From the NCBI GenBank assembly GCA_027306585.1, contig DAHUZJ010000077.1, positions 37,426-101,425 on the forward strand: a stretch of DNA of 64,000 bases. Direction: 5' to 3'. Below, piece by piece: positions 1 through 64,000 of this stretch. Numbering within the stretch: position 1 is the stretch's first letter; each line of letters begins with the position of its first letter. The stretch comes from Acidimicrobiaceae bacterium (GTDB lineage: Bacteria > Actinomycetota > Acidimicrobiia > Acidimicrobiales > RAAP-2). The notes under the pieces were generated by a model that was given only the letters and a program-made list of their open reading frames with translations, searched no databases and was not told the DNA's origin. The position numbers were made by a program, and so were the translations under genes.

Positions 1-667
1 AGCGGCCTTGGTGCATCACCGACACCTTGTCGCAGAGGCCCATGACGAACTCCATGTCGTGCTCGACGATGACGAACGTGGTCCCCTCTTCCTCGTTGAG
101 CGCCTTGATCCGGCCGCCGAGGTGCAGCAGCAGGCTGGGATTGACGCCGCCCGCCGGCTCGTCGAGGAGCATGGCCTTGGGCCGGGCGATCATGATGCAG
201 GCGAATTCGAGCAGCTTCTGCTGGCCGTACGAGAGGTTGCCCGCCTTCTCCGCCGCCAGGCGGGTCAGGCCGACGAAGTCGAGCACTTCCTTGGAGCGCA
301 CCTTCTCGCTCGGCGACGACCAGCGGCTGAACTCGGACATCCACCCGCCGTCGCGCTGGGAGGCGACGTGAAGGTTCTCGACGACCGTGAGCCGGGGGAA
401 GATACGGGTGAGCTGGAACGTGCGCCCGACGCCGAGGCTGAACACCTGGTCGGGCGACGCGGCCGTGACGTCGGTCCCGGCGACGTGCACGGAGCCGCTG
501 TCGGCCCGCTCGTACCCGGTCATCACGTTGAAGAGGGTGGTCTTCCCGGAACCGTTGGGGCCGATGAGCCCGTTGATCTTGCCTTCTTCGAAGGTCATCG
601 AGCACCCTGCGAGAGCCTGGATGCCCCCGTAGGCCTTCGTGACCTCGTCGACCTCGAGCAGGTTCAT
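1..667 (-). CDS. livG: Branched-chain-type ABC transporter ATP-binding protein LivG (3' end beyond the window)
   Basis: This is the cytoplasmic ATPase that powers import through the adjacent LivH/LivM channel. About 222 residues are visible. They include a Walker A loop (GPNGSGKTT), the ABC signature (LSYGQQKLLEFA), Walker B (AMLLDEPAGG) and the switch-His region (IVEHDMEFV). The start ATG at 667 overlaps the livM TGA in an ATGA junction, so the two are translationally coupled. The C-terminus and probably a livF gene lie off the left edge. The frame was missing from the ORF track because it runs off the contig; I translated it directly. Transport of amino acids is only the family default. The neighbouring catabolic genes suggest another small organic substrate. 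Confidence 0.93.
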   Translation of the reverse strand, partial: MNLLEVDEVTKAYGGIQALAGCSMTFEEGKINGLIGPNGSGKTTLFNVMTGYERADSGSVHVAGTDVTAASPDQVFSLGVGRTFQLTRIFPRLTVVENLHVASQRDGGWMSEFSRWSSPSEKVRSKEVLDFVGLTRLAAEKAGNLSYGQQKLLEFACIMIARPKAMLLDEPAGGVNPSLLLHLGGRIKALNEEEGTTFVIVEHDMEFVMGLCDKVSVMHQGR

Positions 668-1806
668 CGTGCACCCCCGTCATCGATCCCGACCGGCCCT
701 GCTGGCACGGTCACGGGCATGGCGCCGCCGACCGTCGGGGTCGCCTCCTCGCGGCGCCGCTGGCGGCTCGCCATCCAGGATCGGTAGCGGTCCGAGATGC
801 TCGGCACCACGCCGGCCGGCAAGGTCAGCAGGATGACGATGAAGAGAATGCCGTAGATGATCAAGTACAGTGTCGATGCTCCGAACTGGATGTAGAAGTA
901 CTGCTGGATCGGCGCCAGGACCAGTGCGCCGAGCACCGGCCCGGGGAGCGTGCCCAGGCCGCCGACGAACACCATGACGGCGATGGCGAGGTCGTAGGTG
1001 GGGTCGAAGGCGAACTGCGGGTACACGGCACCGACGAACGTCGCGTAGAGCCCTCCGGCGATGCCGACGAAGAACGCCGATGCGACGTAGGCGATGAGCT
1101 TCGCACGGGTCACTCGGATGCCGAGGCCCTTGGCCCGGTCCTCGTCGTCGCGGATGGCGAGCAACCCGAGGCCGTACTTCGAGCGCCTGATGCCCCACGA
1201 GACGAGCAGGGCCAGGATCGCCGCCCCGAGGCCGATGTAATAGAAGGGCAGGTTGAAGACTGTTCCTGTCCAGGGGGGCGAGACCACGTTCGTCCCGGCC
1301 GACCCGCCGGTGAACCCGGCGAAGTTGAACGCCAACAGCTGGAAGATGAACATCGCCGCGATCGTGAGCACGATGAAGGTGTGCTTGCGGACACGCAGCA
1401 GGATGAGCCCGACAGGCACGGCGACGGCGGCGGCGACGATCCCCCCGAGCGGAATGATCGCCAGCTCGCTCGCGCCCGGCGTGACGTGCCAGTGCTCGAT
1501 GAGGAGCGCCACCGCGTACTGGCCGAAGCCGTAGTACACGGCGTGCCCGATCGAGACGTAGCCCGAGTAGCCCGAGAAGATGTTCCATCCGATGGCGGCG
1601 ACCAGGAACATCATGGTGAACACCCCGATCGAGGTGACCGCCGGATTGGAGAAGACGATCGGGAACGCCGCGAGGAGCGCGAACAGGGCGACCCACGCCG
1701 TGGCCCGGGACCGTTTCGAGGGCTCGAACGGGTCGCGGAACGCCCGCTCCGCTTCGACCGGCCGCAGGAGCTCGGCCGGCGCGGTGCCTGCATGAAGAGT
1801 GGTCAC
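664..1806 (-). CDS. livM: Branched-chain-type ABC transporter permease LivM
   Basis: An inner-membrane permease of 380 residues. It has the usual LivM layout: a polar N-terminal extension of about 45 residues, then 8-10 hydrophobic helices and the EAA-like loop region (YGLGLLAIRDDEDRAKGLGI) that contacts the ATPase. I place the start at GTG 1806, which forms a GTGA overlap with the livH stop. The longer track ORF starting at 1896 would lie inside livH. The C-terminal tail is proline- and arginine-rich and extends past the last helix. The gene is cotranscribed with livH and livG. Confidence 0.95.
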   Translation of the reverse strand: MTTLHAGTAPAELLRPVEAERAFRDPFEPSKRSRATAWVALFALLAAFPIVFSNPAVTSIGVFTMMFLVAAIGWNIFSGYSGYVSIGHAVYYGFGQYAVALLIEHWHVTPGASELAIIPLGGIVAAAVAVPVGLILLRVRKHTFIVLTIAAMFIFQLLAFNFAGFTGGSAGTNVVSPPWTGTVFNLPFYYIGLGAAILALLVSWGIRRSKYGLGLLAIRDDEDRAKGLGIRVTRAKLIAYVASAFFVGIAGGLYATFVGAVYPQFAFDPTYDLAIAVMVFVGGLGTLPGPVLGALVLAPIQQYFYIQFGASTLYLIIYGILFIVILLTLPAGVVPSISDRYRSWMASRQRRREEATPTVGGAMPVTVPAGPVGIDDGGAR

Positions 1807-2675
1807 TGGGCCCTCGCGATCTGCTTGCCGAAGATGCCTTGCTGCCTGAACAGCAGGACGGCCACGAGCACCAGGTAGAACATCGTCTGCCCCCACACCG
1901 GGGACCAGGTGACGGCCACCACGTCCTCGATGACCACCATGATGATCGCCGCCGCCATGGCGCCGCCGACGCTTCCGAACCCGCCGAGGATGACGATCAC
2001 GAGGAGGCGGGAGATGAGGTCGTACGAGCTCGCCGGGTTGAACGAGGCCGTCATCCCGTAGAGCATCCCGCCGGCGGCAGCCAGGCCGACGCCGATGCCG
2101 AGCGTCGCCGCCGACACCCGGTGGACGTCGATGCCGACCAGTTGCGCTGCTGCCGGGTTCTGCGTCGTCGCCCGCAGTGCACGCCCGAATTTGGTCTTGT
2201 ACAGGATCACGTAGATGCAGCCCATCAGGACCGCGCTGAGTATGAAGGCGTACAAGTAGACCAACGGGATGTTGATCGAGCCGAACCGCAGCGAGGTGTC
2301 CACGTACGACGCGTGGATCTGCACGAGTGTCCCGCCGTAGGCGATGTCGAGAACACCTTCGATCACCTGCGCCACGGCGAACATGACGAGGAGGGACATG
2401 ATCACCCGGTCACGCTTGAGCCGGGCGATGAGCAAGTAGTAGACGCCGTAGCCGAGCAGGAACATCGCCGGGATCGTTATCAGGATGGTCACGAACGGGT
2501 CGATGTGCGTCGCCCGGACGAGCGAATAGCTCAAGAATGCGCCCAGGATCACGAGGATGCCCTGTGCGAAGTTGATGATCTCCATCACCCCGAAGACGAG
2601 CGTCAGTCCCGCTCCCATCAGGGCGTACAGTCCGCCAATGAGGATCCCGTCGATGATCCCCTGGAGGATGAGCAT
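1803..2675 (-). CDS. livH: Branched-chain-type ABC transporter permease LivH
   Basis: A membrane permease of 290 residues that pairs with LivM. The N-terminus (LQGIIDGILIGGLYALMGAG) and the motif GVMEIINFAQG are hallmarks of LivH. I chose ATG 2675 over the track start at 2720 because GGAGG sits 6 nt upstream, and the extra 15 residues look non-conserved and overlap a hairpin. The gene lies 114 nt downstream of the binding-protein gene, with a strong hairpin between them, and is coupled to livM by a GTGA overlap. Confidence 0.95.
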   Translation of the reverse strand: MLILQGIIDGILIGGLYALMGAGLTLVFGVMEIINFAQGILVILGAFLSYSLVRATHIDPFVTILITIPAMFLLGYGVYYLLIARLKRDRVIMSLLVMFAVAQVIEGVLDIAYGGTLVQIHASYVDTSLRFGSINIPLVYLYAFILSAVLMGCIYVILYKTKFGRALRATTQNPAAAQLVGIDVHRVSAATLGIGVGLAAAGGMLYGMTASFNPASSYDLISRLLVIVILGGFGSVGGAMAAAIIMVVIEDVVAVTWSPVWGQTMFYLVLVAVLLFRQQGIFGKQIARAQ

Positions 2676-2698
2676 GCGATGCCTCCACGCTGTGTTGT

Positions 2699-2736
2699 GT
2701 GGAGCCGGCAGCCCCCGCAAGGGCTGCCGGCTCCAC
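2699..2736 (-). terminator. 16-bp perfect hairpin between the binding-protein gene and livH
   Basis: Arms GTGGAGCCGGCAGCCC and GGGCTGCCGGCTCCAC are perfect complements around the 6-nt loop CCGCAA. No T-run follows on either strand. On the transcribed minus strand the hairpin follows the binding-protein stop. It could partly terminate or stabilise the upstream mRNA so that more binding protein than permease is made, a common arrangement in ABC-importer operons. The livH ribosome site begins just beyond it. Confidence 0.6.
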
Positions 2737-2789
2737 GTGCTGCCGGCGATCTGGCGTGATCGCCGTCGTGTGCTGTCGTTCCCTGGTCG

Positions 2790-4085
2790 CTAGCCGGCCG
2801 TGCCCGTCCCCCACTTCGGCTTCGGGTTCATGATCTTCACGACGCCTGGCTTTGTGGCCGGAAGGACGGCGACCTGCGACCCGTGCTGCCACTGGAACAC
2901 GTAGGGCTGGGCGCAGGGGTTCATCCCCAGCTTTGTGAAGCACACGTTGCCCTGCACGCTCTTGAACTTGGCGTTCTTGGAGTGCATGTAGGAGATGAGC
3001 TTCTTGTTTGTCGTCGTCTTGATGTGGTTGACCGCCTCGGCCAGGACCTGGCCGGCCGAGAACGCCTCGGCGACGTTGGCACTGATTGTTGTCTTCTTGA
3101 TGTGGAACTGCTTTGTCATGATCGACACCAGTGTCTTCGCCGCGTAGCCCGGGGCGCCGGGGTACCAGGTGGCCGGCCACATGACCCCTGTGGTGTTTGT
3201 CTGGCCAACGGCCTGGACGAAGGACGAACCCTGGTCCGGACCCGATGCCTCGATGATCGCTGTGACTGTGTAGTGCGCCTGGGCGAAGGCCTGGATCAGC
3301 GCGTAGCCGTCCGGCGGCTGCGTGCCGAGGACGATGATCTTGGCCCCGGAGTTCTCGATGGTGGCGGCGATCGGCGAGAAGTCGGTCGTCTCCAGCGGGT
3401 AGATGTCAATTGTCGTGACCGTGAAGCCCTTGCTCTTCAAGATCTTCCGGACCTGTGTCACCATCGGGTCGCTGAACGGTGTTGTGATCGCTGCGAAGGC
3501 CACCTTCTGTGGCTTGTACGCCGTGGGGATCCACTTGGCGAACGACACCATCTGGGCCAGCGCCGCCGCGCTCACGTCGAACACGTTGGTCAGACCCTGC
3601 GCGAACACGGACGGGCCGCCGCCGATGCCCTCGACCATCGCCTTGTGGTAGCGGTTGGCGATGACCGACGACGGCTTCGTGAGCAGCGTCGAGTACGGGC
3701 CGACCACGAATGTCACGTGGTTGATGGTGATCAGCTTCTGGTAGTTGGTGACCACCTGCGTCGGGCTCGAGCCATCGGACAGGAATGTCATGTGGACTTT
3801 CTTGCCGAGGATGCCGCCGTGGGCGTTCTGCCAGTCGGCCCATGCCTGGTAGCCCTGTTTGGTGGTGACGCCTGTGGCCGAGAAGTCACCCGACAGCGAG
3901 ACGGATGCCCCGACCTTGACCTCGCCGCTGAGCCCCTTGGCCGACTTGGTCGACGCGCCAGCCAACGACGCGCCACCACCGGCCGCGAGCAACGACACGG
4001 TGAGCAGTGATGCGCCTGCCACGCTGGCCCATCGCCGCTTCACCGGGGGTGCGATTGCTCGTTCCACCCGCTGCCGTACCTTCAT
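2790..4085 (-). CDS. Periplasmic-type substrate-binding protein of the Liv ABC importer
   Basis: A protein of 431 residues of the Leu/Ile/Val-binding (peripla_BP_6) family that captures the importer's substrate outside the membrane. Residues 1 to about 50 form a long Sec signal peptide with an arginine-rich n-region. The mature protein opens with VKVGASVSLSGDFSATG, the family's first beta strand and substrate loop. ATG 4085 has an AGGGAGGGGG ribosome site; the track start at 4133 is less likely. There is no lipobox cysteine around the cleavage zone (LLAAGGGASLAGAS), which is unusual for a Gram-positive binding protein. Thr codons are often ACA, unlike the neighbouring cytoplasmic genes. It follows the cupin gene by 91 nt in the same operon. 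Confidence 0.95.
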   Translation of the reverse strand: MKVRQRVERAIAPPVKRRWASVAGASLLTVSLLAAGGGASLAGASTKSAKGLSGEVKVGASVSLSGDFSATGVTTKQGYQAWADWQNAHGGILGKKVHMTFLSDGSSPTQVVTNYQKLITINHVTFVVGPYSTLLTKPSSVIANRYHKAMVEGIGGGPSVFAQGLTNVFDVSAAALAQMVSFAKWIPTAYKPQKVAFAAITTPFSDPMVTQVRKILKSKGFTVTTIDIYPLETTDFSPIAATIENSGAKIIVLGTQPPDGYALIQAFAQAHYTVTAIIEASGPDQGSSFVQAVGQTNTTGVMWPATWYPGAPGYAAKTLVSIMTKQFHIKKTTISANVAEAFSAGQVLAEAVNHIKTTTNKKLISYMHSKNAKFKSVQGNVCFTKLGMNPCAQPYVFQWQHGSQVAVLPATKPGVVKIMNPKPKWGTGTAG

Positions 4086-4176
4086 GTGCCCCCTCCCTCT
4101 GTCCGGCGGTCGCCGGACAACACGAGATTCCAATGAGCCCTAGCAGATGTCCCCGAGTGCAACGCCCCAGCGGGGG

Positions 4177-4575
4177 TCACGACGCAGGCGCCCAGGTGCA
4201 CTTGTCGCCGTCGACGGTCCAGATCGTCTCCGTCGGCGGTGGCGCCCAGAACTCGACGAACGAGAAGTTGTCGTCGCTGTCGTTCTCGAACCAGTGCACC
4301 TCACCGGGACCGACGAGCGCGCTCGTTCCCGCCGCCAGCCGTACCGACGCCGAATCGGTGTGGAGGATCCCGGTGCCGGACAGCACCCAGAAGACGTGGT
4401 TGCTGTCCGAGTGGTAGTGCGCGGCCGCCGTGTCGCCGGGGTGGTAGACGATCCGGTCCGCCCGCAGCTGGCGGGCGTTCACCGGCACCCCCTCGGTGAG
4501 GAGGTCGAGCCGATCACGCGTGTCTCTGGTCGATGCGTAATGCGGGAGTTCGACCGCATTGAACACCTTGGACAT
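4177..4575 (-). CDS. Small cupin-domain protein, first gene of the importer operon
   Basis: A single-domain cupin of 132 residues. The metal-binding cupin motif 1 is visible as HPGDTAAAHYHSDSNHVFWV, followed by motif 2 (PGEVHWFEN). Such proteins may be small isomerases or dioxygenases, or bind ligands; the substrate cannot be told from sequence. It starts at ATG 4575 behind a G-rich ribosome site and stands first in the minus-strand transcript cupin - binding protein - livH - livM - livG. The shared promoter and LacI-type operator lie 40-85 nt upstream. A second small cupin (11517) occurs in the neighbouring operon. Confidence 0.87.
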   Translation of the reverse strand: MSKVFNAVELPHYASTRDTRDRLDLLTEGVPVNARQLRADRIVYHPGDTAAAHYHSDSNHVFWVLSGTGILHTDSASVRLAAGTSALVGPGEVHWFENDSDDNFSFVEFWAPPPTETIWTVDGDKCTWAPAS

Positions 4576-4613
4576 CTTCGCGCCCCCCCCGGGGTCCGCG
4601 TCAGGGGATTCCC

Positions 4614-4660
4614 TGCACTCGATTGCAGCGTACGATACAAGTGTTGCCGTCCGATGTCAA
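4614..4660 (-). promoter_or_regulatory. Promoter and LacI-type operator for the cupin-Liv importer operon
   Basis: Read on the minus strand, there is a TTGACA -35 box (4660-4655), 17 nt, a TATCGT -10 box (4637-4632), then the near-palindrome TGCAATCGAGTGCA (4627-4614) at the expected start of transcription. The whole block closely resembles the one at 13986-14034, sharing GCAACACTTG in the spacer. The central CG and flanking TGCA arms are typical of LacI-family operators. The assignment to the LacI gene at 16042 is inference from repeated occurrence nearby. Confidence 0.62.
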
Positions 4661-4759
4661 CAGGTCCCGCCGCATCCCGGCGGCGCGGCCGTGGAAGGTG
4701 TCGGTGACCAGGGCGAGGAGGGGCCGGTGACCAGGCAGAGCGTGCAGAGAGGGGGCACC

Positions 4760-6472
4760 GTGACGGTGGAGATGACGGTCGATCGCGACCTCGAGGTGGC
4801 GATGGACGACGGCGCCGTGCTGCGGGCTGACGTGTTCCGCCCGGTGTCGGGCGGCCCGTGGCCGGTGATCATGTCGCTCGGCCCCTACGGCAAGTCCCTG
4901 CCGTTCTCCGAGGGCGTGTTCACCGAACGGTACCGGCGGCTGGTGGACGAGCGGCCCGAGGTCCTCGAGGGCTCGAGCGGCGCCCACCTCAACTGGGAGA
5001 CGGTGGACCCAGAGCAGTGGATCCCCGCCGGCTACGCCGTCGTCCGTGTCGACTCGCGCGGCGCAGGGCGCTCACCGGGCCGAATGGACCTTCTCTCCCG
5101 TCGGGAGGTCGCCGACTACGCGTGCGCCATCGAGTGGGCGGGGACGCGCCCGTGGTGCAACGGGCGCGTCGGGCTCGCCGGCGTGTCGTACTACGCCATG
5201 AACCAGTGGCTGGTGGCGGCCCAGCGCCCGGCGCACCTGGCGGCGATCGTGCCGTGGGAGGGGGCCGCCGACCACTACCGGGACATGACCCACCACGGCG
5301 GGATCTTCTCCAACGGGTTCTTCACGGGTTGGCACCCCCGGCAGGTGCTGTCGGTGCAGCACGGGCGAGGTCGCAACGGCCCGACCAGTCCCTGGGTGGC
5401 GGACGGGCTGGGTGCCGGCCCCGAGACCCTCACCGAGGACGAGCTCGCCGCCAGCCGGTCCGATTACCTGGGCGAGCTGCGCAACCGGCACTTCGACGAC
5501 GAGTGGTACGCCGAGCGCAGCGCCGACCTGCCGGCGATCGAAGTGCCGCTGTTGTCGGCGGCCAACTGGGGTGGCCTGGGGCTGCACAGCCGGGGGAACT
5601 TCGAGGGGTACGTCCGCGCCGGGTCCGCCAGCAAGTGGCTCGACGTCCACACCGGGCGGCACGAGGAGGAGTTCTACTGCGCCGGCGGGCGGGCCCTGCA
5701 GCGCGCCTTCTTCGACCGCTTCCTGCTCGGCAAGGACAACGGTTGGGAGGACCGGGCGCCCGTCACGTACGCCCTCCGCCACGTCGACGGGCGGCTGACC
5801 CCGGCGGCGGCGGCGGCGTGGCCGGTCGAGGGCACTCGCTGGACCCGTTGGTACGTCGACGCCGCCGGGACGCTGCACGACGAGCGACGGGGCCCCCCAG
5901 CGGCGTCGGCTTCCGTGCGGTTCCCCGCCGGTGGCGAGGGTGCGACCCTCCTGTCCGAACCCCTGGCCGCGCCGCTCCGGCTGGTCGGCCCCGCCGCTGC
6001 GCAGCTCTACATCGCCACGTCGGGCAGCGACGGGGACGTCTTCTGCACCCTGCGGGCGTTCGCACCCGACGGCGCGGAGGTCGACTTCCGGGGAGCGAAC
6101 GACCCGCACGCGCCGCTGTCGCAGGGCTGGCTCCGCCTGTCGCACCGCGCCGTGGACCCCGAGCGCTCCACGCCGTGGCGGCCGTGGCACCCGCACCGGG
6201 CCGCCGAGCCGGTACGGCCAGGGACCGCCTACCAGGCGGACATCGAGCTCTGGCCGACCTGCGTCGAGCTGCCCGCCGGGTACCGGCTGGCCCTCACGGT
6301 GGGGGGATCGGACTTCGCCCGGCCGGGCGCCGAGGGGCCTTTCCGCGGGTCCGGCCCGTTCGCGCACGACGACCCGGAGGACCGTCGTGCCACCGCCGAC
6401 GTCACTCTGGAGCTGTTCAGCGGCGGCCGCGCGCCGTCGTCCCTCCTCTTGCCGGTGGTCGAGGCCACCTGA
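4760..6472 (+). CDS. CocE/NonD-family serine hydrolase (X-Pro dipeptidyl-peptidase-like)
   Basis: A protein of 570 residues with an alpha/beta-hydrolase domain and a C-terminal jelly-roll domain. It belongs to the family that includes cocaine esterase, glutaryl-7-ACA acylase-like enzymes and PepX. The nucleophile motif is GVSYYAMNQW, in place of the more usual GVSYGG. The acid/base region is DVHTGRHEEEF. The C-terminal domain contains the family features around LRAFAPDGAEVDFRGAND and LTVGGSDFARP. I start at GTG 4760, which has GAGAGGGGGC upstream; the track start at 4559 overlaps the divergent promoter. It faces the importer operon, so it may hydrolyse an ester or amide that the importer brings in. 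The substrate is not determinable. Confidence 0.9.
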   Translation: MTVEMTVDRDLEVAMDDGAVLRADVFRPVSGGPWPVIMSLGPYGKSLPFSEGVFTERYRRLVDERPEVLEGSSGAHLNWETVDPEQWIPAGYAVVRVDSRGAGRSPGRMDLLSRREVADYACAIEWAGTRPWCNGRVGLAGVSYYAMNQWLVAAQRPAHLAAIVPWEGAADHYRDMTHHGGIFSNGFFTGWHPRQVLSVQHGRGRNGPTSPWVADGLGAGPETLTEDELAASRSDYLGELRNRHFDDEWYAERSADLPAIEVPLLSAANWGGLGLHSRGNFEGYVRAGSASKWLDVHTGRHEEEFYCAGGRALQRAFFDRFLLGKDNGWEDRAPVTYALRHVDGRLTPAAAAAWPVEGTRWTRWYVDAAGTLHDERRGPPAASASVRFPAGGEGATLLSEPLAAPLRLVGPAAAQLYIATSGSDGDVFCTLRAFAPDGAEVDFRGANDPHAPLSQGWLRLSHRAVDPERSTPWRPWHPHRAAEPVRPGTAYQADIELWPTCVELPAGYRLALTVGGSDFARPGAEGPFRGSGPFAHDDPEDRRATADVTLELFSGGRAPSSLLLPVVEAT

Positions 6473-6560
6473 GCGATCGCCCGGCCGCACGCGGCGTGGC
6501 GAACGTCGGCGGCGGCGGTCCCGGCCGGTCGGGCCGTCCGGGCCGACCGGCGGCGGCGGC

Positions 6561-7631
6561 TCAGGCCGGTGCCGACGCGCCGAGGTGGTCGCCCAACCAG
6601 TCCGCGGCCTGTGGCCGCCACTTGTAGCTGATGTTCATGCAGACGTGGTTGCCCTCGTCGAACAACCAGAATTCGGAGTTGGGCGCCTGCCGGGCGACCT
6701 CGGCCGCCTGCTCCCAGGGGACCAGGCCGTCCCGCTTGCCGAACACGACCAGGAGCGGCTGGCGCACCTTGTCGGCGACGCCGGCAAGGGTGATCTTCCT
6801 GGCGTTGGCGAACGTCTCCTCCTCGGTGGTGGCACCGGAGTGGTGCATGAAGGCGGCGCGGGAGTTCGGCGGCCGCTTCGGCACGATGACGCCGTAGTCG
6901 TAGGGCCCGCCCGAGATCACGACCGCCTTCAGGCGCGGCTCGAACGCAGCGGCCCGCGCCCCGTAGTACCCGCCGAGACTGACGCCCATCGCCCCGACGC
7001 GTTCTCCGTCGAGGTCGTCACGGGCGCAAAGGACGTCCAGGACGGCCGCCACGGCGACGTCGTAGTCCGGCCGGATGTGGGTGGTGTAGCCCGTCTCCCC
7101 CTGGCCCGGGCCGTCCATCGAGAACGTGGCCATGCCGCGCGCCAGGAAGACCTCCTCGGGCACGAAGAACTCCTCCTTCGTCGAGTCCAGCCCGGGGATG
7201 AGGAGGACGAGCGGCGGCCGCTCGACCGCGCGCGGGAACCGCAGGTTGCCGTAGATGACGTCTCCCTCGAAGGGGATCTCCACGCGCTCGGCGCTCGGGT
7301 CGAGCAACGGCAACCCGGCGCGAGACGCCTCGACGGCCTTGTCGGCTGCCCGGCGGTGCCGGTCCATGTCGATCATCCAGACGAATTTGGCGAAGTGATA
7401 GCTGAGCGAGGCACGGATCCACTCCTCGCCCGCCGTCCGGCGGTGCCCCTCCTTCTCCGCACGGCGAGCCAGGTCTGCATGTTCATCGCCATTGCCAACC
7501 CAGGCGTCGAGCCAGTCCTCCCAGTGCTCGAGTGAGCCGGTGACCGTCGAGAAGTCGCTCGGGTCGACGCCCTGGGCGGTGAAGCGCGGCCCCCAGTTCG
7601 CGATGGCGGTACGGATGGACTCGTCGGGCAT
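6561..7631 (-). CDS. Alpha/beta hydrolase of the 2,6-dihydroxypseudooxynicotine-hydrolase / FrsA-like type
   Basis: A cytoplasmic protein of 356 residues. A helical N-terminal region of about 115 residues precedes the hydrolase core. The core shows the nucleophile elbow GVSLGGYYG, the acid in FGKRDGLVPWE and the base in EGNHVCMNISY. This architecture matches hydrolases that cleave C-C or ester bonds next to a keto group. ATG 7631 follows GGAGGGGG by 6 nt; the 635-residue track ORF is an upstream extension with shadow-like Arg-rich sequence. It is convergent with the CocE gene and divergent from the ThDP-enzyme operon. Confidence 0.9.
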   Translation of the reverse strand: MPDESIRTAIANWGPRFTAQGVDPSDFSTVTGSLEHWEDWLDAWVGNGDEHADLARRAEKEGHRRTAGEEWIRASLSYHFAKFVWMIDMDRHRRAADKAVEASRAGLPLLDPSAERVEIPFEGDVIYGNLRFPRAVERPPLVLLIPGLDSTKEEFFVPEEVFLARGMATFSMDGPGQGETGYTTHIRPDYDVAVAAVLDVLCARDDLDGERVGAMGVSLGGYYGARAAAFEPRLKAVVISGGPYDYGVIVPKRPPNSRAAFMHHSGATTEEETFANARKITLAGVADKVRQPLLVVFGKRDGLVPWEQAAEVARQAPNSEFWLFDEGNHVCMNISYKWRPQAADWLGDHLGASAPA

Positions 7632-7789
7632 GTCGATCCCCCTCCGGTGTCGTGGCACGTGTTCGACACGTCGGGTCGGGGATTGTAGACGGCCGGGTTG
7701 CCCCATGCCGGGTGCCCGGGCTCGGTGCCCGGCGACGCTCGGCGGTGTGGCCAGCCCCGCCGGCCGTCCTTCGACCGCCTGCTCGTGTC

Positions 7790-7842
7790 TTGACAGCTTC
7801 GGCTGGAACGAGGCACTGTGGCGAAATGGCGCAATCGATTGC
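7790..7842 (+). promoter_or_regulatory. Promoter and perfect LacI-type operator at the start of the ThDP-enzyme operon
   Basis: TTGACA (7790-7795), 18 nt, CACTGT (7814-7819), then the perfect 12-bp palindrome GCAATCGATTGC (7831-7842). The predicted transcription start falls at or next to the ATG at 7826. The mRNA would then be leaderless, and the operator would lie inside codons 2-6 of the gene. The motif matches three other sites in this island. Confidence 0.57.
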
Positions 7843-9607
7843 GGTTGGCGACCCGCGCGCGAACGGCGACGACGACCCGCACCCGCGGCCCTCGCATGGT
7901 GGTGCGCTCCTCGCCGACGTCCTCGCCGAGCACGGGGTGACCCACGTGTTCGGCGTCCCGGGCGGCCAGACGCTCGCCCTCTACGACGGCATGCTGACCC
8001 ACTGGCCGGCCATGCGCCACGTGCTCGTACGCGACGAGCGCACCGGCGCCTACGCCGCCGACGCCTACGCTCGCCTGACCGGCCGGCCGGGCGTGTGCGA
8101 CGCGACGGTCGGTCCCGGCACGGCCAAGCTCCCCTCGGGACTGGCGGAAGCGTTCGGCGCCTCGGTGCCGGTGGTGGCACTGGTGAGCGACCTCCCCTCG
8201 GCCGTCGCCGCCCACCGCTACCGCGGCGCCGCCTCCCAGGCGCTCGACCAGGTGGCACTCCTCGCTCCGGTGACCAAGTGGGTCGGCACCGTCCCCGACG
8301 CGGCCACGCTTCCCGCGCTGGTCCGCCACGCGTTCCGGGAGGCGACGACCGGGCGGCCCGGTCCGGTCGCCGTGATCGTTCCCCAGGACGTGCTCGACGG
8401 GCCGGCCCCGGCATGGCACGACGGCGGCGGCGGCAGGTTCGGCGTGTTCCCGGCCGTGCGGAGCGCACCCGATCCGACGGACGTCGAAGCCGCGGTCGCC
8501 GTGCTGCGCACTGCCGAGCGACCCTTCGTGCTCGCGGGTGGCGGGGCCCTCCACGCCGGCGCCGACCACGAGGTGCGCCGGTTGGCCGAATGGCTGACCG
8601 CCGCGGTAGCCACGACGTTGTCGGGAAAAGGGGTCATCGCCGAGGACCACCCGATGGCGGTCGGGGTGAGCGGTGTCATGGGCACTTCGGCAGCGAGCCG
8701 GGCGTTCGACGAGGCCGACGTGGTGGTCCTCGTCGGGGCGAAGGCCTCGGGCGGTTCGACCTACAACTGGAGCCGGCCCCGGCCCGACCAGCGGGTCGTC
8801 CAGCTCGACGTGGACCCCGTCGAGCTCGGCCGGGCGTTCCCCGTGTCGGCCGCCCTGTGCGGTGACGCCCGGCTGTCCCTCGCCGCAGTCCTGGCTGCCG
8901 GCGATGGCGTCGAAGGTCCGGACCGGGCGCCGTGGGCAGCACGGGTGGCGTCCTTTGCCGACGGGTGGCGGGCCGAGCGCGACATCGAGCGCGCGTCCGA
9001 CGCCGTGCCGGTCGTCCCGCAGCGGGTCATGGCCGAGCTGGAAGGCGCCCTCGGCCCGGACGACGTCGTGATCTTGGACGCCAGCCTCTCGAGCGGCTGG
9101 GGCTGCGTGTACCTCGAACAGCGCCACGCGGGTCGTCGGGTCCTGAGCCCCCGCGGCTCGGCCGGCCTCGGGTTCGCCCTCCCTGCCTCCATCGGGGCCG
9201 CCGTCGCCACAACCGGGCATCGCACCGTCGTCGTCGCCGGCGACGGTGCGATGGGGTACGCCCTGGGGGAGCTCCCCACCATCTCGGAGCTCGGGCTGCC
9301 CGTGACCATCGTGGTCCTGAACAACCGCTCGCTCGGCTGGATCCGCTGGTACCGCCGGATCACGTTCGGCAGCGGGTGGGAGCAGGACGACTTCAGCGAC
9401 GTCGCCTTCGCCGACGTGGCGCGCGCGGTCGGGTGGCACGCCGAGCGGGTGACCGAGCCCCAGGATCTCGCCGGCGTGCTGCGGTCCGCGCTCGCCGCTA
9501 CCGGCCCGTCGCTGGTCGACGTGGTCACCGACACCTGGGAGACGCCGCTCGCCGGTCACCGGCGAGCCGTCCACGAGCGGTCGGCACCAGCCGGCTACGG
9601 AGGTTAG
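7826..9607 (+). CDS. Thiamine-diphosphate-dependent enzyme, acetolactate-synthase-like large subunit
   Basis: A protein of 593 residues with the three ThDP-enzyme domains: an N-terminal PYR domain with the cofactor-activating Glu in VRDERTGAYAADAYAR, a central NAD/FAD-like domain, and a C-terminal PP domain with the motif GDGAMGYALGELPT...LNNRSLG. It makes or breaks C-C bonds next to a keto group. The lack of a regulatory subunit and the catabolic context argue against the biosynthetic IlvB role and for a decarboxylase or carboligase role. The only plausible start is ATG 7826, which coincides with the predicted transcription start. It heads the operon ThDP enzyme - creatininase family - ADH - cupin - DHDPS family, with 2-nt spacing or overlaps between most genes. 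Confidence 0.92.
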   Translation: MAQSIAVGDPRANGDDDPHPRPSHGGALLADVLAEHGVTHVFGVPGGQTLALYDGMLTHWPAMRHVLVRDERTGAYAADAYARLTGRPGVCDATVGPGTAKLPSGLAEAFGASVPVVALVSDLPSAVAAHRYRGAASQALDQVALLAPVTKWVGTVPDAATLPALVRHAFREATTGRPGPVAVIVPQDVLDGPAPAWHDGGGGRFGVFPAVRSAPDPTDVEAAVAVLRTAERPFVLAGGGALHAGADHEVRRLAEWLTAAVATTLSGKGVIAEDHPMAVGVSGVMGTSAASRAFDEADVVVLVGAKASGGSTYNWSRPRPDQRVVQLDVDPVELGRAFPVSAALCGDARLSLAAVLAAGDGVEGPDRAPWAARVASFADGWRAERDIERASDAVPVVPQRVMAELEGALGPDDVVILDASLSSGWGCVYLEQRHAGRRVLSPRGSAGLGFALPASIGAAVATTGHRTVVVAGDGAMGYALGELPTISELGLPVTIVVLNNRSLGWIRWYRRITFGSGWEQDDFSDVAFADVARAVGWHAERVTEPQDLAGVLRSALAATGPSLVDVVTDTWETPLAGHRRAVHERSAPAGYGG

Positions 9608-9609
9608 CG

Positions 9610-10443
9610 ATGCCCCGACACCCCGACCGGCAGCTCGAGCGCATGGCCCAGCCCGACGCGGCGCGTCTGCTGGCCGCTAGCAGGACCGCCATCCTGGTGG
9701 CCGGAAGCGTCGAGCAGCACGGCGGGCACCTGCCGCTCGGCACGGACGCCTTCGCTGCCATGTCCATCGCCGAGCGGGTCGCCGAGCGGCTCGACACGGC
9801 GGCGGTGACGCTCGGGCCCGTCGGGGTGGCGCATTACCACCTCGGCTGGCCAGGCACCCTGACCCTCCGGCCCGACACGATGCGGAGCGTGCTGCTCGAC
9901 ATCTGCGAGAGCCTGGGGCACGCCGGCGTGCGGCGCATCCTCGTCGTCAACTGGCACGAAGGCAACTCGGCGACGCTTCGGGTCGCCGCCGACGAGGCGC
10001 AGCGCCGGTACGGGCTGCGGATCGTCGTCGCCGAGACGCACATCATCACGCACCGAAGCCATCCCGAAGAGATGGAGTTCACCCACGCCGGGTCGATGGA
10101 GACGTCTGCCGTGCTCGCCTACGAGGCCGGCCTCGTGCACCTCGATCGGGCCACCGAGGCTTCTGACCGCGCCGCCGGCGACCATGCGCACGGGCTCTTC
10201 CGCCGTCCCGACGTCTACCCGGTGATGGCGGACTTCCACGACGTGGCCCCCACGGGCTGGTACGGGCGGCCGGAGCTGGCGGACGCCCACCGGGCCGAGG
10301 AGATCGCCGAAGAGGTCGCCGATCACGTGGTGGCCCGGGCGATCGAGATCTGGGACGCGCTGGACGCCGGACACGGCTCGCACGCACCGGCCCACAGACC
10401 GGCACCGGCATCGGTGTCGGCGGTCGACGGGGCGGGACGATGA
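9610..10443 (+). CDS. Creatininase-family amidohydrolase
   Basis: A protein of 277 residues. Visible family signatures are the metal-ligand segment GSVEQHGGHLPLGTD near residue 32, NWHEGN near 116 and HAGSMETS, where the family usually has HAGxxETS. Members hydrolyse cyclic amides such as creatinine or act on formamidopyrimidine intermediates; which one applies here cannot be judged. The start ATG 9610 lies 2 nt after the upstream stop with GGAGG in place. The C-terminal 25 residues are alanine- and proline-rich and probably disordered. The stop overlaps the ADH start in an ATGA junction. Confidence 0.9.
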   Translation: MPRHPDRQLERMAQPDAARLLAASRTAILVAGSVEQHGGHLPLGTDAFAAMSIAERVAERLDTAAVTLGPVGVAHYHLGWPGTLTLRPDTMRSVLLDICESLGHAGVRRILVVNWHEGNSATLRVAADEAQRRYGLRIVVAETHIITHRSHPEEMEFTHAGSMETSAVLAYEAGLVHLDRATEASDRAAGDHAHGLFRRPDVYPVMADFHDVAPTGWYGRPELADAHRAEEIAEEVADHVVARAIEIWDALDAGHGSHAPAHRPAPASVSAVDGAGR

Positions 10444-11507
10444 CCGCGATCCCCGACACCATGGCGGCAGCCCTCCTCTCGGACTTCGGGCATCTCGACG
10501 TCGACCGCATCCCGGTTCCCGAGCCCGGTCCGGGCGAGGTGCTCGTGCGGGTGGCCGCCTGTGGGCTGTGCGGTACCGACCTCAAGATCGTGAACGGCGG
10601 CTTCCGCGGTGTCTGGCCGCCGTCGCTCCCCTTCGTCATCGGTCATGAGTGGTCCGGTGAGGTGGCGGCATTGGGGCCGGCAACCGAGGGCTCCGGGCTC
10701 GCCGTCGGCGACCGGGTGGTCGCCGAGAACCATGCCGGGTGCTCGGCATGCCCGATGTGCCGGAGCGGCCGGTACAACCTGTGCGAGCGGGTGCGCGAGC
10801 CCGGGTTCAAGCTGTACGGCCACACCGCACCGGGCGCTCTGGCGGAGTACGCGGTGCGCCCCGCCATCGTCCTGCACAAGATCCCCTTGGCGGTCGACGA
10901 CGCCGCCGCCGCCCTCGTGAACCAGGGCGCGCTCACCGTGCACGCGGCGCGGCGCGCGCGCCTCACGGCCGGTGCCACGGTCGCGGTGTACGGCCCCGGT
11001 CTCCTCGGCCTCCTGATGCTGCAGGTCGCCCGGGCCTCGGGCGCGACCACGGTGATCACCGTCGGCCGGGGTGGACGGCTCGACATGGCCAAGGAGCTCG
11101 GCAGCACGGCGGTGGTCGACTACGAACAGGGTGATCCCGTGGCCGGCGTACGGGACGCCACCGGCGGGCGCGGCGTCGACGTCGTCTTCGACTGCTCGGG
11201 CAACCCGGACGTCCTCGCGCAGGCGATCGGTTCGACGCGGCGCGGCGGTGCGGTGGCCATCCTGGGTCTCACGGGTGGGGCCCGAGGCCAGGTGCCGGTC
11301 GACGCGTTCGCCCTCGACGAGCTCGATCTGCTGGGCGTTCGGTCGAGCCCCAACGCCTACCCGGCCATGATCTCGCTCCTCGCCTCCGGCGCCATCCGCA
11401 CGGACGTGCTGACCGCCGACCGCTATGCGCTGGCCGACGTGGCCGATGCGTTCGCCGCCTTGGAGCGTCGCACGTCCATCCGCCCCATCGTCCTGCCCGG
11501 AAAGTGA
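10440..11507 (+). CDS. Zinc-dependent alcohol dehydrogenase (MDR family, threonine/polyol dehydrogenase-like)
   Basis: A protein of 355 residues that oxidises a secondary alcohol with NAD(P). The catalytic zinc site is CGLCGTDLK plus GHEWSGEV. The structural zinc lobe has four cysteines in CSACPMCRSGRYNLC, and the nucleotide fold has GPGLLGLLMLQVA. It is coupled to the creatininase gene by an ATGA overlap. In this operon it could interconvert the hydroxy and keto forms of the pathway substrate; that is inference. Confidence 0.93.
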   Translation: MTAIPDTMAAALLSDFGHLDVDRIPVPEPGPGEVLVRVAACGLCGTDLKIVNGGFRGVWPPSLPFVIGHEWSGEVAALGPATEGSGLAVGDRVVAENHAGCSACPMCRSGRYNLCERVREPGFKLYGHTAPGALAEYAVRPAIVLHKIPLAVDDAAAALVNQGALTVHAARRARLTAGATVAVYGPGLLGLLMLQVARASGATTVITVGRGGRLDMAKELGSTAVVDYEQGDPVAGVRDATGGRGVDVVFDCSGNPDVLAQAIGSTRRGGAVAILGLTGGARGQVPVDAFALDELDLLGVRSSPNAYPAMISLLASGAIRTDVLTADRYALADVADAFAALERRTSIRPIVLPGK

Positions 11508-11516
11508 GGTCACCAC

Positions 11517-11849
11517 ATGCCCATCGTCCGTAGTGCCAACGAGCTCTCGACCACCCGGGGAGACGGCTACACCGAGACGGCGTGCGCCAGCTCGGAGATC
11601 TTCGGCGCACCGGTCCCCATGCAGGCCCGCCGGTTCGTCGTGCAGCCGGGCGCCACGGTTCCGGTCGACGTGGTCGGTGACGAAGCGATGGTCTACGTCG
11701 TGACGGGCACGGGCGTGCTCGAGACCGGCCCCGAGCGCCACGACCTCGAGCCCGAGTCCGTGGTGTGGCTGGAGCCACCGGCGAGCACCTTCGTGCACGC
11801 GGGGGATGGCGGCGTGGAGGTGCTGGTGGCCGAGGCGCCCGGACGGTGA
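11517..11849 (+). CDS. Small cupin-domain protein
   Basis: A single cupin of 110 residues with beta-barrel motifs around VVQPGATVPVDVVGDEAMVYVVTGTG and the closing strand WLEPPASTFVHAG. The canonical cupin histidines of motif 1 are not clearly present (the sequence has PVDVVGDE), so metal binding is doubtful. ATG 11517 follows a GAGGT site 9 nt after the ADH stop. The stop overlaps the next gene as GTGA. It may be a partner or small isomerase for the pathway; no specific function is recognised. Confidence 0.86.
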   Translation: MPIVRSANELSTTRGDGYTETACASSEIFGAPVPMQARRFVVQPGATVPVDVVGDEAMVYVVTGTGVLETGPERHDLEPESVVWLEPPASTFVHAGDGGVEVLVAEAPGR

Positions 11850-12760
11850 ACCACTGGGGCGGCGTCCTCGGCGCCCCAGTGACGCCGTTCGACGCCGAGG
11901 GCGGCATCGACACCGCTCTCTTCGAGCGCAACGTCGAGTTCCTTCTCGCCCAGGGCGTCGACGGCATCACCGTTCCGCTCCACACCGGCGAGTCGCCCAG
12001 CCTCTCGGTCGCCGAGCGCAAGCGGTTGGCGGCGGCCGCCGTCGAAGTGGCCGGGGACCGGGTGCCCGTCCTGGTCCATGCCAGCATGCCCGGGACGACA
12101 GCGGTGATCGACCTCGCCCGCCATGCCGAGACGGTCGGGGCGTCGGCGGTGATCTCGGTCACCCCTTACCACTGGCGGCCTCCGCACAACGCACTGGCCG
12201 CCCACTACCGCGCGTTGTGCGGCGCCGTCGGGATCGACGTCTTCGCCTACAATTTCCCTTCCCGGCTGGGCGTGGCCATCACGCCCGAGCTCGTGGAGGA
12301 GCTCGTCGACGCCTGCGGCAACTTCGTCGGGGTGAAGGACGCGTCCTACGACATGCAGAGCTTCACCGAGTGCGTCCGGCGAGGCTGCGCCCGCAGGCCG
12401 GCGTTCGCCATGCTGCCCGGCGTCGAGTACCTCGTCCCGGCGATGGCCGTCGGGGGGGCCGGCTGCTTCTCGCCGTCGAGCGCCATCGCCCCGCGCCTGG
12501 TGCGCCGGCTGTACGCGGCGTGCGTCGGCGGCGACTGGGAGGTCGCCCGGGCCTGCCAGTTCCGGATGTCGGGCCTGTGGCACCTGCTCCGCGAGACCGG
12601 CTACCCCGCCTCGGTCAAGGCGGCCATGGCGATCCTCGGACGCCCCACCGGCGGGGTGCGCCTGCCCCTGCTCGACCTCGACGGCGACCAGCGCACGCGA
12701 CTGCGGGTGGGTCTCGAGTCGCTCGGGATCCTCGACGAGGAACCCGTTGGCTGGAACTGA
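11846..12760 (+). CDS. DHDPS/N-acetylneuraminate-lyase family aldolase or dehydratase, paralogue A
   Basis: A TIM-barrel class I aldolase-family protein of 304 residues. The Schiff-base lysine is in GVKDASYDMQ, and the family's YNFP motif (AYNFPSRLG) is present. It starts at GTG 11846 in a GTGA overlap with the cupin stop; the track ORF extends it wrongly upstream. It shares unusual blocks such as TPYHWRPP, KDASYDMQ and GVEYLVP with the gene at 52148, so the two are close paralogues distinct from biosynthetic DapA. Members cleave or dehydrate keto acids. It closes the operon, and a Rieske remnant lies 54 nt downstream. Confidence 0.92.
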   Translation: MNHWGGVLGAPVTPFDAEGGIDTALFERNVEFLLAQGVDGITVPLHTGESPSLSVAERKRLAAAAVEVAGDRVPVLVHASMPGTTAVIDLARHAETVGASAVISVTPYHWRPPHNALAAHYRALCGAVGIDVFAYNFPSRLGVAITPELVEELVDACGNFVGVKDASYDMQSFTECVRRGCARRPAFAMLPGVEYLVPAMAVGGAGCFSPSSAIAPRLVRRLYAACVGGDWEVARACQFRMSGLWHLLRETGYPASVKAAMAILGRPTGGVRLPLLDLDGDQRTRLRVGLESLGILDEEPVGWN

Positions 12761-12813
12761 CGCAATTGACCCCATGAACGGAGCGGGGGGCGGCGGCGGC
12801 GAGAGCGGCGCCA

Positions 12814-12925
12814 TGATCCGTCACGCACGGTACGCGCTCGGCTCCTCGGCCGAGCTCCCGACCTGCAGGGCCACGAGGTGGTCGGCTGTCCGATCGACGC
12901 TGACGTCGTGCGGCCGGACGAGCGT
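12814..12925 (+). pseudogene. N-terminal stump of a Rieske oxygenase, frameshifted
   Basis: The reading frame MIRHARYALGSSAEL aligns to MIRNAWYALGFSAEL, the N-terminus of the intact Rieske oxygenase at 57344. After Glu-Leu-Pro the matching frame changes: LQGHEVVGCPI in another frame aligns to LQGHQIAGHPI of the intact gene. The intact copy has 7-8 extra bases (around CGGTGGC) at the switch point, so a small deletion explains the shift. No cysteine ligands or Fe-site region follow before the convergent gene. This is a dead remnant of a former Rieske gene downstream of the DHDPS-family gene. Confidence 0.68.
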
Positions 12926-12983
12926 CGGCACCGGCCGGAACTACTCGACCGACCTCGCGCGCGGCACGTCCTGACCGCCCGCC

Positions 12984-13979
12984 TCAGGTCTCGTCGCTCA
13001 GGCCGTCGCTCACGGCCTTGTCCTCGCTGACGAGCTCCATGCCCGCGCCGCGGGCAACCAGCTCGATCATGGCCGCGAAGTCCGAATCGGCGAACCCGTT
13101 GCCGACGCCCGCCTGCACAAGGTGGTAGACGAGCCCGGCGACGGGCATCGGCACTTGGAGCGACCGAGCCGCGTTGAGCCCGAGGTCGAAGTCCTTGCGC
13201 AAGAGGGTCGTCGTGAACGTGGGCTTGAAGTCCAGGTTGACCAGCGCCGGGGTCTTGTACTTGCTGAACGCCGATCCCATCACCGAGCTGTTGAGGAAGT
13301 CGAGGAAGTCGCTACGGGCGACCCCCGCCTTCTCCGCCAGCACGAGCACCTCGGCCAGCGACTGGATCGTCATGCCGAGGAAGAGGTTGTGGCACAGCTT
13401 GACCAGCCGAGCGACGTCACCGTCGCCGACGTACGTGACGGCCTGCCCCAACATCGCCAAGTAGGGCTGGGCCCGGTCGAATGCCGTGCGCGGCCCCGAG
13501 ACCGCAACCGTCATCCGTCCCGCACGCACCGCCTTGGGGTTGCCGCTCACCGGCGACGCCAGGAACTGGGCGCCGTGCTCGTCGCACCGGGCGCGAGCTT
13601 CGACCGACGCTTCGGTGGACACCGTCGAGCAGTCGACCACGATGTCCGGGACGGCACCCCCGCTGAGCAGCCCACCCTCGCCGCCGAGGACGGCGAGGAG
13701 GTCGTCGGACGCCGCGACGCAGATGAACACGATGTCCCGGGTGGCCAGCTCGGCAGGACTGTCGACCGCCTTGGCACCCTCCGCCACGAGCGGCTCGGTC
13801 TTGGCCCGCGTGCGGTTGTAGACGGCGACGTCCTCCCCGGCGCGCAGGAGCCGCAGCACCATGGCCGATCCCATCCGCCCGGTGCCGATCCAGCCGAGCG
13901 AGAGCTTGCCGTCCCCGGCATGCATGGCGCCGTCGTCCGGCCCGCTCACGAGCTCGACCCCCATCGACCGGTTCGCCAC
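12984..13979 (-). CDS. 3-hydroxyisobutyrate-dehydrogenase-like NAD(P)-dependent beta-hydroxyacid dehydrogenase
   Basis: A protein of 331 residues. The N-terminal Rossmann motif is GWIGTGRMGSAM at about residue 30. The family substrate loop appears as SPVSGNPKAVRAGRMTV (usually DAPVSGG), and the catalytic lysine is in VKLCHNLFLGM. It oxidises a beta-hydroxyacid or reduces the semialdehyde. I keep GTG 13979 as start although no clear ribosome site precedes it; ATG 13964 is an alternative. The gene has its own promoter and LacI-type operator just upstream, whose -35 box overlaps the stop of the M24 gene. Confidence 0.93.
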   Translation of the reverse strand: MANRSMGVELVSGPDDGAMHAGDGKLSLGWIGTGRMGSAMVLRLLRAGEDVAVYNRTRAKTEPLVAEGAKAVDSPAELATRDIVFICVAASDDLLAVLGGEGGLLSGGAVPDIVVDCSTVSTEASVEARARCDEHGAQFLASPVSGNPKAVRAGRMTVAVSGPRTAFDRAQPYLAMLGQAVTYVGDGDVARLVKLCHNLFLGMTIQSLAEVLVLAEKAGVARSDFLDFLNSSVMGSAFSKYKTPALVNLDFKPTFTTTLLRKDFDLGLNAARSLQVPMPVAGLVYHLVQAGVGNGFADSDFAAMIELVARGAGMELVSEDKAVSDGLSDET

Positions 13980-13985
13980 GTGGCC

Positions 13986-14034
13986 GCAAACGATTGCATC
14001 CCGACAGTATCCAAGTGTTGCGGTCCGTTGTCAA
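13986..14034 (-). promoter_or_regulatory. Promoter and LacI-type operator for the hydroxyacid dehydrogenase
   Basis: On the minus strand, TTGACA (14034-14029), exactly 17 nt, GATACT (14011-14006), then GCAATCGTTTGC (13997-13986) beginning at the expected start of transcription. The TGA stop of the upstream M24 gene is embedded in the -35 hexamer. The spacer shares GCAACACTTG with the promoter at 4614-4660, so the two probably descend from one copied promoter. This is the clearest of the five sites. Confidence 0.68.
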
Positions 14035-15230
14035 GCAACTGGTCGATCGTCACGTGGCTCAGGGCCGGCGCCGAGCCGTCCGAGTCCCCGTGGGTAGCGG
14101 TGCAGCCGCTCATGGCCATCCTCGGTGACCAGCACCAGCTCACCGGTCTGCACCCCCGCCGACGAGGCCGGTGTCACCACGTTGGGCTGCACGACCACGG
14201 CCATGCCCGGCTCGAGCACCACGTCGTCGTGCTGTGGTGGCCGGCCACCGCCGGGGACGACGGGCGGCAGGTACCCGCCGCCGTAGCCGTGGACGATGTC
14301 GTCGCACGTGGTGAAGCCCGCCTCCTCGATCAGGCGGGCGGCGGCGGCCAAGTCGGCCCCGGTGGCGCCCGGCCGCACGCAGGCCAGCACCGCGTCGAAA
14401 GCTGCCGTGGCCACCTCGTGCAAGGCCGCGTAGCGCGGCGTCGGCTCGGACTCCACGGTGAACGTTCGCAGGAGCTGGCCCGGGTAGCCCCACCAACTGG
14501 CGCTGATCTCGCACGCCAGGACGTCACCCTGGGCCAATCGACGGTCCGACGGCCACTGGGCCGGGACCCGCACGGACGGCTCGGTCATGGACGTGACAGC
14601 GAAGTAGTGGATGTGGGTCGTCCCGCCCTCACCTGCAGAGGCCGCATCGACGAGGGCCCCCAGCGCCGACTCGGTCATGCCCACTCGGGCGCCGGCGAGG
14701 GCCCGCACGGTGGCATCGGTCAGCGCCACCCCTCGCCGGAGCCAGTCCAGCTCTTCGGCGGACTTGACGAACCGGGCGCGGCGGAAGGCGGCGTCGAGGA
14801 AGACGGGCTCCACGCCGGCGGCCAGGAGCGTGGGCATCGCCGAGGCGGGGACCGGGCCGACGATGCCCACGCGCCGGTTGCTCCCCCGGCCGGCCGGGCG
14901 GCGACCGACTTCCTCCGCCACCGTTTCGAAGGTCGACGAGCCGCCCCATCGAACGTCGACCCCCCCGGCCAGCGCCCGGGCGTTGTCGAGGTGGTTGGCG
15001 AACTGCACGAAGAGCACCGAGCCCTCGACGGGCGACCACAGCACGGCGGCCTCCCGGGTCACCGGCCACTGCGTGAGCCATTGCACCGTGGCGCCGGCGC
15101 GGTCCGCGCCGTACACGAGGAGATCGGCCACGTCGGCCGAAGCCAGGATGTCTGCCGCTACCGACCGGCGGCGTGCCATCTCGTGCTCGCTGAAGCGGGG
15201 ATATCCGGTTCCGGTTGCAACGGTCGTCAT
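14031..15230 (-). CDS. M24-fold (Xaa-Pro peptidase/creatinase superfamily) protein with degenerate metal site
   Basis: A protein of 399 residues with the two-domain architecture of aminopeptidase P and creatinase. The five metal ligands of true M24 peptidases are mostly replaced. The region that should read D...D.TR is CEISASWWGYPGQLLRTF, the fourth position is VVVQPNVV instead of an EP motif, and the last is GVQTGELVLVTEDG. The active-site His region (VHGYGGGY) is kept. This pattern resembles metal-free creatinase more than a peptidase, so a C-N hydrolase is likely. ATG 15230 follows GGGGAGG closely; GTG 15242 is an alternative. Confidence 0.88.
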   Translation of the reverse strand: MTTVATGTGYPRFSEHEMARRRSVAADILASADVADLLVYGADRAGATVQWLTQWPVTREAAVLWSPVEGSVLFVQFANHLDNARALAGGVDVRWGGSSTFETVAEEVGRRPAGRGSNRRVGIVGPVPASAMPTLLAAGVEPVFLDAAFRRARFVKSAEELDWLRRGVALTDATVRALAGARVGMTESALGALVDAASAGEGGTTHIHYFAVTSMTEPSVRVPAQWPSDRRLAQGDVLACEISASWWGYPGQLLRTFTVESEPTPRYAALHEVATAAFDAVLACVRPGATGADLAAAARLIEEAGFTTCDDIVHGYGGGYLPPVVPGGGRPPQHDDVVLEPGMAVVVQPNVVTPASSAGVQTGELVLVTEDGHERLHRYPRGLGRLGAGPEPRDDRPVA

Positions 15231-15447
15231 GTCCCTCCCCACGTGCGTCGGTACCGGGCGACCCGGCCAGCGCGGCGGAGCCTACGCCTGTTCCATCCGG
15301 GACGGCACCGCTTGCGCGGGGACGGCACGCCTTGCTGTGATGGTGTGATCCGGACGCCGGCGTCCAGTTCCGAGTGGCGTGCGCGTGGCACGGGCAAGCG
15401 GTCCGACCGGCGCCCGGGTCGAGTAGGCCAATGAGGAAGGGGGCGAC

Positions 15448-16002
15448 GTGGCAGACAACGGCACCTCGTCGGGTCGGGTGGACCTGGCGCGCCAGCAGGC
15501 GGAGATCGACCGCATCCGGGCGGCCAAGTCCTCACTCGCCCCCGAGGAGCGGCGGGTCACGACGCGTGCGGTCATCTCGATCGTCGAGGACACCAAGCTC
15601 GAGGGCCGTCTCGGACGGTTCCGCATCCATTCCGACGAGCCGGCCGAACGGGGCGGGGACGACACCGCGCCCTCACCGCTGCAGTTCCTCATGGCGGCGG
15701 TCGGCTTCTGACTGCTGACCCAGGTGGCGCGGTTCGCGCCCCTCTACGACGTCCCGGTGGACGAGGCAACGGCGGACGTCCGGGCGACGTTCTTCAACAC
15801 GGAGAAGTACGGCGTGGACCAGGCGCCGGCCCACTTCGAGCAAGTGACGGTGGCGCTGTCCATCGACTCCCGTGCGCCGGCTGGGGCGGTCGCTGCGCTG
15901 GCCGCGCACGCCGAGCGGGCGTGCCACGCCGCACAGAGCTTGCGACACCCCGTGCCGGTCACGCTGTCGACCACCCACAACGGCACCTTGCTCGACGAGT
16001 GA
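15448..16002 (+). CDS. OsmC-family peroxiredoxin-like protein with in-frame TGA at the catalytic Cys position (candidate selenoprotein)
   Basis: The track shows two ORFs, 15448-15711 and 15724-16002, in the same frame. They are separated only by one TGA (15709-15711) and four sense codons. Joined, they give 184 residues of an OsmC-like fold with the junction LQFLMAAVGF-TGA-LLTQVARFAPLY. OsmC-family proteins carry their first redox Cys at this helix position (commonly AVGFC). The partner Cys is present near residue 159 (AERACHAAQ). Reading TGA as selenocysteine (residue 88) restores the complete family pattern. A hairpin of bacterial SECIS type begins 11 nt after the TGA. The start is GTG 15448 with GGAAGGGGGCGAC upstream. 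Nonsense mutation or sequencing error remains possible; no sel genes lie in this window. Confidence 0.72.
15723..15742 (+). promoter_or_regulatory. SECIS-like hairpin downstream of the OsmC TGA codon
   Basis: Exactly 11 nt after the TGA, the RNA can fold as GG-(bulged U)-GGCGCG, loop GUU, CGCGCC-CC. The six inner base pairs are perfect. A bulged U low in the stem and a GU in the apical loop are the features known to matter for SelB binding in the Escherichia coli fdhF element, and that minihelix also sits about 11 nt from its UGA. The hairpin is GC-rich in a GC-rich genome, so chance is not excluded. Confidence 0.48.
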
Positions 16003-16041
16003 CCCCGCTCGAGTGGCGGCCAGCGCGGACGGTGCCGGACC

Positions 16042-17073
16042 TCAGGGATCGACCGGGGCGGGGGCGGTCGATCCCCGGACGATCAGGTTCGGGGAGACGA
16101 GCACCTCCTTGAGGGGCATCTCGGGCATCTCCAGCCGCTCGAGCATGATCTCGGCGGCTCGGGCCCCGATCTCGAACTGTGGGATGCGCACGGTGGTCAG
16201 CGGCGGCTGAAAGCGGTCGACGAAGGGCATGTCGTTGAAGCCGACGACCGAGACGTCGGCGGGACACCGGAGCCCCGCGCGCTCGAGGGCGGTACCGCAG
16301 CCGAGGGCCATCATGTCGTTGCTGGCGACGACCGCCGTCGGCGGGCGGCCACGCGACAGCAATTCGAGCGCGCAGCGCTCACCCTCGGGGGCGGTGAAGC
16401 TCGCGCCGAACACGACGAGCTCCTCGTCGATCTCGAGCTCGAGGGCCCGCATGACCGAAAGGTAGCCCTGGTAGCGGGCGTGCCCGGTGGAGAAGGACTG
16501 CGGGCCGGCGAGGTGGGCGATGCGGCGGTGCCCCAGCTCGGCCAAGTGCTCGATGGCCAAGCGCACCCCTCCGGCGTCGTCCACGGACACGGACGAGAAG
16601 GCGTGACGCTCCAGGACCCGGTTGAAGAGCACCACGGGAACGCCTTCGTCGGTGAGCTGGGCCAGGCCGGGACCCTCCCGGTCGGCGGTGGCGCAGATGA
16701 GGCCGTCGACCCGGCGGTCGAGCATCCCCGCGAAGATGCGCTCCTGACGCGTCGGATTGTTGTCGGTGTTGGCGATCAGCGCGACGTAGCCGTCGAGCGC
16801 AAGACGATCTTCGATGCCCCGCAGCATCGGCGGGAACAACGGGTTGGCGATGTCGGGGACGACGACGCCCACCGACATCGTCCTGCGGGTCTTGAAGCTC
16901 CGCGCGAGGTAGTTGGGCCGATAGCCCAGCGCCGTCGCTGCCGCAGTGACGCGGTCGACCGTCTCGGGTCGCACGAGTGAGCGGGTCGCCACGTTGAGCG
17001 CTCGCGAGGCCGTGCCCGGGTGGACGCCCGCCGCCTCGGCTACTTCCCGCAGCGTCACGGTGTCCTGTGGCAC
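16042..17073 (-). CDS. LacI-family transcriptional regulator
   Basis: A protein of 343 residues. The N-terminal helix-turn-helix is VTLREVAEAAGVHPGTASRA, followed by the hinge helix YRPNYLARSFKTRRT and a periplasmic-binding-protein-like effector domain. At the hinge position where LacI and PurR have the minor-groove-intercalating Leu, this protein has Phe (about residue 60). It is the last gene of the minus-strand operon starting at 22971, 89 nt after the DHDPS-family gene, and ends near the convergent OsmC gene. I propose that it binds the GCAAWCGWTTGC palindromes found at several promoters nearby, including its own operon's promoter, and represses them until a pathway intermediate binds. 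Confidence 0.95.
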   Translation of the reverse strand: MPQDTVTLREVAEAAGVHPGTASRALNVATRSLVRPETVDRVTAAATALGYRPNYLARSFKTRRTMSVGVVVPDIANPLFPPMLRGIEDRLALDGYVALIANTDNNPTRQERIFAGMLDRRVDGLICATADREGPGLAQLTDEGVPVVLFNRVLERHAFSSVSVDDAGGVRLAIEHLAELGHRRIAHLAGPQSFSTGHARYQGYLSVMRALELEIDEELVVFGASFTAPEGERCALELLSRGRPPTAVVASNDMMALGCGTALERAGLRCPADVSVVGFNDMPFVDRFQPPLTTVRIPQFEIGARAAEIMLERLEMPEMPLKEVLVSPNLIVRGSTAPAPVDP

Positions 17074-17162
17074 GCTACCTCCCTGTTGGGCCAGGGCCCA
17101 AGGTTATCGGGGGACGGCGGAAACCGGGCGCTCCGACGGTCGCGCCGTTACGGGCCTCCCCG

Positions 17163-18125
17163 TCAGAGCAGGCCCACCTCGGCGAGGTCGGCGCCGAGCG
17201 CGTCGATCGTGGCCGGCTCGGGGCTTCGCAGTGGTGGGCGCACCGGACCGCCGGCCATGCCGAGCAGCCCTGCCCACGCCTTGATGATGGGCACCGGGTG
17301 CTCCCCGCGGGAACGGGCGTCGTGGAGCCACTTGTCCGACAGGTTGCGGAGCGGCGCCATGGCGTCGCGCACCGCTGACGCGGTGGCGACGTCCCCGGAG
17401 AGGGCGGCCCGGGTGTAGTCCCGCATCGGGCGGTGGGCCGGCGTCTGCAGCAGGTACGGGGCGGCCGACGACATGAAGACCCGCTGGCCGTGGTCGCGCA
17501 TGTTGGCCAGCCACTCGGTCTCGTTGGGCTCGCACACGAGGATCCGGTCCCCGACCTTGGCCAGGACGTCCAGGTAATGGGCGTGCGGGTGGCCGACCTT
17601 GATCCCGCAGATGGTCTCGAGGTCCGCGAGGCGGGACACCAGGTCCAGCGAGAGGGCCGGTCCGGCGAACCCCGTGTCGAAGACCCACACGCCGAGGTCG
17701 GCGGCGGCGCAGAGGCGGGCGTAGAAGTCGTAGATGCCCTCGTCGTCGATGCCCACCGGATAGTAGGGACGGACCACGACGGCGAAGTCGGCGCCTGCCG
17801 CCTCCGCCTGCCGCGTGAGCTCGATCGCCTCGGTGAGCGAATGGTGCCCGGTGTGGGCGATGACCGGGCACCGGCCACCCGTCGCCGCGACGACGGCCGC
17901 CACTTGCGCTGCTCGCTCGGCGGCCGAGAGCGCCCAGAACTCGCTCATCACGCCGGTGCAGAAGATCCCGTCGACCTCCACCCCGTCGACCAGCCGATGC
18001 ACGTCGGCTGCCAGGGCATCCAGGTCGCACCGGCCGGCCACATCGAACGGCGTGGTCGACGCCGCCCACAGCCCGGTGAAGGCCTCGGCCGCCGCCTGCT
18101 TGGCGTCCGCCCTCGAATAGCGCAT
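17163..18125 (-). CDS. DHDPS/N-acetylneuraminate-lyase family protein, divergent member
   Basis: A TIM-barrel class I aldolase-family protein of 320 residues. The candidate Schiff-base lysine is in GIKVGHPHAHY. The usual YNxP tyrosine motif is replaced by VFDTGFAGPA, so its chemistry may differ from the two close paralogues at 11846 and 52148. It follows the aldehyde dehydrogenase by 38 nt, an arrangement seen in pathways where a keto-acid dehydratase/aldolase feeds a semialdehyde to a dehydrogenase. The substrate is not identifiable. Confidence 0.92.
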   Translation of the reverse strand: MRYSRADAKQAAAEAFTGLWAASTTPFDVAGRCDLDALAADVHRLVDGVEVDGIFCTGVMSEFWALSAAERAAQVAAVVAATGGRCPVIAHTGHHSLTEAIELTRQAEAAGADFAVVVRPYYPVGIDDEGIYDFYARLCAAADLGVWVFDTGFAGPALSLDLVSRLADLETICGIKVGHPHAHYLDVLAKVGDRILVCEPNETEWLANMRDHGQRVFMSSAAPYLLQTPAHRPMRDYTRAALSGDVATASAVRDAMAPLRNLSDKWLHDARSRGEHPVPIIKAWAGLLGMAGGPVRPPLRSPEPATIDALGADLAEVGLL

Positions 18126-18163
18126 GATCCGTCCCCTTCGTTCAGCTGTTCACCCGGTGCCGC

Positions 18164-19651
18164 TCACCAGCTCGTCGCGATGTACTTCGCCTCGAGGTAC
18201 TCGAGCATGCCCTCGTGGCCGCCCTCACGCCCGAGCCCGCTCTGCTTCACGCCGCCGAAGGGTGCCGCCGGGTCGGAGACGAGGCCCCGGTTGAGGCCCA
18301 CCATGCCCGACTCGAGCGCTTCGGCGACCCGCAGGCCCCGGGCGAGGTCGCCGGTGTAGACGTAGCTCACGAGGCCGTACTCGGTGTCGTTGGCGAGCGA
18401 GACCGCCTCGTCCTCGTCGCGGAAGCCGACGACCGGGGCAACGGGCCCGAAGATCTCGGTGCGGAGCAGCTCGGCGGAGCTGGGCACGCCGGCCAAGACG
18501 GTCGGGGGGTAGAAGAAGCCCGGGCCCTCGGGGGCCGCTGCCCCGGTGAGCGGGGAGGCCCCTTCCCCCACGGCGTCGTGGACCAGCTCGTCGACCTTGT
18601 CCCGGCTGGAGGCGTTCACGAGCGGGCCCACCTGGACGCCTGCTGTCAGGCCCGGCCCCATCCGCAGGGCCCCCATGCGCTCGGCCAGCAGCTCGGCGAA
18701 GCGCCCGGCGACCGAGGCCTCGACGAAGAACCGGTTGGCGGCGGTGCACGCCTCGCCGCCGTTGCGCATCTTGGCCACCATGGCCCCCTCGAGGGCGGCC
18801 TCCAGGTCGGCGTCGGCGAAGACGAGGAACGGGGCGTTGCCGCCCAGCTCCATCGAGCAGCTCACCACCTTGTCGGCCGCCAGGGCGAGGAGGGTCCGGC
18901 CGACCTCGGTCGACCCGGTGAAGGAGAGCTTTCGCACCCGGTCGTCGCCGAGCACGGTGCGCGAGAAGTCCGACGAGCGCCGGGAGGGCACGATGTTGAC
19001 GACGCCTGCCGGCACCCCCGCCTCCTCCAGGATCCGGCCGATGGCGAGGGCGGTGAGCGGGGTCTCGGAGGCTGGCTTGCACACGACGGTGCACCCGGCG
19101 GCGAGGGCGGGGCCGATCTTGCGGGTGAGCATGGCGGCCGGGAAGTTCCACGGCGTGATGAGGGCGGCCACCCCGATGGGCTGGTAGGCGACGAGTATCC
19201 GGTTGGCCCCCGACGGGGCGGTCATGAGCTCGCCCACGTTGCGCACCGCCTCTTCGGCATACCAGCGGAAGAACTCCGCGGCGTAGGCGACCTCCCCCCG
19301 GGCGTCGGGAAGGGCCTTCCCGTTCTCCAAGGTGACGAGGCGGGCCAAGGACTCGGCCCGCTCGGTCATCAGGGTGAAGGCCCGGCGCAGCAGCTCCGCC
19401 CGCTCCCGGGGGGCGGTCCTGCCCCAGGACCCGAGGGCCTCTGCGGCGGCGTCGACGGCGGCCGTGGCGTCGGAGGGCGCGCCGTCGCAGACGGCGGTGA
19501 TGGGCGCTTCGGTGGCGGGGTCCAGGACCTCGATCTCGCGGCCGTCTGCCGACCCCTGCCACCGCCCGCCGATCAAGGCGCCGGTCGGCACCCATTCGAG
19601 CAGCTCGGCTGCTACCGCCTTCGTGTCGTGGGCGGGCGCCGTCGTCGTCAT
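18164..19651 (-). CDS. NAD(P)-dependent aldehyde dehydrogenase, succinate-semialdehyde-dehydrogenase-like
   Basis: A protein of 495 residues that oxidises an aldehyde to an acid. The nucleotide motif FTGSTEVG, general-base Glu in MELGGNAP and catalytic Cys in NGGEACTAANR are all present. The C-terminal region (FGGVKQSGLGREGG) matches the succinate/glutarate-semialdehyde subgroup. It starts at ATG 19651 in an ATGA overlap with the E1beta stop; the 821-residue track ORF is an artefactual extension. It probably removes the semialdehyde made by an operon lyase. Confidence 0.95.
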   Translation of the reverse strand: MTTTAPAHDTKAVAAELLEWVPTGALIGGRWQGSADGREIEVLDPATEAPITAVCDGAPSDATAAVDAAAEALGSWGRTAPRERAELLRRAFTLMTERAESLARLVTLENGKALPDARGEVAYAAEFFRWYAEEAVRNVGELMTAPSGANRILVAYQPIGVAALITPWNFPAAMLTRKIGPALAAGCTVVCKPASETPLTALAIGRILEEAGVPAGVVNIVPSRRSSDFSRTVLGDDRVRKLSFTGSTEVGRTLLALAADKVVSCSMELGGNAPFLVFADADLEAALEGAMVAKMRNGGEACTAANRFFVEASVAGRFAELLAERMGALRMGPGLTAGVQVGPLVNASSRDKVDELVHDAVGEGASPLTGAAAPEGPGFFYPPTVLAGVPSSAELLRTEIFGPVAPVVGFRDEDEAVSLANDTEYGLVSYVYTGDLARGLRVAEALESGMVGLNRGLVSDPAAPFGGVKQSGLGREGGHEGMLEYLEAKYIATSW

Positions 19652-20622
19652 GCCAGTGACCTCCTCACTCCCTCGACGATGCGCGCCACGTTGGGCAGGG
19701 CCGCATCCTCCAACGCGTCGGCGGCGGGCAGGGGCACGTGGGGGGTGGTGACCCGCACGATCGGCCCGTCGAGGTCGAAGAGGTTCTCCTCGGCCACGAT
19801 CGAGGCCACCTCCGCCCCCCACCCGCACAGCCTCGGGTTCTCCTCGACGGTGACGAGGTGCCCGGTGGCGGCGACCGACGTGGCGACGGTCGTCACGTCC
19901 AGGGGCACGAGCGAGCGCAGGTCGATGACCGTCACCTCGATGCCCTCTCGGGCCAGCTCGTCGGCGGCGGCGAGGGCCCGGGGGACCATGGCCGCCAGGG
20001 CCACGACCGTGGCGGCCGGGCCGTGGCGGACGACGGCCGCCTTGCCCAGCTCGTCGACGAGCTCGCCGTCGGGGACGTCCCCTTTGGTGGCGTAGAGGGA
20101 CTTCTGCTCGAAGAAGAGCACGGGGTCGGGGTCGCGCACCGCAGCCGCCAAGAGCCCCACCACGTCGCTCGGAGTGGAGGGGGCGACCACCTTCAAGCCC
20201 GGGATGGCCATGGCCCAGTTCTCCACGCTCTGGGAGTGCTGAGCCCCGAAGCGGGCCCCGCCGCCGTTGCCCGAGCGGATCACGAGCGGCAGGGCGACCT
20301 GGCCGTTGGTCATGTAGCGGGCCTTGGCGATCTCGTTGGCGACGATGTCCCAGCACACGGCGAAGAAGTCCGAGAACATGATCTCGGCGATCGGGCGCAG
20401 GCCGGTCATCGCCGCCCCCATGGCCGCCCCCAAGATGGCCTGCTCGGAGATGGGCGTGTCGACCACCCGTCCCTTGCCGAAACGCTCCTGGAGCCCGACG
20501 GTGGCCTTGAACACCCCGCCGGCCGAGCCGATGTCCTCGCCCAAGAACACGACCGAAGGGTCCCGGGCCATCTCCTGGGCGATGCCGTAGGCGACGGCGT
20601 CCCGGTAGGTCATCTCCGCCAC
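19648..20622 (-). CDS. 2-oxoacid dehydrogenase-type E1 component, beta subunit
   Basis: A protein of 324 residues. The N-terminal block (MTYRDAVAYGIAQEM), the cofactor-contacting Glu in FLGEDIG, the block DTPISEQAILGAAMGAAMTG and the C-terminal transketolase-like domain match AcoB/PdhB. It pairs with the alpha subunit to decarboxylate a 2-oxo acid or cleave acetoin, passing the acyl group to an E2. GTG 20622 follows GGAGGT by 5 nt; ATG 20613, which forms an ATGA overlap with the alpha stop, is an equal alternative. No E2 or E3 gene is in the window. Confidence 0.94.
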   Translation of the reverse strand: MAEMTYRDAVAYGIAQEMARDPSVVFLGEDIGSAGGVFKATVGLQERFGKGRVVDTPISEQAILGAAMGAAMTGLRPIAEIMFSDFFAVCWDIVANEIAKARYMTNGQVALPLVIRSGNGGGARFGAQHSQSVENWAMAIPGLKVVAPSTPSDVVGLLAAAVRDPDPVLFFEQKSLYATKGDVPDGELVDELGKAAVVRHGPAATVVALAAMVPRALAAADELAREGIEVTVIDLRSLVPLDVTTVATSVAATGHLVTVEENPRLCGWGAEVASIVAEENLFDLDGPIVRVTTPHVPLPAADALEDAALPNVARIVEGVRRSLA

Positions 20623-21632
20623 GTGGCACCTCCGTCGCTGAACACGTCTCGGTGGACCAAGGCGAGGTCGGGCGGCGGGCTCGCCATGGCCTGCTCGGTC
20701 GCCTCGTCGACGGCCTCCTGGGCCGCCTCCTCCACCCGCACGAGGGCTCCCTCGTCCACGCCGGCCGCCACGAGGCGAGCCCGGTAGGTGGGAATGGGGT
20801 CGCGGGCGAGCCAGGCGGCCACCTCGTCGTCGGGGCGGTACTTGCCCGGGTCGGCCCTCGAGTGCCCGCCGTGGCGGTAGGTCTCGGCCTCGATCAGGCT
20901 CGGGCCGCCGCCCGCCCGGGCGCGCTCGAGGGCGGAGGCGGCGGCGGCGAAGGTGGCGTCGGCGTCGTTGCCGTCGATCAGGATGGGGTCGAGGCCGTAC
21001 GCGGGGGCCCGGCCCGCCGCCGGGTGGGCGACGGCCGTCACCGAGGAGATGGGGGTGTACTCCATCCAGCGGTTGTTCTCGCACACGAAGACGATCGGCA
21101 GCTGCCAGACGGCCGCCAGGTTGAGGGCCTCATGGAACGCGCCGATGTTGGTGGTCCCGTCTCCGAAGAAGCACACGGTGACCTCGGGGGCGCCCCGCAG
21201 CTTGGACGACCAGGCGGCCCCGTTGGCGATCGTGAGGTGGGCGCCAACGATGGCGTAGGAGCCCATCATCCGGTGCGGGATGCTCGTCAGGTGCATCGAG
21301 CCGCCCTTGCCGGCCATGAGGCCGAGCTGGCGGCCCATGAGCTCGGCCATGACCGGCGCCATCGGCACCCCGCGCGCCAGCGTGTGGTTGTGGCCCCGGT
21401 AGGTGCAGAACGTGTAGTCCTCGGGCCGCAGCGCCACCCCGAACCCGGCGGCCACCGCCTCCTGACCGAGCCCCAGATGGCTCGTCCCCTTGACCAGGCC
21501 CTGGAGGAACAGGTCGTAGGCGCGCTTTTCGAACGCCCGCATCTCCACCATCGAGCGATAGAGGCGGAGGCGGACGTCGGCGGACGGCGCCGGTGGGGCC
21601 GGAGCGGCGGGGCTTTCGGAGAGGCTGGTCAT
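20610..21632 (-). CDS. 2-oxoacid dehydrogenase-type E1 component, alpha subunit (AcoA-like)
   Basis: A ThDP-binding subunit of 340 residues. The cofactor motif is GDGTTNIGAFHEALNLAAVW, and the regions TYRGHNHTLARG and GKGGSMH are standard for AcoA/PdhA proteins. The first 20 residues are a proline- and alanine-rich extension. It overlaps the beta subunit and follows the M24 gene by 88 nt. The linked aldehyde dehydrogenase and lyase suggest a catabolic 2-oxo acid or acetoin-like substrate rather than pyruvate. Confidence 0.94.
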   Translation of the reverse strand: MTSLSESPAAPAPPAPSADVRLRLYRSMVEMRAFEKRAYDLFLQGLVKGTSHLGLGQEAVAAGFGVALRPEDYTFCTYRGHNHTLARGVPMAPVMAELMGRQLGLMAGKGGSMHLTSIPHRMMGSYAIVGAHLTIANGAAWSSKLRGAPEVTVCFFGDGTTNIGAFHEALNLAAVWQLPIVFVCENNRWMEYTPISSVTAVAHPAAGRAPAYGLDPILIDGNDADATFAAAASALERARAGGGPSLIEAETYRHGGHSRADPGKYRPDDEVAAWLARDPIPTYRARLVAAGVDEGALVRVEEAAQEAVDEATEQAMASPPPDLALVHRDVFSDGGATWRR

Positions 21633-21720
21633 GTCGGGCGTTTGCTCCTCTGATGCGGTCGGTGGGAGGTCGCCCCGGCGCCCGCGGTTCGGCTCCCCGG
21701 GCGGCCCGTGCGGCGGAGGC

Positions 21721-22971
21721 CTAGTACGGATTGGTGACGAACAGCTCCTGGGCGGGGAACAGCGTGATCACTTGCGGACCGTCCTCGGTGACGACGATCT
21801 CCTCTTCGATCCTCGCCGCCGAGTGGCCGTCCGTGGCCGGGCAGTAGGTCTCCAGGGCGAAGACCATCCCCGCATGGATCTCCATCGGATGCTCCAGCGA
21901 GTTGAGCCGGCTGATCAGCGGGCGCTCGTGCAGCGCCAGGCCGAGGCCGTGGCCGAACTGCAGGCCGAAGGCTTCGCGCTCGCTGGCGAGCCCGATGTCC
22001 TCGGCCGTCGGCCAGCCCCGGGCGATCTGGTCAGTGGTGACGCCCGGCTTCACGAGGTCGATCGCGGTGTCCATCCACTCACGGGCCCGCTGGTAGGCGT
22101 CGCGCTGGGCGGGGGTCGAGTACCCGACCGAGAAGCACCGGTAGTAGCACGTCCGGTAGCCGTTGAAGGCGTGCATGACGTCGAAGAACGCCTGCTCGCC
22201 GGGGCGGATCATGCGGTCCGAGAAGTTGTGGGGATGGGGGATGCAGCGCTCGCCCGAGACGGCGTTCACCGATTCGACGTCGTCGGACCCCATCCGGTAG
22301 AGGGTGTCGTTCACGAGGGCCACGATCTCGTTCTCTCGCACCCCGGGCTTGAGGGCCTCGGCCACCAGCTGGTAGGCGCCCTCCACCATGGCGGCCGCCC
22401 GGGACAGCAGCATGATCTCGTCGGGTGACTTGAGCTGGCGGGCATCGAGCATGACCTGCTGGCCGTCGCGCACGTCGAGGCCGGCCGCCTGGAGGGCCAG
22501 CATCGTGGGGACGTCGGCGATGTCCAACCCGAGGGGCATGTCGGCCACCCCCGCCTCGCGCAGCACGTCCACGATCTCGGCCACCGCCACCTTTGGAAGC
22601 CCGACCTCGGGCCCGACCGCCCCGCGCATGGTCGTGACCGCCGGGCGGGAGTTCTCCGGGCGGATCCAGGGGGCGTGGAGCCGGTGGTGGACGGCCGCGG
22701 ACCCGAAGTCCCACAGGACGGGCTCGGCACCCCGGGCGAGCACCGTGTAGCGGGTCAGCTTGTCCCGGGTCCACTCGCCGATGGCCGTGCTCGTGATGTA
22801 GCGGATGTTGTTGAGGTCGAAGCACAGCAAGGCCCCGAGCTCCGAGCGGTCCAGGGCCTCTCGTGCCCGGCGCAAGCGGTACTCGTGCAGGCGGCGGAAG
22901 TCGACCCGCTCTTCGAAGTCGACCCCCATGACCCCCGGCGAAGGTGCGGCGACGCCGTTCCGTACGCTCAT
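21721..22971 (-). CDS. M24-fold metallohydrolase (aminopeptidase P/creatinase superfamily), atypical
   Basis: A protein of 416 residues with a creatinase-N-like domain and a C-terminal pita-bread fold. The first Asp (FFDVMHAFNGY), the His (GHGLGLALHERP) and both late Glu residues (FALETY, IEEEIVVTEDG) are kept. The second Asp of the usual D.TRT motif is replaced in RTCYYRCFSVG. It is therefore not a standard Xaa-Pro peptidase and may act on a small C-N or C-S compound. It is the first gene of the operon that ends with lacI. Its promoter and operator lie about 110 nt upstream. Confidence 0.9.
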   Translation of the reverse strand: MSVRNGVAAPSPGVMGVDFEERVDFRRLHEYRLRRAREALDRSELGALLCFDLNNIRYITSTAIGEWTRDKLTRYTVLARGAEPVLWDFGSAAVHHRLHAPWIRPENSRPAVTTMRGAVGPEVGLPKVAVAEIVDVLREAGVADMPLGLDIADVPTMLALQAAGLDVRDGQQVMLDARQLKSPDEIMLLSRAAAMVEGAYQLVAEALKPGVRENEIVALVNDTLYRMGSDDVESVNAVSGERCIPHPHNFSDRMIRPGEQAFFDVMHAFNGYRTCYYRCFSVGYSTPAQRDAYQRAREWMDTAIDLVKPGVTTDQIARGWPTAEDIGLASEREAFGLQFGHGLGLALHERPLISRLNSLEHPMEIHAGMVFALETYCPATDGHSAARIEEEIVVTEDGPQVITLFPAQELFVTNPY

Positions 22972-23079
22972 CGGCTGCGGTCCATCGCTCTCACGCCCCT
23001 CCCGGTCCCGCAGCGCGCACCGTCCACCGAGGGCGGGGACCCTTCGGGGCCGGACCGGCGCGGCGCCGCGCCACTGTCA

Positions 23080-23126
23080 GCAATCGTTTGCACATTCATC
23101 GTGCACCGGCCGCCGGACCATGTCAA
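23080..23126 (-). promoter_or_regulatory. Promoter and LacI-type operator for the M24-E1-ALDH-lacI operon
   Basis: On the minus strand, TTGACA (23126-23121), 17 nt, CACGAT (23103-23098), then GCAAACGATTGC (23091-23080) at the expected start of transcription. The -10 box is weak, but the geometry equals that of the sites at 4614 and 13986. If it is bound by the operon's own LacI protein, this is an autoregulatory loop. Confidence 0.62.
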
Positions 23127-23198
23127 GAACGTGACGACGGGGGCCACGGCGCCCCGTGACGTGCCCCTCGGCGGCGGGCCGGCTCCCAGCACGGCTCC

Positions 23199-23903
23199 TC
23201 AACCCCTCAGCGGCGCCACGTACCGGTACCCGAAGCCGCGCACGCTCTCGATGGGCGACGTCTCCGCATCTGTCCAGGAGAGCTTGCGACGGAGACCGAG
23301 GATGGCGAACTTGATCCGGCCGCGCCCCGCGCCCGGCGCTTGGCGCCATGCCAGCTCGAGCAGTTGGTCGTGCGTGAGCACCTGCCCCGGGTGGCGGACC
23401 AACGCCGCCAGGAGGCGGAATTCGGTCGGCGTCAGCACGACGGGCGAGCCGGCCACCTCCACGCCGCCACGGGCCAGGTCCACCCGGACGCGGCCGTCGT
23501 CGAAGACGGTGAGGTCGTCGTGTGGCGGAGGCCTGCGGCGCAACAGCGAGCGCAGGCGGGCGACCAGCTCGTCGTTTCCGTAGGGCTTGGTCAGGTAGTC
23601 GTCAGCCCCGCCGAGGAGGCCCCGCACCTTCTCGTGCTCCAGGCCACGAGCCGTCAACAGCAGCACCGGGACGTCGCTCAGGTGGCGAAGCCGTTCCAGG
23701 ACTGTCCATCCGTCGAGCTTCGGCAGACCGAGGTCGAGGACCACGAGGTCGGGTCGGTCGTCCGCGAAACGGTCCAGGCCCGCCAGGCCGTCGGCCGCCC
23801 AGCTGGGGACGTACCCGGCGCCCTGCAGCAGGAGCTCGAGCGACCGCCAGATGTCGGGGTCGTCCTCGATGACGAGCACCCGCGGCGCGCTCGCCACGCT
23901 CAC
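23199..23903 (-). CDS. OmpR/PhoB-family response regulator (orphan)
   Basis: A protein of 234 residues. The receiver domain has the acidic pair (VIEDD), the phospho-acceptor Asp in LVVLDLGLPKLDGW, the Thr in LLTARG and the Lys in YLTKPYG. The C-terminal winged helix has LTPTEFRLLAALVRHPGQVL and ends RGFGYRYVAP. It starts at GTG 23903 with GAGG upstream; the long track ORF runs back through tRNA-Ser on the opposite strand. No sensor kinase gene adjoins it, so its partner must be elsewhere. Confidence 0.92.
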   Translation of the reverse strand: MSVASAPRVLVIEDDPDIWRSLELLLQGAGYVPSWAADGLAGLDRFADDRPDLVVLDLGLPKLDGWTVLERLRHLSDVPVLLLTARGLEHEKVRGLLGGADDYLTKPYGNDELVARLRSLLRRRPPPHDDLTVFDDGRVRVDLARGGVEVAGSPVVLTPTEFRLLAALVRHPGQVLTHDQLLELAWRQAPGAGRGRIKFAILGLRRKLSWTDAETSPIESVRGFGYRYVAPLRG

Positions 23904-24163
23904 GGCGCATCCTCGCCTGCACCGCCGCGGCGGTGCTCGGCGTCCGTCATGGGCGTGCCGGTGCCGGGAACGTCGACCGCCGTGCGACGTCCGAACGCTG
24001 CGGCCGTGTCGGCGCTCGCGGTCCCCGCCATGTGTCTCGCCTCCGCCTTCTCTTCGCTCCCGAATGCTACCGCCGAGTCTCGGCGGGCCATCCGACCCGG
24101 CACCGGCACCTCGCCCGGCGGCGATAGCCTCGGCCGTGGCGTGCGGGACACCCCCCGCCTCCG

Positions 24164-24251
24164 GGAGGGATGGCAGAGCGGACGAATGCGCGGCTCTTGA
24201 AAAGCCGTGGGGCTCCGGTCCCCGTGGGTTCAAATCCCACTCCCTCCGCCA
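24164..24251 (+). tRNA. tRNA-Ser (anticodon UGA)
   Basis: Acceptor arms GGAGGGA and TCCCTCC pair. The anticodon stem CGGCT/AGCCG encloses the loop CTTGAAA with anticodon TGA. A long variable arm is present, as expected for serine, the T loop is GTTCAAATC, and CCA is encoded. This tRNA reads UCN codons and is not a tRNA-Sec. Confidence 0.96.
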
Positions 24252-24333
24252 CCCAAGAGACACGACCTCTGGTCCGACGCCGGGCCGACGCGGTGCGACG
24301 GGGCAACCGACCAGACGTGCGAGGAGGACGACG

Positions 24334-24819
24334 GTGACCAGCGAGGCCGAGGCGCCATCGACGCACGTCGCCTCCGACACAGCGGCCATGGACGCGGCGC
24401 TCGTCGAGGCCCGGAAGGCGCTCGCCCACGGCGACGTCCCGGTCGGCGCGGTCGCCGTCGCCGGCGACGGCGTCCTGGCCGCACGGCACAACGAGCGGGA
24501 GCTGCGCGGCGACCCGACGGCGCACGCCGAGCTGCTGGTCCTCCGGGACGTGGCACGGCTGCTCGGCGGTTGGCGGCTGACCGGCGTGACCATCGTGGCC
24601 ACCCTCGAGCCCTGCCCGATGTGCGCTGGTGCCCTGGTGGCGGCCCGGGTGGGACGGCTCGTCATCGGGGCGCCCGACCCTCGCGCTGGAGCCTGCGGCT
24701 CGCTCTACAACCTGTGCGCGGACCCCCGACTGAACCACGAGGTCCCGTTGACGACCGGCGTTCGGGCCGTCGAGTGCGCCGACCTGCTCACCGGCTTCTT
24801 CGCCGAGCGGAGGGGCTGA
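24334..24819 (+). CDS. tadA: tRNA-specific adenosine deaminase TadA
   Basis: A protein of 161 residues that converts wobble adenosine 34 to inosine in tRNA-Arg(ACG). The zinc site is complete: HAE in PTAHAELLVL and PCPMCAGAL. Substrate-loop residues such as VPVGAVAV and GACGSLYNL are present. GTG 24334 follows GAGGAGG. The track ORF runs 5' through tRNA-Ser and should be trimmed. The position between two serine tRNA genes resembles the arrangement in many actinobacteria. Confidence 0.94.
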   Translation: MTSEAEAPSTHVASDTAAMDAALVEARKALAHGDVPVGAVAVAGDGVLAARHNERELRGDPTAHAELLVLRDVARLLGGWRLTGVTIVATLEPCPMCAGALVAARVGRLVIGAPDPRAGACGSLYNLCADPRLNHEVPLTTGVRAVECADLLTGFFAERRG

Positions 24820-24896
24820 CGCGAGGGGCGGCCGTGGCGCGCGAGCCCACGGCCCGCTGACGATCGGCCGTGCCGCCAGCCGGTAACCTCTTCGCC

Positions 24897-24985
24897 GGAG
24901 GCGTGCGAGAGCGGCCGAATCGGACGGTCTCGAAAACCGTTGTACCCCCTGGGTACCGTGGGTTCAAATCCCACCGCCTCCGCCA
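24897..24985 (+). tRNA. tRNA-Ser (anticodon CGA)
   Basis: Acceptor arms GGAGGCG and CGCCTCC pair. The anticodon loop CTCGAAA carries CGA. A long variable arm (around TTGTACCCCCTGGGTACC), T loop GTTCAAATC and encoded CCA are present. Confidence 0.96.
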
Positions 24986-25450
24986 GAGGCTCCCCGGAGG
25001 GCCGTAGGCAGAGTGGACGAGGGCCCCGGCCCGGCGGCCCGGCGAGGGTCCCGGCCGGGGCCTTCGTCGGTCATGGCGGCCTCGCCCACAGGCACCGCCG
25101 GCCGCTCCCGAGCGCTCCCGAGCTCTGCGCCGAAGGTCCGGATGGTCCTCGGGACGCGACCACGAGGTACGCCCGGCGTCCCGCTCACGGCCGTTCCGTC
25201 CGACGCCATCCGGGCGGGGGGGCGGGACGAACCACGGCGGCGAAATCCTAAGAAAGAAAACTGGGTTTTCTTTCTTAGTGCAATTGTCGGTTCGGCGCTC
25301 CTACGCTTTTGCCGACCTATGAAGACGATAGATAAATCTAGCACACGATTTCGGCGCCTGCATTCCGCATTTCACAGAGGCGCACACCGCCGCGTGCGCC
25401 GACCGTTCTGCCGAGACGGACGGTCTCGGGCACGGACGGAAGGCGGCAGC
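24986..25450 (+). other. 465-nt intergenic stretch with an AT-rich island upstream of the adhesin gene
   Basis: No convincing gene lies here; the upstream extension of the adhesin ORF is GC-rich filler. About 25240-25375 is clearly AT-richer than anything else in the window. It holds the perfect hairpin described separately and a possible promoter, TTGCCG (25309), 17 nt, ATAAAT (25332), which would place the transcript start about 110 nt before the adhesin ATG. No SRP RNA signature was found, although some actinobacteria have that gene near tadA. Confidence 0.6.
25248..25278. repeat. AT-rich 14-bp perfect inverted repeat with 3-nt loop
   Basis: Arms CTAAGAAAGAAAAC and GTTTTCTTTCTTAG are perfect complements around TGG. 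The composition is purine-only on one arm and pyrimidine-only on the other, apart from the ends, and is in strong contrast with the surrounding GC-rich DNA. It could be a bidirectional terminator between the tRNA/tadA transcript and the adhesin operon, a protein-binding site, or the end of a former mobile element. Confidence 0.85.
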
Positions 25451-28400
25451 ATGTGGCGGGCGGCTCGGGCGTTGGCGACGCTGCTCGTCGCTGGTGGCAT
25501 CGGATCGATCGCGGCCGGGATCGACCAGCTGGCGTCGCCCGCCACCGTTGCGGGCGCGGCGAACGGTTACGGGCCTGGCGTCGGTCCACAGACACCGACG
25601 GGTCACTGGGGCGGCGCCTACGTGCTGCAGGGTGTTCCCGGCTACGGCTACTGCATCCAGCCCGGTGCCGCCGACCCGATCGAGCTGAGCGCCACGACGT
25701 GGTCCCCCGTGCCCTATCCGGGCAGCAGGCTCTGGTCGAACGGGCAGATGGCGGCACTCGCGTACTTCGCCGAGCGCTACCAGGGCACCGGCTATGGCGG
25801 CTACTCGGTCAGCCAGACGACCGCCGCCATCGCCGACGTGGCATACGCGTCGGCCGGGGGGACAACCCCACCCTCCAGCAGGCCACCGGCGCAACTGCTC
25901 GCCGACGTCGAGGCGTGGATCGTGACGTACGCCGGGCCCTGGACCATCGCCGTCTCGATGACACCGCCGGCGGGGGCCACGTTCGCCCCCTCGACCAACT
26001 ACTCGGGCACCATCACCGTGCGGAGCGCCACCGGAGCCGGCGTAGGTGGCCTCGAGCTCATCCCCCCCGCCACCGGGGGACCCTCGACCGGCGAGATCAG
26101 CAACTTCGTCTGGCTCCAGCCGACCACCGATGCAGCCGGCGCGATGGGGTTCCAATGGAACATCGACAGTTCCCCACCGGGCGGCTCGTTTGCCGCCGGC
26201 GGAATAGGCATTATCGGAGGAGCTCCAGGGACAGCACCACCGACGTACGGGACGCCCACCGGGGTGGGCGGCCAGACGATGCTCGTCTCCGGAGCGCCCG
26301 CTGGCCCGACGACCAGCTTCAGCGGTGTGGTCGCTGCGTCGGCGACAGACCACGGCACGATCTCGATCGACAAGGCGGTCGCCGACGCGTCCTTCTACCA
26401 GCCGGTCGGTGCCGTCTTCCAGGTACGCAACGGGGCCGGCCAGGTGCTCGACACCCTCACCACCAACATCGACGGACAGGCCGGACCGTCGATCCCGCTC
26501 ACAGCGCCTCTGAGCGGCGCCCTCTACGACGTGCACGAGGCCGTCGCCCCGCTGGGCTACCTGCCCGCGCCCGACCAGGTCGTGCGCGTCTACCCCAACC
26601 AGGACACGGTCGTCACCTACAGCGGCGCCAACGAGGAACCGTCGGTGAACGGCCAGCTCGAAGCGCGCAAGGTCGACGCCCAGACCGGCCAGCCACTGGC
26701 GGGTGCGGTGTTCGACTTCCACTTCGACCGGACAAACCGCGGCACGTACCCCGAGGACCTGGGCCAGTGCACCACGGGTGCCAACGGTGCCTGCCAACCA
26801 CCCCAGCAGACGGCACCTGGCGGATGGCTCCCCGGCTGGTACCGGGTGACAGAGGTGCGTCCACCGTCTGGCTACTCGCGCACGGGGACGTCGGCGACCC
26901 AGTACGTGTTCGTCCGCCCGAACACGACGGCGGTGGCCACGGTCACGTTCGCGGACCTGGCGCTCGGGAGCCTCCAACTGCGCAAGTCGGGCAACGACAC
27001 GGCGTACTGGCCCGTCGCCGGCGCCGCGTTCAGCGTCGCCGGCCCCGCACCGTCCGCCTCCGTGGTCGGGACATTGGTGGTCGGGTCCACAGGAGCCTCC
27101 AACGTCCTCACCAGCCTGGTGCCGGGCACCTACACCGTCACCGAGACCCGGGCACCCCCGGGCTACGGGACGGTCGCACCGTTCACGACCTATGTCGCCC
27201 CCGGGCACGCCACGACGGTCGTGTCGGCGGTGGACGCGGTGCAGCCCGGCACGCTGGTGATCCGAAAGACCGACCGGCTGACGGGCGTGCCGCTCGCCGG
27301 TGCCACGTTCGAGACGGCGTACGACAGCCACGACGACGGGACCTTCGACGTCGACCTCGGCACGTGCACGACCGGTGCCGCCGGGACGTGCGCTCCTCCG
27401 CCCAACGACGGCACCGGGTTCCTGCCCGGTCGCTACCGGGTGACGGAGGTCGCGGCGCCGGCCGGGTACGCCCTCCCCACACCGGCGCCAAGCCAGACGA
27501 TCGTCGTGGACCCGGCTGCGTCGGCGACCTTCTCCTTCACCGACCAGGAGCTCGTCGGCGCGTCGTTCCTCAAGGTGGCCACGGGAAGCGTCAACCCCAC
27601 ACTGCTGGTCCTGGCCGGTGCCGTCGTCGACGTCACCGCCGGGCCGACCTACGGTGGGACCGTCGTGGCCTCGTGCACGACGGCGGCCGACGGCAAGTGC
27701 ACCACCGGCGAGACCCTCCTGGCGGGTGACCCCTACTGCTGGCGCGAAGTGACGGCGCCCCCCGGGCTTGCCGCTGGGGCGACCGGCTGCTTCACGGCCT
27801 CCGACGCCCAGGCCACAGAGCCCATCGTCGTGAGCGATCCGGGGCGCTTCGTCCCGATCGCCGCAAAGAAAGTCGACCGGGCCGACCCATCGGTCACCCT
27901 CCCCGGCGCCGTGTTCGACCTGTACCGGGTCGACGGTGGCCACGGACCGTCGGCGCCCACCCCGCCCGCCGACGCCCGCCTGGAGGCAGGGCAGACGTGG
28001 GTCGCCCGGTCGACCTCCGGCCCGACAGGCGTGGCGACGTTCCCGCTCGAGCTCCCCGGCTACGCGTACTGCGTGGTCGAGCATGCCGCACCGCCGGACT
28101 ACGTCACCGTCCCGACAGAGCACTGCACCGGCGTGCTAACCGGACCGCAAGGGACACCGCCGGTCGCCGTCACGGTGACCGTGCCCGACACACCGGTCGA
28201 GGTCAGCGTGACGGCCCGCAAGTTCAACACCGCCACGCCGGGCACCGGGATCCCCGATGCCGTCTACGACCTGTACGTCGAAGGTGCGGGACCACCGGGC
28301 GGTCCGTCAACGACAGCGCCCTCCGGGGCGGCGACGATCCCGGGGGCCAAGTGGTGGGCCCGCGGCACCACGGCGGCCACAGGGTCCCTCGGCTTCCAGG

Positions 28401-29056
28401 TCCCGGCCGGCTACGCGTGGTGCCTGCACGAGGTGAGCGCCCCCGTCGACTACACGCTCGACCCGGCGCTGCACTGCACGGCCACGGTCACGGCCTCGGG
28501 GACAGCGGGGCACGTCCGCGTCGCCCTGCCGGAGACGACCGCCCTGGTCGAGGTCTACGCCCACAAATTCAACGCGCTCGCACCGGACACCAGCATCCCC
28601 GGCGCCACCTATGAGATGGTCGGCCAGGGTCCCGTCCCGGCCGGCTGGTCGGCGTCCCCCGACCCCTTCCACTACCTGGTGCCGGCCGGTGACTGGTACG
28701 TCGGCACGACCACGACCGACGCGCAGGGGCTCGCCAGCTGGACGGTGCCGGCCGGCCACTCGTGGTGCCTTCACGAGATCCACGCACCGGCGGGGTACGC
28801 GCTCGACACCGGCTGGCACTGCACCGGGCTCGTCACCACGCTGACGCCAGCACCGAAGGCGACGGTGGCGCTGCCAGAGGTCGCGATCCGCACGGTCATC
28901 GCCACGGCGACCGCCAGCTCCTCCGCCACCCTGGCCTTCACCGGCGGTCCCGGCACGCTGCCCGTGGCTGCCGGCTCGGGCTCCGCGGTCGCCGGCATCT
29001 CGCTCATCGTGGTCACGCGACGGCGGCGCACGAGGCCAGGGGGGAGGCTCCGGTGA
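25451..29056 (+). CDS. Large surface adhesin: thioester-type N-terminal domain, eight SpaA/Cna-B-like repeats, LAxTG sorting signal
   Basis: A secreted, wall-anchored protein of 1201 residues. Residues 1 to about 36 are a signal peptide. Residues about 40-190 resemble the TQXA/thioester domain: Cys68 in GYGYCIQPG and Gln122 in SVSQTTAAIADVAYA could form an internal Cys-Gln thioester that bonds covalently to host or neighbour-cell amines. From about residue 300 there are eight prealbumin-like repeats. Each opens with a Lys strand (LEARKVD, LVIRKTD, VTARKFN) and closes with an E-box (YRVTEVRPPSGY, WCLHEVSAPVDY), the pattern of isopeptide-stabilised Cna-B/SpaA domains. The end is LAFTG (residue 1161), a hydrophobic helix and RRRR, a class E sortase signal. 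ATG 25451 follows GGAAGG. The next gene overlaps by GTGA. Confidence 0.9.
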   Translation: MWRAARALATLLVAGGIGSIAAGIDQLASPATVAGAANGYGPGVGPQTPTGHWGGAYVLQGVPGYGYCIQPGAADPIELSATTWSPVPYPGSRLWSNGQMAALAYFAERYQGTGYGGYSVSQTTAAIADVAYASAGGTTPPSSRPPAQLLADVEAWIVTYAGPWTIAVSMTPPAGATFAPSTNYSGTITVRSATGAGVGGLELIPPATGGPSTGEISNFVWLQPTTDAAGAMGFQWNIDSSPPGGSFAAGGIGIIGGAPGTAPPTYGTPTGVGGQTMLVSGAPAGPTTSFSGVVAASATDHGTISIDKAVADASFYQPVGAVFQVRNGAGQVLDTLTTNIDGQAGPSIPLTAPLSGALYDVHEAVAPLGYLPAPDQVVRVYPNQDTVVTYSGANEEPSVNGQLEARKVDAQTGQPLAGAVFDFHFDRTNRGTYPEDLGQCTTGANGACQPPQQTAPGGWLPGWYRVTEVRPPSGYSRTGTSATQYVFVRPNTTAVATVTFADLALGSLQLRKSGNDTAYWPVAGAAFSVAGPAPSASVVGTLVVGSTGASNVLTSLVPGTYTVTETRAPPGYGTVAPFTTYVAPGHATTVVSAVDAVQPGTLVIRKTDRLTGVPLAGATFETAYDSHDDGTFDVDLGTCTTGAAGTCAPPPNDGTGFLPGRYRVTEVAAPAGYALPTPAPSQTIVVDPAASATFSFTDQELVGASFLKVATGSVNPTLLVLAGAVVDVTAGPTYGGTVVASCTTAADGKCTTGETLLAGDPYCWREVTAPPGLAAGATGCFTASDAQATEPIVVSDPGRFVPIAAKKVDRADPSVTLPGAVFDLYRVDGGHGPSAPTPPADARLEAGQTWVARSTSGPTGVATFPLELPGYAYCVVEHAAPPDYVTVPTEHCTGVLTGPQGTPPVAVTVTVPDTPVEVSVTARKFNTATPGTGIPDAVYDLYVEGAGPPGGPSTTAPSGAATIPGAKWWARGTTAATGSLGFQVPAGYAWCLHEVSAPVDYTLDPALHCTATVTASGTAGHVRVALPETTALVEVYAHKFNALAPDTSIPGATYEMVGQGPVPAGWSASPDPFHYLVPAGDWYVGTTTTDAQGLASWTVPAGHSWCLHEIHAPAGYALDTGWHCTGLVTTLTPAPKATVALPEVAIRTVIATATASSSATLAFTGGPGTLPVAAGSGSAVAGISLIVVTRRRRTRPGGRLR

Positions 29057-30264
29057 GGCCGCTCGGAGCCGGAGCCAGGCTGGCGGTCGCGGCCCACCTG
29101 GCCGGAGCATGGTTCGCCGTGACGGTGCTGCTGGCCGCCAGCGCGCCGGCGGCGGCGCACCCCACGGCCGCCCGCTCCTCGGCCGGGCAGGCGATCGGCA
29201 TCACCACAACGTGCCCTGGACCGGGGTGTCCCTACGTCCCGGCCACTGCCGATGAAGCCGGCATCGCCACCGACGTCCTGGCCCGGATCAACCTGGAGCG
29301 GGCCGCTCCGGCACGGGACTACTCGTACCAAGGGGGGCAGGCGGCGCTCATGCCACTAGCCCCCGCCCCGGCAGCAGCCCAAGATGCGGCGCAGGCAGCA
29401 GCCGAATGGCAAGCGACCCACGGCTTCGTCGCCGACTATCGAGGTCCCGTCCCGACCGGAACCCGTTACACCACGGGCGGCAACGCAGCCGGGGCCGGTG
29501 ACTCCGCCGGGATCGACGACGCGATCATGCACTCGTACGGCCACGCGCTGGGAGAGCTGTCGGCCGCGCCGACCCAGGTCGCGATAGGCGCCGCCTGCAC
29601 GAGTGCCGGCACCCTCTACGTGACGGAGGACTTCTACGACCCGAACCGGGCGGCCTGGTCGCAGGGGCAGGTCCGGCTCGCCGCCGAATTGGCGCACGAC
29701 AGCGTCTACGCGGAATCCGGTGGGACGGTCACGACGGTCACGGACGGCAGCGGCTCGGGGCCGGCCCAGGACTACCTGCCCCAACAGCCGATCGTGGCCG
29801 GCTACGGCACCAATTTCTCGGACCTGTACGCGACGGGCTCGGACTGGACCTGCAGCGGGGCCCGCTTTCCGCCCGGGAGCTCGCCGAGCTCCCCGCTCCC
29901 GGTCCCCGTGGTCGCCATTGCCAGCTCGGCGGACGGCCACGGGTACCTCCTGGCCGACGCTGCGGGCGCCGTGGACGTCCACGGCGACGCGGCGTTCCAC
30001 GGCGACTTGGCGGCCGCGCCCCCCAGCGCTCCGATCGTCGACGTGGCGCCGACCGCCGACGGCGGTGGCTACTGGATGGTGGGGGCCGACGGCGGCGTGT
30101 TCGCCTTCGGTGACGCCGGGTTCATGGGCTCGTTGCCGGGCGTGGGCGTGCACGTGGACGACATCGTGGGGATCGCTGCGCCACCCTCACGGGCGGGCTA
30201 CTGGCTCGCAGGGCGTGACGGCGGGGTCTTCGCGTTGGACGTCCCCTTCTATGGCGCCGCTTGA
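29053..30264 (+). CDS. Secreted CAP (SCP/PR1)-domain protein with C-terminal YWMVGADGG-type repeats
   Basis: A protein of 403 residues with a signal peptide (hydrophobic stretch ending ASAPAAAH). Residues about 60-250 form a CAP-like domain, including LARINLERA, AEWQATHGF and AIGAACTSAGTLYVTEDFY. The C-terminal 115 residues hold about three beta repeats of the type YWMVGADGGVFAFGDAGF, which I associate with exported proteins of Acidimicrobiia. GTG 29053 overlaps the adhesin TGA, so the two proteins are probably made together and act at the cell surface. The protein ends shortly after its third repeat. Confidence 0.88.
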   Translation: MRPLGAGARLAVAAHLAGAWFAVTVLLAASAPAAAHPTAARSSAGQAIGITTTCPGPGCPYVPATADEAGIATDVLARINLERAAPARDYSYQGGQAALMPLAPAPAAAQDAAQAAAEWQATHGFVADYRGPVPTGTRYTTGGNAAGAGDSAGIDDAIMHSYGHALGELSAAPTQVAIGAACTSAGTLYVTEDFYDPNRAAWSQGQVRLAAELAHDSVYAESGGTVTTVTDGSGSGPAQDYLPQQPIVAGYGTNFSDLYATGSDWTCSGARFPPGSSPSSPLPVPVVAIASSADGHGYLLADAAGAVDVHGDAAFHGDLAAAPPSAPIVDVAPTADGGGYWMVGADGGVFAFGDAGFMGSLPGVGVHVDDIVGIAAPPSRAGYWLAGRDGGVFALDVPFYGAA

Positions 30265-30693
30265 CGTGGCGCCCGGCCCCCGAGGGCCGCCCGAGCGCAC
30301 ACGAGCACCCCCCCGGTGGCTGGCCAGGAAGCCGCTCCTGCTACGCTGCTTCCTGCAACGGCAGGCGAGAGCCGCCGTGCCCGGCACGTTGCCGGCAGGG
30401 TCTGATTCGAGTTCCGGTTCGAGTTGGGCTGTTCCGTACTCGACAGGAGCTCAGTGTCCCCAACGTCCAGGGCCTTTCCAGTCTCGGCGTGCCCGCAGCC
30501 GCGGTGGCGTGCCGTCCGGTCCTCGGTCCTCAGGCAAGGGGTGCCTCGGCGCTCCGGCACCAAGCCTCATGCTCCGTCCCCGGCCCGAGGCCGCTGACGG
30601 ACACGGAGGACCAGCAAGTAGGGCCGCAGGACGACTGCGGCCGAGAGAGCACCCGGCACCCGTTTGGGGCGCCGGAGAGAAAGCAGAGGCAGC
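30265..30693 (+). other. 429-nt stretch upstream of the cold-shock gene: possible 5' UTR, hairpin and gene remnant
   Basis: No intact gene is supported. A hairpin with arms GGCCGCAG and CTGCGGCC (30621-30641, loop GACGA) lies 53 nt before the cold-shock ATG and may belong to a long structured leader, as is common for csp genes. A short stretch at 30454-30506 resembles the start of a DEAD-box helicase broken by a frameshift and is listed separately. Confidence 0.5.
30454..30506 (+). pseudogene. Possible frameshifted N-terminus of a DEAD-box RNA helicase
   Basis: GTG 30454 stands behind ACAGGAGCTCA. The first frame gives MSPTSRAF; shifting by one base then gives SSLGVPAAAV. Together they look like the F..LGVPA..V opening of actinobacterial RhlE-type helicases. 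Similarity then fades. The match is short and was judged by eye, so this is tentative. Confidence 0.3.
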
Positions 30694-30894
30694 ATGCCAG
30701 TGGGCACCGTGAAGTTCTTCAACAACGAGAAGGGCTACGGTTTCCTGTCCCGCCCCGACGGCGAGGACGTCTTCGTCCACTACTCGAATGTCGAGGGGAC
30801 GGGGTTCCGGAGCCTCGAAGCCGGCCAGCAGGTCGAGTTCGAGATCGGACCGGGCCGAAAGGGCGACGAAGCGCGCAACGTACGGGTCATCTGA
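30694..30894 (+). CDS. Cold-shock protein (CspA family)
   Basis: A complete single-domain OB-fold RNA chaperone of 66 residues. RNP1 is KGYGFL and RNP2 is VFVHY, both needed for single-stranded nucleic-acid binding. I start at ATG 30694, behind AGAGGC; the track ORF adds ten residues. A 15-bp hairpin follows the stop. It destabilises mRNA structure and normally aids adaptation to low temperature or growth transitions. Confidence 0.95.
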
Positions 30895-30912
30895 CACCGC
30901 CCGTTGCGCGCC

Positions 30913-30947
30913 GCAGCAGGCCGCCCCTGGACGGGGCGGCCTGCTGC
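30913..30947 (+). terminator. 15-bp hairpin downstream of the cold-shock gene
   Basis: Arms GCAGCAGGCCGCCCC and GGGGCGGCCTGCTGC pair perfectly around TGGAC, 18 nt after the csp stop. There is no T-tract, as is common for actinobacterial terminators. The next gene starts 27 nt further on, so readthrough may still cotranscribe it. Confidence 0.75.
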
Positions 30948-30974
30948 CTCACCACGAACGGAAGGAGTGACACG

Positions 30975-31238
30975 ATGGCACGTCCCCGTACCACCTTCGG
31001 CAAGCTCCAGCGCGACCAGGCCAAGCGCGCCAAGGCCCGGGCCAAGCAGGAAGACCGGCTGGCGCGGCGTGCCGAGCGCGCCGACGCCGAGCCGGACGAC
31101 CACGGCCCGACGGAGAACCAGGAGGCGCTGCTGGCGCAGTTCGCCCGCCTCCACGAGGACCTGGCCGACGGCCGGATCTCGATCGACGAATTCGAGGAGC
31201 GCCAGGACGACCTGCGCCAGCGCTTGCGGGTGGACTGA
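30975..31238 (+). CDS. Small basic protein with C-terminal SHOCT-like helical domain
   Basis: A protein of 87 residues. The first half is highly basic and charged (KLQRDQAKRAKARAKQEDRL) and probably helical or nucleic-acid-binding. The second half, LHEDLADGRISIDEFEERQD, fits the short C-terminal SHOCT domain (L..L...G.It.eEFe..K..L). ATG 30975 follows GGAAGGAG. Its partner and function are unknown; it lies just behind the cold-shock gene. Confidence 0.78.
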   Translation: MARPRTTFGKLQRDQAKRAKARAKQEDRLARRAERADAEPDDHGPTENQEALLAQFARLHEDLADGRISIDEFEERQDDLRQRLRVD

Positions 31239-31274
31239 GCTCCTTCGGGCGGGTTCGGCCCTCGGGACGGCCGC

Positions 31275-32255
31275 TCAGCGGTGCTCGCCCGACGCAGCGT
31301 CGATCGGTCCGTGCGAGGAGGCCTCGCTGGCCACCCCCTCACGCTGCTCGAGCCACCGGCGGAGCCCGGCGGCGTTCGAGTGGAAGCTGTTCAGCACTTC
31401 CAGCTTCTCGCGGTGCTCGCGGGGCACGGCGGCCAGGGCGCCCGAGAAGCGGGTCTCGAGAGCGGCGGCGATGTCCTCACCGGCTCGCCAGGCCCGCTCG
31501 GCCTCGTCGGCCCACGATCGCAGCGTCTCCCCTGCCTCTACCAGGAGGTCGAGCGGATCGCCGAGCAGCCCGTAGTGGGCGAGCGCCAGGCCCGTCGGCC
31601 GCCGCTCGGCGAAGCGGTGCAGGGAGTGCAGCGCCTGGCCGAGGTCGAAATCGGGCGGCGGCGCCGCCGGGCGCAGGACACCGGCGTCGGGCAGCTTCAC
31701 GCCGACGGCATCGCCGGCGAACAGGACCCCCGTCGCCGAGTCGTGCAGCGCAACATGGTGCTTGGCGTGCCCGGGAGAGTCCACGGCCCAAAGCACCCGG
31801 TCGGGCCCGACCCGGATCTCCTCCCCGTCCGCCAGCACGTGCAATCGCTCGGCGGGCGTGGGATCGAGGCGCCCGTAGAGCGAGTCGAGGTGGTCGCCGT
31901 AGACACGTGCCGCCGAGGCCACGAGCCGGGTCGGGTCGGCCAGGTGACGGGCGCCCCGCTCGTGCACGTAGACGGTGGCGTGGGGAAAGGCCCGAGCCAC
32001 GTCGCCGACCCCACCGGCATGATCCAGGTGGATGTGGGTCACGGCCACGCCCGCGAGATCGCCGGCGCTCACCCCGAGCCGGTCGAGGGCTGCCAGCAGG
32101 ACGGGGACCGACGACTGGCTCCCGGTCTCGACGAGCACCGGCGCCGGGCCGTCCACGAGGTAGCCGGCCGTCATCCGTTCCCAGCCCCCGAGGAGCGTGT
32201 CGATCTGGATGATGCCGGGGGCGATCTCCGCGACCGCACCGGAGGGGGTGGCCAC
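31275..32255 (-). CDS. MBL-fold metallohydrolase
   Basis: A protein of 326 residues with the complete metallo-beta-lactamase-fold metal site: THIHLDHAGG, SPGHAKHH, FAGDAVG and LAHYGLL. It starts at GTG 32255, two nt after the TAA of the glucose dehydrogenase gene, and is the last gene of the GH15 - glucose dehydrogenase - MBL operon. A lactonase role, opening the gluconolactone made upstream, would fit the context, but MBL proteins are too diverse to be sure. Confidence 0.9.
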   Translation of the reverse strand: MATPSGAVAEIAPGIIQIDTLLGGWERMTAGYLVDGPAPVLVETGSQSSVPVLLAALDRLGVSAGDLAGVAVTHIHLDHAGGVGDVARAFPHATVYVHERGARHLADPTRLVASAARVYGDHLDSLYGRLDPTPAERLHVLADGEEIRVGPDRVLWAVDSPGHAKHHVALHDSATGVLFAGDAVGVKLPDAGVLRPAAPPPDFDLGQALHSLHRFAERRPTGLALAHYGLLGDPLDLLVEAGETLRSWADEAERAWRAGEDIAAALETRFSGALAAVPREHREKLEVLNSFHSNAAGLRRWLEQREGVASEASSHGPIDAASGEHR

Positions 32256-32257
32256 CG

Positions 32258-33307
32258 TTACGACGCCCCGAGCTCGACAACCACCTTCACGTCGTCGGGC
32301 TGGCGTTGGAGCGCGTCCTGCCAGCGCTCGAGCGGGACCTTCCGGCTCACCACCTTCTCCAGCCAGTCGTGGTCGGCGTTCGCCAGGGCGTCCGCCGCCG
32401 CCTCGTAGTGCCGCCGGTTGGCGTTGACGGAGCCGACGACCGCCTCGTTCGCCAGCACCATCGAGCGGTTGAGCGACCCCTCGTCGACGGCGATCTCCCG
32501 GCCGCCCGACGAGACGCCGGTCAAGCAGACGACCCCACCCGAGCCGACGTGCTCCATGGCGTCGAGCACGAGGGCCGAGACACCCGTGCACTCGATGATC
32601 ACGTCGGGTGTGGGGCACGCGTCGGCGATCGCCCCGGTGTGGTACTCCGCGCCGAGCGCCCGTACGAGGTCGGGCTTCACACCCTGGGTCATCCGGTCGA
32701 TGACGTGCACCTCCATGGACTTCTGCACGCCGAGCAGGGCGGCGAGGAGCCCGATCGGTCCGGCGCCCGTCACCACGGCCGTCTTGGGCGACCAGTGCGC
32801 ACGGCCGCCGATCCGGTCGACCTGCTCCCAGGCCTTGGCCACCACGCTGGTGGGCTCGAGCAGCACGCCCAGGACCCCCAGCGACGGCGCCACCTTCACC
32901 ACGTACTCGGGCGTGATCCGGTAGCGCTCCGACAGGTAGCCGTCGTGCTCCTTGATCCCTCGCTCGGTGTAGCGACCGTTGCGGCAGAAGTCCCACTCCC
33001 CGACCGCGCAGTTGGGGCACGGCACCGGGTCCGGGCGGCGCACGATGCCGACCACGAGGTCCCCGCTGCGCACCGGCCCGCCGTCCGGCGCCTCCAGCAC
33101 CCTTCCGAGCGACTCGTGCCCGAGCACCAGCCGCTCCTTGCCCGGCGGCGCCCAGCCGTACGCGCCGGAGAGGATCTCGAGGTCGGTGCCGCAGATGCCC
33201 ACCGCCATCGTCTCGACGAGGACAGGGCCGTCGGCATCCGGCGGGTCGTCGACGTTCGAGAGCTCGGCGGTGCCCTTCTGCAGCGGTACGACGGTCAACG
33301 CCTTCAC
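32258..33307 (-). CDS. Zinc-dependent glucose/aldose 1-dehydrogenase-like MDR protein
   Basis: A protein of 349 residues resembling the archaeal-type glucose dehydrogenases. Catalytic zinc residues are in GICGTDLEI and GHESLG, a structural lobe in PCPNCAVGEWDFCRNG, and the nucleotide motif in TGAGPIGLLAALLG. The blocks RYTERGIKEHDGY and LLEPTSVVAKAWE are typical of this subgroup. GTG 33307 overlaps the GH15 stop (GTGA). It would oxidise glucose released by the GH15 enzyme to gluconolactone; that is inference from the operon. Confidence 0.93.
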   Translation of the reverse strand: MKALTVVPLQKGTAELSNVDDPPDADGPVLVETMAVGICGTDLEILSGAYGWAPPGKERLVLGHESLGRVLEAPDGGPVRSGDLVVGIVRRPDPVPCPNCAVGEWDFCRNGRYTERGIKEHDGYLSERYRITPEYVVKVAPSLGVLGVLLEPTSVVAKAWEQVDRIGGRAHWSPKTAVVTGAGPIGLLAALLGVQKSMEVHVIDRMTQGVKPDLVRALGAEYHTGAIADACPTPDVIIECTGVSALVLDAMEHVGSGGVVCLTGVSSGGREIAVDEGSLNRSMVLANEAVVGSVNANRRHYEAAADALANADHDWLEKVVSRKVPLERWQDALQRQPDDVKVVVELGAS

Positions 33308-35421
33308 GTGTCGGTCTCCCTTCCCGTACTGCCCCTGCGCCAAGCCCGCCGCGCCCGCGGTCCATCGGGGTGCGCCGCGGTCTCCACCGAGCCGGCACCG
33401 TGGCCGGCCACCTCGCCCTCTGCCGTCCCCACCGGCTCGGTCGGCTCCGCCGGTCCACCCACGCCGCCACGACGTTCCCGCACTTGGGGCACCCAGCTGC
33501 GGGTCCGGCCGACCCCACGGTGGCCGGCGACCCGCCACGACCCGATGCCGGGATGGGCCCCCGAGCCGATGGGGCCCCCCAGGCTCTGGCTGAGGAGGCG
33601 CTGCAGCCGCTTGGCCACCTGCGCCTGCCCGGGCGACAACGGCTCCTGGCCGGTCATGCGGCTGGCGCTGTTCACCAGCGAGACGTGGGAGAAGGCCTGC
33701 GGGAAGTTGCCGACGAGGCGCTTGGCCACGGGGTCGTACTCCTCGGCGAGCAGTCCGACGTCGTTGCGCAGCGAGAGGAGGCGCTCGAACATCTCGCGGG
33801 CCTCCTCGGTCCGCCCCACCATGTGGAGGCAGTCGACCAACCAGAACGAGCACGCCAGGAAGGCGCCCTCCCGTCCGGTCAGGCCGTCCACCGCGCCGTC
33901 GTCCTGCGTGCGGTAGCGCAGGACGAAGCCGTCGGCGACCAGTTCGCGCTGGATGGCCTCGACCGTGCTCACCACGCGGGGGTCCTTGGCCGGCAGGAAG
34001 CCGACCAGCGGCATCATGAGGACACTGGCGTCGAGCTGGTCCGATCCGTAGTACTGGGTGAAGGCCTGCTTGTCGGGGTTCCACCCCTTCTCGACGATCT
34101 CGGTGTGGATCTCGTCGCGCAGCGACCGCCACTTGTCGACCGGCCCCGGGAGGCCGGGCCAGTCCTCCATCGTGCGCACCGCCCGGTCGACGGCCACCCA
34201 CGCCATGATCTTCGAGTGGGTGAAGTGGCGGCGCGGGCCGCGCACCTCCCAGATGCCGTCGTCCGGCTCCTTCCAGCCGGTCTCGAGGAACTCGATCAGC
34301 TTGGTCTGGAGGTCCCAGATGGCCCGGCTGTGGAGCCCGTCCATGTGGCCGGCCGAGTAGAGGGCCGACATCACCTCGCCGTAGACGTCGAGCTGGTACT
34401 GCCCGGCGGCGGCGTTGCCGATGCGCACCGGCGCCGCGTTCTCGTAGCCCGGCAGCCAGTCGGCCTCCCACTCGTCCAGGCGCCGCTCGCCGCTCGGGCC
34501 GTACATGATCTGCAGCTTGGAGACGTCGCCCGCCGTCGCCCGCAGCAACCAGTCGCGCCACGCCATGGCCTCGGCGTGGTAGCCGCCGCGCAGCAGCGCC
34601 TCCAAGGTGAGCGTTGCGTCGCGCAGCCAGCAGTAGCGGTAGTCCCAGTTCCGCTTGCCGCCGAGCGTCTCGGGCAGCGACGTGGTGGCAGCGGCCACGA
34701 TGCCCCCGGTCGGCTCGTAGGTGAGCGCCTTCAGGGTGATCAGCGACCGCAGCACGGCCTCGGAATAGTCACCCCGGTAGGTGCAGGCCGCCGACCACGT
34801 CTGCCACCACGTGTCCGTGACCCCGATGCAGTAGAAGGGATCGATCGGTGGCGGGGGGGCGGTGTGGGACGCGTACCAGGCGAGGATGTAGGCCATCTGC
34901 TCGCCCTCGCCCAGGGTGGCCTCCGAGACGGTGGTGAACCCCTCCCCGTGGGTCTCGGCTCGGGTCCACAGGGCCACGGCGTCCGGACCGGCGGTCGCCG
35001 TGAGCATGTGGTCGTCGCGCGTCACCCAGGGGATCGCCTCGCCGTAGCCGAACCGCAGGGCGAGCTGCATGCGGACCGTCACCTTGCCGGCGACACCCTC
35101 GACCAGGCGCACGACCTGAGGATTGCCCTCCCGGACCGGCATGCAGTCGGTGATCCGGATGGTCCCCTCGGCGGTGTCCATCTCCGTCTCGAGGACGAGC
35201 GTCCCGGGCCGGTAGCACCGCCGCACGGCGGTCACGGTGCCCTCCGGGCCCTTGGGGGCGATCTTCCAGTACCCGTGATCGTCGGTGCCCAGCAACCGGG
35301 CGAAGCAGGCTTCCGAGTCGAACCGGGGCAGGCAGAGCCAGTCGATCGACCCGTCCTTGCCCACCATTGCCGCGGTGTGCAGGTCGCCGATCACCGCGTA
35401 GTCCTCGATGGGGAGCGGCAT
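33304..35421 (-). CDS. Glycoside hydrolase family 15 enzyme (glucoamylase/trehalase type)
   Basis: A protein of 705 residues. The N-terminal beta-sandwich domain is followed by the catalytic (alpha/alpha)6 barrel, with the diagnostic block NWDYRYCWLRDATLTLEAL and a second acidic region LAEEYDPVAKRLVGNFPQAF. The start PIEDYAVIGDLHTAAMVG is typical of actinobacterial GH15, which act as trehalases or maltose hydrolases without a signal peptide. The last 100 residues are a low-complexity, Arg- and Gly-rich tail not needed for the fold. It is first in the operon with glucose dehydrogenase and the MBL hydrolase. Confidence 0.95.
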   Translation of the reverse strand: MPLPIEDYAVIGDLHTAAMVGKDGSIDWLCLPRFDSEACFARLLGTDDHGYWKIAPKGPEGTVTAVRRCYRPGTLVLETEMDTAEGTIRITDCMPVREGNPQVVRLVEGVAGKVTVRMQLALRFGYGEAIPWVTRDDHMLTATAGPDAVALWTRAETHGEGFTTVSEATLGEGEQMAYILAWYASHTAPPPPIDPFYCIGVTDTWWQTWSAACTYRGDYSEAVLRSLITLKALTYEPTGGIVAAATTSLPETLGGKRNWDYRYCWLRDATLTLEALLRGGYHAEAMAWRDWLLRATAGDVSKLQIMYGPSGERRLDEWEADWLPGYENAAPVRIGNAAAGQYQLDVYGEVMSALYSAGHMDGLHSRAIWDLQTKLIEFLETGWKEPDDGIWEVRGPRRHFTHSKIMAWVAVDRAVRTMEDWPGLPGPVDKWRSLRDEIHTEIVEKGWNPDKQAFTQYYGSDQLDASVLMMPLVGFLPAKDPRVVSTVEAIQRELVADGFVLRYRTQDDGAVDGLTGREGAFLACSFWLVDCLHMVGRTEEAREMFERLLSLRNDVGLLAEEYDPVAKRLVGNFPQAFSHVSLVNSASRMTGQEPLSPGQAQVAKRLQRLLSQSLGGPIGSGAHPGIGSWRVAGHRGVGRTRSWVPQVRERRGGVGGPAEPTEPVGTAEGEVAGHGAGSVETAAHPDGPRARRAWRRGSTGRETDT

Positions 35422-35576
35422 GTCGTCCCATTCTTACCCCAGCACCGCGGGCGTCGGCACAGCAGGGGCCTTGCCGGCCGGGCGCCGGCCCGCCACGACC
35501 TGGGGCCACGCACCCACAGCTCACCCGCCCCGTCCGGCCATTCCGGTGGCCGGCTGGGTACGGCCTCAGGGTCCGA

Positions 35577-35605
35577 CTGACGGTGAGATGCAAGAGAGAT
35601 ACGGT
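35577..35605 (+). promoter_or_regulatory. Candidate promoter for the bicupin-GntR pair
   Basis: CTGACG (35577-35582), 17 nt, TACGGT (35600-35605). The implied transcript would start near 35612, downstream of the GTG at 35583, which supports the later start proposed for the bicupin gene. Confidence 0.42.
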
Positions 35606-35648
35606 AGGTATTCAGCTTCTGGGGGAACCAGGACGGGAGGAGTCGACC

Positions 35649-36611
35649 ACGTCCAAGATCGGTACACGCTTCGAAGAGCTCTCCGGCGACGCCCGATACC
35701 TCGACTACGAGGCGGTGGCGGACCCCGTCGGCGCCGGGCGCATCCCGGCCGTCCCGATCGCGCGCTTCGGCCGCTGGCGCTACTGTGCAGCGGCGACTGG
35801 GGTGATCGAGCTCGACCTGTCCCCTCAATTGGGGTTGATGGCCTCCGGCCCGGCAACGGGGCCGGGACTGCTGGCGTCGTTCGTCCGCATTCGCGCCAGT
35901 GAGGACGTCTTCGCCTCACCCAACGCAACGTCGCAGCTGTACTACGTCATGGAGGGCCGGGGTTTCACCGCCGCCGACGGCCATCTGGTGCGATGGGAGG
36001 CGGGCGACTTCCTGACCTTGCCCACCACCCAGCTGGCCGTGCACGCCGCCGAGGTCGACAGCACGCTCTTCTGGGTCCACGACGAGCCCATGCTGCGGCA
36101 CCTGGGGGTGACGGCCAGCGAGCCGAGGTTTCGGCCGACCAAGTTCCCCCGCGCGCACATCGACGCGGCGCTCGAAGCCCTGCTCCGCCGGACGGTCGAC
36201 GACCACGTGCCCGACCCGGAACGACGGACCATTCTCTTGGCCACCGCCACACAGGAGCAGCCGGCGAGCGTGAGCCCCGTCCTCCGGGCCATGGTCGGGG
36301 TCCTGGCGCCGGGGGACGTGTGGCACCCGCACCGCCACCAGTCGACGGGGCTCGTCCTCGTGGCCGACGCCGCCCCCGGCTGCTACACCCTGCTGGGGGC
36401 GACACTGAGCCCGGACGGTCGGATCGTCGATCCGGTCCGCATCGACTGGGAGCCCGGTGGGGCCTTCGTCACCCCACCGGGGATGTGGCGCACCCACGTG
36501 AACGAGTCCCCCCATGCCGCCCGGGTGGTCCCGGTGGAGGACGGGGGCCTGCAGGCGCACCTGCGCACCCTCGAGCCGCGGTCGCGAAGGGTGGGGCCTC
36601 ATGGCGCCTGA
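35649..36611 (+). CDS. Bicupin protein with apparent ACG start codon
   Basis: About 320 residues with two cupin domains: YYVMEGRGFTAADGHLVRWE and EAGDFLTLP in the first, and WHPHRHQSTGLVLVADA in the second, which has histidines suited to metal binding. It may be a ring-cleaving dioxygenase or isomerase; no exact family is recognised. No ATG, GTG or TTG lies at the proper place. GGGAGGAG is followed after 6 nt by ACG TCC AAG, and the in-frame GTG at 35583 lies upstream of the predicted transcript start. I therefore propose an ACG start at 35649. It overlaps the GntR gene by 11 nt. Confidence 0.8.
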   Translation, partial: TSKIGTRFEELSGDARYLDYEAVADPVGAGRIPAVPIARFGRWRYCAAATGVIELDLSPQLGLMASGPATGPGLLASFVRIRASEDVFASPNATSQLYYVMEGRGFTAADGHLVRWEAGDFLTLPTTQLAVHAAEVDSTLFWVHDEPMLRHLGVTASEPRFRPTKFPRAHIDAALEALLRRTVDDHVPDPERRTILLATATQEQPASVSPVLRAMVGVLAPGDVWHPHRHQSTGLVLVADAAPGCYTLLGATLSPDGRIVDPVRIDWEPGGAFVTPPGMWRTHVNESPHAARVVPVEDGGLQAHLRTLEPRSRRVGPHGA

Positions 36612-37362
36612 CGGCGAGCTGGCCCCCCGCGCTCCGGAATCGATGGACTGGCTCGCCGACGCCGTCACCGACGTGGCGATCGGTGGCAACGGCGACTTGG
36701 ACGGCGTCGCCCGTCGCCCGGCGCTCCAGCCCGCCGTGCGCCGGGTCTACGAGCGGACCAAGACAGCCATCCTCCAAGGTGCCCTGCCCGTCGGTGAGTG
36801 GGTGACCGAAGGTCAGGTCGCCGAGGCGCTCTCGGTGAGCCGCACGCCCGTGCGCGAGGCCTTCCTCCGGCTGGAGGCCGAGGGGCTGCTGCGCCTGTAC
36901 CCGCGGCGCGGCGCCCTGGTGACGGAGCTGACCGAGCGGGATGTCTGCGAGGTGCTCGAGCTTCGCGAGCTCCTCGAGTCCTTTGCCGCGCGGCGGATCG
37001 TCGAGACGGCGCGGAGCCGGCGCCGTGAGCTCGTCGCACAGCTGCGCGAGCTCGTCGAGCGGGAGCGAGAGGCCGCTGTGGATGGTGACGCCGTCGCCAC
37101 GGCCCGCGCCGGCCGGGCCGTGCACACCGCCATCGTCCACGCCGCCGGGAACCGCCTCCTCGACCGCTTCTACGGCATGCTCCGGGACCGGCAGCAGCGA
37201 GTGGCCGTGGAGGCCATCCGCCGAAAGCCCGACCGGCTCCCCGCGGTCCTCGACGAGCACCGCGACCTCATCGACCTCTTGGAGGGGGGTGACGTCGCCG
37301 GCTACGAGCGGGCGCTCCAACGCCACCTGATCGGCACGCGCCAGGCGCTCGGCGGTCGCTGA
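36601..37362 (+). CDS. GntR-family (FadR/FCD subfamily) transcriptional regulator
   Basis: A protein of 253 residues. After a 45-residue extension comes a winged helix-turn-helix (VTEGQVAEALSVSRTPVREA) and an all-helical FCD ligand domain with the metal-site-type histidines in AVHTAIVHAAGN and DEHRDLID. It overlaps the bicupin gene and probably controls it, releasing DNA when a small organic acid binds. ATG 36601 is preceded by GAAGGGTGGGG. Confidence 0.93.
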   Translation: MAPDGELAPRAPESMDWLADAVTDVAIGGNGDLDGVARRPALQPAVRRVYERTKTAILQGALPVGEWVTEGQVAEALSVSRTPVREAFLRLEAEGLLRLYPRRGALVTELTERDVCEVLELRELLESFAARRIVETARSRRRELVAQLRELVEREREAAVDGDAVATARAGRAVHTAIVHAAGNRLLDRFYGMLRDRQQRVAVEAIRRKPDRLPAVLDEHRDLIDLLEGGDVAGYERALQRHLIGTRQALGGR

Positions 37363-37394
37363 CGGGGCACCCCGCGGTCGGGGATGATGAGCCC

Positions 37395-38246
37395 ATGCGC
37401 CGCTACGTGCTCACGATGACCTGCCCCGACCGAGTCGGCATCGTGGCCGCCGTCAGCGGTTTCATCGCCGAGCACGGGGGATGGGTCCTCGAGGCGGCGC
37501 AGCACGGCGACCTCTCCACGGGCCGCTTCTTCCTCCGCATCGAGGTCATCGCCGACACGCTGCCCTTCGGGCCCGAGGAGCTCGCCGAGCGGTTCGCCCC
37601 CGTGGCCGAGGCCATGTCCATGAGCTACCGGATCACCGACACCGAGGTGCGCAAGCGCGTCGTGGTGCTGGTGAGCCGGGAGGAGCACTGCCTGGCGGAC
37701 CTGCTGTACCGGTGGCGCAGCGGCGATCTGGCGTGCGACATGGTCGCCGTCATCTCGAACCACGAGACCCTGCGTCCCGTCGTCGAGTGGCACGACATCC
37801 CGTACCACCACGTCCCGATCGACCGCGCCGACAAGGCGGCGGGCTTCGCCCAGGTCGGCCGGGTCCTCGAGGTCGCCCGTGCCGACGTGGTGGTCCTGGC
37901 ACGCTTCATGCAGATCCTCCCGCCGGACCTGTGCGAGCGCTACGCCGGGCGGCTCATCAACATCCACCACAGCTTCCTGCCCTCCTTCGCCGGAGCCCGC
38001 CCGTACCACCAAGCCTTCGAGCGCGGCGTGAAGCTGATCGGCGCCACGTGCCACTACGTCACGGCCGACCTCGACCAGGGACCGATCATCGAGCAGGACA
38101 CGCGCCGGATCGACCACACCGACTCGGCGGACGACCTGGTGCGGGTGGGCCGCGACGTCGAGCGAACGGTGCTCGCACGCGGGCTCCGGTGGCACCTGGA
38201 GGACCGGGTCCTCGTGAACGGTGTCCGGACCGTGGTGTTCGACTGA
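37395..38246 (+). CDS. purU: Formyltetrahydrofolate deformylase PurU
   Basis: A protein of 283 residues that releases formate from 10-formyl-tetrahydrofolate, balancing one-carbon pools and feeding purine synthesis. The N-terminal ACT-like domain (LTMTCPDRVGIVAAVSGFI) is followed by the formyl-transferase domain with the catalytic triad region: Asn and His in INIHHSFLPSF, and Asp in TADLDQGPIIEQD. The length is standard. It starts 32 nt after the GntR gene and may share its transcript. Formate or formyl groups from nearby amidohydrolase or oxidase reactions could make it useful here, but it is also a common housekeeping gene. Confidence 0.96.
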   Translation: MRRYVLTMTCPDRVGIVAAVSGFIAEHGGWVLEAAQHGDLSTGRFFLRIEVIADTLPFGPEELAERFAPVAEAMSMSYRITDTEVRKRVVVLVSREEHCLADLLYRWRSGDLACDMVAVISNHETLRPVVEWHDIPYHHVPIDRADKAAGFAQVGRVLEVARADVVVLARFMQILPPDLCERYAGRLINIHHSFLPSFAGARPYHQAFERGVKLIGATCHYVTADLDQGPIIEQDTRRIDHTDSADDLVRVGRDVERTVLARGLRWHLEDRVLVNGVRTVVFD

Positions 38247-38289
38247 GCCGGTGCCGGCCATCGGCTGAGCGGGGCCGGCCCGCTCTTCG

Positions 38290-38323
38290 GTCAGCCCCGC
38301 CGGCCCGTCAGCCCCGCCGGCCC
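38290..38323. repeat. 17-bp tandem duplication at the 3' end of pstA
   Basis: GTCAGCCCCGCCGGCCC occurs twice in direct succession (38290-38306 and 38307-38323). The second copy contains the pstA stop codon and its last codons; the first lies just after the stop. It appears to be a recent slippage duplication between two convergent genes. Confidence 0.8.
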
Positions 38324-39183
38324 TCGGCGTGCCGCTGGGTACGGGCGACGATGACGCGGGCGCTCACCAGCAAGATGAGCACGATCGCGACCAGCACGAG
38401 CGCTGCGTCGTACGAGAGGTAGATCTGGTTCTTGTTGGGCTGGTCCCAGAAGGCGTACACCATGTACGTCAGGTAGCCGAACTCGTGGCCGCCGACGAAC
38501 GATCCTGTCCAGACCCGTGTGGCGAAGTTCGCCGTGTAGATGAGGGGTGCCGTCTCCCCGCCGGCGATGGCCAGGGCGATGAGCAGACCGGTCACGATCC
38601 CGGGGGCCCCGCTCTTGAGGACCACTTTGCGCAGGGCGTAGCCCGTCGACATCCCGAGGGCCTCCGCGCCCTCCCGGTAGCTCGTGGGGACCTGGCGCAG
38701 CGCGGTCTCGGTCGACTTGGCGATGTAGGGCACGACCATGATCGAAAGGATCAACAGGGCCGGCAGCAGCGAGTACCCCCAATGAAGGCCGACCACGAGC
38801 GCCACGTAGCCCACGTAGCCGAGGACGATGGACGGGAAGCCGGACAGCACGTCCGACGCCATCCGCAACCAGGTCCCGCCGGGTGCGGCACCTCGCCGCG
38901 GGCGGGACAGCTCGGCCAGGTGGATGCCGGCGAGGACCCCGACGGTGCCGGCGATGACCAGCACGCCGGCCATGAGGACGAGCGTGCCGACAAGCGGGCC
39001 CTCGAGCCCGCCGTTCCCGCTCACCAGCGGCGTCCACAGCACGCTCCAGTGCCAGTGGGGCGCCGCCTTGGCCACCACGCCGGCGAGCACCCACGCGGCG
39101 GGGGCCAGCACGAGGCCGAGCGCCAAGAAGGTGCCGGCCCGGAACAGGGCGGCGAAGACCCGCCGGCGTCGCACGCGTGGCAT
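38308..39183 (-). CDS. pstA: Phosphate ABC transporter permease PstA
   Basis: An integral-membrane protein of 291 residues with six predicted helices. The cytoplasmic EAA-type loop YREGAEALGMSTGYALRKVV contacts PstB. GFPSIVLGYVGYVALVVG and GETAPLIYTANFA are PstA hallmarks. ATG 39183 comes right after the pstC stop; the track start at 39246 overlaps pstC. Last gene of the operon pstB-pstS-pstC-pstA. Confidence 0.95.
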   Translation of the reverse strand: MPRVRRRRVFAALFRAGTFLALGLVLAPAAWVLAGVVAKAAPHWHWSVLWTPLVSGNGGLEGPLVGTLVLMAGVLVIAGTVGVLAGIHLAELSRPRRGAAPGGTWLRMASDVLSGFPSIVLGYVGYVALVVGLHWGYSLLPALLILSIMVVPYIAKSTETALRQVPTSYREGAEALGMSTGYALRKVVLKSGAPGIVTGLLIALAIAGGETAPLIYTANFATRVWTGSFVGGHEFGYLTYMVYAFWDQPNKNQIYLSYDAALVLVAIVLILLVSARVIVARTQRHAEGRRG

Positions 39184-39184
39184 C

Positions 39185-40279
39185 TCAAACCCCGCTTCCC
39201 ACCGGGCCCCCGAGGCGGGAGGTGCGGGTGACGATCCAGCGGGCAACCAGGTTCACGAGGACCGAGATCACCGCCAGGACGAGCGCCATCTCGGCGAGGG
39301 TGGCGACGGCGAAGCCCGTGGCGTCGGTGAGCGACGAGCTGAGCTGGGTGACGATCTCGGCGGCGAACGTCGACATCGACCCGAAGATGTTCGGGGCGAT
39401 CCGGTTGATCGAGCCGGTCGTCATGGCGAGGACGATCGTCTCGCCGAGCGCTCGGCCCAGGCCGAGGGCCGTGGCGCCGATGATGCCGGCGCGCACCCAC
39501 GGGATGGTGACCCGGTGCGCCACCTCCCAGTCGGTCATCCCCAACGCCTCGGCGCCCTCCTTGGGGAGCGGCGGGACCTGGCGGAAGAGATCGGCGGTGG
39601 TCGCGGTGATGATCGGCACGATCATCAACGACAGCACGAGGCCACCGGTGAGGAGCCCCTCACCGCGTCCCGGTGTGCCACGGAACCAGTCCAGCACCGG
39701 GACGTTCGGCATGTGGCGAGCGATGGCCGGATAGACGTTGTTGGCCAGGATCGGCCCGAAGGTGAGCACGCCCCACAGGCCGAGGACGACGCTCGGGATC
39801 CCAGCCAAGAGCTCGATGGCGAAGCCGAGCGGGCGGGAGACCCAGCGGGGCAGCCGTTCGGTGAGGGCGAAGGCACACCCCAGCGAGACGGGCAGCGCAA
39901 CGACGAGGGCGATCACCGATGACTGGAGGGTGCCCACGATGAGCGCCAGCACCCCGTAAGCCGAGCCCTTGGGGTGAGCGATGCCATTGGTGTAGACGGT
40001 CGGTGCGTAGGCGCTCCCGATCTTGTAGGCCGAGTGCGTGAAGAAGCCGAGGCCGTTCACCCCGATGGCGGGGGCAGCCTTCACCGCCAGGACGGCGACG
40101 CAGAAGGCGAGCGCGGCGGTCGGGAGGACGACGGCGACACGCGCCGACCACCGCCACGCGCCTGTCTCCCCGGCGCGCAGCGCACCCGCCATCCGCCGGA
40201 TGGCGGGCGACCGATGCGCTGCCCGGGCGGCGTCGGGGGCGGCGGGCAGATCGCCCGCCGCCCCCTCTGCCGTGGTCAT
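39185..40279 (-). CDS. pstC: Phosphate ABC transporter permease PstC
   Basis: A membrane protein of 364 residues. After a 45-residue cytoplasmic extension, helices alternate with the EAA loop LPKEGAEALGMTDWEVAHRV; LAGIPSVVLGLWGV and GRALGETIVLAM are characteristic. An extended periplasmic-type loop (residues about 75-110) precedes the core. It forms the phosphate channel with PstA and starts 34 nt after pstS. Confidence 0.95.
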   Translation of the reverse strand: MTTAEGAAGDLPAAPDAARAAHRSPAIRRMAGALRAGETGAWRWSARVAVVLPTAALAFCVAVLAVKAAPAIGVNGLGFFTHSAYKIGSAYAPTVYTNGIAHPKGSAYGVLALIVGTLQSSVIALVVALPVSLGCAFALTERLPRWVSRPLGFAIELLAGIPSVVLGLWGVLTFGPILANNVYPAIARHMPNVPVLDWFRGTPGRGEGLLTGGLVLSLMIVPIITATTADLFRQVPPLPKEGAEALGMTDWEVAHRVTIPWVRAGIIGATALGLGRALGETIVLAMTTGSINRIAPNIFGSMSTFAAEIVTQLSSSLTDATGFAVATLAEMALVLAVISVLVNLVARWIVTRTSRLGGPVGSGV

Positions 40280-40313
40280 CGGCGGGGCCCCGCAGGCCCC
40301 GTCGTGATCCGGC

Positions 40314-41435
40314 TCACTTGATGGACTTGATCTGCTTGAGCGACTGCGCCACGACCTTCTCGGGCAGTGGCCGGAACCCGACCTGGGTGAGGTAGGTGGC
40401 GCTGTTGCCGGCCTTCGGGTCGATCGCCCACTCCATCACGGACCGGACGGCCTTGGCCTCCGAGGTGCTCGACTGCTTCTTGTTCACGATGGCGTACTCG
40501 TAGTTGATGATCGGCCAGCCGTTCTTGACCTTCCCGTCGATCATCGAGATGGAGCCTGTCGCCGGGGTCTTCTTGGTGAAGCCGGACGCTTCGGCCTGGA
40601 TGGTTGTGGCCGTCGGCATCATGTACTGGCCCTTGCCGTTCTCGAGCTGGCTGTAGGTGAGCCCGTCGCCCAGGGCCTGGGACTGGTAGCTGATCCCGAC
40701 GTAGGCGACACAGCCCTTCGTCTTCTGGCAGGCGGCGACCATCCCCGAGTTGCCTGTCTCCGCCAGCTCTTGCGGCGTCGACGGCCATGTGACGGTCGTG
40801 TTGTAGCCCACCTTTGTCGACCATGACTTTGTCGAGTCCGACAGGTAGGTGGTGAAGAGGAACGTGTCACCGCTCCCGTCGATCCGGTGCAGCGGCACGA
40901 TCGGCAGTGTCGGCAGTGTCACGCCCGGGTTGATCTGCTTGATGGCTGTTGTGTTCCACTTGGTGATCTTGCCGGTGTACATCCCGGCCAGGATCTTGCC
41001 GTTGAGCTTCAGGTGGGTCGTGACACCCGGGATGTTGTAGTAGATCTCCTGCGCCGAGATGGCGAGGGGGACATTGAGCAATGTGGGTGTCTTCTGCTTC
41101 TGGGCATTGGACAGGTAGGCGTCCGACGAGCCGATCTGGAGCGTCCCGTTGGCCGCACCCGAGATGCCCTTGCCAGAGCCACCGGCCGCCGTCTGCAGCG
41201 TCACCTGCGGGTACTTCTGGTTGTAGCCCGGCGCCCAGAGGTTCCAGAGCGGGTACAGCAGCGAGCTCCCGGCTTCGGCGATCGTGGCGCTGGCGGGCTT
41301 CTCGACGGTCACGCCACCGGCGGACTTGGACGCGGCTCCTGCCACGCCGGCCGTCCCGGCGGCGAGACCGAACGCGGCGGCCGCGGACAGGGCCGCCGCC
41401 GGGATCATCTTCTTGGCTCGGATCTTCCGAGTCAC
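40314..41435 (-). CDS. pstS: Phosphate-binding protein PstS
   Basis: An exported protein of 373 residues. The signal peptide runs to about residue 35. The phosphate-contacting loops are AGSSLLYPLWNLW, GGSGKGISG and GSSDAYLS, followed by LHRIDGSGDTFLF. As in the Liv binding protein, no lipobox cysteine is seen near the cleavage site, so membrane anchoring must occur by another route. Thr is frequently encoded by ACA (for example in WNTTAIK). It is second in the operon after pstB, which departs from the common pstSCAB order. Confidence 0.95.
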   Translation of the reverse strand: MTRKIRAKKMIPAAALSAAAAFGLAAGTAGVAGAASKSAGGVTVEKPASATIAEAGSSLLYPLWNLWAPGYNQKYPQVTLQTAAGGSGKGISGAANGTLQIGSSDAYLSNAQKQKTPTLLNVPLAISAQEIYYNIPGVTTHLKLNGKILAGMYTGKITKWNTTAIKQINPGVTLPTLPIVPLHRIDGSGDTFLFTTYLSDSTKSWSTKVGYNTTVTWPSTPQELAETGNSGMVAACQKTKGCVAYVGISYQSQALGDGLTYSQLENGKGQYMMPTATTIQAEASGFTKKTPATGSISMIDGKVKNGWPIINYEYAIVNKKQSSTSEAKAVRSVMEWAIDPKAGNSATYLTQVGFRPLPEKVVAQSLKQIKSIK

Positions 41436-41511
41436 GGGTTCCCTCCTTGTGGGTTGTGGGTGGGTCAGGTGAACGGGCGCGCCGCGCGAACGTGCGGTCC
41501 AGCGGGCGTGA

Positions 41512-42384
<873 letters not shown>

Positions 42385-42494
42385 CGGTCACTGCCTCCCT
42401 CCGCCGGGATGCCGGGTCGCGACGGCGGCGGGCCAGAGCCCCTCGACATGGGGTCGCTGCCGGAGCGTCATCGCCACGCAACATTCCTACCGAC

Positions 42495-42538
42495 TGCAGG
42501 TGAACGTGAGGGGACCCGAAAGCGAACGGTTGGGAAAC
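42495..42538 (-). promoter_or_regulatory. Probable PHO box: four 11-nt direct repeat units upstream of pstB
   Basis: On the minus strand four consecutive 11-mers read GTTTCCCAACC, GTTCGCTTTCG, GGTCCCCTCAC and GTTCACCTGCA. In Streptomyces PhoP sites are built from 11-nt units with a conserved GTTCACC core and a looser 4-nt tail; the last unit here matches that core exactly and the others partly. The position, about 110 nt before pstB, suits phosphate-starvation activation. Confidence 0.58.
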
Positions 42539-42569
42539 CCGAGCTGAATAGTTCGCGGCGCCGCCGGCG

Positions 42570-43511
42570 TCAGCGGGTGCCGACGATGGCCTCGTGCGCC
42601 GCCCCGACGTCCGCCACGAGGCGCCACCCGAGGAAGAGGGCCGCCAGCCACAGCGCGACCGCCGTGGTGAGGAGCCCGTCGCTCGCCGCGGCGGGCAGGC
42701 CCGAGAGGAGCCATGCCCACGCACCGAGCACGTCGACGACCGTCGAGGCGAGGAAGAGCAGCCAGCACAGCAGCACCCGCCGCCGGATCGGGTGCCCCGG
42801 CGGGAGGCAGTCGCGCAACGCCTGGTACGGGCACCACAGGTTGGCGACCGGGACGAACCAGAAGACGACGCCCCATGCCGGTGAGTGCCGGGCGGGGAGG
42901 CCGAGCCACCTGGCCGCCGATGCCGCCCGGTGCTGCCACACGAGGAAGACGATCGCAACGGCCAGCCCGGTGAGCGACGACAGGTAGGAGAGCAGGGAGT
43001 AGGCCGCCGGCGGGGTGGGAGGCGGCGGCGCCGGCCGGCCAGCCCCGAGGGCGTGCCACGCCACCCGGAACCAGCGGGCGGACGCCGTCAGCTGGGTGGC
43101 ATAGCCGAACCGCAGGGCGGCGAGGCACACCGCCAAGGCGCCGATCGTGACCAGCCCCCAGCGCAGGACGGCACCCAGCCGGCGCTCCCCGTCGACCACG
43201 GGCACCATCCGCTGCGACCAGTCCGCCGCCCCCGCCCACGCGGGCAGCCACTGCCAGCCCCTCGCCGGTTCCCAGCGCCATCGTCCGAGGTCAGCGGTGG
43301 GCGACCCGCTGCCCATCCCCGGCCACGTCACGGGGGCCGGCGGGGTCTCGGCACCGGCCGGGGGGGGCGCCGTGTGGGAGGTCCACGCGTACCCGTCCCA
43401 CCACCGGGCCCCCGCCCCCCCAGGGTCCGGGTACCAGCCGGCCGGCGGGTGGGGCACCGGGCCGGCCGCTCCCCAGACCGTGCTCCCTGTCGGTCCCGCG
43501 TCGTCGTGCAC
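42570..43511 (-). CDS. DUF2510/DUF4328 membrane protein
   Basis: A protein of 313 residues. The N-terminus has the actinobacterial DUF2510 motif GWYPDPGGAGARWWDGYAWT, a short domain that often precedes membrane segments. Four or more hydrophobic helices follow with DUF4328-type blocks (WFVPVANLWCPYQALRDC). No enzymatic role is recognised. It is divergent from the LLM gene with only 31 nt between starts. Confidence 0.86.
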   Translation of the reverse strand: MHDDAGPTGSTVWGAAGPVPHPPAGWYPDPGGAGARWWDGYAWTSHTAPPPAGAETPPAPVTWPGMGSGSPTADLGRWRWEPARGWQWLPAWAGAADWSQRMVPVVDGERRLGAVLRWGLVTIGALAVCLAALRFGYATQLTASARWFRVAWHALGAGRPAPPPPTPPAAYSLLSYLSSLTGLAVAIVFLVWQHRAASAARWLGLPARHSPAWGVVFWFVPVANLWCPYQALRDCLPPGHPIRRRVLLCWLLFLASTVVDVLGAWAWLLSGLPAAASDGLLTTAVALWLAALFLGWRLVADVGAAHEAIVGTR

Positions 43512-43542
43512 GGACTGCTTCTAGCACCGGTACGGTTGCGGC

Positions 43543-44478
43543 GTGCGCCTCCGGGTCTTCGTCGAGCCCCAGCAGGGGGCCACCTACGACACGCTGCTGA
43601 CCGCCGCTCGGGTGACCGAGGAGTGCGGGTTCGACGCCTTCTTCCGGTCCGACCACTTCGTCTCCATGGGTGGCGTCGACGGCCTTCCCGGCCCCACCGA
43701 CGCCTGGGTGACGCTCGGCGCCCTCGCCCGGGAGACCACCCGGGTGCGGCTCGGCACGCTCCTCACGTCGGCCACCTTCCGCCTGCCGGGCCTTCTGGCG
43801 GTGACCGTGGCCCAGGTGGACGCCATGAGCGGCGGCCGGGTCGAGCTCGGCCTCGGGGCGGGGTGGTTCGACGACGAGCACCGGGCCTATGGCGTCCCGT
43901 TCCCGCCGACCGCAGAGCGCTTCGACCGCCTCGAGGAGCAGCTGGCCATCGTGACCGGCCTATGGGCGACCCCGACGGGTGAGCGGTTCTCGTTCGACGG
44001 CCGGCACTACCGGCTCGAGGACAGCCCGGCGCTGCCCAAGCCGGTCCAGTCACCCCGTCCGCCGCTGATCGTCGGCGGCGTCGGGAAGGTGCGGACGCCG
44101 CGCCTGGCGGCGCGCTTCGCCGACGAGTTCAACGTGCCCTTCCACACGGTCCCCGAGACGGCCGAGGTCTACGACACCGTCCGGCGCGCCTGCGAGACGG
44201 CGGGGCGGGACCCCGCCACCCTGGGGATGTCGGCCGCCGTCGTGGTGTGCTGCGGTGCCGACGCGGCGGAGGTCCGCCGCCGGGCGGCAGCGATCGGCCG
44301 GGAGGTCGACGAGCTCCGCCTGCACGGGGCGACCGGCACGCCCGAGGAGGTCGTGGCTCGCTGCCTCGAGTACCGCGCCATCGGCGCCGGGTCGCTCTAC
44401 CTCCAGGTCCTGGACCTGGGGGACCTCGACCACCTGCGGCTGATCGCTGACGAGGTCCTCCCGGCCGTCGCCGGCTGA
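43543..44478 (+). CDS. LLM-class (probably F420-dependent) oxidoreductase
   Basis: A luciferase-like TIM-barrel protein of 311 residues. The F420 subgroup blocks are FRSDHFVSMGG, TSATFRLPGLLAVTVAQVD and GRVELGLGAGWFDDEH; a C-terminal segment closes the barrel. Such enzymes use F420 (or FMN) to reduce or oxidise small organics. The start is GTG 43543. The substrate is unknown. Confidence 0.92.
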   Translation: MRLRVFVEPQQGATYDTLLTAARVTEECGFDAFFRSDHFVSMGGVDGLPGPTDAWVTLGALARETTRVRLGTLLTSATFRLPGLLAVTVAQVDAMSGGRVELGLGAGWFDDEHRAYGVPFPPTAERFDRLEEQLAIVTGLWATPTGERFSFDGRHYRLEDSPALPKPVQSPRPPLIVGGVGKVRTPRLAARFADEFNVPFHTVPETAEVYDTVRRACETAGRDPATLGMSAAVVVCCGADAAEVRRRAAAIGREVDELRLHGATGTPEEVVARCLEYRAIGAGSLYLQVLDLGDLDHLRLIADEVLPAVAG

Positions 44479-44602
44479 CGTCGCCGGCCGACCCCCCAGC
44501 CCCCCAGCCTCGCCGACCCCCAGCCTCGCCGACCCCGCACTGGCGCCCGGATCCGGCGAGGGGACACCCCAGCCGTGCAAGTGTTCGGTACCCTCCTGCC
44601 CG

Positions 44603-45772
44603 GTGGATGTCGCCGACATCGTGATCGTGCTCGTGCTCGTGCTGGCCGCCGTGCACGGGCTACGCCTGGGCGCGCTCGTCCAGGTGCTCTCGTTCGGGGG
44701 CTTCTTCCTCGGCCTCACGATCGGCGCGCTCGTGGCCGGGGCCGTGGCGCCGAGCCTCCACGACACCACCGTCCGGGCGGCGGTGGCCCTGCTCCTCGTG
44801 CTGGGACTGGGCCTCGTCCTCGGCGTGGTCGGCCGGGTGGTGGGCACCATCGGTGGCACGGCGGTGCGCCGGGTCCACCTGGGGATGCTGGACAGCGTCG
44901 CCGGGGTCGGGGTGGCGGTGGTGGCGGCGCTCGTCAGCGTCTGGCTGGTCGCCAACGAGTTGGCTCAGACGCAGTTCACCGCCGTCAGCAGCGCCGTCCA
45001 GCGGTCCGCCATCATCCGAGCGGTCGACGCGGTCATGCCGCCGCTGCCCGACCTCTTCTCGAAGATCCAGTCGTTCCTCGGCGGGACCGGCTTCCCGCCC
45101 GTCTTCTCCCAGCTCGAGCCGCCACCCACCAAGGCCCCGTTGCCGAGCGTCGCCTCGGCCAACGCGGCGGCCGCGCCGGTGCTGGCGTCCACCGTGAAGA
45201 TCCTGGGCACGGCGTGCGGCTACCTGCAGGAGGGATCCGGCTTCGTGGTCGGGACAGGGCTCGTCGTCACCAATGCCCACGTCGTGGCGGGCGAGCCGGC
45301 GACCCAGATCCTCGTCAACGGTGGCTCGTACAACGCCACCGTGGTGTTGTTCACACCCACATTCGACCTGGCCGTCCTCCGCACGAGCGCCCCGTTGGGC
45401 ACCCCGGTGACCCTTGACCCCTCCACCGTCGGGCACGGCACCACGGGAGCCATCGTCGGCTACCCCGAGGACCGGACATTGACCGTCGGACCGGCGGCGG
45501 TCGACGGCACCATCACCGCGCAGGGGCGCAACATCTACAACCAGGGCACAGTGACTCGGCAGGTCTACCAGATCGATGCCCGGGTCGAGCCCGGCAACTC
45601 CGGTGGTCCCCTCGTCGTCGGAAGCGGCGTCGTGGTGGGCGTCGTCTTCTCGCGTTCGACCGTCTACACAAACGTGGGGTACGCGCTCGCCTCCCCCGGC
45701 GTCCTGACCCGGGTCGACCAGGCGAAGGGCAAGACGGCGCGCGTCGGCACCGGCGCCTGCGTCAGCGGCTGA
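44603..45772 (+). CDS. marP: MarP-like membrane serine protease (CvpA domain plus trypsin-like domain)
   Basis: A protein of 389 residues. Residues 1 to about 120 hold four transmembrane helices of the colicin-V-production (CvpA) type. The exported trypsin-like domain follows with His226 (TNAHVVAG), Asp255 (PTFDLAVL) and Ser333 (EPGNSGGP). Cysteines at 205 and 387 could form the activating disulfide known in mycobacterial MarP, which protects cells in acid. It starts at GTG 44603. Just after its stop lies the remnant of pcaB. Confidence 0.92.
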   Translation: MDVADIVIVLVLVLAAVHGLRLGALVQVLSFGGFFLGLTIGALVAGAVAPSLHDTTVRAAVALLLVLGLGLVLGVVGRVVGTIGGTAVRRVHLGMLDSVAGVGVAVVAALVSVWLVANELAQTQFTAVSSAVQRSAIIRAVDAVMPPLPDLFSKIQSFLGGTGFPPVFSQLEPPPTKAPLPSVASANAAAAPVLASTVKILGTACGYLQEGSGFVVGTGLVVTNAHVVAGEPATQILVNGGSYNATVVLFTPTFDLAVLRTSAPLGTPVTLDPSTVGHGTTGAIVGYPEDRTLTVGPAAVDGTITAQGRNIYNQGTVTRQVYQIDARVEPGNSGGPLVVGSGVVVGVVFSRSTVYTNVGYALASPGVLTRVDQAKGKTARVGTGACVSG

Positions 45773-45807
45773 CGGGCACGTGGACGTCGTCGTGGCGGCG
45801 GAGCCCG

Positions 45808-45933
45808 CAAGCCCTCGACGCATTGTGCGACGCTACGGGCTACCTCGGAGCCAACGACGTGCTGATCGACCGGGCGCTGGACCTCCACGCCCGCCACGCC
45901 CGCGGACCGCACGGAGGGCAGGAGGAACGATGA
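45808..45933 (+). pseudogene. pcaB: C-terminal remnant of pcaB (3-carboxy-cis,cis-muconate cycloisomerase)
   Basis: The frame preceding pcaL reads ALDALCDATGYLGANDVLI then DRALDLHARHA and ends at a TGA that overlaps the pcaL ATG (ATGA, 45930-45933). The C-terminus of PcaB/fumarase-superfamily cycloisomerases has the pattern LLDP..YLG.A...IDRAL. The frame has no start and no upstream PcaB sequence; marP ends only 36 nt before it. Actinobacteria commonly carry pcaHGBL in this order, so a deletion probably removed pcaH, pcaG and most of pcaB, leaving the coupled junction. Confidence 0.62.
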
Positions 45934-47138
45934 CCGAAGGGACGCTGCGAACCGCCGGCGCCGAGCTGCGCTACCGCGTCGACGGGCCCCCGGACGGCCC
46001 GGTCCTCGTGCTCGCCAACTCGCTCGGCACCACGCTGTCCATGTGGGACCGCCAGGTGCCCTCGCTGAGCGCCTACACCCGCGTGGTGCGCTACGACCAG
46101 CGCGGGCACGGCGGTTCGTCCTCCCCCCCTGGTCCCTACCGGATCGACGACCTGGGCCAGGACCTGATCGACCTCCTCGACGGCCTCGAGGTGGCCCGGG
46201 CGGCCGTGTGCGGCCTCTCCCTCGGCGGCATGGTCGCCATGTGGGCGGCCGCCCGGCATCCCGAGCGGGTCACCTCGCTGGTGCTGGCGTGCACGGCGCC
46301 GTACCTGGGCCCGCCCGAGGGGTGGCTCGAGCGGGCGGCCGCCGTCCGGACCGACGGGCCCCTTTCCCTGGCGCCGGCGTTGCAGGAGCGCTGGTTCCCG
46401 GCGAAGGTCCGCGCGGCCCAGCCCGAGCTCTTCGACGAGGTCACGGGAATGCTGGCGACGTGCACGGGCGAGGGGTACGCCGCCTGCTGCGAGGCGATCG
46501 CCGGCATGGACCTGCGACCGGACCTCGGGGCAATCCGTGCCCCGACCCTGGTGCTGGCCGGAGCCGACGATCCCGTCACGCCGCCCGCCATGGCGCTCGA
46601 CCTGGCGGCGTCGCTGGGCGCCGGCCTCCGGGTCCTCCCAGGCGCGTCGCACCTGGCCAACCTCGCCCAGCCGGCGGGCTTCGCCGACGCCGTGGTGGGG
46701 CACGTGACCGGCGGTCCGCTCGCCCGGGGCATGGCCGTGCGGCGCAGCGTGCTGGGCGACGCCCACGTCGATCGGGCCGTGCGGCGCGGCGGGGTGGCGT
46801 GGCCCGCGTTCGGCGACTTCATCAGCCGCTACGCCTGGGGCGAGGTGTGGTCCCGCCCCGGGCTCGACCGGCGCACCCGCAGCGCCGTCACCCTCGCCGT
46901 CCTCGTCGCCCTGGGCCGGCACGAGGAGCTCGGCTTCCACGTGCCCGGCGGCCTGCGCAACGGCCTGCGCCCCGAGGAGATCGCCGAGATCATGCTGCAG
47001 TGCGCCGTCTATGCCGGCGTGCCCGCCGCCAACGCCGCGCTCCCGACCGTCGAGGAGGCGCTGGCGTCCTACGCCGGCCAGTCCGGCGGCAGCCCGGGGC
47101 CCGAGGGCGCTGCGCCGGGACGGCGGGGGTCCGAGTGA
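45930..47138 (+). CDS. pcaL: PcaL: fused 3-oxoadipate enol-lactonase and 4-carboxymuconolactone decarboxylase
   Basis: A protein of 402 residues. Residues 1 to about 260 are an alpha/beta hydrolase (PcaD) with nucleophile CGLSLGGMVAMW and base GASHLANLAQP. Residues about 275-385 are the decarboxylase (PcaC) with HEELGFHVPGGLRNG and AEIMLQCAVYAGVPAANAA. The fusion catalyses two consecutive steps of the protocatechuate branch of the beta-ketoadipate pathway. ATG 45930 has GGAGGAA upstream and overlaps the remnant pcaB stop. The rest of the pathway is absent from this window. Confidence 0.94.
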   Translation: MTEGTLRTAGAELRYRVDGPPDGPVLVLANSLGTTLSMWDRQVPSLSAYTRVVRYDQRGHGGSSSPPGPYRIDDLGQDLIDLLDGLEVARAAVCGLSLGGMVAMWAAARHPERVTSLVLACTAPYLGPPEGWLERAAAVRTDGPLSLAPALQERWFPAKVRAAQPELFDEVTGMLATCTGEGYAACCEAIAGMDLRPDLGAIRAPTLVLAGADDPVTPPAMALDLAASLGAGLRVLPGASHLANLAQPAGFADAVVGHVTGGPLARGMAVRRSVLGDAHVDRAVRRGGVAWPAFGDFISRYAWGEVWSRPGLDRRTRSAVTLAVLVALGRHEELGFHVPGGLRNGLRPEEIAEIMLQCAVYAGVPAANAALPTVEEALASYAGQSGGSPGPEGAAPGRRGSE

Positions 47139-47208
47139 GCGCGTCACATCGCCGGGCATGGGCTGACCACCGGGTCCCGGTCCCGGCCGACGCTGGGCTC
47201 TGCGCCGC

Positions 47209-47673
47209 TCAGGACGCGCCGGTCCTCGCTCCCACTCTGCGGTAGGTGGTCCAGGCCTCGTAGTCCTTGGCCGGGCCCCGCACGCGCCAGTGCTCCTCCA
47301 AGACCGCCGCCGCCACGACGGTGAAACGGAGGTCGTAGCGGTCCTCGGCACAGGGGTGGCACGCCCGCCATGTGCCCGAGCGCAGGTCGCAGACGACGAA
47401 CGGGCGGCCGTCGGCGAAGTGGAGCAGCGCGCTCCCGTCCTCCCGGCCCACGCACAGGAGGCTCCGGGCAGCCGGCCCGTCGTGGCCTCCGAGGCGGAAG
47501 CGGCCTCGTTCCTCGTAGCGCGCCCGCCGGTGGCGCGCTACGAGCCCACCGGGCTCGGTCGTCACCGACAGCGCCCCCTCGAAGCTCCCGTCCGCGCCCG
47601 CACGGTGGTCGTGGATCGTGCGCTCGACGGTCCACATGCCGACCAGGTGCGCCAGGGTGTCCGTCACCTCCAC
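47209..47673 (-). CDS. DUF6314-family protein
   Basis: About 154 residues. LAHLVGMWTVERTIHDHRAG at the start and FADGRPFVVCDLRSG, then HPCAEDRYDLRF with a final W.V.GP.KDY, fit the DUF6314 beta-barrel family of unknown function. It is an apparent fold for binding a small ligand. The start is uncertain: GTG 47673 or GTG 47667. Confidence 0.82.
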   Translation of the reverse strand: MEVTDTLAHLVGMWTVERTIHDHRAGADGSFEGALSVTTEPGGLVARHRRARYEERGRFRLGGHDGPAARSLLCVGREDGSALLHFADGRPFVVCDLRSGTWRACHPCAEDRYDLRFTVVAAAVLEEHWRVRGPAKDYEAWTTYRRVGARTGAS

Positions 47674-47785
47674 CCGACGATTGTGCTCCGACCCGGGGCC
47701 CCCGCGTAGAGTCGCCGTGGCCCCCACCCGCCGTCCCAGCCGTTGGGGCCCCGAACCCCACCCCGAACCCCACAAGGAGGAGCAC

Positions 47786-48373
47786 ATGTCGGACGCCGCC
47801 CGTCTGCAACGCCGAGCCCCGGTCGTGCTGGCCGACCTCGTGCCCGGCGCCCTGGTGCGTGACCTGCTCCTCGTGGCCGGTGCGGCGGCCTTCGTCGGTC
47901 TCCTCGCCCAAGTGTCGGTGCACCTGCCCTTCACCCCGGTGCCGATCACCGGCCAGACGCTCGGCGTGCTGCTGGCGGGCACGGCGCTCGGCTGGCGGCG
48001 CGGCACGGCGGCCATGGCGCTCTATGCCGTGGCCGGGGTGGCGGGCGTCCCGTGGTTCGCCGGCCACACCAGTGGCTACGTGGGGGCGTCGTTCGGGTAC
48101 GTGGTGGGCTTCGTCCTCTGCGGCCTCGTCTGCGGGTGGCTGGCCGAGCGGGGTGCCGGCCGCTCGCTCCTCAGGAGCGTCCCTGCCATGGTGGCAGGCG
48201 AGGTCGTCATGTACGCCGTGGGCGTGGCCTGGCTGGCCGTGGCGCTGCACGTCGGCGCCGGCGAGGCGATCGCCCTCGGCCTCACCCCCTTCCTGGCCGG
48301 TGACGCCCTCAAGGCGGCGCTCGCCGCCGTGCTCCTGCCCGGCGCCTGGCGCCTCGCCGGCTCCCGGCGGTAG
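47786..48373 (+). CDS. bioY: Biotin transporter substrate-binding component BioY
   Basis: A membrane protein of 195 residues, the S component of a biotin ECF transporter. The conserved loop VHLPFTPVPITGQTLGVLLAG and the helix start GGxxG-like YAVAGVAGVPWF are present; about six hydrophobic helices follow. ATG 47786 follows AAGGAGGAG. The upstream 30 nt contain a direct repeat of CCCGAACCCCA. No bioMN genes are adjacent. Confidence 0.93.
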   Translation: MSDAARLQRRAPVVLADLVPGALVRDLLLVAGAAAFVGLLAQVSVHLPFTPVPITGQTLGVLLAGTALGWRRGTAAMALYAVAGVAGVPWFAGHTSGYVGASFGYVVGFVLCGLVCGWLAERGAGRSLLRSVPAMVAGEVVMYAVGVAWLAVALHVGAGEAIALGLTPFLAGDALKAALAAVLLPGAWRLAGSRR

Positions 48374-48412
48374 CCCGCCGGGGCGCCGGTGCACGCGTGC
48401 GAGCGCCATGGC

Positions 48413-48437
48413 TAGGCTTCCCCTGCACACGAGTGCA
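48413..48437 (+). promoter_or_regulatory. Possible promoter -10 and LacI-type operator for the molybdenum-hydroxylase operon
   Basis: TAGGCT (48413-48418) is followed by the palindrome TGCACACGAGTGCA (48424-48437) at the expected transcript start. It matches the forward-strand 4614-4627 site at 12 of 14 positions. No clear -35 box is visible. This may be a fifth member of the LacI regulon or a site for a different regulator. Confidence 0.36.
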
Positions 48438-48565
48438 GTGCCGACTGCGTAGCGGGGGGTGACAGGGCCTTGACGGGCGTCGTGTGGCTGGCGTCGAACG
48501 GACGATGCCGTCGAGGCATCGCCGAGGGCCCACCCGCGATGCCGGTCGGCTAGCCGAGTGCCGGC

Positions 48566-50752
48566 GTGAGCACGGTCGTCCATCCGAGCGACGTCCGCGT
48601 CGACGCCGTGCGCAAGATCGTCGGTGCAGAGGAGTACGCCGGCGACGTCTCGCTCGAGGGGATGGTGCACGCCTGCATCGTCCGGAGCAGCGAGCGGCAT
48701 GCCCGGATCGAGGCGGTCGACACCAGCGCCGCCCTGACGATCGACGGCGTCCTCCGGGTGGTCACGGCCGGGGATCTGGACTGCGCCCTCTACGGGCGGA
48801 TCGTGCGGGACATCCCCGTGCTCGCCGTCGACAAGGTCCGCTACCTGGGCGAGCCGGTCGCCGCCGTCGTGGCTACCACCCGCCGGCTCGCGGAGCTGGG
48901 CGCCGCCGCCGTGGTCGTCGAGTACGGCCCGCTCCCCGCGGTGGTCACCGCCGACGCGGCGCTCGAACCCGACGCACCGCTGGTCCACGAGGCGCCGTGG
49001 GAGTACGCCCGCGCCGTCGTCTCGCCGGACGATCCGCCCAACCTCCAGTCGCGCGCCGCGCGCGGCACACGGCAGGAGGCCGAGGCGGCGCTGGCCGGTG
49101 CCGCCCACGTGGTGGACGAGACCTACGTCACGCCCGCAGGGCACCAGGGCTACTTGGAGCCGCAGTGCTGCGTCGCCCGGTGGAACGCCGAGGCAGGCAG
49201 TCTCGAGCTGTGGATCCCGAACAAGACGCCCTATCGCCTCGTGGAGCAGCTCGCGGCCTGTCTCGGCCGGCCGGCCGCATCGATCGAGCTCCATCCGGTG
49301 GCGATCGGTGGCGACTTCGGCGGGAAGGGATCGCCCATGGCCGGCCCGCTGTGCGCCGAGCTGTCCCGCCTGGTCGGCCGGCCGGTGCGCCTGGCCCTGC
49401 GCTACGCCGAGGACCTCGCGGCCACGAACCCTCGCCACCCGACGTCGATCCGGGTCCGCATGGGCTGCGACACCGGCGGGCGGCTGGTCGGCCTGGTCGT
49501 CGACGCCCAGGTGGACGGCGGGGCGTACGCGGGGTACAAGCCGATGCCCGAGGTGTCGCTGCGCGGCATCGGACACGCCGCCAGCTCGTACCGGGTCGAC
49601 GCCGCCTACGTCGAGTCCCGCATCGCCTACACGAACACGGTGCCCAAGGGTCACGCCCGGGCCCCGGGCTCGCCCCAGATCACGTTCGCCGTCGAGTCCG
49701 CCCTCGACGAGCTGGCCCTGCGCAGCGGCCTCTCCCCGTGGGAGATCCGACGGCGCAACGTCCTGCGCACCGGGGAGACGGGGCACGAGGGCGTCCGCTA
49801 CGCCGAGCACCGCGCCGCCGAGGTCCTCGAGCGCGCCGAGCGCTCGATCCGGCCCGCCACTGCGCCCGCCGGCACCCGCCACGGGCTCGGGATCGCCCTC
49901 TACGACCGCCCGACCGGCCTCGGCTACACGAGCCTCCGGCTCACGGCGCGGGCCGACGGCGACCTCGACGTCGGCGTCGCCGTCCCCGACACCGGCACGG
50001 GCAGCCACACCGTGGTCCGCGAGGTCCTCGCCGGCGCTCTCGCCCTCGACCCGGCGTGCCTCCATGTGCGGCACCTCCCGACCGGTGCGCTCCCAGGGGA
50101 CCAGGGCGTGGGCGGCAGCCGCGTCACGGCCACGCTCAGCAGCGCGGCCCTGCTCGCCGCCGAGCGCTGGCAGGCCCGGGGTGGCGAGGACTCGATCGTC
50201 GTCGAGCTCCGCGGCGAGGCGGAGGAGCCGATCACCTCGTACTGCGCGCAGGTGGCCCAGGTGGCCGTCGACCCGACCACGGGCGAGCTCACGCTGCTCG
50301 ACCTGTTGACCGTGGTGGACGTGGGCACGGTGGTGCACCCGGCCTCCCACCAGAGCCAGGTCGACGGCGGGGCGACGATGGGCATCGGGTTCGCGCTCTA
50401 CGAGGACCTCGAGCTGGACGACGGCCAGGTGTGGGCATCGAACCTCGGCGAGTTCAAGCTCCCCTCCGTGCGCGACCTGCCGTCGCTGCAGACGGAGGTG
50501 CTCGAGGGGGGCAAGGGTGTGGGCCCCGCCAACGTCAAGTCGATCGGGGAGCTGGTGAACCCCCCGGTCGCCGCGGCGATCGCCAACGCCGTCTTCGCCG
50601 CCACCGGTGTGCGCCTGCGCCGCGTGCCGCTCCGGGCTGAAGACCTCTGGGAGGCGCTGTACCCGGCGACCGCCGCGGCGCCAGGGAGACCGGCGGTGCC
50701 GGCGGCGGCGGCGGCCGGGCCGGCACCCGGCGGCTCGTCGGAGCAACCGTGA
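48566..50752 (+). CDS. Molybdenum hydroxylase (xanthine-dehydrogenase family) large catalytic subunit
   Basis: A protein of 728 residues that binds the molybdopterin cofactor and hydroxylates a C-H bond with water. Cofactor motifs are GGDFGGKGSP (about residue 250), GHARAPGSPQITFAVE, GDQGVGGSR and the catalytic Glu in VKSIGELVNPP. The CO-dehydrogenase CSFR active-site loop is absent, so it is a general aldehyde, purine or N-heterocycle hydroxylase. The start is GTG 48566. It leads the operon large - small - medium subunit - DHDPS - TauD - hydrolase. Confidence 0.94.
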   Translation: MSTVVHPSDVRVDAVRKIVGAEEYAGDVSLEGMVHACIVRSSERHARIEAVDTSAALTIDGVLRVVTAGDLDCALYGRIVRDIPVLAVDKVRYLGEPVAAVVATTRRLAELGAAAVVVEYGPLPAVVTADAALEPDAPLVHEAPWEYARAVVSPDDPPNLQSRAARGTRQEAEAALAGAAHVVDETYVTPAGHQGYLEPQCCVARWNAEAGSLELWIPNKTPYRLVEQLAACLGRPAASIELHPVAIGGDFGGKGSPMAGPLCAELSRLVGRPVRLALRYAEDLAATNPRHPTSIRVRMGCDTGGRLVGLVVDAQVDGGAYAGYKPMPEVSLRGIGHAASSYRVDAAYVESRIAYTNTVPKGHARAPGSPQITFAVESALDELALRSGLSPWEIRRRNVLRTGETGHEGVRYAEHRAAEVLERAERSIRPATAPAGTRHGLGIALYDRPTGLGYTSLRLTARADGDLDVGVAVPDTGTGSHTVVREVLAGALALDPACLHVRHLPTGALPGDQGVGGSRVTATLSSAALLAAERWQARGGEDSIVVELRGEAEEPITSYCAQVAQVAVDPTTGELTLLDLLTVVDVGTVVHPASHQSQVDGGATMGIGFALYEDLELDDGQVWASNLGEFKLPSVRDLPSLQTEVLEGGKGVGPANVKSIGELVNPPVAAAIANAVFAATGVRLRRVPLRAEDLWEALYPATAAAPGRPAVPAAAAAGPAPGGSSEQP

Positions 50753-50765
50753 GGGGAAAGGCGCC

Positions 50766-51257
50766 ATGCACTTCCGGCTGAACGGCCAGACGGCCGACGT
50801 CGACGCCGAGCCGACCGAGCCCCTGCTCGACGTCGTGCGGCGTGCCGGGTGCACCGGCCCCAAGGAAGGCTGCTGGATCGGCGTCTGCGGCGCGTGCACG
50901 GTGATCGTGGACGGCCTCCCGGTGAGCGCGTGCCTGTACCTGGCGGGCATGGCCGAGGACGCCGACGTGTGGACGGTGGAGGGCCTCACCGCCGACGACC
51001 CGGCGCTCGTGGACGCGTTCGCCGACGCTGCCGCCCTGCAGTGCGGGTTCTGCACGCCGGGGCAGGTCACGACGGCGTGGTGGGTGGCGCACCGCCCGGA
51101 CGTCGACGGCGGTCCCGGCGGCGCCCGCAGCCCCGGCGGCGCCGGCGGTCCGGGCGGCGACCCCGACGTCGCCGCCCTCATGGCGGGCAACCTGTGCCGC
51201 TGCACCGGCTACCAGGCCATCCGCGCCGCGGTGGAGACGTACCGTGCCGGCCACTGA
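50766..51257 (+). CDS. Molybdenum hydroxylase small [2Fe-2S] subunit
   Basis: An electron-transfer subunit of 163 residues. The plant-type ferredoxin cluster ligands are in GCWIGVCGACTV plus a distal Cys (SACLYL). The second cluster has CGFCTPGQ and NLCRCTGYQ. A glycine-rich linker (GGPGGARSPGGAGGPGG) is inserted between the two halves of the second domain, longer than usual. ATG 50766 lies 13 nt after the large-subunit stop. The gene overlaps the medium subunit by 14 nt. Confidence 0.95.
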   Translation: MHFRLNGQTADVDAEPTEPLLDVVRRAGCTGPKEGCWIGVCGACTVIVDGLPVSACLYLAGMAEDADVWTVEGLTADDPALVDAFADAAALQCGFCTPGQVTTAWWVAHRPDVDGGPGGARSPGGAGGPGGDPDVAALMAGNLCRCTGYQAIRAAVETYRAGH

Positions 51258-52158
51258 GTTCTTGGCGCCGAGCACGCTCGAGGAGGCGCTGGGCGCCCTC
51301 GGCGGCGACGACACGCACCTCCTCGGCGGAGGCACGGCCCTGGCACTGCTGCTCAAGACCGGCATGGTCGAGGCGGCGCGCGTCGTGTGGCTCGGGCGCG
51401 TCGCCGAGCTGCGCGCCATCACCGAGCTGGACGGCGAGCTCCGGATCGGAGCCGGCGTGACCCTGCACACCTTGAGCTCGTCGCCGCTCGTGCGCCGGCA
51501 CTGCCCGAGCCTCGCCCGGGCGGCCGGCCTCGCCGCCAACATCCGCGTACGTGCCGTCGCCACTCTCGGTGGTCACCTGGTCCATGCGGACCCGCGCCAG
51601 GACTGCCCCCCGGTGCTCTTGGCGTGCGGGGCCACCGTCCACCTGGCCTCGACGGCCGGTGAGCGAGCGCTGGCATTGGACGAGTTCTTGGTCTCGTTCC
51701 TGGAGACGGCGATCCTCCCGACCGAGGTGCTCACCTACGTGCACGTCCCGATCGAGCCCGGCCGCCGGGAGGCGTACGTTCGCTTCACCCCGGGCAGCGA
51801 GGACGACTTTCCCACCGTCGGGGCGGCGGTGGCGCTGCGCGCCGACGACGCCGGCGCGCTGACCGACCTCGAGATCGGCGTCGGAGCCGTGGGCGCTCGA
51901 GCGACGCGCCATCGTCCCGACCCTGCCCTCTGGCGAGGTCGGCCGTGCACGGCGCCAACGGCTCGGGCGATCGGCGCCGCCGTGGCGGCAGACGTGGCGC
52001 CGGCTCCGGACCATCGGCGCTCGGCCCGCTACCGCCGCCACGTGACCGGCGTCATGGTGGAGCGCGCCCTCTCCGACGCCTGGGGCGCCGCCCCCCTCCC
52101 CGGCACGGCCACCGATCCCAGCCCCGAGCGAGGAGCAGGAGCACTCCATGAGCACTGA
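51244..52158 (+). CDS. Molybdenum hydroxylase medium FAD-binding subunit
   Basis: A protein of 304 residues. FAD motifs LLGGGTALALLLKTG and ATLGGHLVHADPRQDCPP match CoxM/XdhB-type subunits, and the C-terminal domain has the usual block EDDFPTVGAAVALR. It passes electrons from the Fe-S centres to the final acceptor. The start is GTG 51244. It overlaps the following lyase gene by 11 nt. Confidence 0.93.
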   Translation: MPATEFLAPSTLEEALGALGGDDTHLLGGGTALALLLKTGMVEAARVVWLGRVAELRAITELDGELRIGAGVTLHTLSSSPLVRRHCPSLARAAGLAANIRVRAVATLGGHLVHADPRQDCPPVLLACGATVHLASTAGERALALDEFLVSFLETAILPTEVLTYVHVPIEPGRREAYVRFTPGSEDDFPTVGAAVALRADDAGALTDLEIGVGAVGARATRHRPDPALWRGRPCTAPTARAIGAAVAADVAPAPDHRRSARYRRHVTGVMVERALSDAWGAAPLPGTATDPSPERGAGALHEH

Positions 52159-53071
52159 CGCCCGCCGCGGCATCGTCGGCACGCCGGTCACCCCGTTCAC
52201 CGAGGACGGTGGCCTCGACACCGCAACCCTCGAACGGCTCGTCGAGTTCCACCTGGCCCACGGATGCCACCTGCTGGCCATGCCCATGCACGTCGGTGAG
52301 TCGCTCGACCTCACGATCGACGAGCGCAAGACCTTGGCCGAGGTGGCCGTCAAGACGGCCAGCGGCAGGGTCCCGGTGTTCGTCAATGCCAGCTTGCCGG
52401 GTACCGGCCAGGTGATCGAGCTCGCCCGGCACGCCGAGTCGGTCGGCGCCGACGGCATCGTCGTGATCACCCCCTACCACTGGCGACCCGAGCCCGACGC
52501 GCTCCTGGCCCATTTCGCGGCCGTGGCGGGAGCGGTCGGGATCGACGTGCTCCTCTACAACTTCCCGGGCCGCCTCGGCGTCGCCATCACACCCGACCTC
52601 CTCGCCCGGCTGATCGAGCGCTGCCCCAACGTGGTGGGGATGAAGGACGCCAGCTACGACATGCAGGCGGTCACCGAGCTCCTCCGGCGAGTACGCGACG
52701 TGGCCGAGGACTTCCACCTCTTCACCGGTGTGGAGTACCCGCTGCCGGGCATGGTGCTCGGCGCGCACGGGTGCTTCTCGCCGTCCCTGCAGATCGCCCC
52801 GGGGCTCGTCCGCACGCTCTACGAGCGGTGCGCCACCGGCGACTACGGCGGCGCCCTCCCGTTCCAGCAGCGGGCGTCGGCGCTCTGGCAGGTCGTGAAG
52901 TCCGGGCACGCCGCCGGCATGAAGGCGGCGCTCGAGCTGATGGGCCGGCCCGTCGGGGGTGTGCGGCTCCCGATGCTGCCGTTGGACGCGACGCAGCGCT
53001 CCCACCTCGAGAGCAGCCTGCGGGAGCTGGGCGTCCTCGACGGGGAGCCGGTGGGCTGGCAGGGGCCGTGA
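52148..53071 (+). CDS. DHDPS/N-acetylneuraminate-lyase family aldolase or dehydratase, paralogue B
   Basis: A protein of 307 residues. Schiff-base Lys in GMKDASYDMQ, YNFP in LYNFPGRLG. It is closely similar to the protein at 11846, sharing TPYHWRP, KDASYDMQ and RPxGGVRLPxL. ATG 52148 is preceded by GAGGAGCAGGAGCA. Located between the molybdenum hydroxylase and a TauD-like dioxygenase, it may act on a keto-acid intermediate created by ring or chain oxidation. Confidence 0.92.
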   Translation: MSTDARRGIVGTPVTPFTEDGGLDTATLERLVEFHLAHGCHLLAMPMHVGESLDLTIDERKTLAEVAVKTASGRVPVFVNASLPGTGQVIELARHAESVGADGIVVITPYHWRPEPDALLAHFAAVAGAVGIDVLLYNFPGRLGVAITPDLLARLIERCPNVVGMKDASYDMQAVTELLRRVRDVAEDFHLFTGVEYPLPGMVLGAHGCFSPSLQIAPGLVRTLYERCATGDYGGALPFQQRASALWQVVKSGHAAGMKAALELMGRPVGGVRLPMLPLDATQRSHLESSLRELGVLDGEPVGWQGP

Positions 53072-53949
53072 CCGTGCTGGCCACGGGGGCCGCGGTGGCG
53101 TTCGAGCCCATCACCCCTGGCATCGGGGCGGTGGTGCCCGACCTCGACACCCGTCGGCCGCTGCGGCCCGCCGAGGTGGCGGACCTCGTCGGCCTCCTCA
53201 TGCGGTACAAGGTGCTGCTCTTCCCGCGACAGGGGCTCGACGAGGCCGAGCACGCCCGCTTCGCCGCCCAGTTCGGCAAGCCGCGCGACGACCCGCTGGA
53301 GGACCCGGTCCCCGGCTTCCACGGCCTGTCGGAGCTCGACAACGTCCCGTTCTTCCACGCCGACTGGATGTTCCAGACCGACCCGCCGAAGTGGGCGATG
53401 CTCCAGCTCTCGACGGTCCCGCCGGTCGGTGGCGACACGGTGTTCGTCGACCTGGTGACGAGCTACGCCGCCCTCAGCGATCCGATGCGTGCGTTCTTGG
53501 AGCCCCTCACCGTGCTGCACGCCATGGACCCGGGCCACGCGGCCGGCCTGCGCCAGCGGGTCGTCGAGCGCCTCGGCCCGGACCACCCGGAGATCGCGGT
53601 GGCCATCGAGCACCTCCAGGCCCGAGCGCAGCCCCTCGTGCGCCGCATTCCCGAGACCGGCAACCTGAACCACTGGCTGTGCCCGGCCTACTCGCGCCGG
53701 CTGGTGGAGCTGGAGCCCGCCGAGAGCGACGCCGTCCTCGCCTATCTGCTCCACCACATCCTCGAGCCGCAGTTCTGCATCCGCTGGCGATGGCGCGCCG
53801 GGGACATCGCCTTCTGGGATCACCGCACGACGCTGCACCGGGGCATCAAGGACTACGGCGACGCGGTGCGCCACGGTCGGCGGGCCAGCATCGCCGGCGG
53901 TGCCGTCGTGCCTGCCAACGCCCCGTCGATCACCACGCCGAGTCCCTGA
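53068..53949 (+). CDS. TauD/TfdA-family Fe(II)/2-oxoglutarate-dependent dioxygenase
   Basis: A protein of 293 residues. The iron ligands are FFHADWMF (His and Asp) and the distal His in DHRTTLHRGIKDY; the 2-oxoglutarate Arg is in GRRASIAG. It couples decarboxylation of 2-oxoglutarate to hydroxylation of the substrate, often releasing a small acid or an amine. GTG 53068 overlaps the lyase stop as GTGA; GTG 53074 is an alternative. Confidence 0.92.
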   Translation: MTVLATGAAVAFEPITPGIGAVVPDLDTRRPLRPAEVADLVGLLMRYKVLLFPRQGLDEAEHARFAAQFGKPRDDPLEDPVPGFHGLSELDNVPFFHADWMFQTDPPKWAMLQLSTVPPVGGDTVFVDLVTSYAALSDPMRAFLEPLTVLHAMDPGHAAGLRQRVVERLGPDHPEIAVAIEHLQARAQPLVRRIPETGNLNHWLCPAYSRRLVELEPAESDAVLAYLLHHILEPQFCIRWRWRAGDIAFWDHRTTLHRGIKDYGDAVRHGRRASIAGGAVVPANAPSITTPSP

Positions 53950-53985
53950 CCGGGGCTCGAAGAGCTGGAGGAGGAGGTACGACCC

Positions 53986-54786
53986 GTGGCACATCTCGAG
54001 GGACCGCTGCACGCCGAGGCCTCCGGCGATCCGGAGGCCCCCCCGATGGTGTTCGTCCATCCCAATCCGATGGACAACTCCGGCTGGCTCTACCAGATGG
54101 CGCACTTCTCGGCCTGGTACCGCTGCGTCGCCGTCGACCTGCCCGGCTACGGGCGGTCGCCCCGCGCGCAGGCGGGGCTCACCATGGTCGACGTCGCTGA
54201 CGCCTGCTGGGAAGCGGTCGACCGGCTCGCCGGCCGAGCGCCGGCGGTGCTCGTGGGCTGCTCGGTCGGTGGCAACGTCGTCCAGCACATGTACCACCGG
54301 CGGCCGGCACGCACCGACGCCGTGGTGATGTCGGGCTCGGGATGGCGCGAGGTGAAGGACTTCGCACCGCACCGCATCGCCGCGTACACCGAGCGGGGGC
54401 TCGCGTACCGCTACGACTACACCCTCGAGTGCTTCTCCCCCGCGTTCCGGTCGGCCCCCGTGGCCAAGTGGCTCGCCAACCTGTTCATGGAGCGCAACGC
54501 CGACGCCGACCTGGCGACCATCCTCCTCATGTTCCACGCCTACGCCGAGCCCGATCCGGACTGGCTGGCCAAGGAGCTGCGAGCCCCGGCCCTGGTCGTC
54601 AGCGGCAGCGAGGACTTCACCAACGGCCCCGCCCGCGCCCTCCACGAGCGGCTGCCCGACGCCGAGTTCGTCGAAGTGGCCGGAGCGGGCCACGCCTGCC
54701 AGCTGGAGCAGCCGTGGGCGTTCGACGCCGAGATGATCCGGTTCCTGCGGGCGCACGGTCACCGGCACCTGCCCGCCGGACCATGA
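53986..54786 (+). CDS. Alpha/beta hydrolase
   Basis: A protein of 266 residues. Oxyanion region VHPNPMDNSGW, nucleophile GCSVGGNVV, acid SGSEDF and base GAGHACQLEQ are all seen. It could cleave an ester, lactone or C-C bond formed by the upstream oxygenase; the substrate is unknown. GTG 53986 follows GGAGGAGGTACGACCC. It is the last gene of the operon and is convergent with the aldo-keto reductase. Confidence 0.91.
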   Translation: MAHLEGPLHAEASGDPEAPPMVFVHPNPMDNSGWLYQMAHFSAWYRCVAVDLPGYGRSPRAQAGLTMVDVADACWEAVDRLAGRAPAVLVGCSVGGNVVQHMYHRRPARTDAVVMSGSGWREVKDFAPHRIAAYTERGLAYRYDYTLECFSPAFRSAPVAKWLANLFMERNADADLATILLMFHAYAEPDPDWLAKELRAPALVVSGSEDFTNGPARALHERLPDAEFVEVAGAGHACQLEQPWAFDAEMIRFLRAHGHRHLPAGP

Positions 54787-54835
54787 CCCCGCCGCGAAGG
54801 GCTGCGGCTCGCCCTCGCCGTGGGTGGGCCAGCCG

Positions 54836-55798
54836 TCAGCGACGACGGGCCGGCTCGAAGGGCGGCGGCGGCGGGACCGTCGCCGCCGACACCGCGGCCA
54901 CCTCCTCGGCGGAGAGCCGCACCCCGACCGCCTGAGCGTTCGCCGCCACCTGCTCGGGCTTGGTCGCCCCCACGAGCACGCTCGGGACCGCCGGCTGCGC
55001 GGCGAGCCATCCGACGGCCAGCTCGAGCAGGGACCGGCCGTACTGCTGCCCGATCGCCGCGAGGCGATCCACCACGTCGAAGACGACGGGCGTCGCCCAG
55101 CTGGCGAACAGCGCGCTGTTGCCCAGCCTCGTACCCTTGGGCGCGGGCTCGCCCCGGCGGTACTTGCCCGTGAGGAGCCCCGACGCCAGCGGGAAGTAGG
55201 GCACGACGGCGATGCCGTGGGCCGCGCAGGCAGGGACCACCTCCGCCTCCACGCCGCGCCGCAGCAGGTTCCACTCGCACTGGTTGGCCACCGGGCGGCT
55301 CCCGCCACGCGCACGGGCCACGTGCTCGGCCACCGCGATCTGCCACCCGGCGAAGTTGGAGGTGGCGATGTAGCGCACCTTCCCCGACCGCACGAGATCG
55401 TCCAGGGCGGCCAGCGTCTCTGTCGCCGGCGTCGCCGGGTCCGGGAAGTGCTGGTAGTACAGGTCGATGTAGTCCGTGCCCAGGCGGCGGAGGCTCCGCT
55501 CGCACGCCGCCATCACGACCTTGCGCGAGGCGCCACCGCGGTAGGGGCCGTCCTCGCCGGAGAACTTGGTGGCGACGACGACGTCGTCGCGGCGGTCGCC
55601 CAAGGCGCGTCCGAGGATCTCCTCGGACTGGCCGTCGCCGTAGATGTCCGCCGTGTCGAAGAGGGTCACGCCGGCATCGAGGCACGCATGCACCACCTCG
55701 ATCGAACCCTTCTCGTCCAGCCGCCCGCCGAAATTGTTGCAGCCGAGGCCGAGCGCCGACACCTTGAGACCGGAGTGACCGAGCGTGTGCATGTCCAC
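54836..55798 (-). CDS. Aldo/keto reductase, A
   Basis: An (alpha/beta)8 NADPH-dependent reductase of 320 residues. Substrate and catalytic residues: VTLFDTADIYGDGQSEEILG (Asp and Tyr), Lys in VVATKF and His region in YYQHFPDP. A C-terminal block LVGATKPEQV binds NADPH. It is the last gene of the minus operon, 101 nt after the zinc-ribbon gene. A -10-like TAGATA lies shortly before its start, so it may also have its own promoter. Confidence 0.93.
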   Translation of the reverse strand: MDMHTLGHSGLKVSALGLGCNNFGGRLDEKGSIEVVHACLDAGVTLFDTADIYGDGQSEEILGRALGDRRDDVVVATKFSGEDGPYRGGASRKVVMAACERSLRRLGTDYIDLYYQHFPDPATPATETLAALDDLVRSGKVRYIATSNFAGWQIAVAEHVARARGGSRPVANQCEWNLLRRGVEAEVVPACAAHGIAVVPYFPLASGLLTGKYRRGEPAPKGTRLGNSALFASWATPVVFDVVDRLAAIGQQYGRSLLELAVGWLAAQPAVPSVLVGATKPEQVAANAQAVGVRLSAEEVAAVSAATVPPPPPFEPARRR

Positions 55799-55899
55799 GC
55801 CCTGTATCTAGCAGGTCGCCCTCCTGGGCAACCAGCGCCGCCGGCGCCGTCCGCCCGGTGGGCCCGGTGCCCCCGGTGGGCCAGGTGCCGGCACGTCCG

Positions 55900-56226
55900 T
55901 CAGGCGGAGGCTCGCCGCCCGTCGAGCCCGTCGCCCCCGTCGAGCCCGTCGCCCCGCTGCTCGGGCTGGCCGGCCTGCTCGGCCTGGCCGGGCTGGCCCC
56001 GCTGCTCCGGCTGGCCAGCCTGGCCGGGCTCGCTCCCGGTGCCGGGTGCCAGCCACAGCACGGTCGTGCCCACCGCGCCGTCGAAGCGCTCGAGCGGGTC
56101 GGGGGCGGTCCCGCACGCCGGGCAGTGGGCAGGGGTGCCGCCGGCTTCCCACGCGTCGGTGACCCGCCACCGTTCGCACACAGGGCAGTAGCCCCAGCGG
56201 GGGCGGAGCCCGTCGGTGGCGCTCAC
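55900..56226 (-). CDS. Small zinc-ribbon protein with Gln/Gly-rich tail, coupled to the Rieske gene
   Basis: About 108 residues. Two CxxC knuckles (YCPVCERW and HCPACGTA) form a probable zinc ribbon or rubredoxin-like site in the first 50 residues. The last 50 residues are a low-complexity run of GQPEQRG and GDGLDG repeats, probably disordered. GTG 56226 overlaps the Rieske TGA, so it is made with that oxygenase. It could be an accessory or electron-transfer protein, or a regulator; no family name is clear. Confidence 0.75.
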   Translation of the reverse strand: MSATDGLRPRWGYCPVCERWRVTDAWEAGGTPAHCPACGTAPDPLERFDGAVGTTVLWLAPGTGSEPGQAGQPEQRGQPGQAEQAGQPEQRGDGLDGGDGLDGRRASA

Positions 56227-57344
56227 CGGAGATCGGCCAGCCGGCGGTTCGGTTGCATCCGGGTCTGCGCCGGCGACTGCAGGGCCGCGTCGAGGTGCGC
56301 GCCGTCCGACCGCTCCATCTCGTCGAGGATGCGACGCGCCATCACCACGGCGCCATCGGTCTTGATGTGGACTTCTCGATAGCCGTCGTCGGGGTACGCG
56401 AACATCGCCTGCTGGCGCTCGATCGCCCACCGGTCCTGCTCGATCACCGTGGGCGCCCCCTCGAAGATGGCCTGGACCAGGCTGCGCGTGGGGTCGGCTG
56501 CCCACCGGGCGCCCGCCGGGCACGACGTGGCGCGGCGCCAGATGTGGCGATCGGCGCTCACCGGGGTGATCGTCTGGTGCAGCACGAAAGACTGCTCGGC
56601 GTCGGTCCCGAGCTGCCCCGGAGGGGCGACGGCGATGCGAACCCGGAAGAGACTGGGAGCGATCATCTCGTGCACCTGGAGCTGGTCGGCGACCTCCAGG
56701 CCGAAGCGGTCCCGCGTCATCGGGGGGAGCACGAAGTCGTGGCGGCGCCGGATCGTCCGCAGCACCGGCGCCGGCCCGGACAGGTCACGCTCGATCTCGA
56801 CCGGGACCTTGGCGTCGGCCAAGCTGCCGATGTTCCCGTTGTGCAGCGGATAGAAGTGCGTCAGGTCGAACAGGTTCTCGATCAGCAGGCGGTAGTTGGC
56901 CGCCACCTCCATGGGCTCGGTGACCAGGGTCTCCCAACCCGCGTCGTCGAGCTCCGGCGTGCGCGGTGGCCGGTCGTCGCCGCGCCGCTCTGGATCGCCG
57001 GTCCAGATCCAGACCAGACCGTCTTGCTCGACCACGGGAAAGGCCCGCTGCCGGGCCGTCTCGGGGATCCGCTGGGACCGTTCCACCAGCGCCGGGATGC
57101 CGACGCAACGACCCGTCGGGTCATAGCAGAACCCGTGGTATGCGCACTCCAAGCGGTCGCCGTCGAGGAGTCGCCCGTCCCACAGCGGAAAGCGCTTGTG
57201 GGCGCAGCGGGCGTCGAGCGCCACCACGTCGCCGCCCTCCGTGCGCCACGCAACGATCGGATGACCGGCGATCTGGTGACCCTGGAGGCCACCGGTCGAG
57301 AGCTCGGCAGAGAAGCCGAGCGCATACCAGGCATTGCGGATCAC
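56223..57344 (-). CDS. Rieske [2Fe-2S] aromatic-ring-type oxygenase (VanA-like)
   Basis: A protein of 373 residues. The Rieske cluster ligands are CAHKRFPL (CxH) and CAYHGFCYD (CxxH). The mononuclear iron site is in ENLFDLTHFYPLH. The architecture is that of demethylase-type single-component oxygenases such as VanA, which take electrons from a separate reductase; none is adjacent. A frameshifted stump with the same N-terminus lies at 12814. ATG 57344 gives MIRNAWYALGF. Confidence 0.94.
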   Translation of the reverse strand: MIRNAWYALGFSAELSTGGLQGHQIAGHPIVAWRTEGGDVVALDARCAHKRFPLWDGRLLDGDRLECAYHGFCYDPTGRCVGIPALVERSQRIPETARQRAFPVVEQDGLVWIWTGDPERRGDDRPPRTPELDDAGWETLVTEPMEVAANYRLLIENLFDLTHFYPLHNGNIGSLADAKVPVEIERDLSGPAPVLRTIRRRHDFVLPPMTRDRFGLEVADQLQVHEMIAPSLFRVRIAVAPPGQLGTDAEQSFVLHQTITPVSADRHIWRRATSCPAGARWAADPTRSLVQAIFEGAPTVIEQDRWAIERQQAMFAYPDDGYREVHIKTDGAVVMARRILDEMERSDGAHLDAALQSPAQTRMQPNRRLADLR

Positions 57345-57468
57345 GCTGCCCCCCCATCGTTCCTGCGCCGCACCCCGTCAGGGTCCGTACGCCTCGGTAT
57401 CGTAGCGATGGCGCCGCGCCGTGGCGATGGGGCGGCAGTGGGGCGGTGATCGGACGGCGAACGGCGGG

Positions 57469-58395
57469 CTACGCCACCGGCACCGGTCCTGGCAGGAGCC
57501 GGCGCTTCGCCTCCTCGTAGAGGTCCACCGGCAGGGGACCCTTCTCCACGATGGCGACGTTGGCGCGCAGGTGGTCGACATTGGACGTCCCCACGATGGC
57601 GCTCGACAGGGCGGGGTGGCTGATGGTGAAGCGCAGCATGAACTCGAGCTGGCTCATGCCGCCCAGCTCCTCTGCGATCCCCGAGCGCTCCCAACGTTGC
57701 CGTCCCTCGCCCGGCGGCATGCCGAGCGGGTCGGGACGCCATCCCTTGTCGTCGGCGGGCGCGCCGCGGGCGGAGCCACCGCGGATGAGCGTCCCGGCGC
57801 CAGCATCGGCGGCTGCCGTGATGTAGTCCTCGTGCTCCCGTTGGATCGCCGAGTACGGGATCTGGAAGACGTCGAAGACGCCCATCGCGAGGTGGTCCGC
57901 GAGGTGCGGCAGCGTCCCGGACATTCCGAGGAACCGGACCTTGCCCTCAGCTTGCAGCTGCTGCATCGCCTCCACCGTGCCGTCGGCTTCCATCTGCGAA
58001 CGGCTGGGCGACATGTGCACCTGCAAGAGGTCCAGCCGGTCGGTCGCAAGCCGGCGCAGGCTCCGCTCGATGCCGCCCCGGATGGTGTCCGGGCGCCAGT
58101 CGTGCTCGTACGGCCCGCTCGCCCCGGCTGTGGGGTCCAGGCTGCAGCCGCACTTCGAGCACAAGAAGATCTCGTCCCGCCGTGACCGCAGCGCCCGCCC
58201 GATCACCTCTTCGCTGGTCCCATAGTCGACCGACGTGTCGACCAGGTTGATCCCTGCGTCGAGCACGGCGTGCAGGAGCCGGGCAGCCTGGTGGTCGTCG
58301 AGGGCCGGCACTCGCGGCGGCCCGCGGAGCTCCATGGCGCCGTAGCCCAGCGTGGCGACGCTGGCACCGGTGCGGCCGAGGGTGCGGGTGATCAT
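57469..58395 (-). CDS. Aldo/keto reductase, B
   Basis: A protein of 308 residues of the aldo-keto reductase fold. INLVDTSVDYGTSEEVIG carries the catalytic Asp and Tyr, and LLQVHMSPSR the His. The usual catalytic Lys region reads FLCSKCG. It belongs to the Fe-S-lacking, YghZ-like branch. It follows the hydrolase gene by 24 nt and is only distantly related to the other AKR of this operon. Confidence 0.91.
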   Translation of the reverse strand: MITRTLGRTGASVATLGYGAMELRGPPRVPALDDHQAARLLHAVLDAGINLVDTSVDYGTSEEVIGRALRSRRDEIFLCSKCGCSLDPTAGASGPYEHDWRPDTIRGGIERSLRRLATDRLDLLQVHMSPSRSQMEADGTVEAMQQLQAEGKVRFLGMSGTLPHLADHLAMGVFDVFQIPYSAIQREHEDYITAAADAGAGTLIRGGSARGAPADDKGWRPDPLGMPPGEGRQRWERSGIAEELGGMSQLEFMLRFTISHPALSSAIVGTSNVDHLRANVAIVEKGPLPVDLYEEAKRRLLPGPVPVA

Positions 58396-58419
58396 GCGAC
58401 CTCGCCGCCGCCCGATGCC

Positions 58420-59352
58420 CTACGCGGCACGGGACTTCAGGTGGCGGTCGAGGAAGGCGACGATGGCGTCGACGGCTTGGACCTGGATCGGGTCGGCGTC
58501 GCCCTCAGCGAGCAGCGGGAAGATGTAGCCGTGGAGCGGGTGGTCCCACGACACCCACTCGCACTCCTTGCCACGCTCCGCCAGGAGGTCGTAGCTCACG
58601 CGGAACACGCCTTGGAGCTCGTCGCGCTCCCGCCCCATGACGAGGATCGGGACATCGATCGGTCCGAAGCGCTCCTCGACCAACGGGCCGTTGACGCGCG
58701 ACCGGACCCATGCGGGATCTTGGAGCTGGAGCTCCTCGATGCTCCGGAGCCCGGTGACCGGGTTCACGGGCGCCACGTCCTCCAGGCGCAAGTCCAAGAA
58801 CTCGTGGTTCGCCGGCTCGCAGGCGACCCCCGCACGCACCGCTCCCTGGTACCGGGACGCCAGCTTGAAGAGCATCTCGCCGGCGTGGCTCACCCCGACG
58901 TGGCCGAGGCGCTCGCCGTCGACCTGCGGGTTGCGGCGCACGTGCTCGAGGATGGCGAGCTCGTCTTCGAACTCGAGCGGCGAGCGGTTCATCACCTCCA
59001 TGCCCTGGCGCCGGTCGACCGAGAGCGGTCCCCCGAGGTTGAAGCCCAGGTCGACCTCCGTGCGGTAGCGACCCCACCCACAGGCGTAGCCAGCCTCGAG
59101 CAGCCGTTCCATGATGTACGGCCGGGCACGCACCCAGGTGCGCAGCCATTCGAGGCCGCCGCCCCCATTGCCGTACGCGAGGAGCACGAAGGGGAACCGT
59201 CCGTCGTCGGCGGGCGTGCGCAGCACGTACGGGGCGTACAGCCCGTCCAGCGTCTCGGCCATGTAGTACGCGGCCGGGCGAGCGGACCCGGCGACGTCCT
59301 CGACCAAGACGGGCTGGTCGGGGGCCCACGCGTTCGGCGCCACGTTGGTCAT
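58420..59352 (-). CDS. Dienelactone-hydrolase/esterase-like alpha/beta hydrolase
   Basis: A protein of 310 residues. The nucleophile elbow is GHVGVSHAGEM, the acid region VMGRERDE and the base DHPLHGYIFP. LLAYGNGGGGLEW is the oxyanion loop. No signal peptide. It sits 33 nt downstream of the acyl-CoA dehydrogenase gene. The substrate is unknown; an ester or lactone is likely. Confidence 0.9.
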   Translation of the reverse strand: MTNVAPNAWAPDQPVLVEDVAGSARPAAYYMAETLDGLYAPYVLRTPADDGRFPFVLLAYGNGGGGLEWLRTWVRARPYIMERLLEAGYACGWGRYRTEVDLGFNLGGPLSVDRRQGMEVMNRSPLEFEDELAILEHVRRNPQVDGERLGHVGVSHAGEMLFKLASRYQGAVRAGVACEPANHEFLDLRLEDVAPVNPVTGLRSIEELQLQDPAWVRSRVNGPLVEERFGPIDVPILVMGRERDELQGVFRVSYDLLAERGKECEWVSWDHPLHGYIFPLLAEGDADPIQVQAVDAIVAFLDRHLKSRAA

Positions 59353-59385
59353 CTGGTCCCGCCCTCCTTTCAGAGCCCGGTCCGG

Positions 59386-60639
59386 CTATTCCGGTCCCGC
59401 GTACGTTCCAGCGGTCGCCGGGAAGAGCTCCTTCACGATCTTGAAGCTCGCCACGTCGCTCGTCGCGTCGACGTGGAGGAACACCGAGGCGTCCCGCAGG
59501 TACTTCTCGACGCCCACCTCGAGCATGGCCCCGTAGCCACCGTGGAGCTCGACGGCGTGCTGGCACACCTGGAGGACCTCCAGGGAGGCGAAGACCTTGA
59601 CCATGTCACAGAGGGCAGCCGCATCGGGCTCGTCGTGGTCCACGGCGAACGCCGCTCGCTGGAGGAGCGCGCTCACCGCCTCGAGCTTCATCGCCATGGC
59701 CGCCAGGCGCACGGCCACGGCCTGGTGCTTGATGATGATCTTGCCGCCCTGGACGCGCTCCTGCACGAAGGTCGACGTGTCGTCGAAGGCGGCGATGCCG
59801 ACGCCGAGGTTCTTGGCCGCCACGATGATCTTGCCCGGGCGGAAGTACATGCGGGCCGTCCGCATCGCGTTGTTGTGCACCAGGAGATGGTCCTCGGGGA
59901 CACGGCAGTCGTCGAAGACGATCTCGCCGTTGTTCATGTACCGGCCGCCGACGGTCTCGTTGCACCGCGTCACCTCCAGGCCGGGCGTGTCCCGGGGAAC
60001 GATGAAGCTGCTCGTTCCGTCGAGGATGCCCGCCGAGGGGTCGGTGTTCGCGTACACGATGTACAGGCTGGCGTCATAGCCGTTGGAGATGAACTGCTTG
60101 CGCCCGTTGATCCGCCAGTACCCGTCCTCGAGGACGGCGCGCGTCTGCATCGCTGCCTCGGGCACGTTGTAGGGGAGCCAGCGGTCCGACGCTCCCCGAG
60201 GTTCGGTGAGGCAGTGCGCCATCAGGTACTGCGGGTCCGTCATGTAGGCAGCGAAGATCTCGTCCTGGAGGTGCTTCGGGGCGAGCTCCCGCAGGAGGAT
60301 GGCGATCTTCCAGTTCTGGACGAGCTTGTCCGCCAGCCCGGTGTCACCGCGGGAGATCTCGGTGGCGATGATCGAGAAGGTCTGGGCCTGGGTGGCCGGG
60401 TCGAGCGAGATCCCGCCGTGCTCCTCGGGGACGCCCAGGGCGCGTATCCCCGCCTTGTCGGCCTCTTCGAGGATCTCGGGTGGCAATCGGTGCGCCGGGT
60501 CGGCGAATGTCCACTCACGTTCGCGGTTGTCCGCGATGAACGGCCGCAGGACGGCGTCGACGTAGCGTTGGCAGGTTTCCCGCATCATGCGCTGCTCGTC
60601 CGAGAGATGCCGGTCGGGAATCTGGCCTACGCGGTCCAT
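59386..60639 (-). CDS. Acyl-CoA dehydrogenase
   Basis: A flavoprotein of 417 residues that desaturates an acyl-CoA or related substrate. FAD and substrate blocks include AHCLTEPRGASD, RKQFISNGYDAS and QHAVELHGGYGAMLEVGVEKY in the C-terminal helical domain, and KLVQNWKIAILLRELAPKHL. I begin at ATG 60639 behind CAGGAGG; the track start adds 27 residues overlapping the upstream promoter zone. It heads the minus-strand operon of region 4. Confidence 0.93.
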   Translation of the reverse strand: MDRVGQIPDRHLSDEQRMMRETCQRYVDAVLRPFIADNREREWTFADPAHRLPPEILEEADKAGIRALGVPEEHGGISLDPATQAQTFSIIATEISRGDTGLADKLVQNWKIAILLRELAPKHLQDEIFAAYMTDPQYLMAHCLTEPRGASDRWLPYNVPEAAMQTRAVLEDGYWRINGRKQFISNGYDASLYIVYANTDPSAGILDGTSSFIVPRDTPGLEVTRCNETVGGRYMNNGEIVFDDCRVPEDHLLVHNNAMRTARMYFRPGKIIVAAKNLGVGIAAFDDTSTFVQERVQGGKIIIKHQAVAVRLAAMAMKLEAVSALLQRAAFAVDHDEPDAAALCDMVKVFASLEVLQVCQHAVELHGGYGAMLEVGVEKYLRDASVFLHVDATSDVASFKIVKELFPATAGTYAGPE

Positions 60640-60775
60640 GGGCCCTCCTGTGATCGTGATGCCAGGCGGCCCGGACGGGAGCGCCACCCGCTCGCCGGCC
60701 CGGCCTCGGTCGCCGTGCACCGCCGCCGGGATGGTACTTCGGCACCTAGGTCGGCGCCATCACTCCTGCGGCGCT

Positions 60776-60808
60776 CGCCTGCAGGCGATCGCCCGCAGGC
60801 GATCGGCC
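60776..60808. repeat. Palindrome and short direct repeats between the acyl-CoA dehydrogenase and LVIVD genes
   Basis: CGCCTGCAGGCG (60776-60787) is a perfect palindrome; GCAGGCGATCG recurs 14 nt later (60781 and 60795). The element lies between two genes on the same strand and could act as terminator or binding site. Nothing more can be claimed. Confidence 0.6.
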
Positions 60809-60866
60809 GGCCACCCTTCGACAAGGCAAGCAGCGGGCCGTTCATCCTCCGCCCGCGGGCTCGCCC

Positions 60867-62081
60867 TCACCAGTCGAAGGCCAGCACGTCGAGGCCTCCT
60901 CCGAACCGCTCCGTCGCGTAGACGATCCCCTCGGCGTCGACGTAGAGATCGTTGACCTGCGCCGCGCCGACCGGCGAGCCGGGTGGTGGCGGGGGCACGT
61001 AGGACGCCACTTCGACCGGCTGGAACGGGTTGCGCACGTCGAAGGCGCGCACGCCGGCGTTGAAGAACGTCCCGAACACGACGTCCTCGCTGCGCCACGA
61101 CCATTCGTGTGGCTCGTTCTCGTGCAGGTTGTGCGCGCCGAAGCGACCGCCTCTGTGGGCGAAGTCGTCGAAGGAGGGCATGGGTGCACTGCTGATGATG
61201 AGGGGAGCCGGCTCGAAGCTCATGTCGGCGAACCACAGGAGCTTGGGGTAGTCCTCGCCGCCGTCCCGGACGCACTCGTCGGTGATGGCGAGCAGCTCCC
61301 GGCCGAAGAGCGGCAGGGCGGTGTGCGTGAAGCCCGGCGTCGGCGGGTGGTGGTCGAGACGCCCGACGAGCGACGGCGCCGACTTGTCGGAGATGTCGAG
61401 GATCACGACGCCGGCGTCGAGGTAACCGACGTAGGCGCGATCCGGGCGTTCCGGGTACACGTTGACGTTGTGGGAGCGGAAGCCCGCGTCGAAGACGGGA
61501 TGCCGCACCGGGGGCGGCACGTCGTCGTCCTCCTGGGTCCCCGGCAGATGCCACGAGCCGACGACCGTCGGGCGGCTGGGGTCGGCCAGGTCCACGATCA
61601 CCGGGAACTGGTCGTCGCGCTGGTCGCGGGGCCGCGAGGTGGGCATCCCGGTGCTGAGGTAGGCGAACCGTCCGTCGACGAAGCCGACCCAGTGGGCCCC
61701 GCGCGACGCGGGTCCCGAGAGGTCGAGCGACGAGATCGAGCGGGGGGCCTCCGGCTCCGAGAGATCGAAGACCTCGATGCCGGCAGGCGTGAGGCCAGTC
61801 TCCGCCACCTGATAGGCGACGATCATGAGATCACCGGCGACGGCCAGCGAGTTGGAGCGGACGCGGTCGTGCGGCAGCTGCGCGTGGTGCACCACGCGCG
61901 GGCTCCGGGGATCGGTCACGTCGACGACGCTGAAGTTGCCCGGCCCCCGCTCGTGGGCGATGTAGAGGTAGCGCCGCCCGCCGCGTTGCAGGAGCGCCGT
62001 CCCCTCGCCACAGCCCAGCCCGCCCAGATCGTCGTGCCCGAGGAGCTGCAGATGGCTGGCCTCGGGTGGGCGCGTGGTCAC
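60867..62081 (-). CDS. LVIVD-repeat beta-propeller-like protein
   Basis: A protein of 404 residues built from about seven repeats with the pattern (I/V)D(L/V)xDP..P, such as VVDVTDPRSPRVV, VFDLSEPEAPRSI and ILDISDKSAPSLVG, typical of LVIVD domains found in surface or exported proteins. No clear signal peptide is seen at the GTG 62081 start; an upstream ATG reading a hydrophobic segment lies in another frame. The function is unknown; such propellers often mediate binding. Confidence 0.85.
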   Translation of the reverse strand: MTTRPPEASHLQLLGHDDLGGLGCGEGTALLQRGGRRYLYIAHERGPGNFSVVDVTDPRSPRVVHHAQLPHDRVRSNSLAVAGDLMIVAYQVAETGLTPAGIEVFDLSEPEAPRSISSLDLSGPASRGAHWVGFVDGRFAYLSTGMPTSRPRDQRDDQFPVIVDLADPSRPTVVGSWHLPGTQEDDDVPPPVRHPVFDAGFRSHNVNVYPERPDRAYVGYLDAGVVILDISDKSAPSLVGRLDHHPPTPGFTHTALPLFGRELLAITDECVRDGGEDYPKLLWFADMSFEPAPLIISSAPMPSFDDFAHRGGRFGAHNLHENEPHEWSWRSEDVVFGTFFNAGVRAFDVRNPFQPVEVASYVPPPPPGSPVGAAQVNDLYVDAEGIVYATERFGGGLDVLAFDW

Positions 62082-62391
62082 CGGCGGCGCGCTCCGACGA
62101 GGGGGGGCGCCAGGATCGGCAGGGCCGCGCGCCGAGCACCTGGCGCGACCAACACTGCAACGACGGTGTGAGTGCGCATCCCGTCATGGTAGATGAGGGC
62201 CCGAAGGGAGACCGAGGATCCTTCGAAGGGCGGGCGATGGGCGCGCGGCGGGCGGCTCGCTGGTGGGGGCGGCGGGCGATGGGCTCGGGCGGCGGGCCTG
62301 GCGAGCCAGGGCCGGCCTCGCTCCGATGGATTACCGTTCGGGTCGACCACACCCCCGAGACGCAGGCCCCGGGGCAGAGGAAGGAGGCGAC
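62082..62391. other. 310-nt divergent intergenic region with GC-rich near-repeats
   Basis: Lies between the LVIVD gene and the quinone-oxidoreductase gene. It holds imperfect repeats of GGCGGGCGATGGGC (62230-62290) and a small hairpin with arms CTGGC/GCCAG. A short minus-strand ORF (62078-62350) is not convincing as a gene. No clear promoter is seen. Confidence 0.5.
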
Positions 62392-63375
62392 ATGCGGGCC
62401 GTCGTCATCGAGGAGTACGGAGGTCCCGAGGTCGTCCGGATCGGCGAGCGCCCCGCCCCCCAGGCCGGGCCGGGGGAGGTCGCCATCGCCGTCCGCTTCG
62501 CGTCGATGAACTACACCGACGTCCGGAACCGGATGGGAGACGGGCTCGGGCGCGTGCCGTTCGTGCCCGGGGTCGAGGTGGCCGGAAGGATCCTCTCCCT
62601 CGGGCCTGGGGTCGAGGGGTTCTCGATCGGCCAGCCCGTCTGCGCGCTCACCCGTGGCAGCGCGCATGCCGAGGTCGCCGTGGCGCCGGCGGCCCTGACC
62701 GTCGCACTGACAGAGGAGCTGGCCTCGCGACCTGAGTCGGGTGCCTTGCTCGTCACGGTGCCGCTCGCGTTGATCCTGCTGCGCGAAGCGGTCCACCTGG
62801 CGCCCGGCGACGTGGTCCTCGTCCACAGCGCGGCCGGCGGGGTGGGGACCGTCCTTGCGCAGGTCGCGGCGATCGACGGGCTGGCGCCGCTGTGGGGCAC
62901 GGTCGGGAGCCCGGGGAAGGCCGACTACGCGGCCGGACACGGGTACGGGCCGCTCTTCTCCTACGACGACTTCCGGGAAGAGATCGTCGCCCGTACCGAG
63001 GGGCGCGGCGTGGACGTCGTCCTCGACCCGATCGGGGGCGCGGTGCGGCGGGATTCGTTCGAGGTGCTCGCACCGTTCGGTCGACTGGTCACCTACAGCA
63101 ACGTCTCCCGCGAGCCTGAGCCGCTTCCCGACGCCGAGTGGCTGCGAGCCCGCTGCCTCGCGTGCGTCGGGATCTCCGTCGGGCAACTGAGCGGCCGGAG
63201 GCCCGAGCTCGTCCGCAAATGGCTCGAGGAGGCCGTGCGCCTGGTACAGCAGGGTGCCCTCGAGGTGGGGGTGACCGACGTGCTGCCCCTCGACGAGGCG
63301 GCTACCGCGCACCGCCTCTACGCCGAGCGCCGGGTCCGTGGCAAGCTGATCCTCGACGTCGCCTCGTCTGGCTGA
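62392..63375 (+). CDS. Zinc-less MDR quinone oxidoreductase-like protein
   Basis: A protein of 327 residues. The N-terminal fold opens MRAVVIEEYGGPEVV, the nucleotide loop is VHSAAGGVGTVLAQVA and the end is RRVRGKLILDV, all typical of NADPH:quinone reductases (QorA group). Zinc ligands are absent. ATG 62392 follows AAGGAGGCGAC. It probably reduces quinones or enones, protecting against reactive intermediates. Confidence 0.93.
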   Translation: MRAVVIEEYGGPEVVRIGERPAPQAGPGEVAIAVRFASMNYTDVRNRMGDGLGRVPFVPGVEVAGRILSLGPGVEGFSIGQPVCALTRGSAHAEVAVAPAALTVALTEELASRPESGALLVTVPLALILLREAVHLAPGDVVLVHSAAGGVGTVLAQVAAIDGLAPLWGTVGSPGKADYAAGHGYGPLFSYDDFREEIVARTEGRGVDVVLDPIGGAVRRDSFEVLAPFGRLVTYSNVSREPEPLPDAEWLRARCLACVGISVGQLSGRRPELVRKWLEEAVRLVQQGALEVGVTDVLPLDEAATAHRLYAERRVRGKLILDVASSG

Positions 63376-63493
63376 CGCACGCCACGAGGCTCAGAGCGAC
63401 GTGGCGATGCGCCTCGTCGTGCAGGTCCCCTGGCCGACGCCTTCGTCGGCGGGCCCGGCGGAAGGCCCGCAACCCGGACGCTCTCGGTCTCGG

Positions 63494-63566
63494 TGGTCGG
63501 GACCGGCGTCGATCCGGTGACCTCGCGCTTTTCAGGCGCGCGCTCTGCCAACTGAGCTACCCGACC
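63494..63566 (-). tRNA. tRNA-Phe (anticodon GAA)
   Basis: Minus-strand acceptor arms GGTCGGG and CCCGACC pair; the anticodon stem CGCGC/GCGCG encloses CTGAAAA with GAA. The D arm (TAGCTCAGTTGG) is standard. CCA is not encoded. Confidence 0.95.
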
Positions 63567-63611
63567 CTGGGGGGCACAAGGCTACCCCGGCACGGAGACC
63601 GAGGAGCCCGG

Positions 63612-63689
63612 TGGCGGACCTGACGGGATTTGAACCCGCGACCTCCGGCTTGACAGGCCGGCGTGCACTCCTGGCTGCACCACAGGTCC
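63612..63689 (-). tRNA. tRNA-Asp (anticodon GTC)
   Basis: Minus-strand acceptor arms GGACCTG and CAGGTCC pair; the anticodon loop CTGTCAA carries GTC; the T arm is CGGGTTCAAATCCCG; CCA is encoded. Confidence 0.95.
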
Positions 63690-63861
63690 CTGGGGTGGTG
63701 GTCGACCCCTGCCGCGTCCTTGTGGACCCGACGCAGGGCCGGACCGCCACTATACGCCAACGGCCCGAGAGCCCGGCGCGGGCCTCGCTGCCCAGGGCCG
63801 CCCCACCTCAGTGGCCAGCGACGGCGGTCCCACGACTCACGGTGACCCGGAAGCTCCCCGC

Positions 63862-64000
63862 TCACGTGGCCGCCATGCCCACCACCGGCCGGTTCAGTGG
63901 CTTGGCGCCCATGGAGCCGTCGAAGGCGGCGTTGCCGAAGGCGAAGATGCCCCCGTCGGACGCCACCTCCCAGTAGCCGCCGCCTGTGGGGGTGGCCGCC
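63862..64000 (-). CDS. 3' end of a secreted protein with [18 protein letters not shown] repeats
   Basis: Forty-five residues are visible: [20 protein letters not shown], then [20 protein letters not shown] and a TGA at 63864. It is the same repeat family as the C-terminus of the CAP protein at 29053. The start lies beyond the right edge. The repeats probably form a beta-propeller-like surface domain. Confidence 0.85.

Follow-up and report, generated by a model that had tools for sequence, protein, structure and literature searches.

A probable thioester-isopeptide adhesin of Acidimicrobiales, with a divergent class II head and a class E anchoring motif

Gene layout, sorting signal and neighbouring genes

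The window (the whole stretch of 64,000 nucleotides that was analysed) belongs to an Acidimicrobiales genome, in agreement with a preliminary description that had called it Acidimicrobiia-like from its letters. It contains a genuine open reading frame on the forward strand (25451-29056, +), which begins with ATG and encodes a protein of 1,201 amino acids (120.9 kDa), a length for which the term "giant adhesin" used in that description is overstated. A ribosome-binding-like site, GGAAGG (25438-25443, +), is located 7 nt ahead of the ATG. From its N-terminus to its C-terminus, the protein is composed of (i) a signal peptide (aa 1-36; 25451-25558, +), recognised by eye from a basic n-region, a hydrophobic core and small residues before the likely cleavage site, (ii) an N-terminal thioester-type head (aa 37-300; 25559-26350, +), probably a divergent class II thioester domain (TED) according to an alignment of 55 homologues, the comparison of a homologue's AF2 model with PDB entry 6FWY, and collinear orthologues, (iii) eight SpaA/Cna-B repeats, and (iv) a cell-wall sorting signal (28931-29053, +), read directly from the sequence, in which the motif LAFTG (28931-28945; aa 1161-1165) is followed by a hydrophobic stretch and an RRRR tail. 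This architecture and the sorting signal are computed results. Two tRNA-Ser genes (24164-24251, + and 24897-24985, +) are found upstream of the adhesin gene, and the frame between them resembles a tRNA/cytidine deaminase by eye.

The motif of class E sortases is LAXTG (PMC5148588). The class E signal proposed in the preliminary description is thus confirmed, and the sortase E gene on whose presence that reading had been made to depend is encoded elsewhere in the genome (NCBIfam NF033747, 170.6 bits for a cut-off of 160). Three sortase matches were obtained in this genome: the class E enzyme, a class F enzyme and a third one at a contig end. The class F sortase (L002, 980-1854, +) is spread over two overlapping frames, one carrying the first part of the NCBIfam match and the other the second, owing to a frameshift produced either by mutation or by an assembly error. 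The third sortase (L003, 39-1731, +) is class D/E-like and incomplete, being cut by the contig end; it lies just downstream of a possible substrate, a Gly-rich protein with a hydrophobic stretch and RRRRLRR at its C-terminus.

The adhesin stop codon shares a 4-nt overlap (GTGA) with the GTG start of a downstream gene (29053-30264, +), the N-terminal part of which is weakly CAP-like. The adhesin had previously been described as coupled to a secreted CAP-domain protein. The overlap does suggest translational coupling; however, the match to the CAP family (PF00188) reaches only 15.1 bits, under the cut-off of 21.1, and no homologue of the downstream gene was found in the stretches fetched around related adhesin genes, so that the coupling was rejected as a conserved unit. 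That the two overlapping genes form one functional unit, with a CAP-like protein as partner of the adhesin, is therefore improbable, and the downstream gene is probably not part of the adhesin. The C-terminal half of its product contains GYWMVGADGGVFAFGDAGF-type repeats, and a phmmer search with this protein matched ORFs in L089 and L060.

The isopeptide stalk

The stalk comprises eight SpaA/Cna-B stretches (Pfam PF17802, 176 bits, E=1.2e-52), as had been described earlier, with predicted isopeptide bonds. Indeed, the forward strand encodes in succession repeat 1 (26351-26644; K308, E363, N394), repeat 2 (26645-26965; K407, E468, D502; C440/C448), repeat 3 (26966-27250; K512, E565, D595), repeat 4 (27251-27550; K606, E666, D698; C639/C647), repeat 5 (27551-27841; K708, E766, D796; C742/C750 and C763/C780), repeat 6 (27842-28189; K807, E877, D913; C874/C892), repeat 7 (28190-28537; K924, E994, acceptor position Glu1028; C991/C1009) and repeat 8 (28538-28888; K1039, E1109, acceptor position Glu1143; C1106/C1124). 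The inspection of Lys-Asn/Glu pairs that had been suggested as a check was favourable: the lysine and the catalytic glutamate are kept in all eight repeats, and the acceptor residue is Asn in repeat 1, Asp in repeats 2-6 and Glu in the last two, the full triad with an Asn/Asp acceptor being present in six of the eight. In related proteins, the residue located 11 positions before the lysine of the next repeat is Glu in 18 cases out of 31, Asp in 9 and Asn in 1. Since the acceptor is Glu and a Lys-Glu isopeptide bond is not mentioned in the main text, as searched, of a 2025 survey of intramolecular isopeptide bonds (PMC12617251), repeats 7 and 8 may either form no bond or rely on a novel one.

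Apart from Cys68, the protein has 14 cysteines, all located within the repeats in sets that can be paired; Cys68, the sole cysteine outside the repeats, is left unpaired. Disulfides are given for 41.3% of the isopeptide domains of Actinomycetota in the same survey (PMC12617251).

A weak similarity to the NCBIfam model of SpaH/EbpB major pilins (75.5 bits) could suggest a pilin, with polymerisation by a class C sortase, and not a single wall-anchored stalk. However, this score is under the cut-off of 95, the three sortases matched in this genome (92% complete) include no class C enzyme, and the LAXTG motif is a class E signal. Polymerisation as a pilin is therefore very improbable, and the protein is considered here as a single wall-anchored stalk.

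The cysteine-glutamine pair of the head

TED-type domains are known mainly from Gram-positive pathogens. In these domains, the glutamine that forms the bond comes from a β-strand downstream of the helices, and the TQxxΦW motif of the helix is dispensable for the bond (PMC4450167). In class II TEDs, a β-sandwich is placed between the helices and the glutamine strand, which returns as a hairpin to the cysteine (PMC6194298), and in the solved structures the helix glutamine adjoins the thioester without forming it (PMC4450167, PMC6194298). The spacing between cysteine and glutamine is 195 in BaTIE, 204 in EfmTIE86 and 171 in SaTIE, all solved (PMC6194298), and 188 in the modelled TIEpLS20 (PMC8092201).

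The head of the window protein can be read in the same order. Cys68 (GYGYCIQ; 25652-25654, +), the predicted thioester cysteine, would lie in an early β-strand, where GYCIQ matches the motif [YFL]CΦζ. It is followed by Gln122 (25814-25816, +), at the helix-2 position of the TQxxΦW motif, where the sequence is SQTTAA, with the glutamine present and the tryptophan missing, as it is across the family. A predicted Ig-like β-sandwich insert comes next (approximately aa 163-262; 25937-26236, +), delimited by alignment to the β-sandwich of the homologue model, with approximate boundaries; a Big_1 Pfam match was obtained in 9 of the 12 family members scanned. Gln275 (GGQTML; 26273-26275, +), the predicted thioester glutamine, is at the later-strand position with a loose fit to ΦQζΦΦ, and its spacing of 207 from Cys68 is near the class II values of 171-204.

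Column counts were taken from a multiple alignment of 56 rows, namely the window head and 55 relatives, mostly from Acidimicrobiales, of which 54 are complete; the remaining one ends before the glutamine column and was left out of the pair count. This multiple alignment was used for the Gln275 column because pairwise global alignments of full-length orthologues misplace that residue. Cysteine occupies the Cys68 column in 51 of these 55 relatives and glutamine the Gln275 column in 50, and the pair follows an all-or-none pattern, which is likewise a computed result: both residues are present in 50 of the 54 relatives, neither in 4, and one alone in none. An earlier alignment of 23 relatives gave the same result (21 with both residues, 2 with neither). 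The Gln122 column, on the other hand, is variable, with Q in 24 of the 55, and many members that keep the cysteine have no glutamine there.

The preliminary description had proposed a thioester between Cys68 and Gln122. Its cysteine is supported by the YCI motif and by the conservation of its column, and a covalent bond is predicted. Its glutamine is to be replaced: although Gln122 stands at the start of helix 2, which adjoins the thioester in solved TEDs, the equivalent residue is dispensable for the bond in published mutagenesis, its column varies among relatives that retain the cysteine, and Gln275 is the residue conserved together with Cys68. The pair Cys68-Gln122 was rejected on these grounds and is hardly conceivable as the bond; the domain proposed was probably of the right kind, with Gln275 in place of Gln122 as predicted partner of Cys68.

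The relatives without the pair carry A/A, A/S, A/D and E/A at the two columns. These four co-losses occur in two genera of a single other GTDB family and may represent a single event. The f31 orthologues without the pair (L030, L124, L126 and L127) still keep the protein. In L126 and L127, loss of the pair is accompanied by loss of the lysines of repeats 1-4, as read from the sequence, and in L064, from another GTDB family than that of the window, by loss of the lysines of repeats 1, 2 and 4, as read by alignment; L064 keeps all eight catalytic glutamates. All eight stalk lysines are kept in L131, L137 and L138. From this one branch, we infer that the covalent head and the outer cross-links may serve one function, and the joint loss makes the idea that grip and stalk stiffening share a function directly testable.

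Fold, family and overall reading

In the AF2 model of one relative, L093 (ten sequences; pLDDT 93.0, pTM 0.88), a β-strand with Cys35 at its end precedes three helices and a β-sandwich, and the model finishes with a hairpin that starts at the late glutamine. A Foldseek search of this model against 350,542 PDB chains placed 6FWY, the class II TED of Enterococcus faecium TIE86, at ranks 1 and 2 (E=7.6e-9 and 1.0e-8), the next PDB entry being far behind at 3e-4. The match spans the whole length with a low TM-score (0.39), and a profile comparison (hhalign) with the Pfam-recognised TEDs of the same taxonomic class placed Cys on Cys and Gln on Gln with E=2.6e-4 and a probability of 42%, so that the lobes may be oriented differently or the assignment may hold for part of the fold only. 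The class II fold of L093 is thus the outcome of computation on a predicted model. The Pfam TED model PF08341 has no match in the window protein and, on 12 family members, its best match is to one member at E=0.22; the head is not called by NCBIfam either. Divergent TEDs that escape Pfam are to be expected, since a 2022 survey of the fibrillar adhesins of Firmicutes and Actinobacteria described several new TED clusters, class II included (PMC9210967).

The window head itself is an outlier of the family. A family HMM built without it gives it 7.2 bits, the best of about 1,000 shuffles reaching 9.1, and its global alignment to 23 relatives has a Z of 6.0 (300 shuffles), the reversed sequence giving -0.9. 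Its own AF2 model (nine sequences) is poor, with a pLDDT of 48, and a fold search with that model matched Ig domains and no TED; the β-sandwich between helix 3 and the glutamine hairpin is seen in the confident model of L093. The placement of the window head in the family is based on collinear full-length orthologues and on the register of the motifs. Indeed, L064, L131, L137 and L138 are collinear with the window protein over all eight repeats, each repeat being 37-60% identical, and in the sorting signal, and they carry heads that clearly belong to the family. The ORF of L138 (4,154 codons) continues far past the LAFTG sorting signal, which could be explained by a fusion or by a frame left open through high GC content.

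As aligned, Cys68 and Gln275 are kept in register in the window head; its fold, the formation of its thioester and its reactivity are inferred. The head could also have a TED fold and yet show no activity or simply bind, with the chemistry confined to the stalk, given that some orthologues have lost both residues and retain the protein, that the window head is an outlier, and that it has Gly before Gln275, where most relatives have Ala. Against this, both residues are retained in register, and where function appears to have been lost they have disappeared together with three or four stalk lysines, whereas the window protein keeps eight. An inactive head is consequently unlikely, and an active covalent head is the reading followed below.

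Single-sequence searches with the head in 61, 298 and 297 genomes returned spurious matches only, mostly with internal stops. Homologues were reached through a search for SpaA repeats, which yielded Acidimicrobiales proteins with the same N-terminal region, and profiles were built from them. SpaA repeats were found in 20 of 298 genomes of the order. With the profiles, the head domain was found in 18 of 335 genomes of the class, including some with weak partial matches, and in 40 of 172 genomes (12 of 21 genera) of the window's own GTDB family; its relatives include a Candidatus Microthrix MAG. Pfam-recognised TEDs were found in 6 of 296 genomes of the class, and in two such domains (L067 and L070) Ala or Gly replaces the thioester cysteine while the late glutamine is kept. 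These counts do not agree with the rarity of thioester and Cna-B domains beyond Firmicutes and some Actinobacteria of animals that had been put forward earlier.

Taken together, the product of this gene is most likely a surface protein anchored to the wall and able to bond covalently to another surface through its tip, which supports the wall-anchored covalent adhesin with thioester-type head, isopeptide repeats and class E signal of the preliminary description. After secretion, the adhesin would be anchored to the wall at LAFTG by the class E sortase, and its eight SpaA/Cna-B repeats would form a stalk, with Lys-Asn/Asp isopeptide bonds and paired cysteines as the source of its stiffness. In the head, a β lobe with Cys68 would be followed by three helices, the inserted Ig-like β-sandwich and a β-hairpin returning Gln275 to Cys68, where the thioester would form spontaneously with loss of NH3. 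An amine, probably from a lysine of a nearby cell or surface, could then attack the thioester and give an intermolecular amide bond. The protein is probably a covalent adhesin of the TIE (thioester-isopeptide) type, in which a divergent class II thioester head is combined with class E anchoring; the class II assignment is given as probable because it is linked through full-length orthologues and the window head is an outlier.

This reading would add Acidimicrobiales MAGs, for which attachment to a host is not the obvious purpose, to the range of covalent thioester adhesion, and would provide a large family, escaping the Pfam and NCBIfam models used, in which natural co-loss reveals the reactive pair. 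The kind of protein is already known, from the clusters of the 2022 survey and from Bacillus subtilis, in which conjugation needs a class II TED (PMC8092201). In the open-access literature, we found no description of a class II head without the helix-2 tryptophan, widespread in one Acidimicrobiales family and combined with a class E signal, and no paper covering both Acidimicrobii and sortase. A bolder and rather unlikely conjecture is that the Acidimicrobiales heads constitute a third sequence type of thioester domain, forming its bond without the helix-2 tryptophan, and that the membrane-proximal repeats, of the type of repeats 7 and 8, use a Lys-Glu isopeptide bond.

In comparison with known systems, the class II TIE proteins (BaTIE, SaTIE, EfmTIE86/6FWY and TIEpLS20) share with the window protein a head with [Y/W]C[I/V] and a late-strand glutamine, together with three helices and a β-sandwich insert as modelled in a relative, and behind this head Cna-B repeats and a sortase signal. 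They are LPXTG proteins of Firmicutes, whereas the window protein has LAXTG, belongs to Acidimicrobiales, has no tryptophan of the TQxxΦW motif and has a head missed by PF08341 and NCBIfam. The Pfam-recognised TEDs of the class (L066, L068 and L069) have cysteine, helices, Ig-like region and late glutamine in the order predicted for the window head, but they keep VQxAxWH and are called by PF08341, neither of which is true of the window head. With the SpaA/Cna-B isopeptide domains (PF17802), repeats 1-6 have in common the lysine, the catalytic glutamate and an Asn/Asp acceptor; repeats 7 and 8 differ by their Glu acceptor, and repeats 2 and 4-8 by their paired cysteines. Finally, the features of class E sortase substrates are all found: the window protein has an LAXTG motif (LAFTG), a hydrophobic stretch and a basic tail, its genome encodes a class E sortase, and no difference from these substrates was noted.
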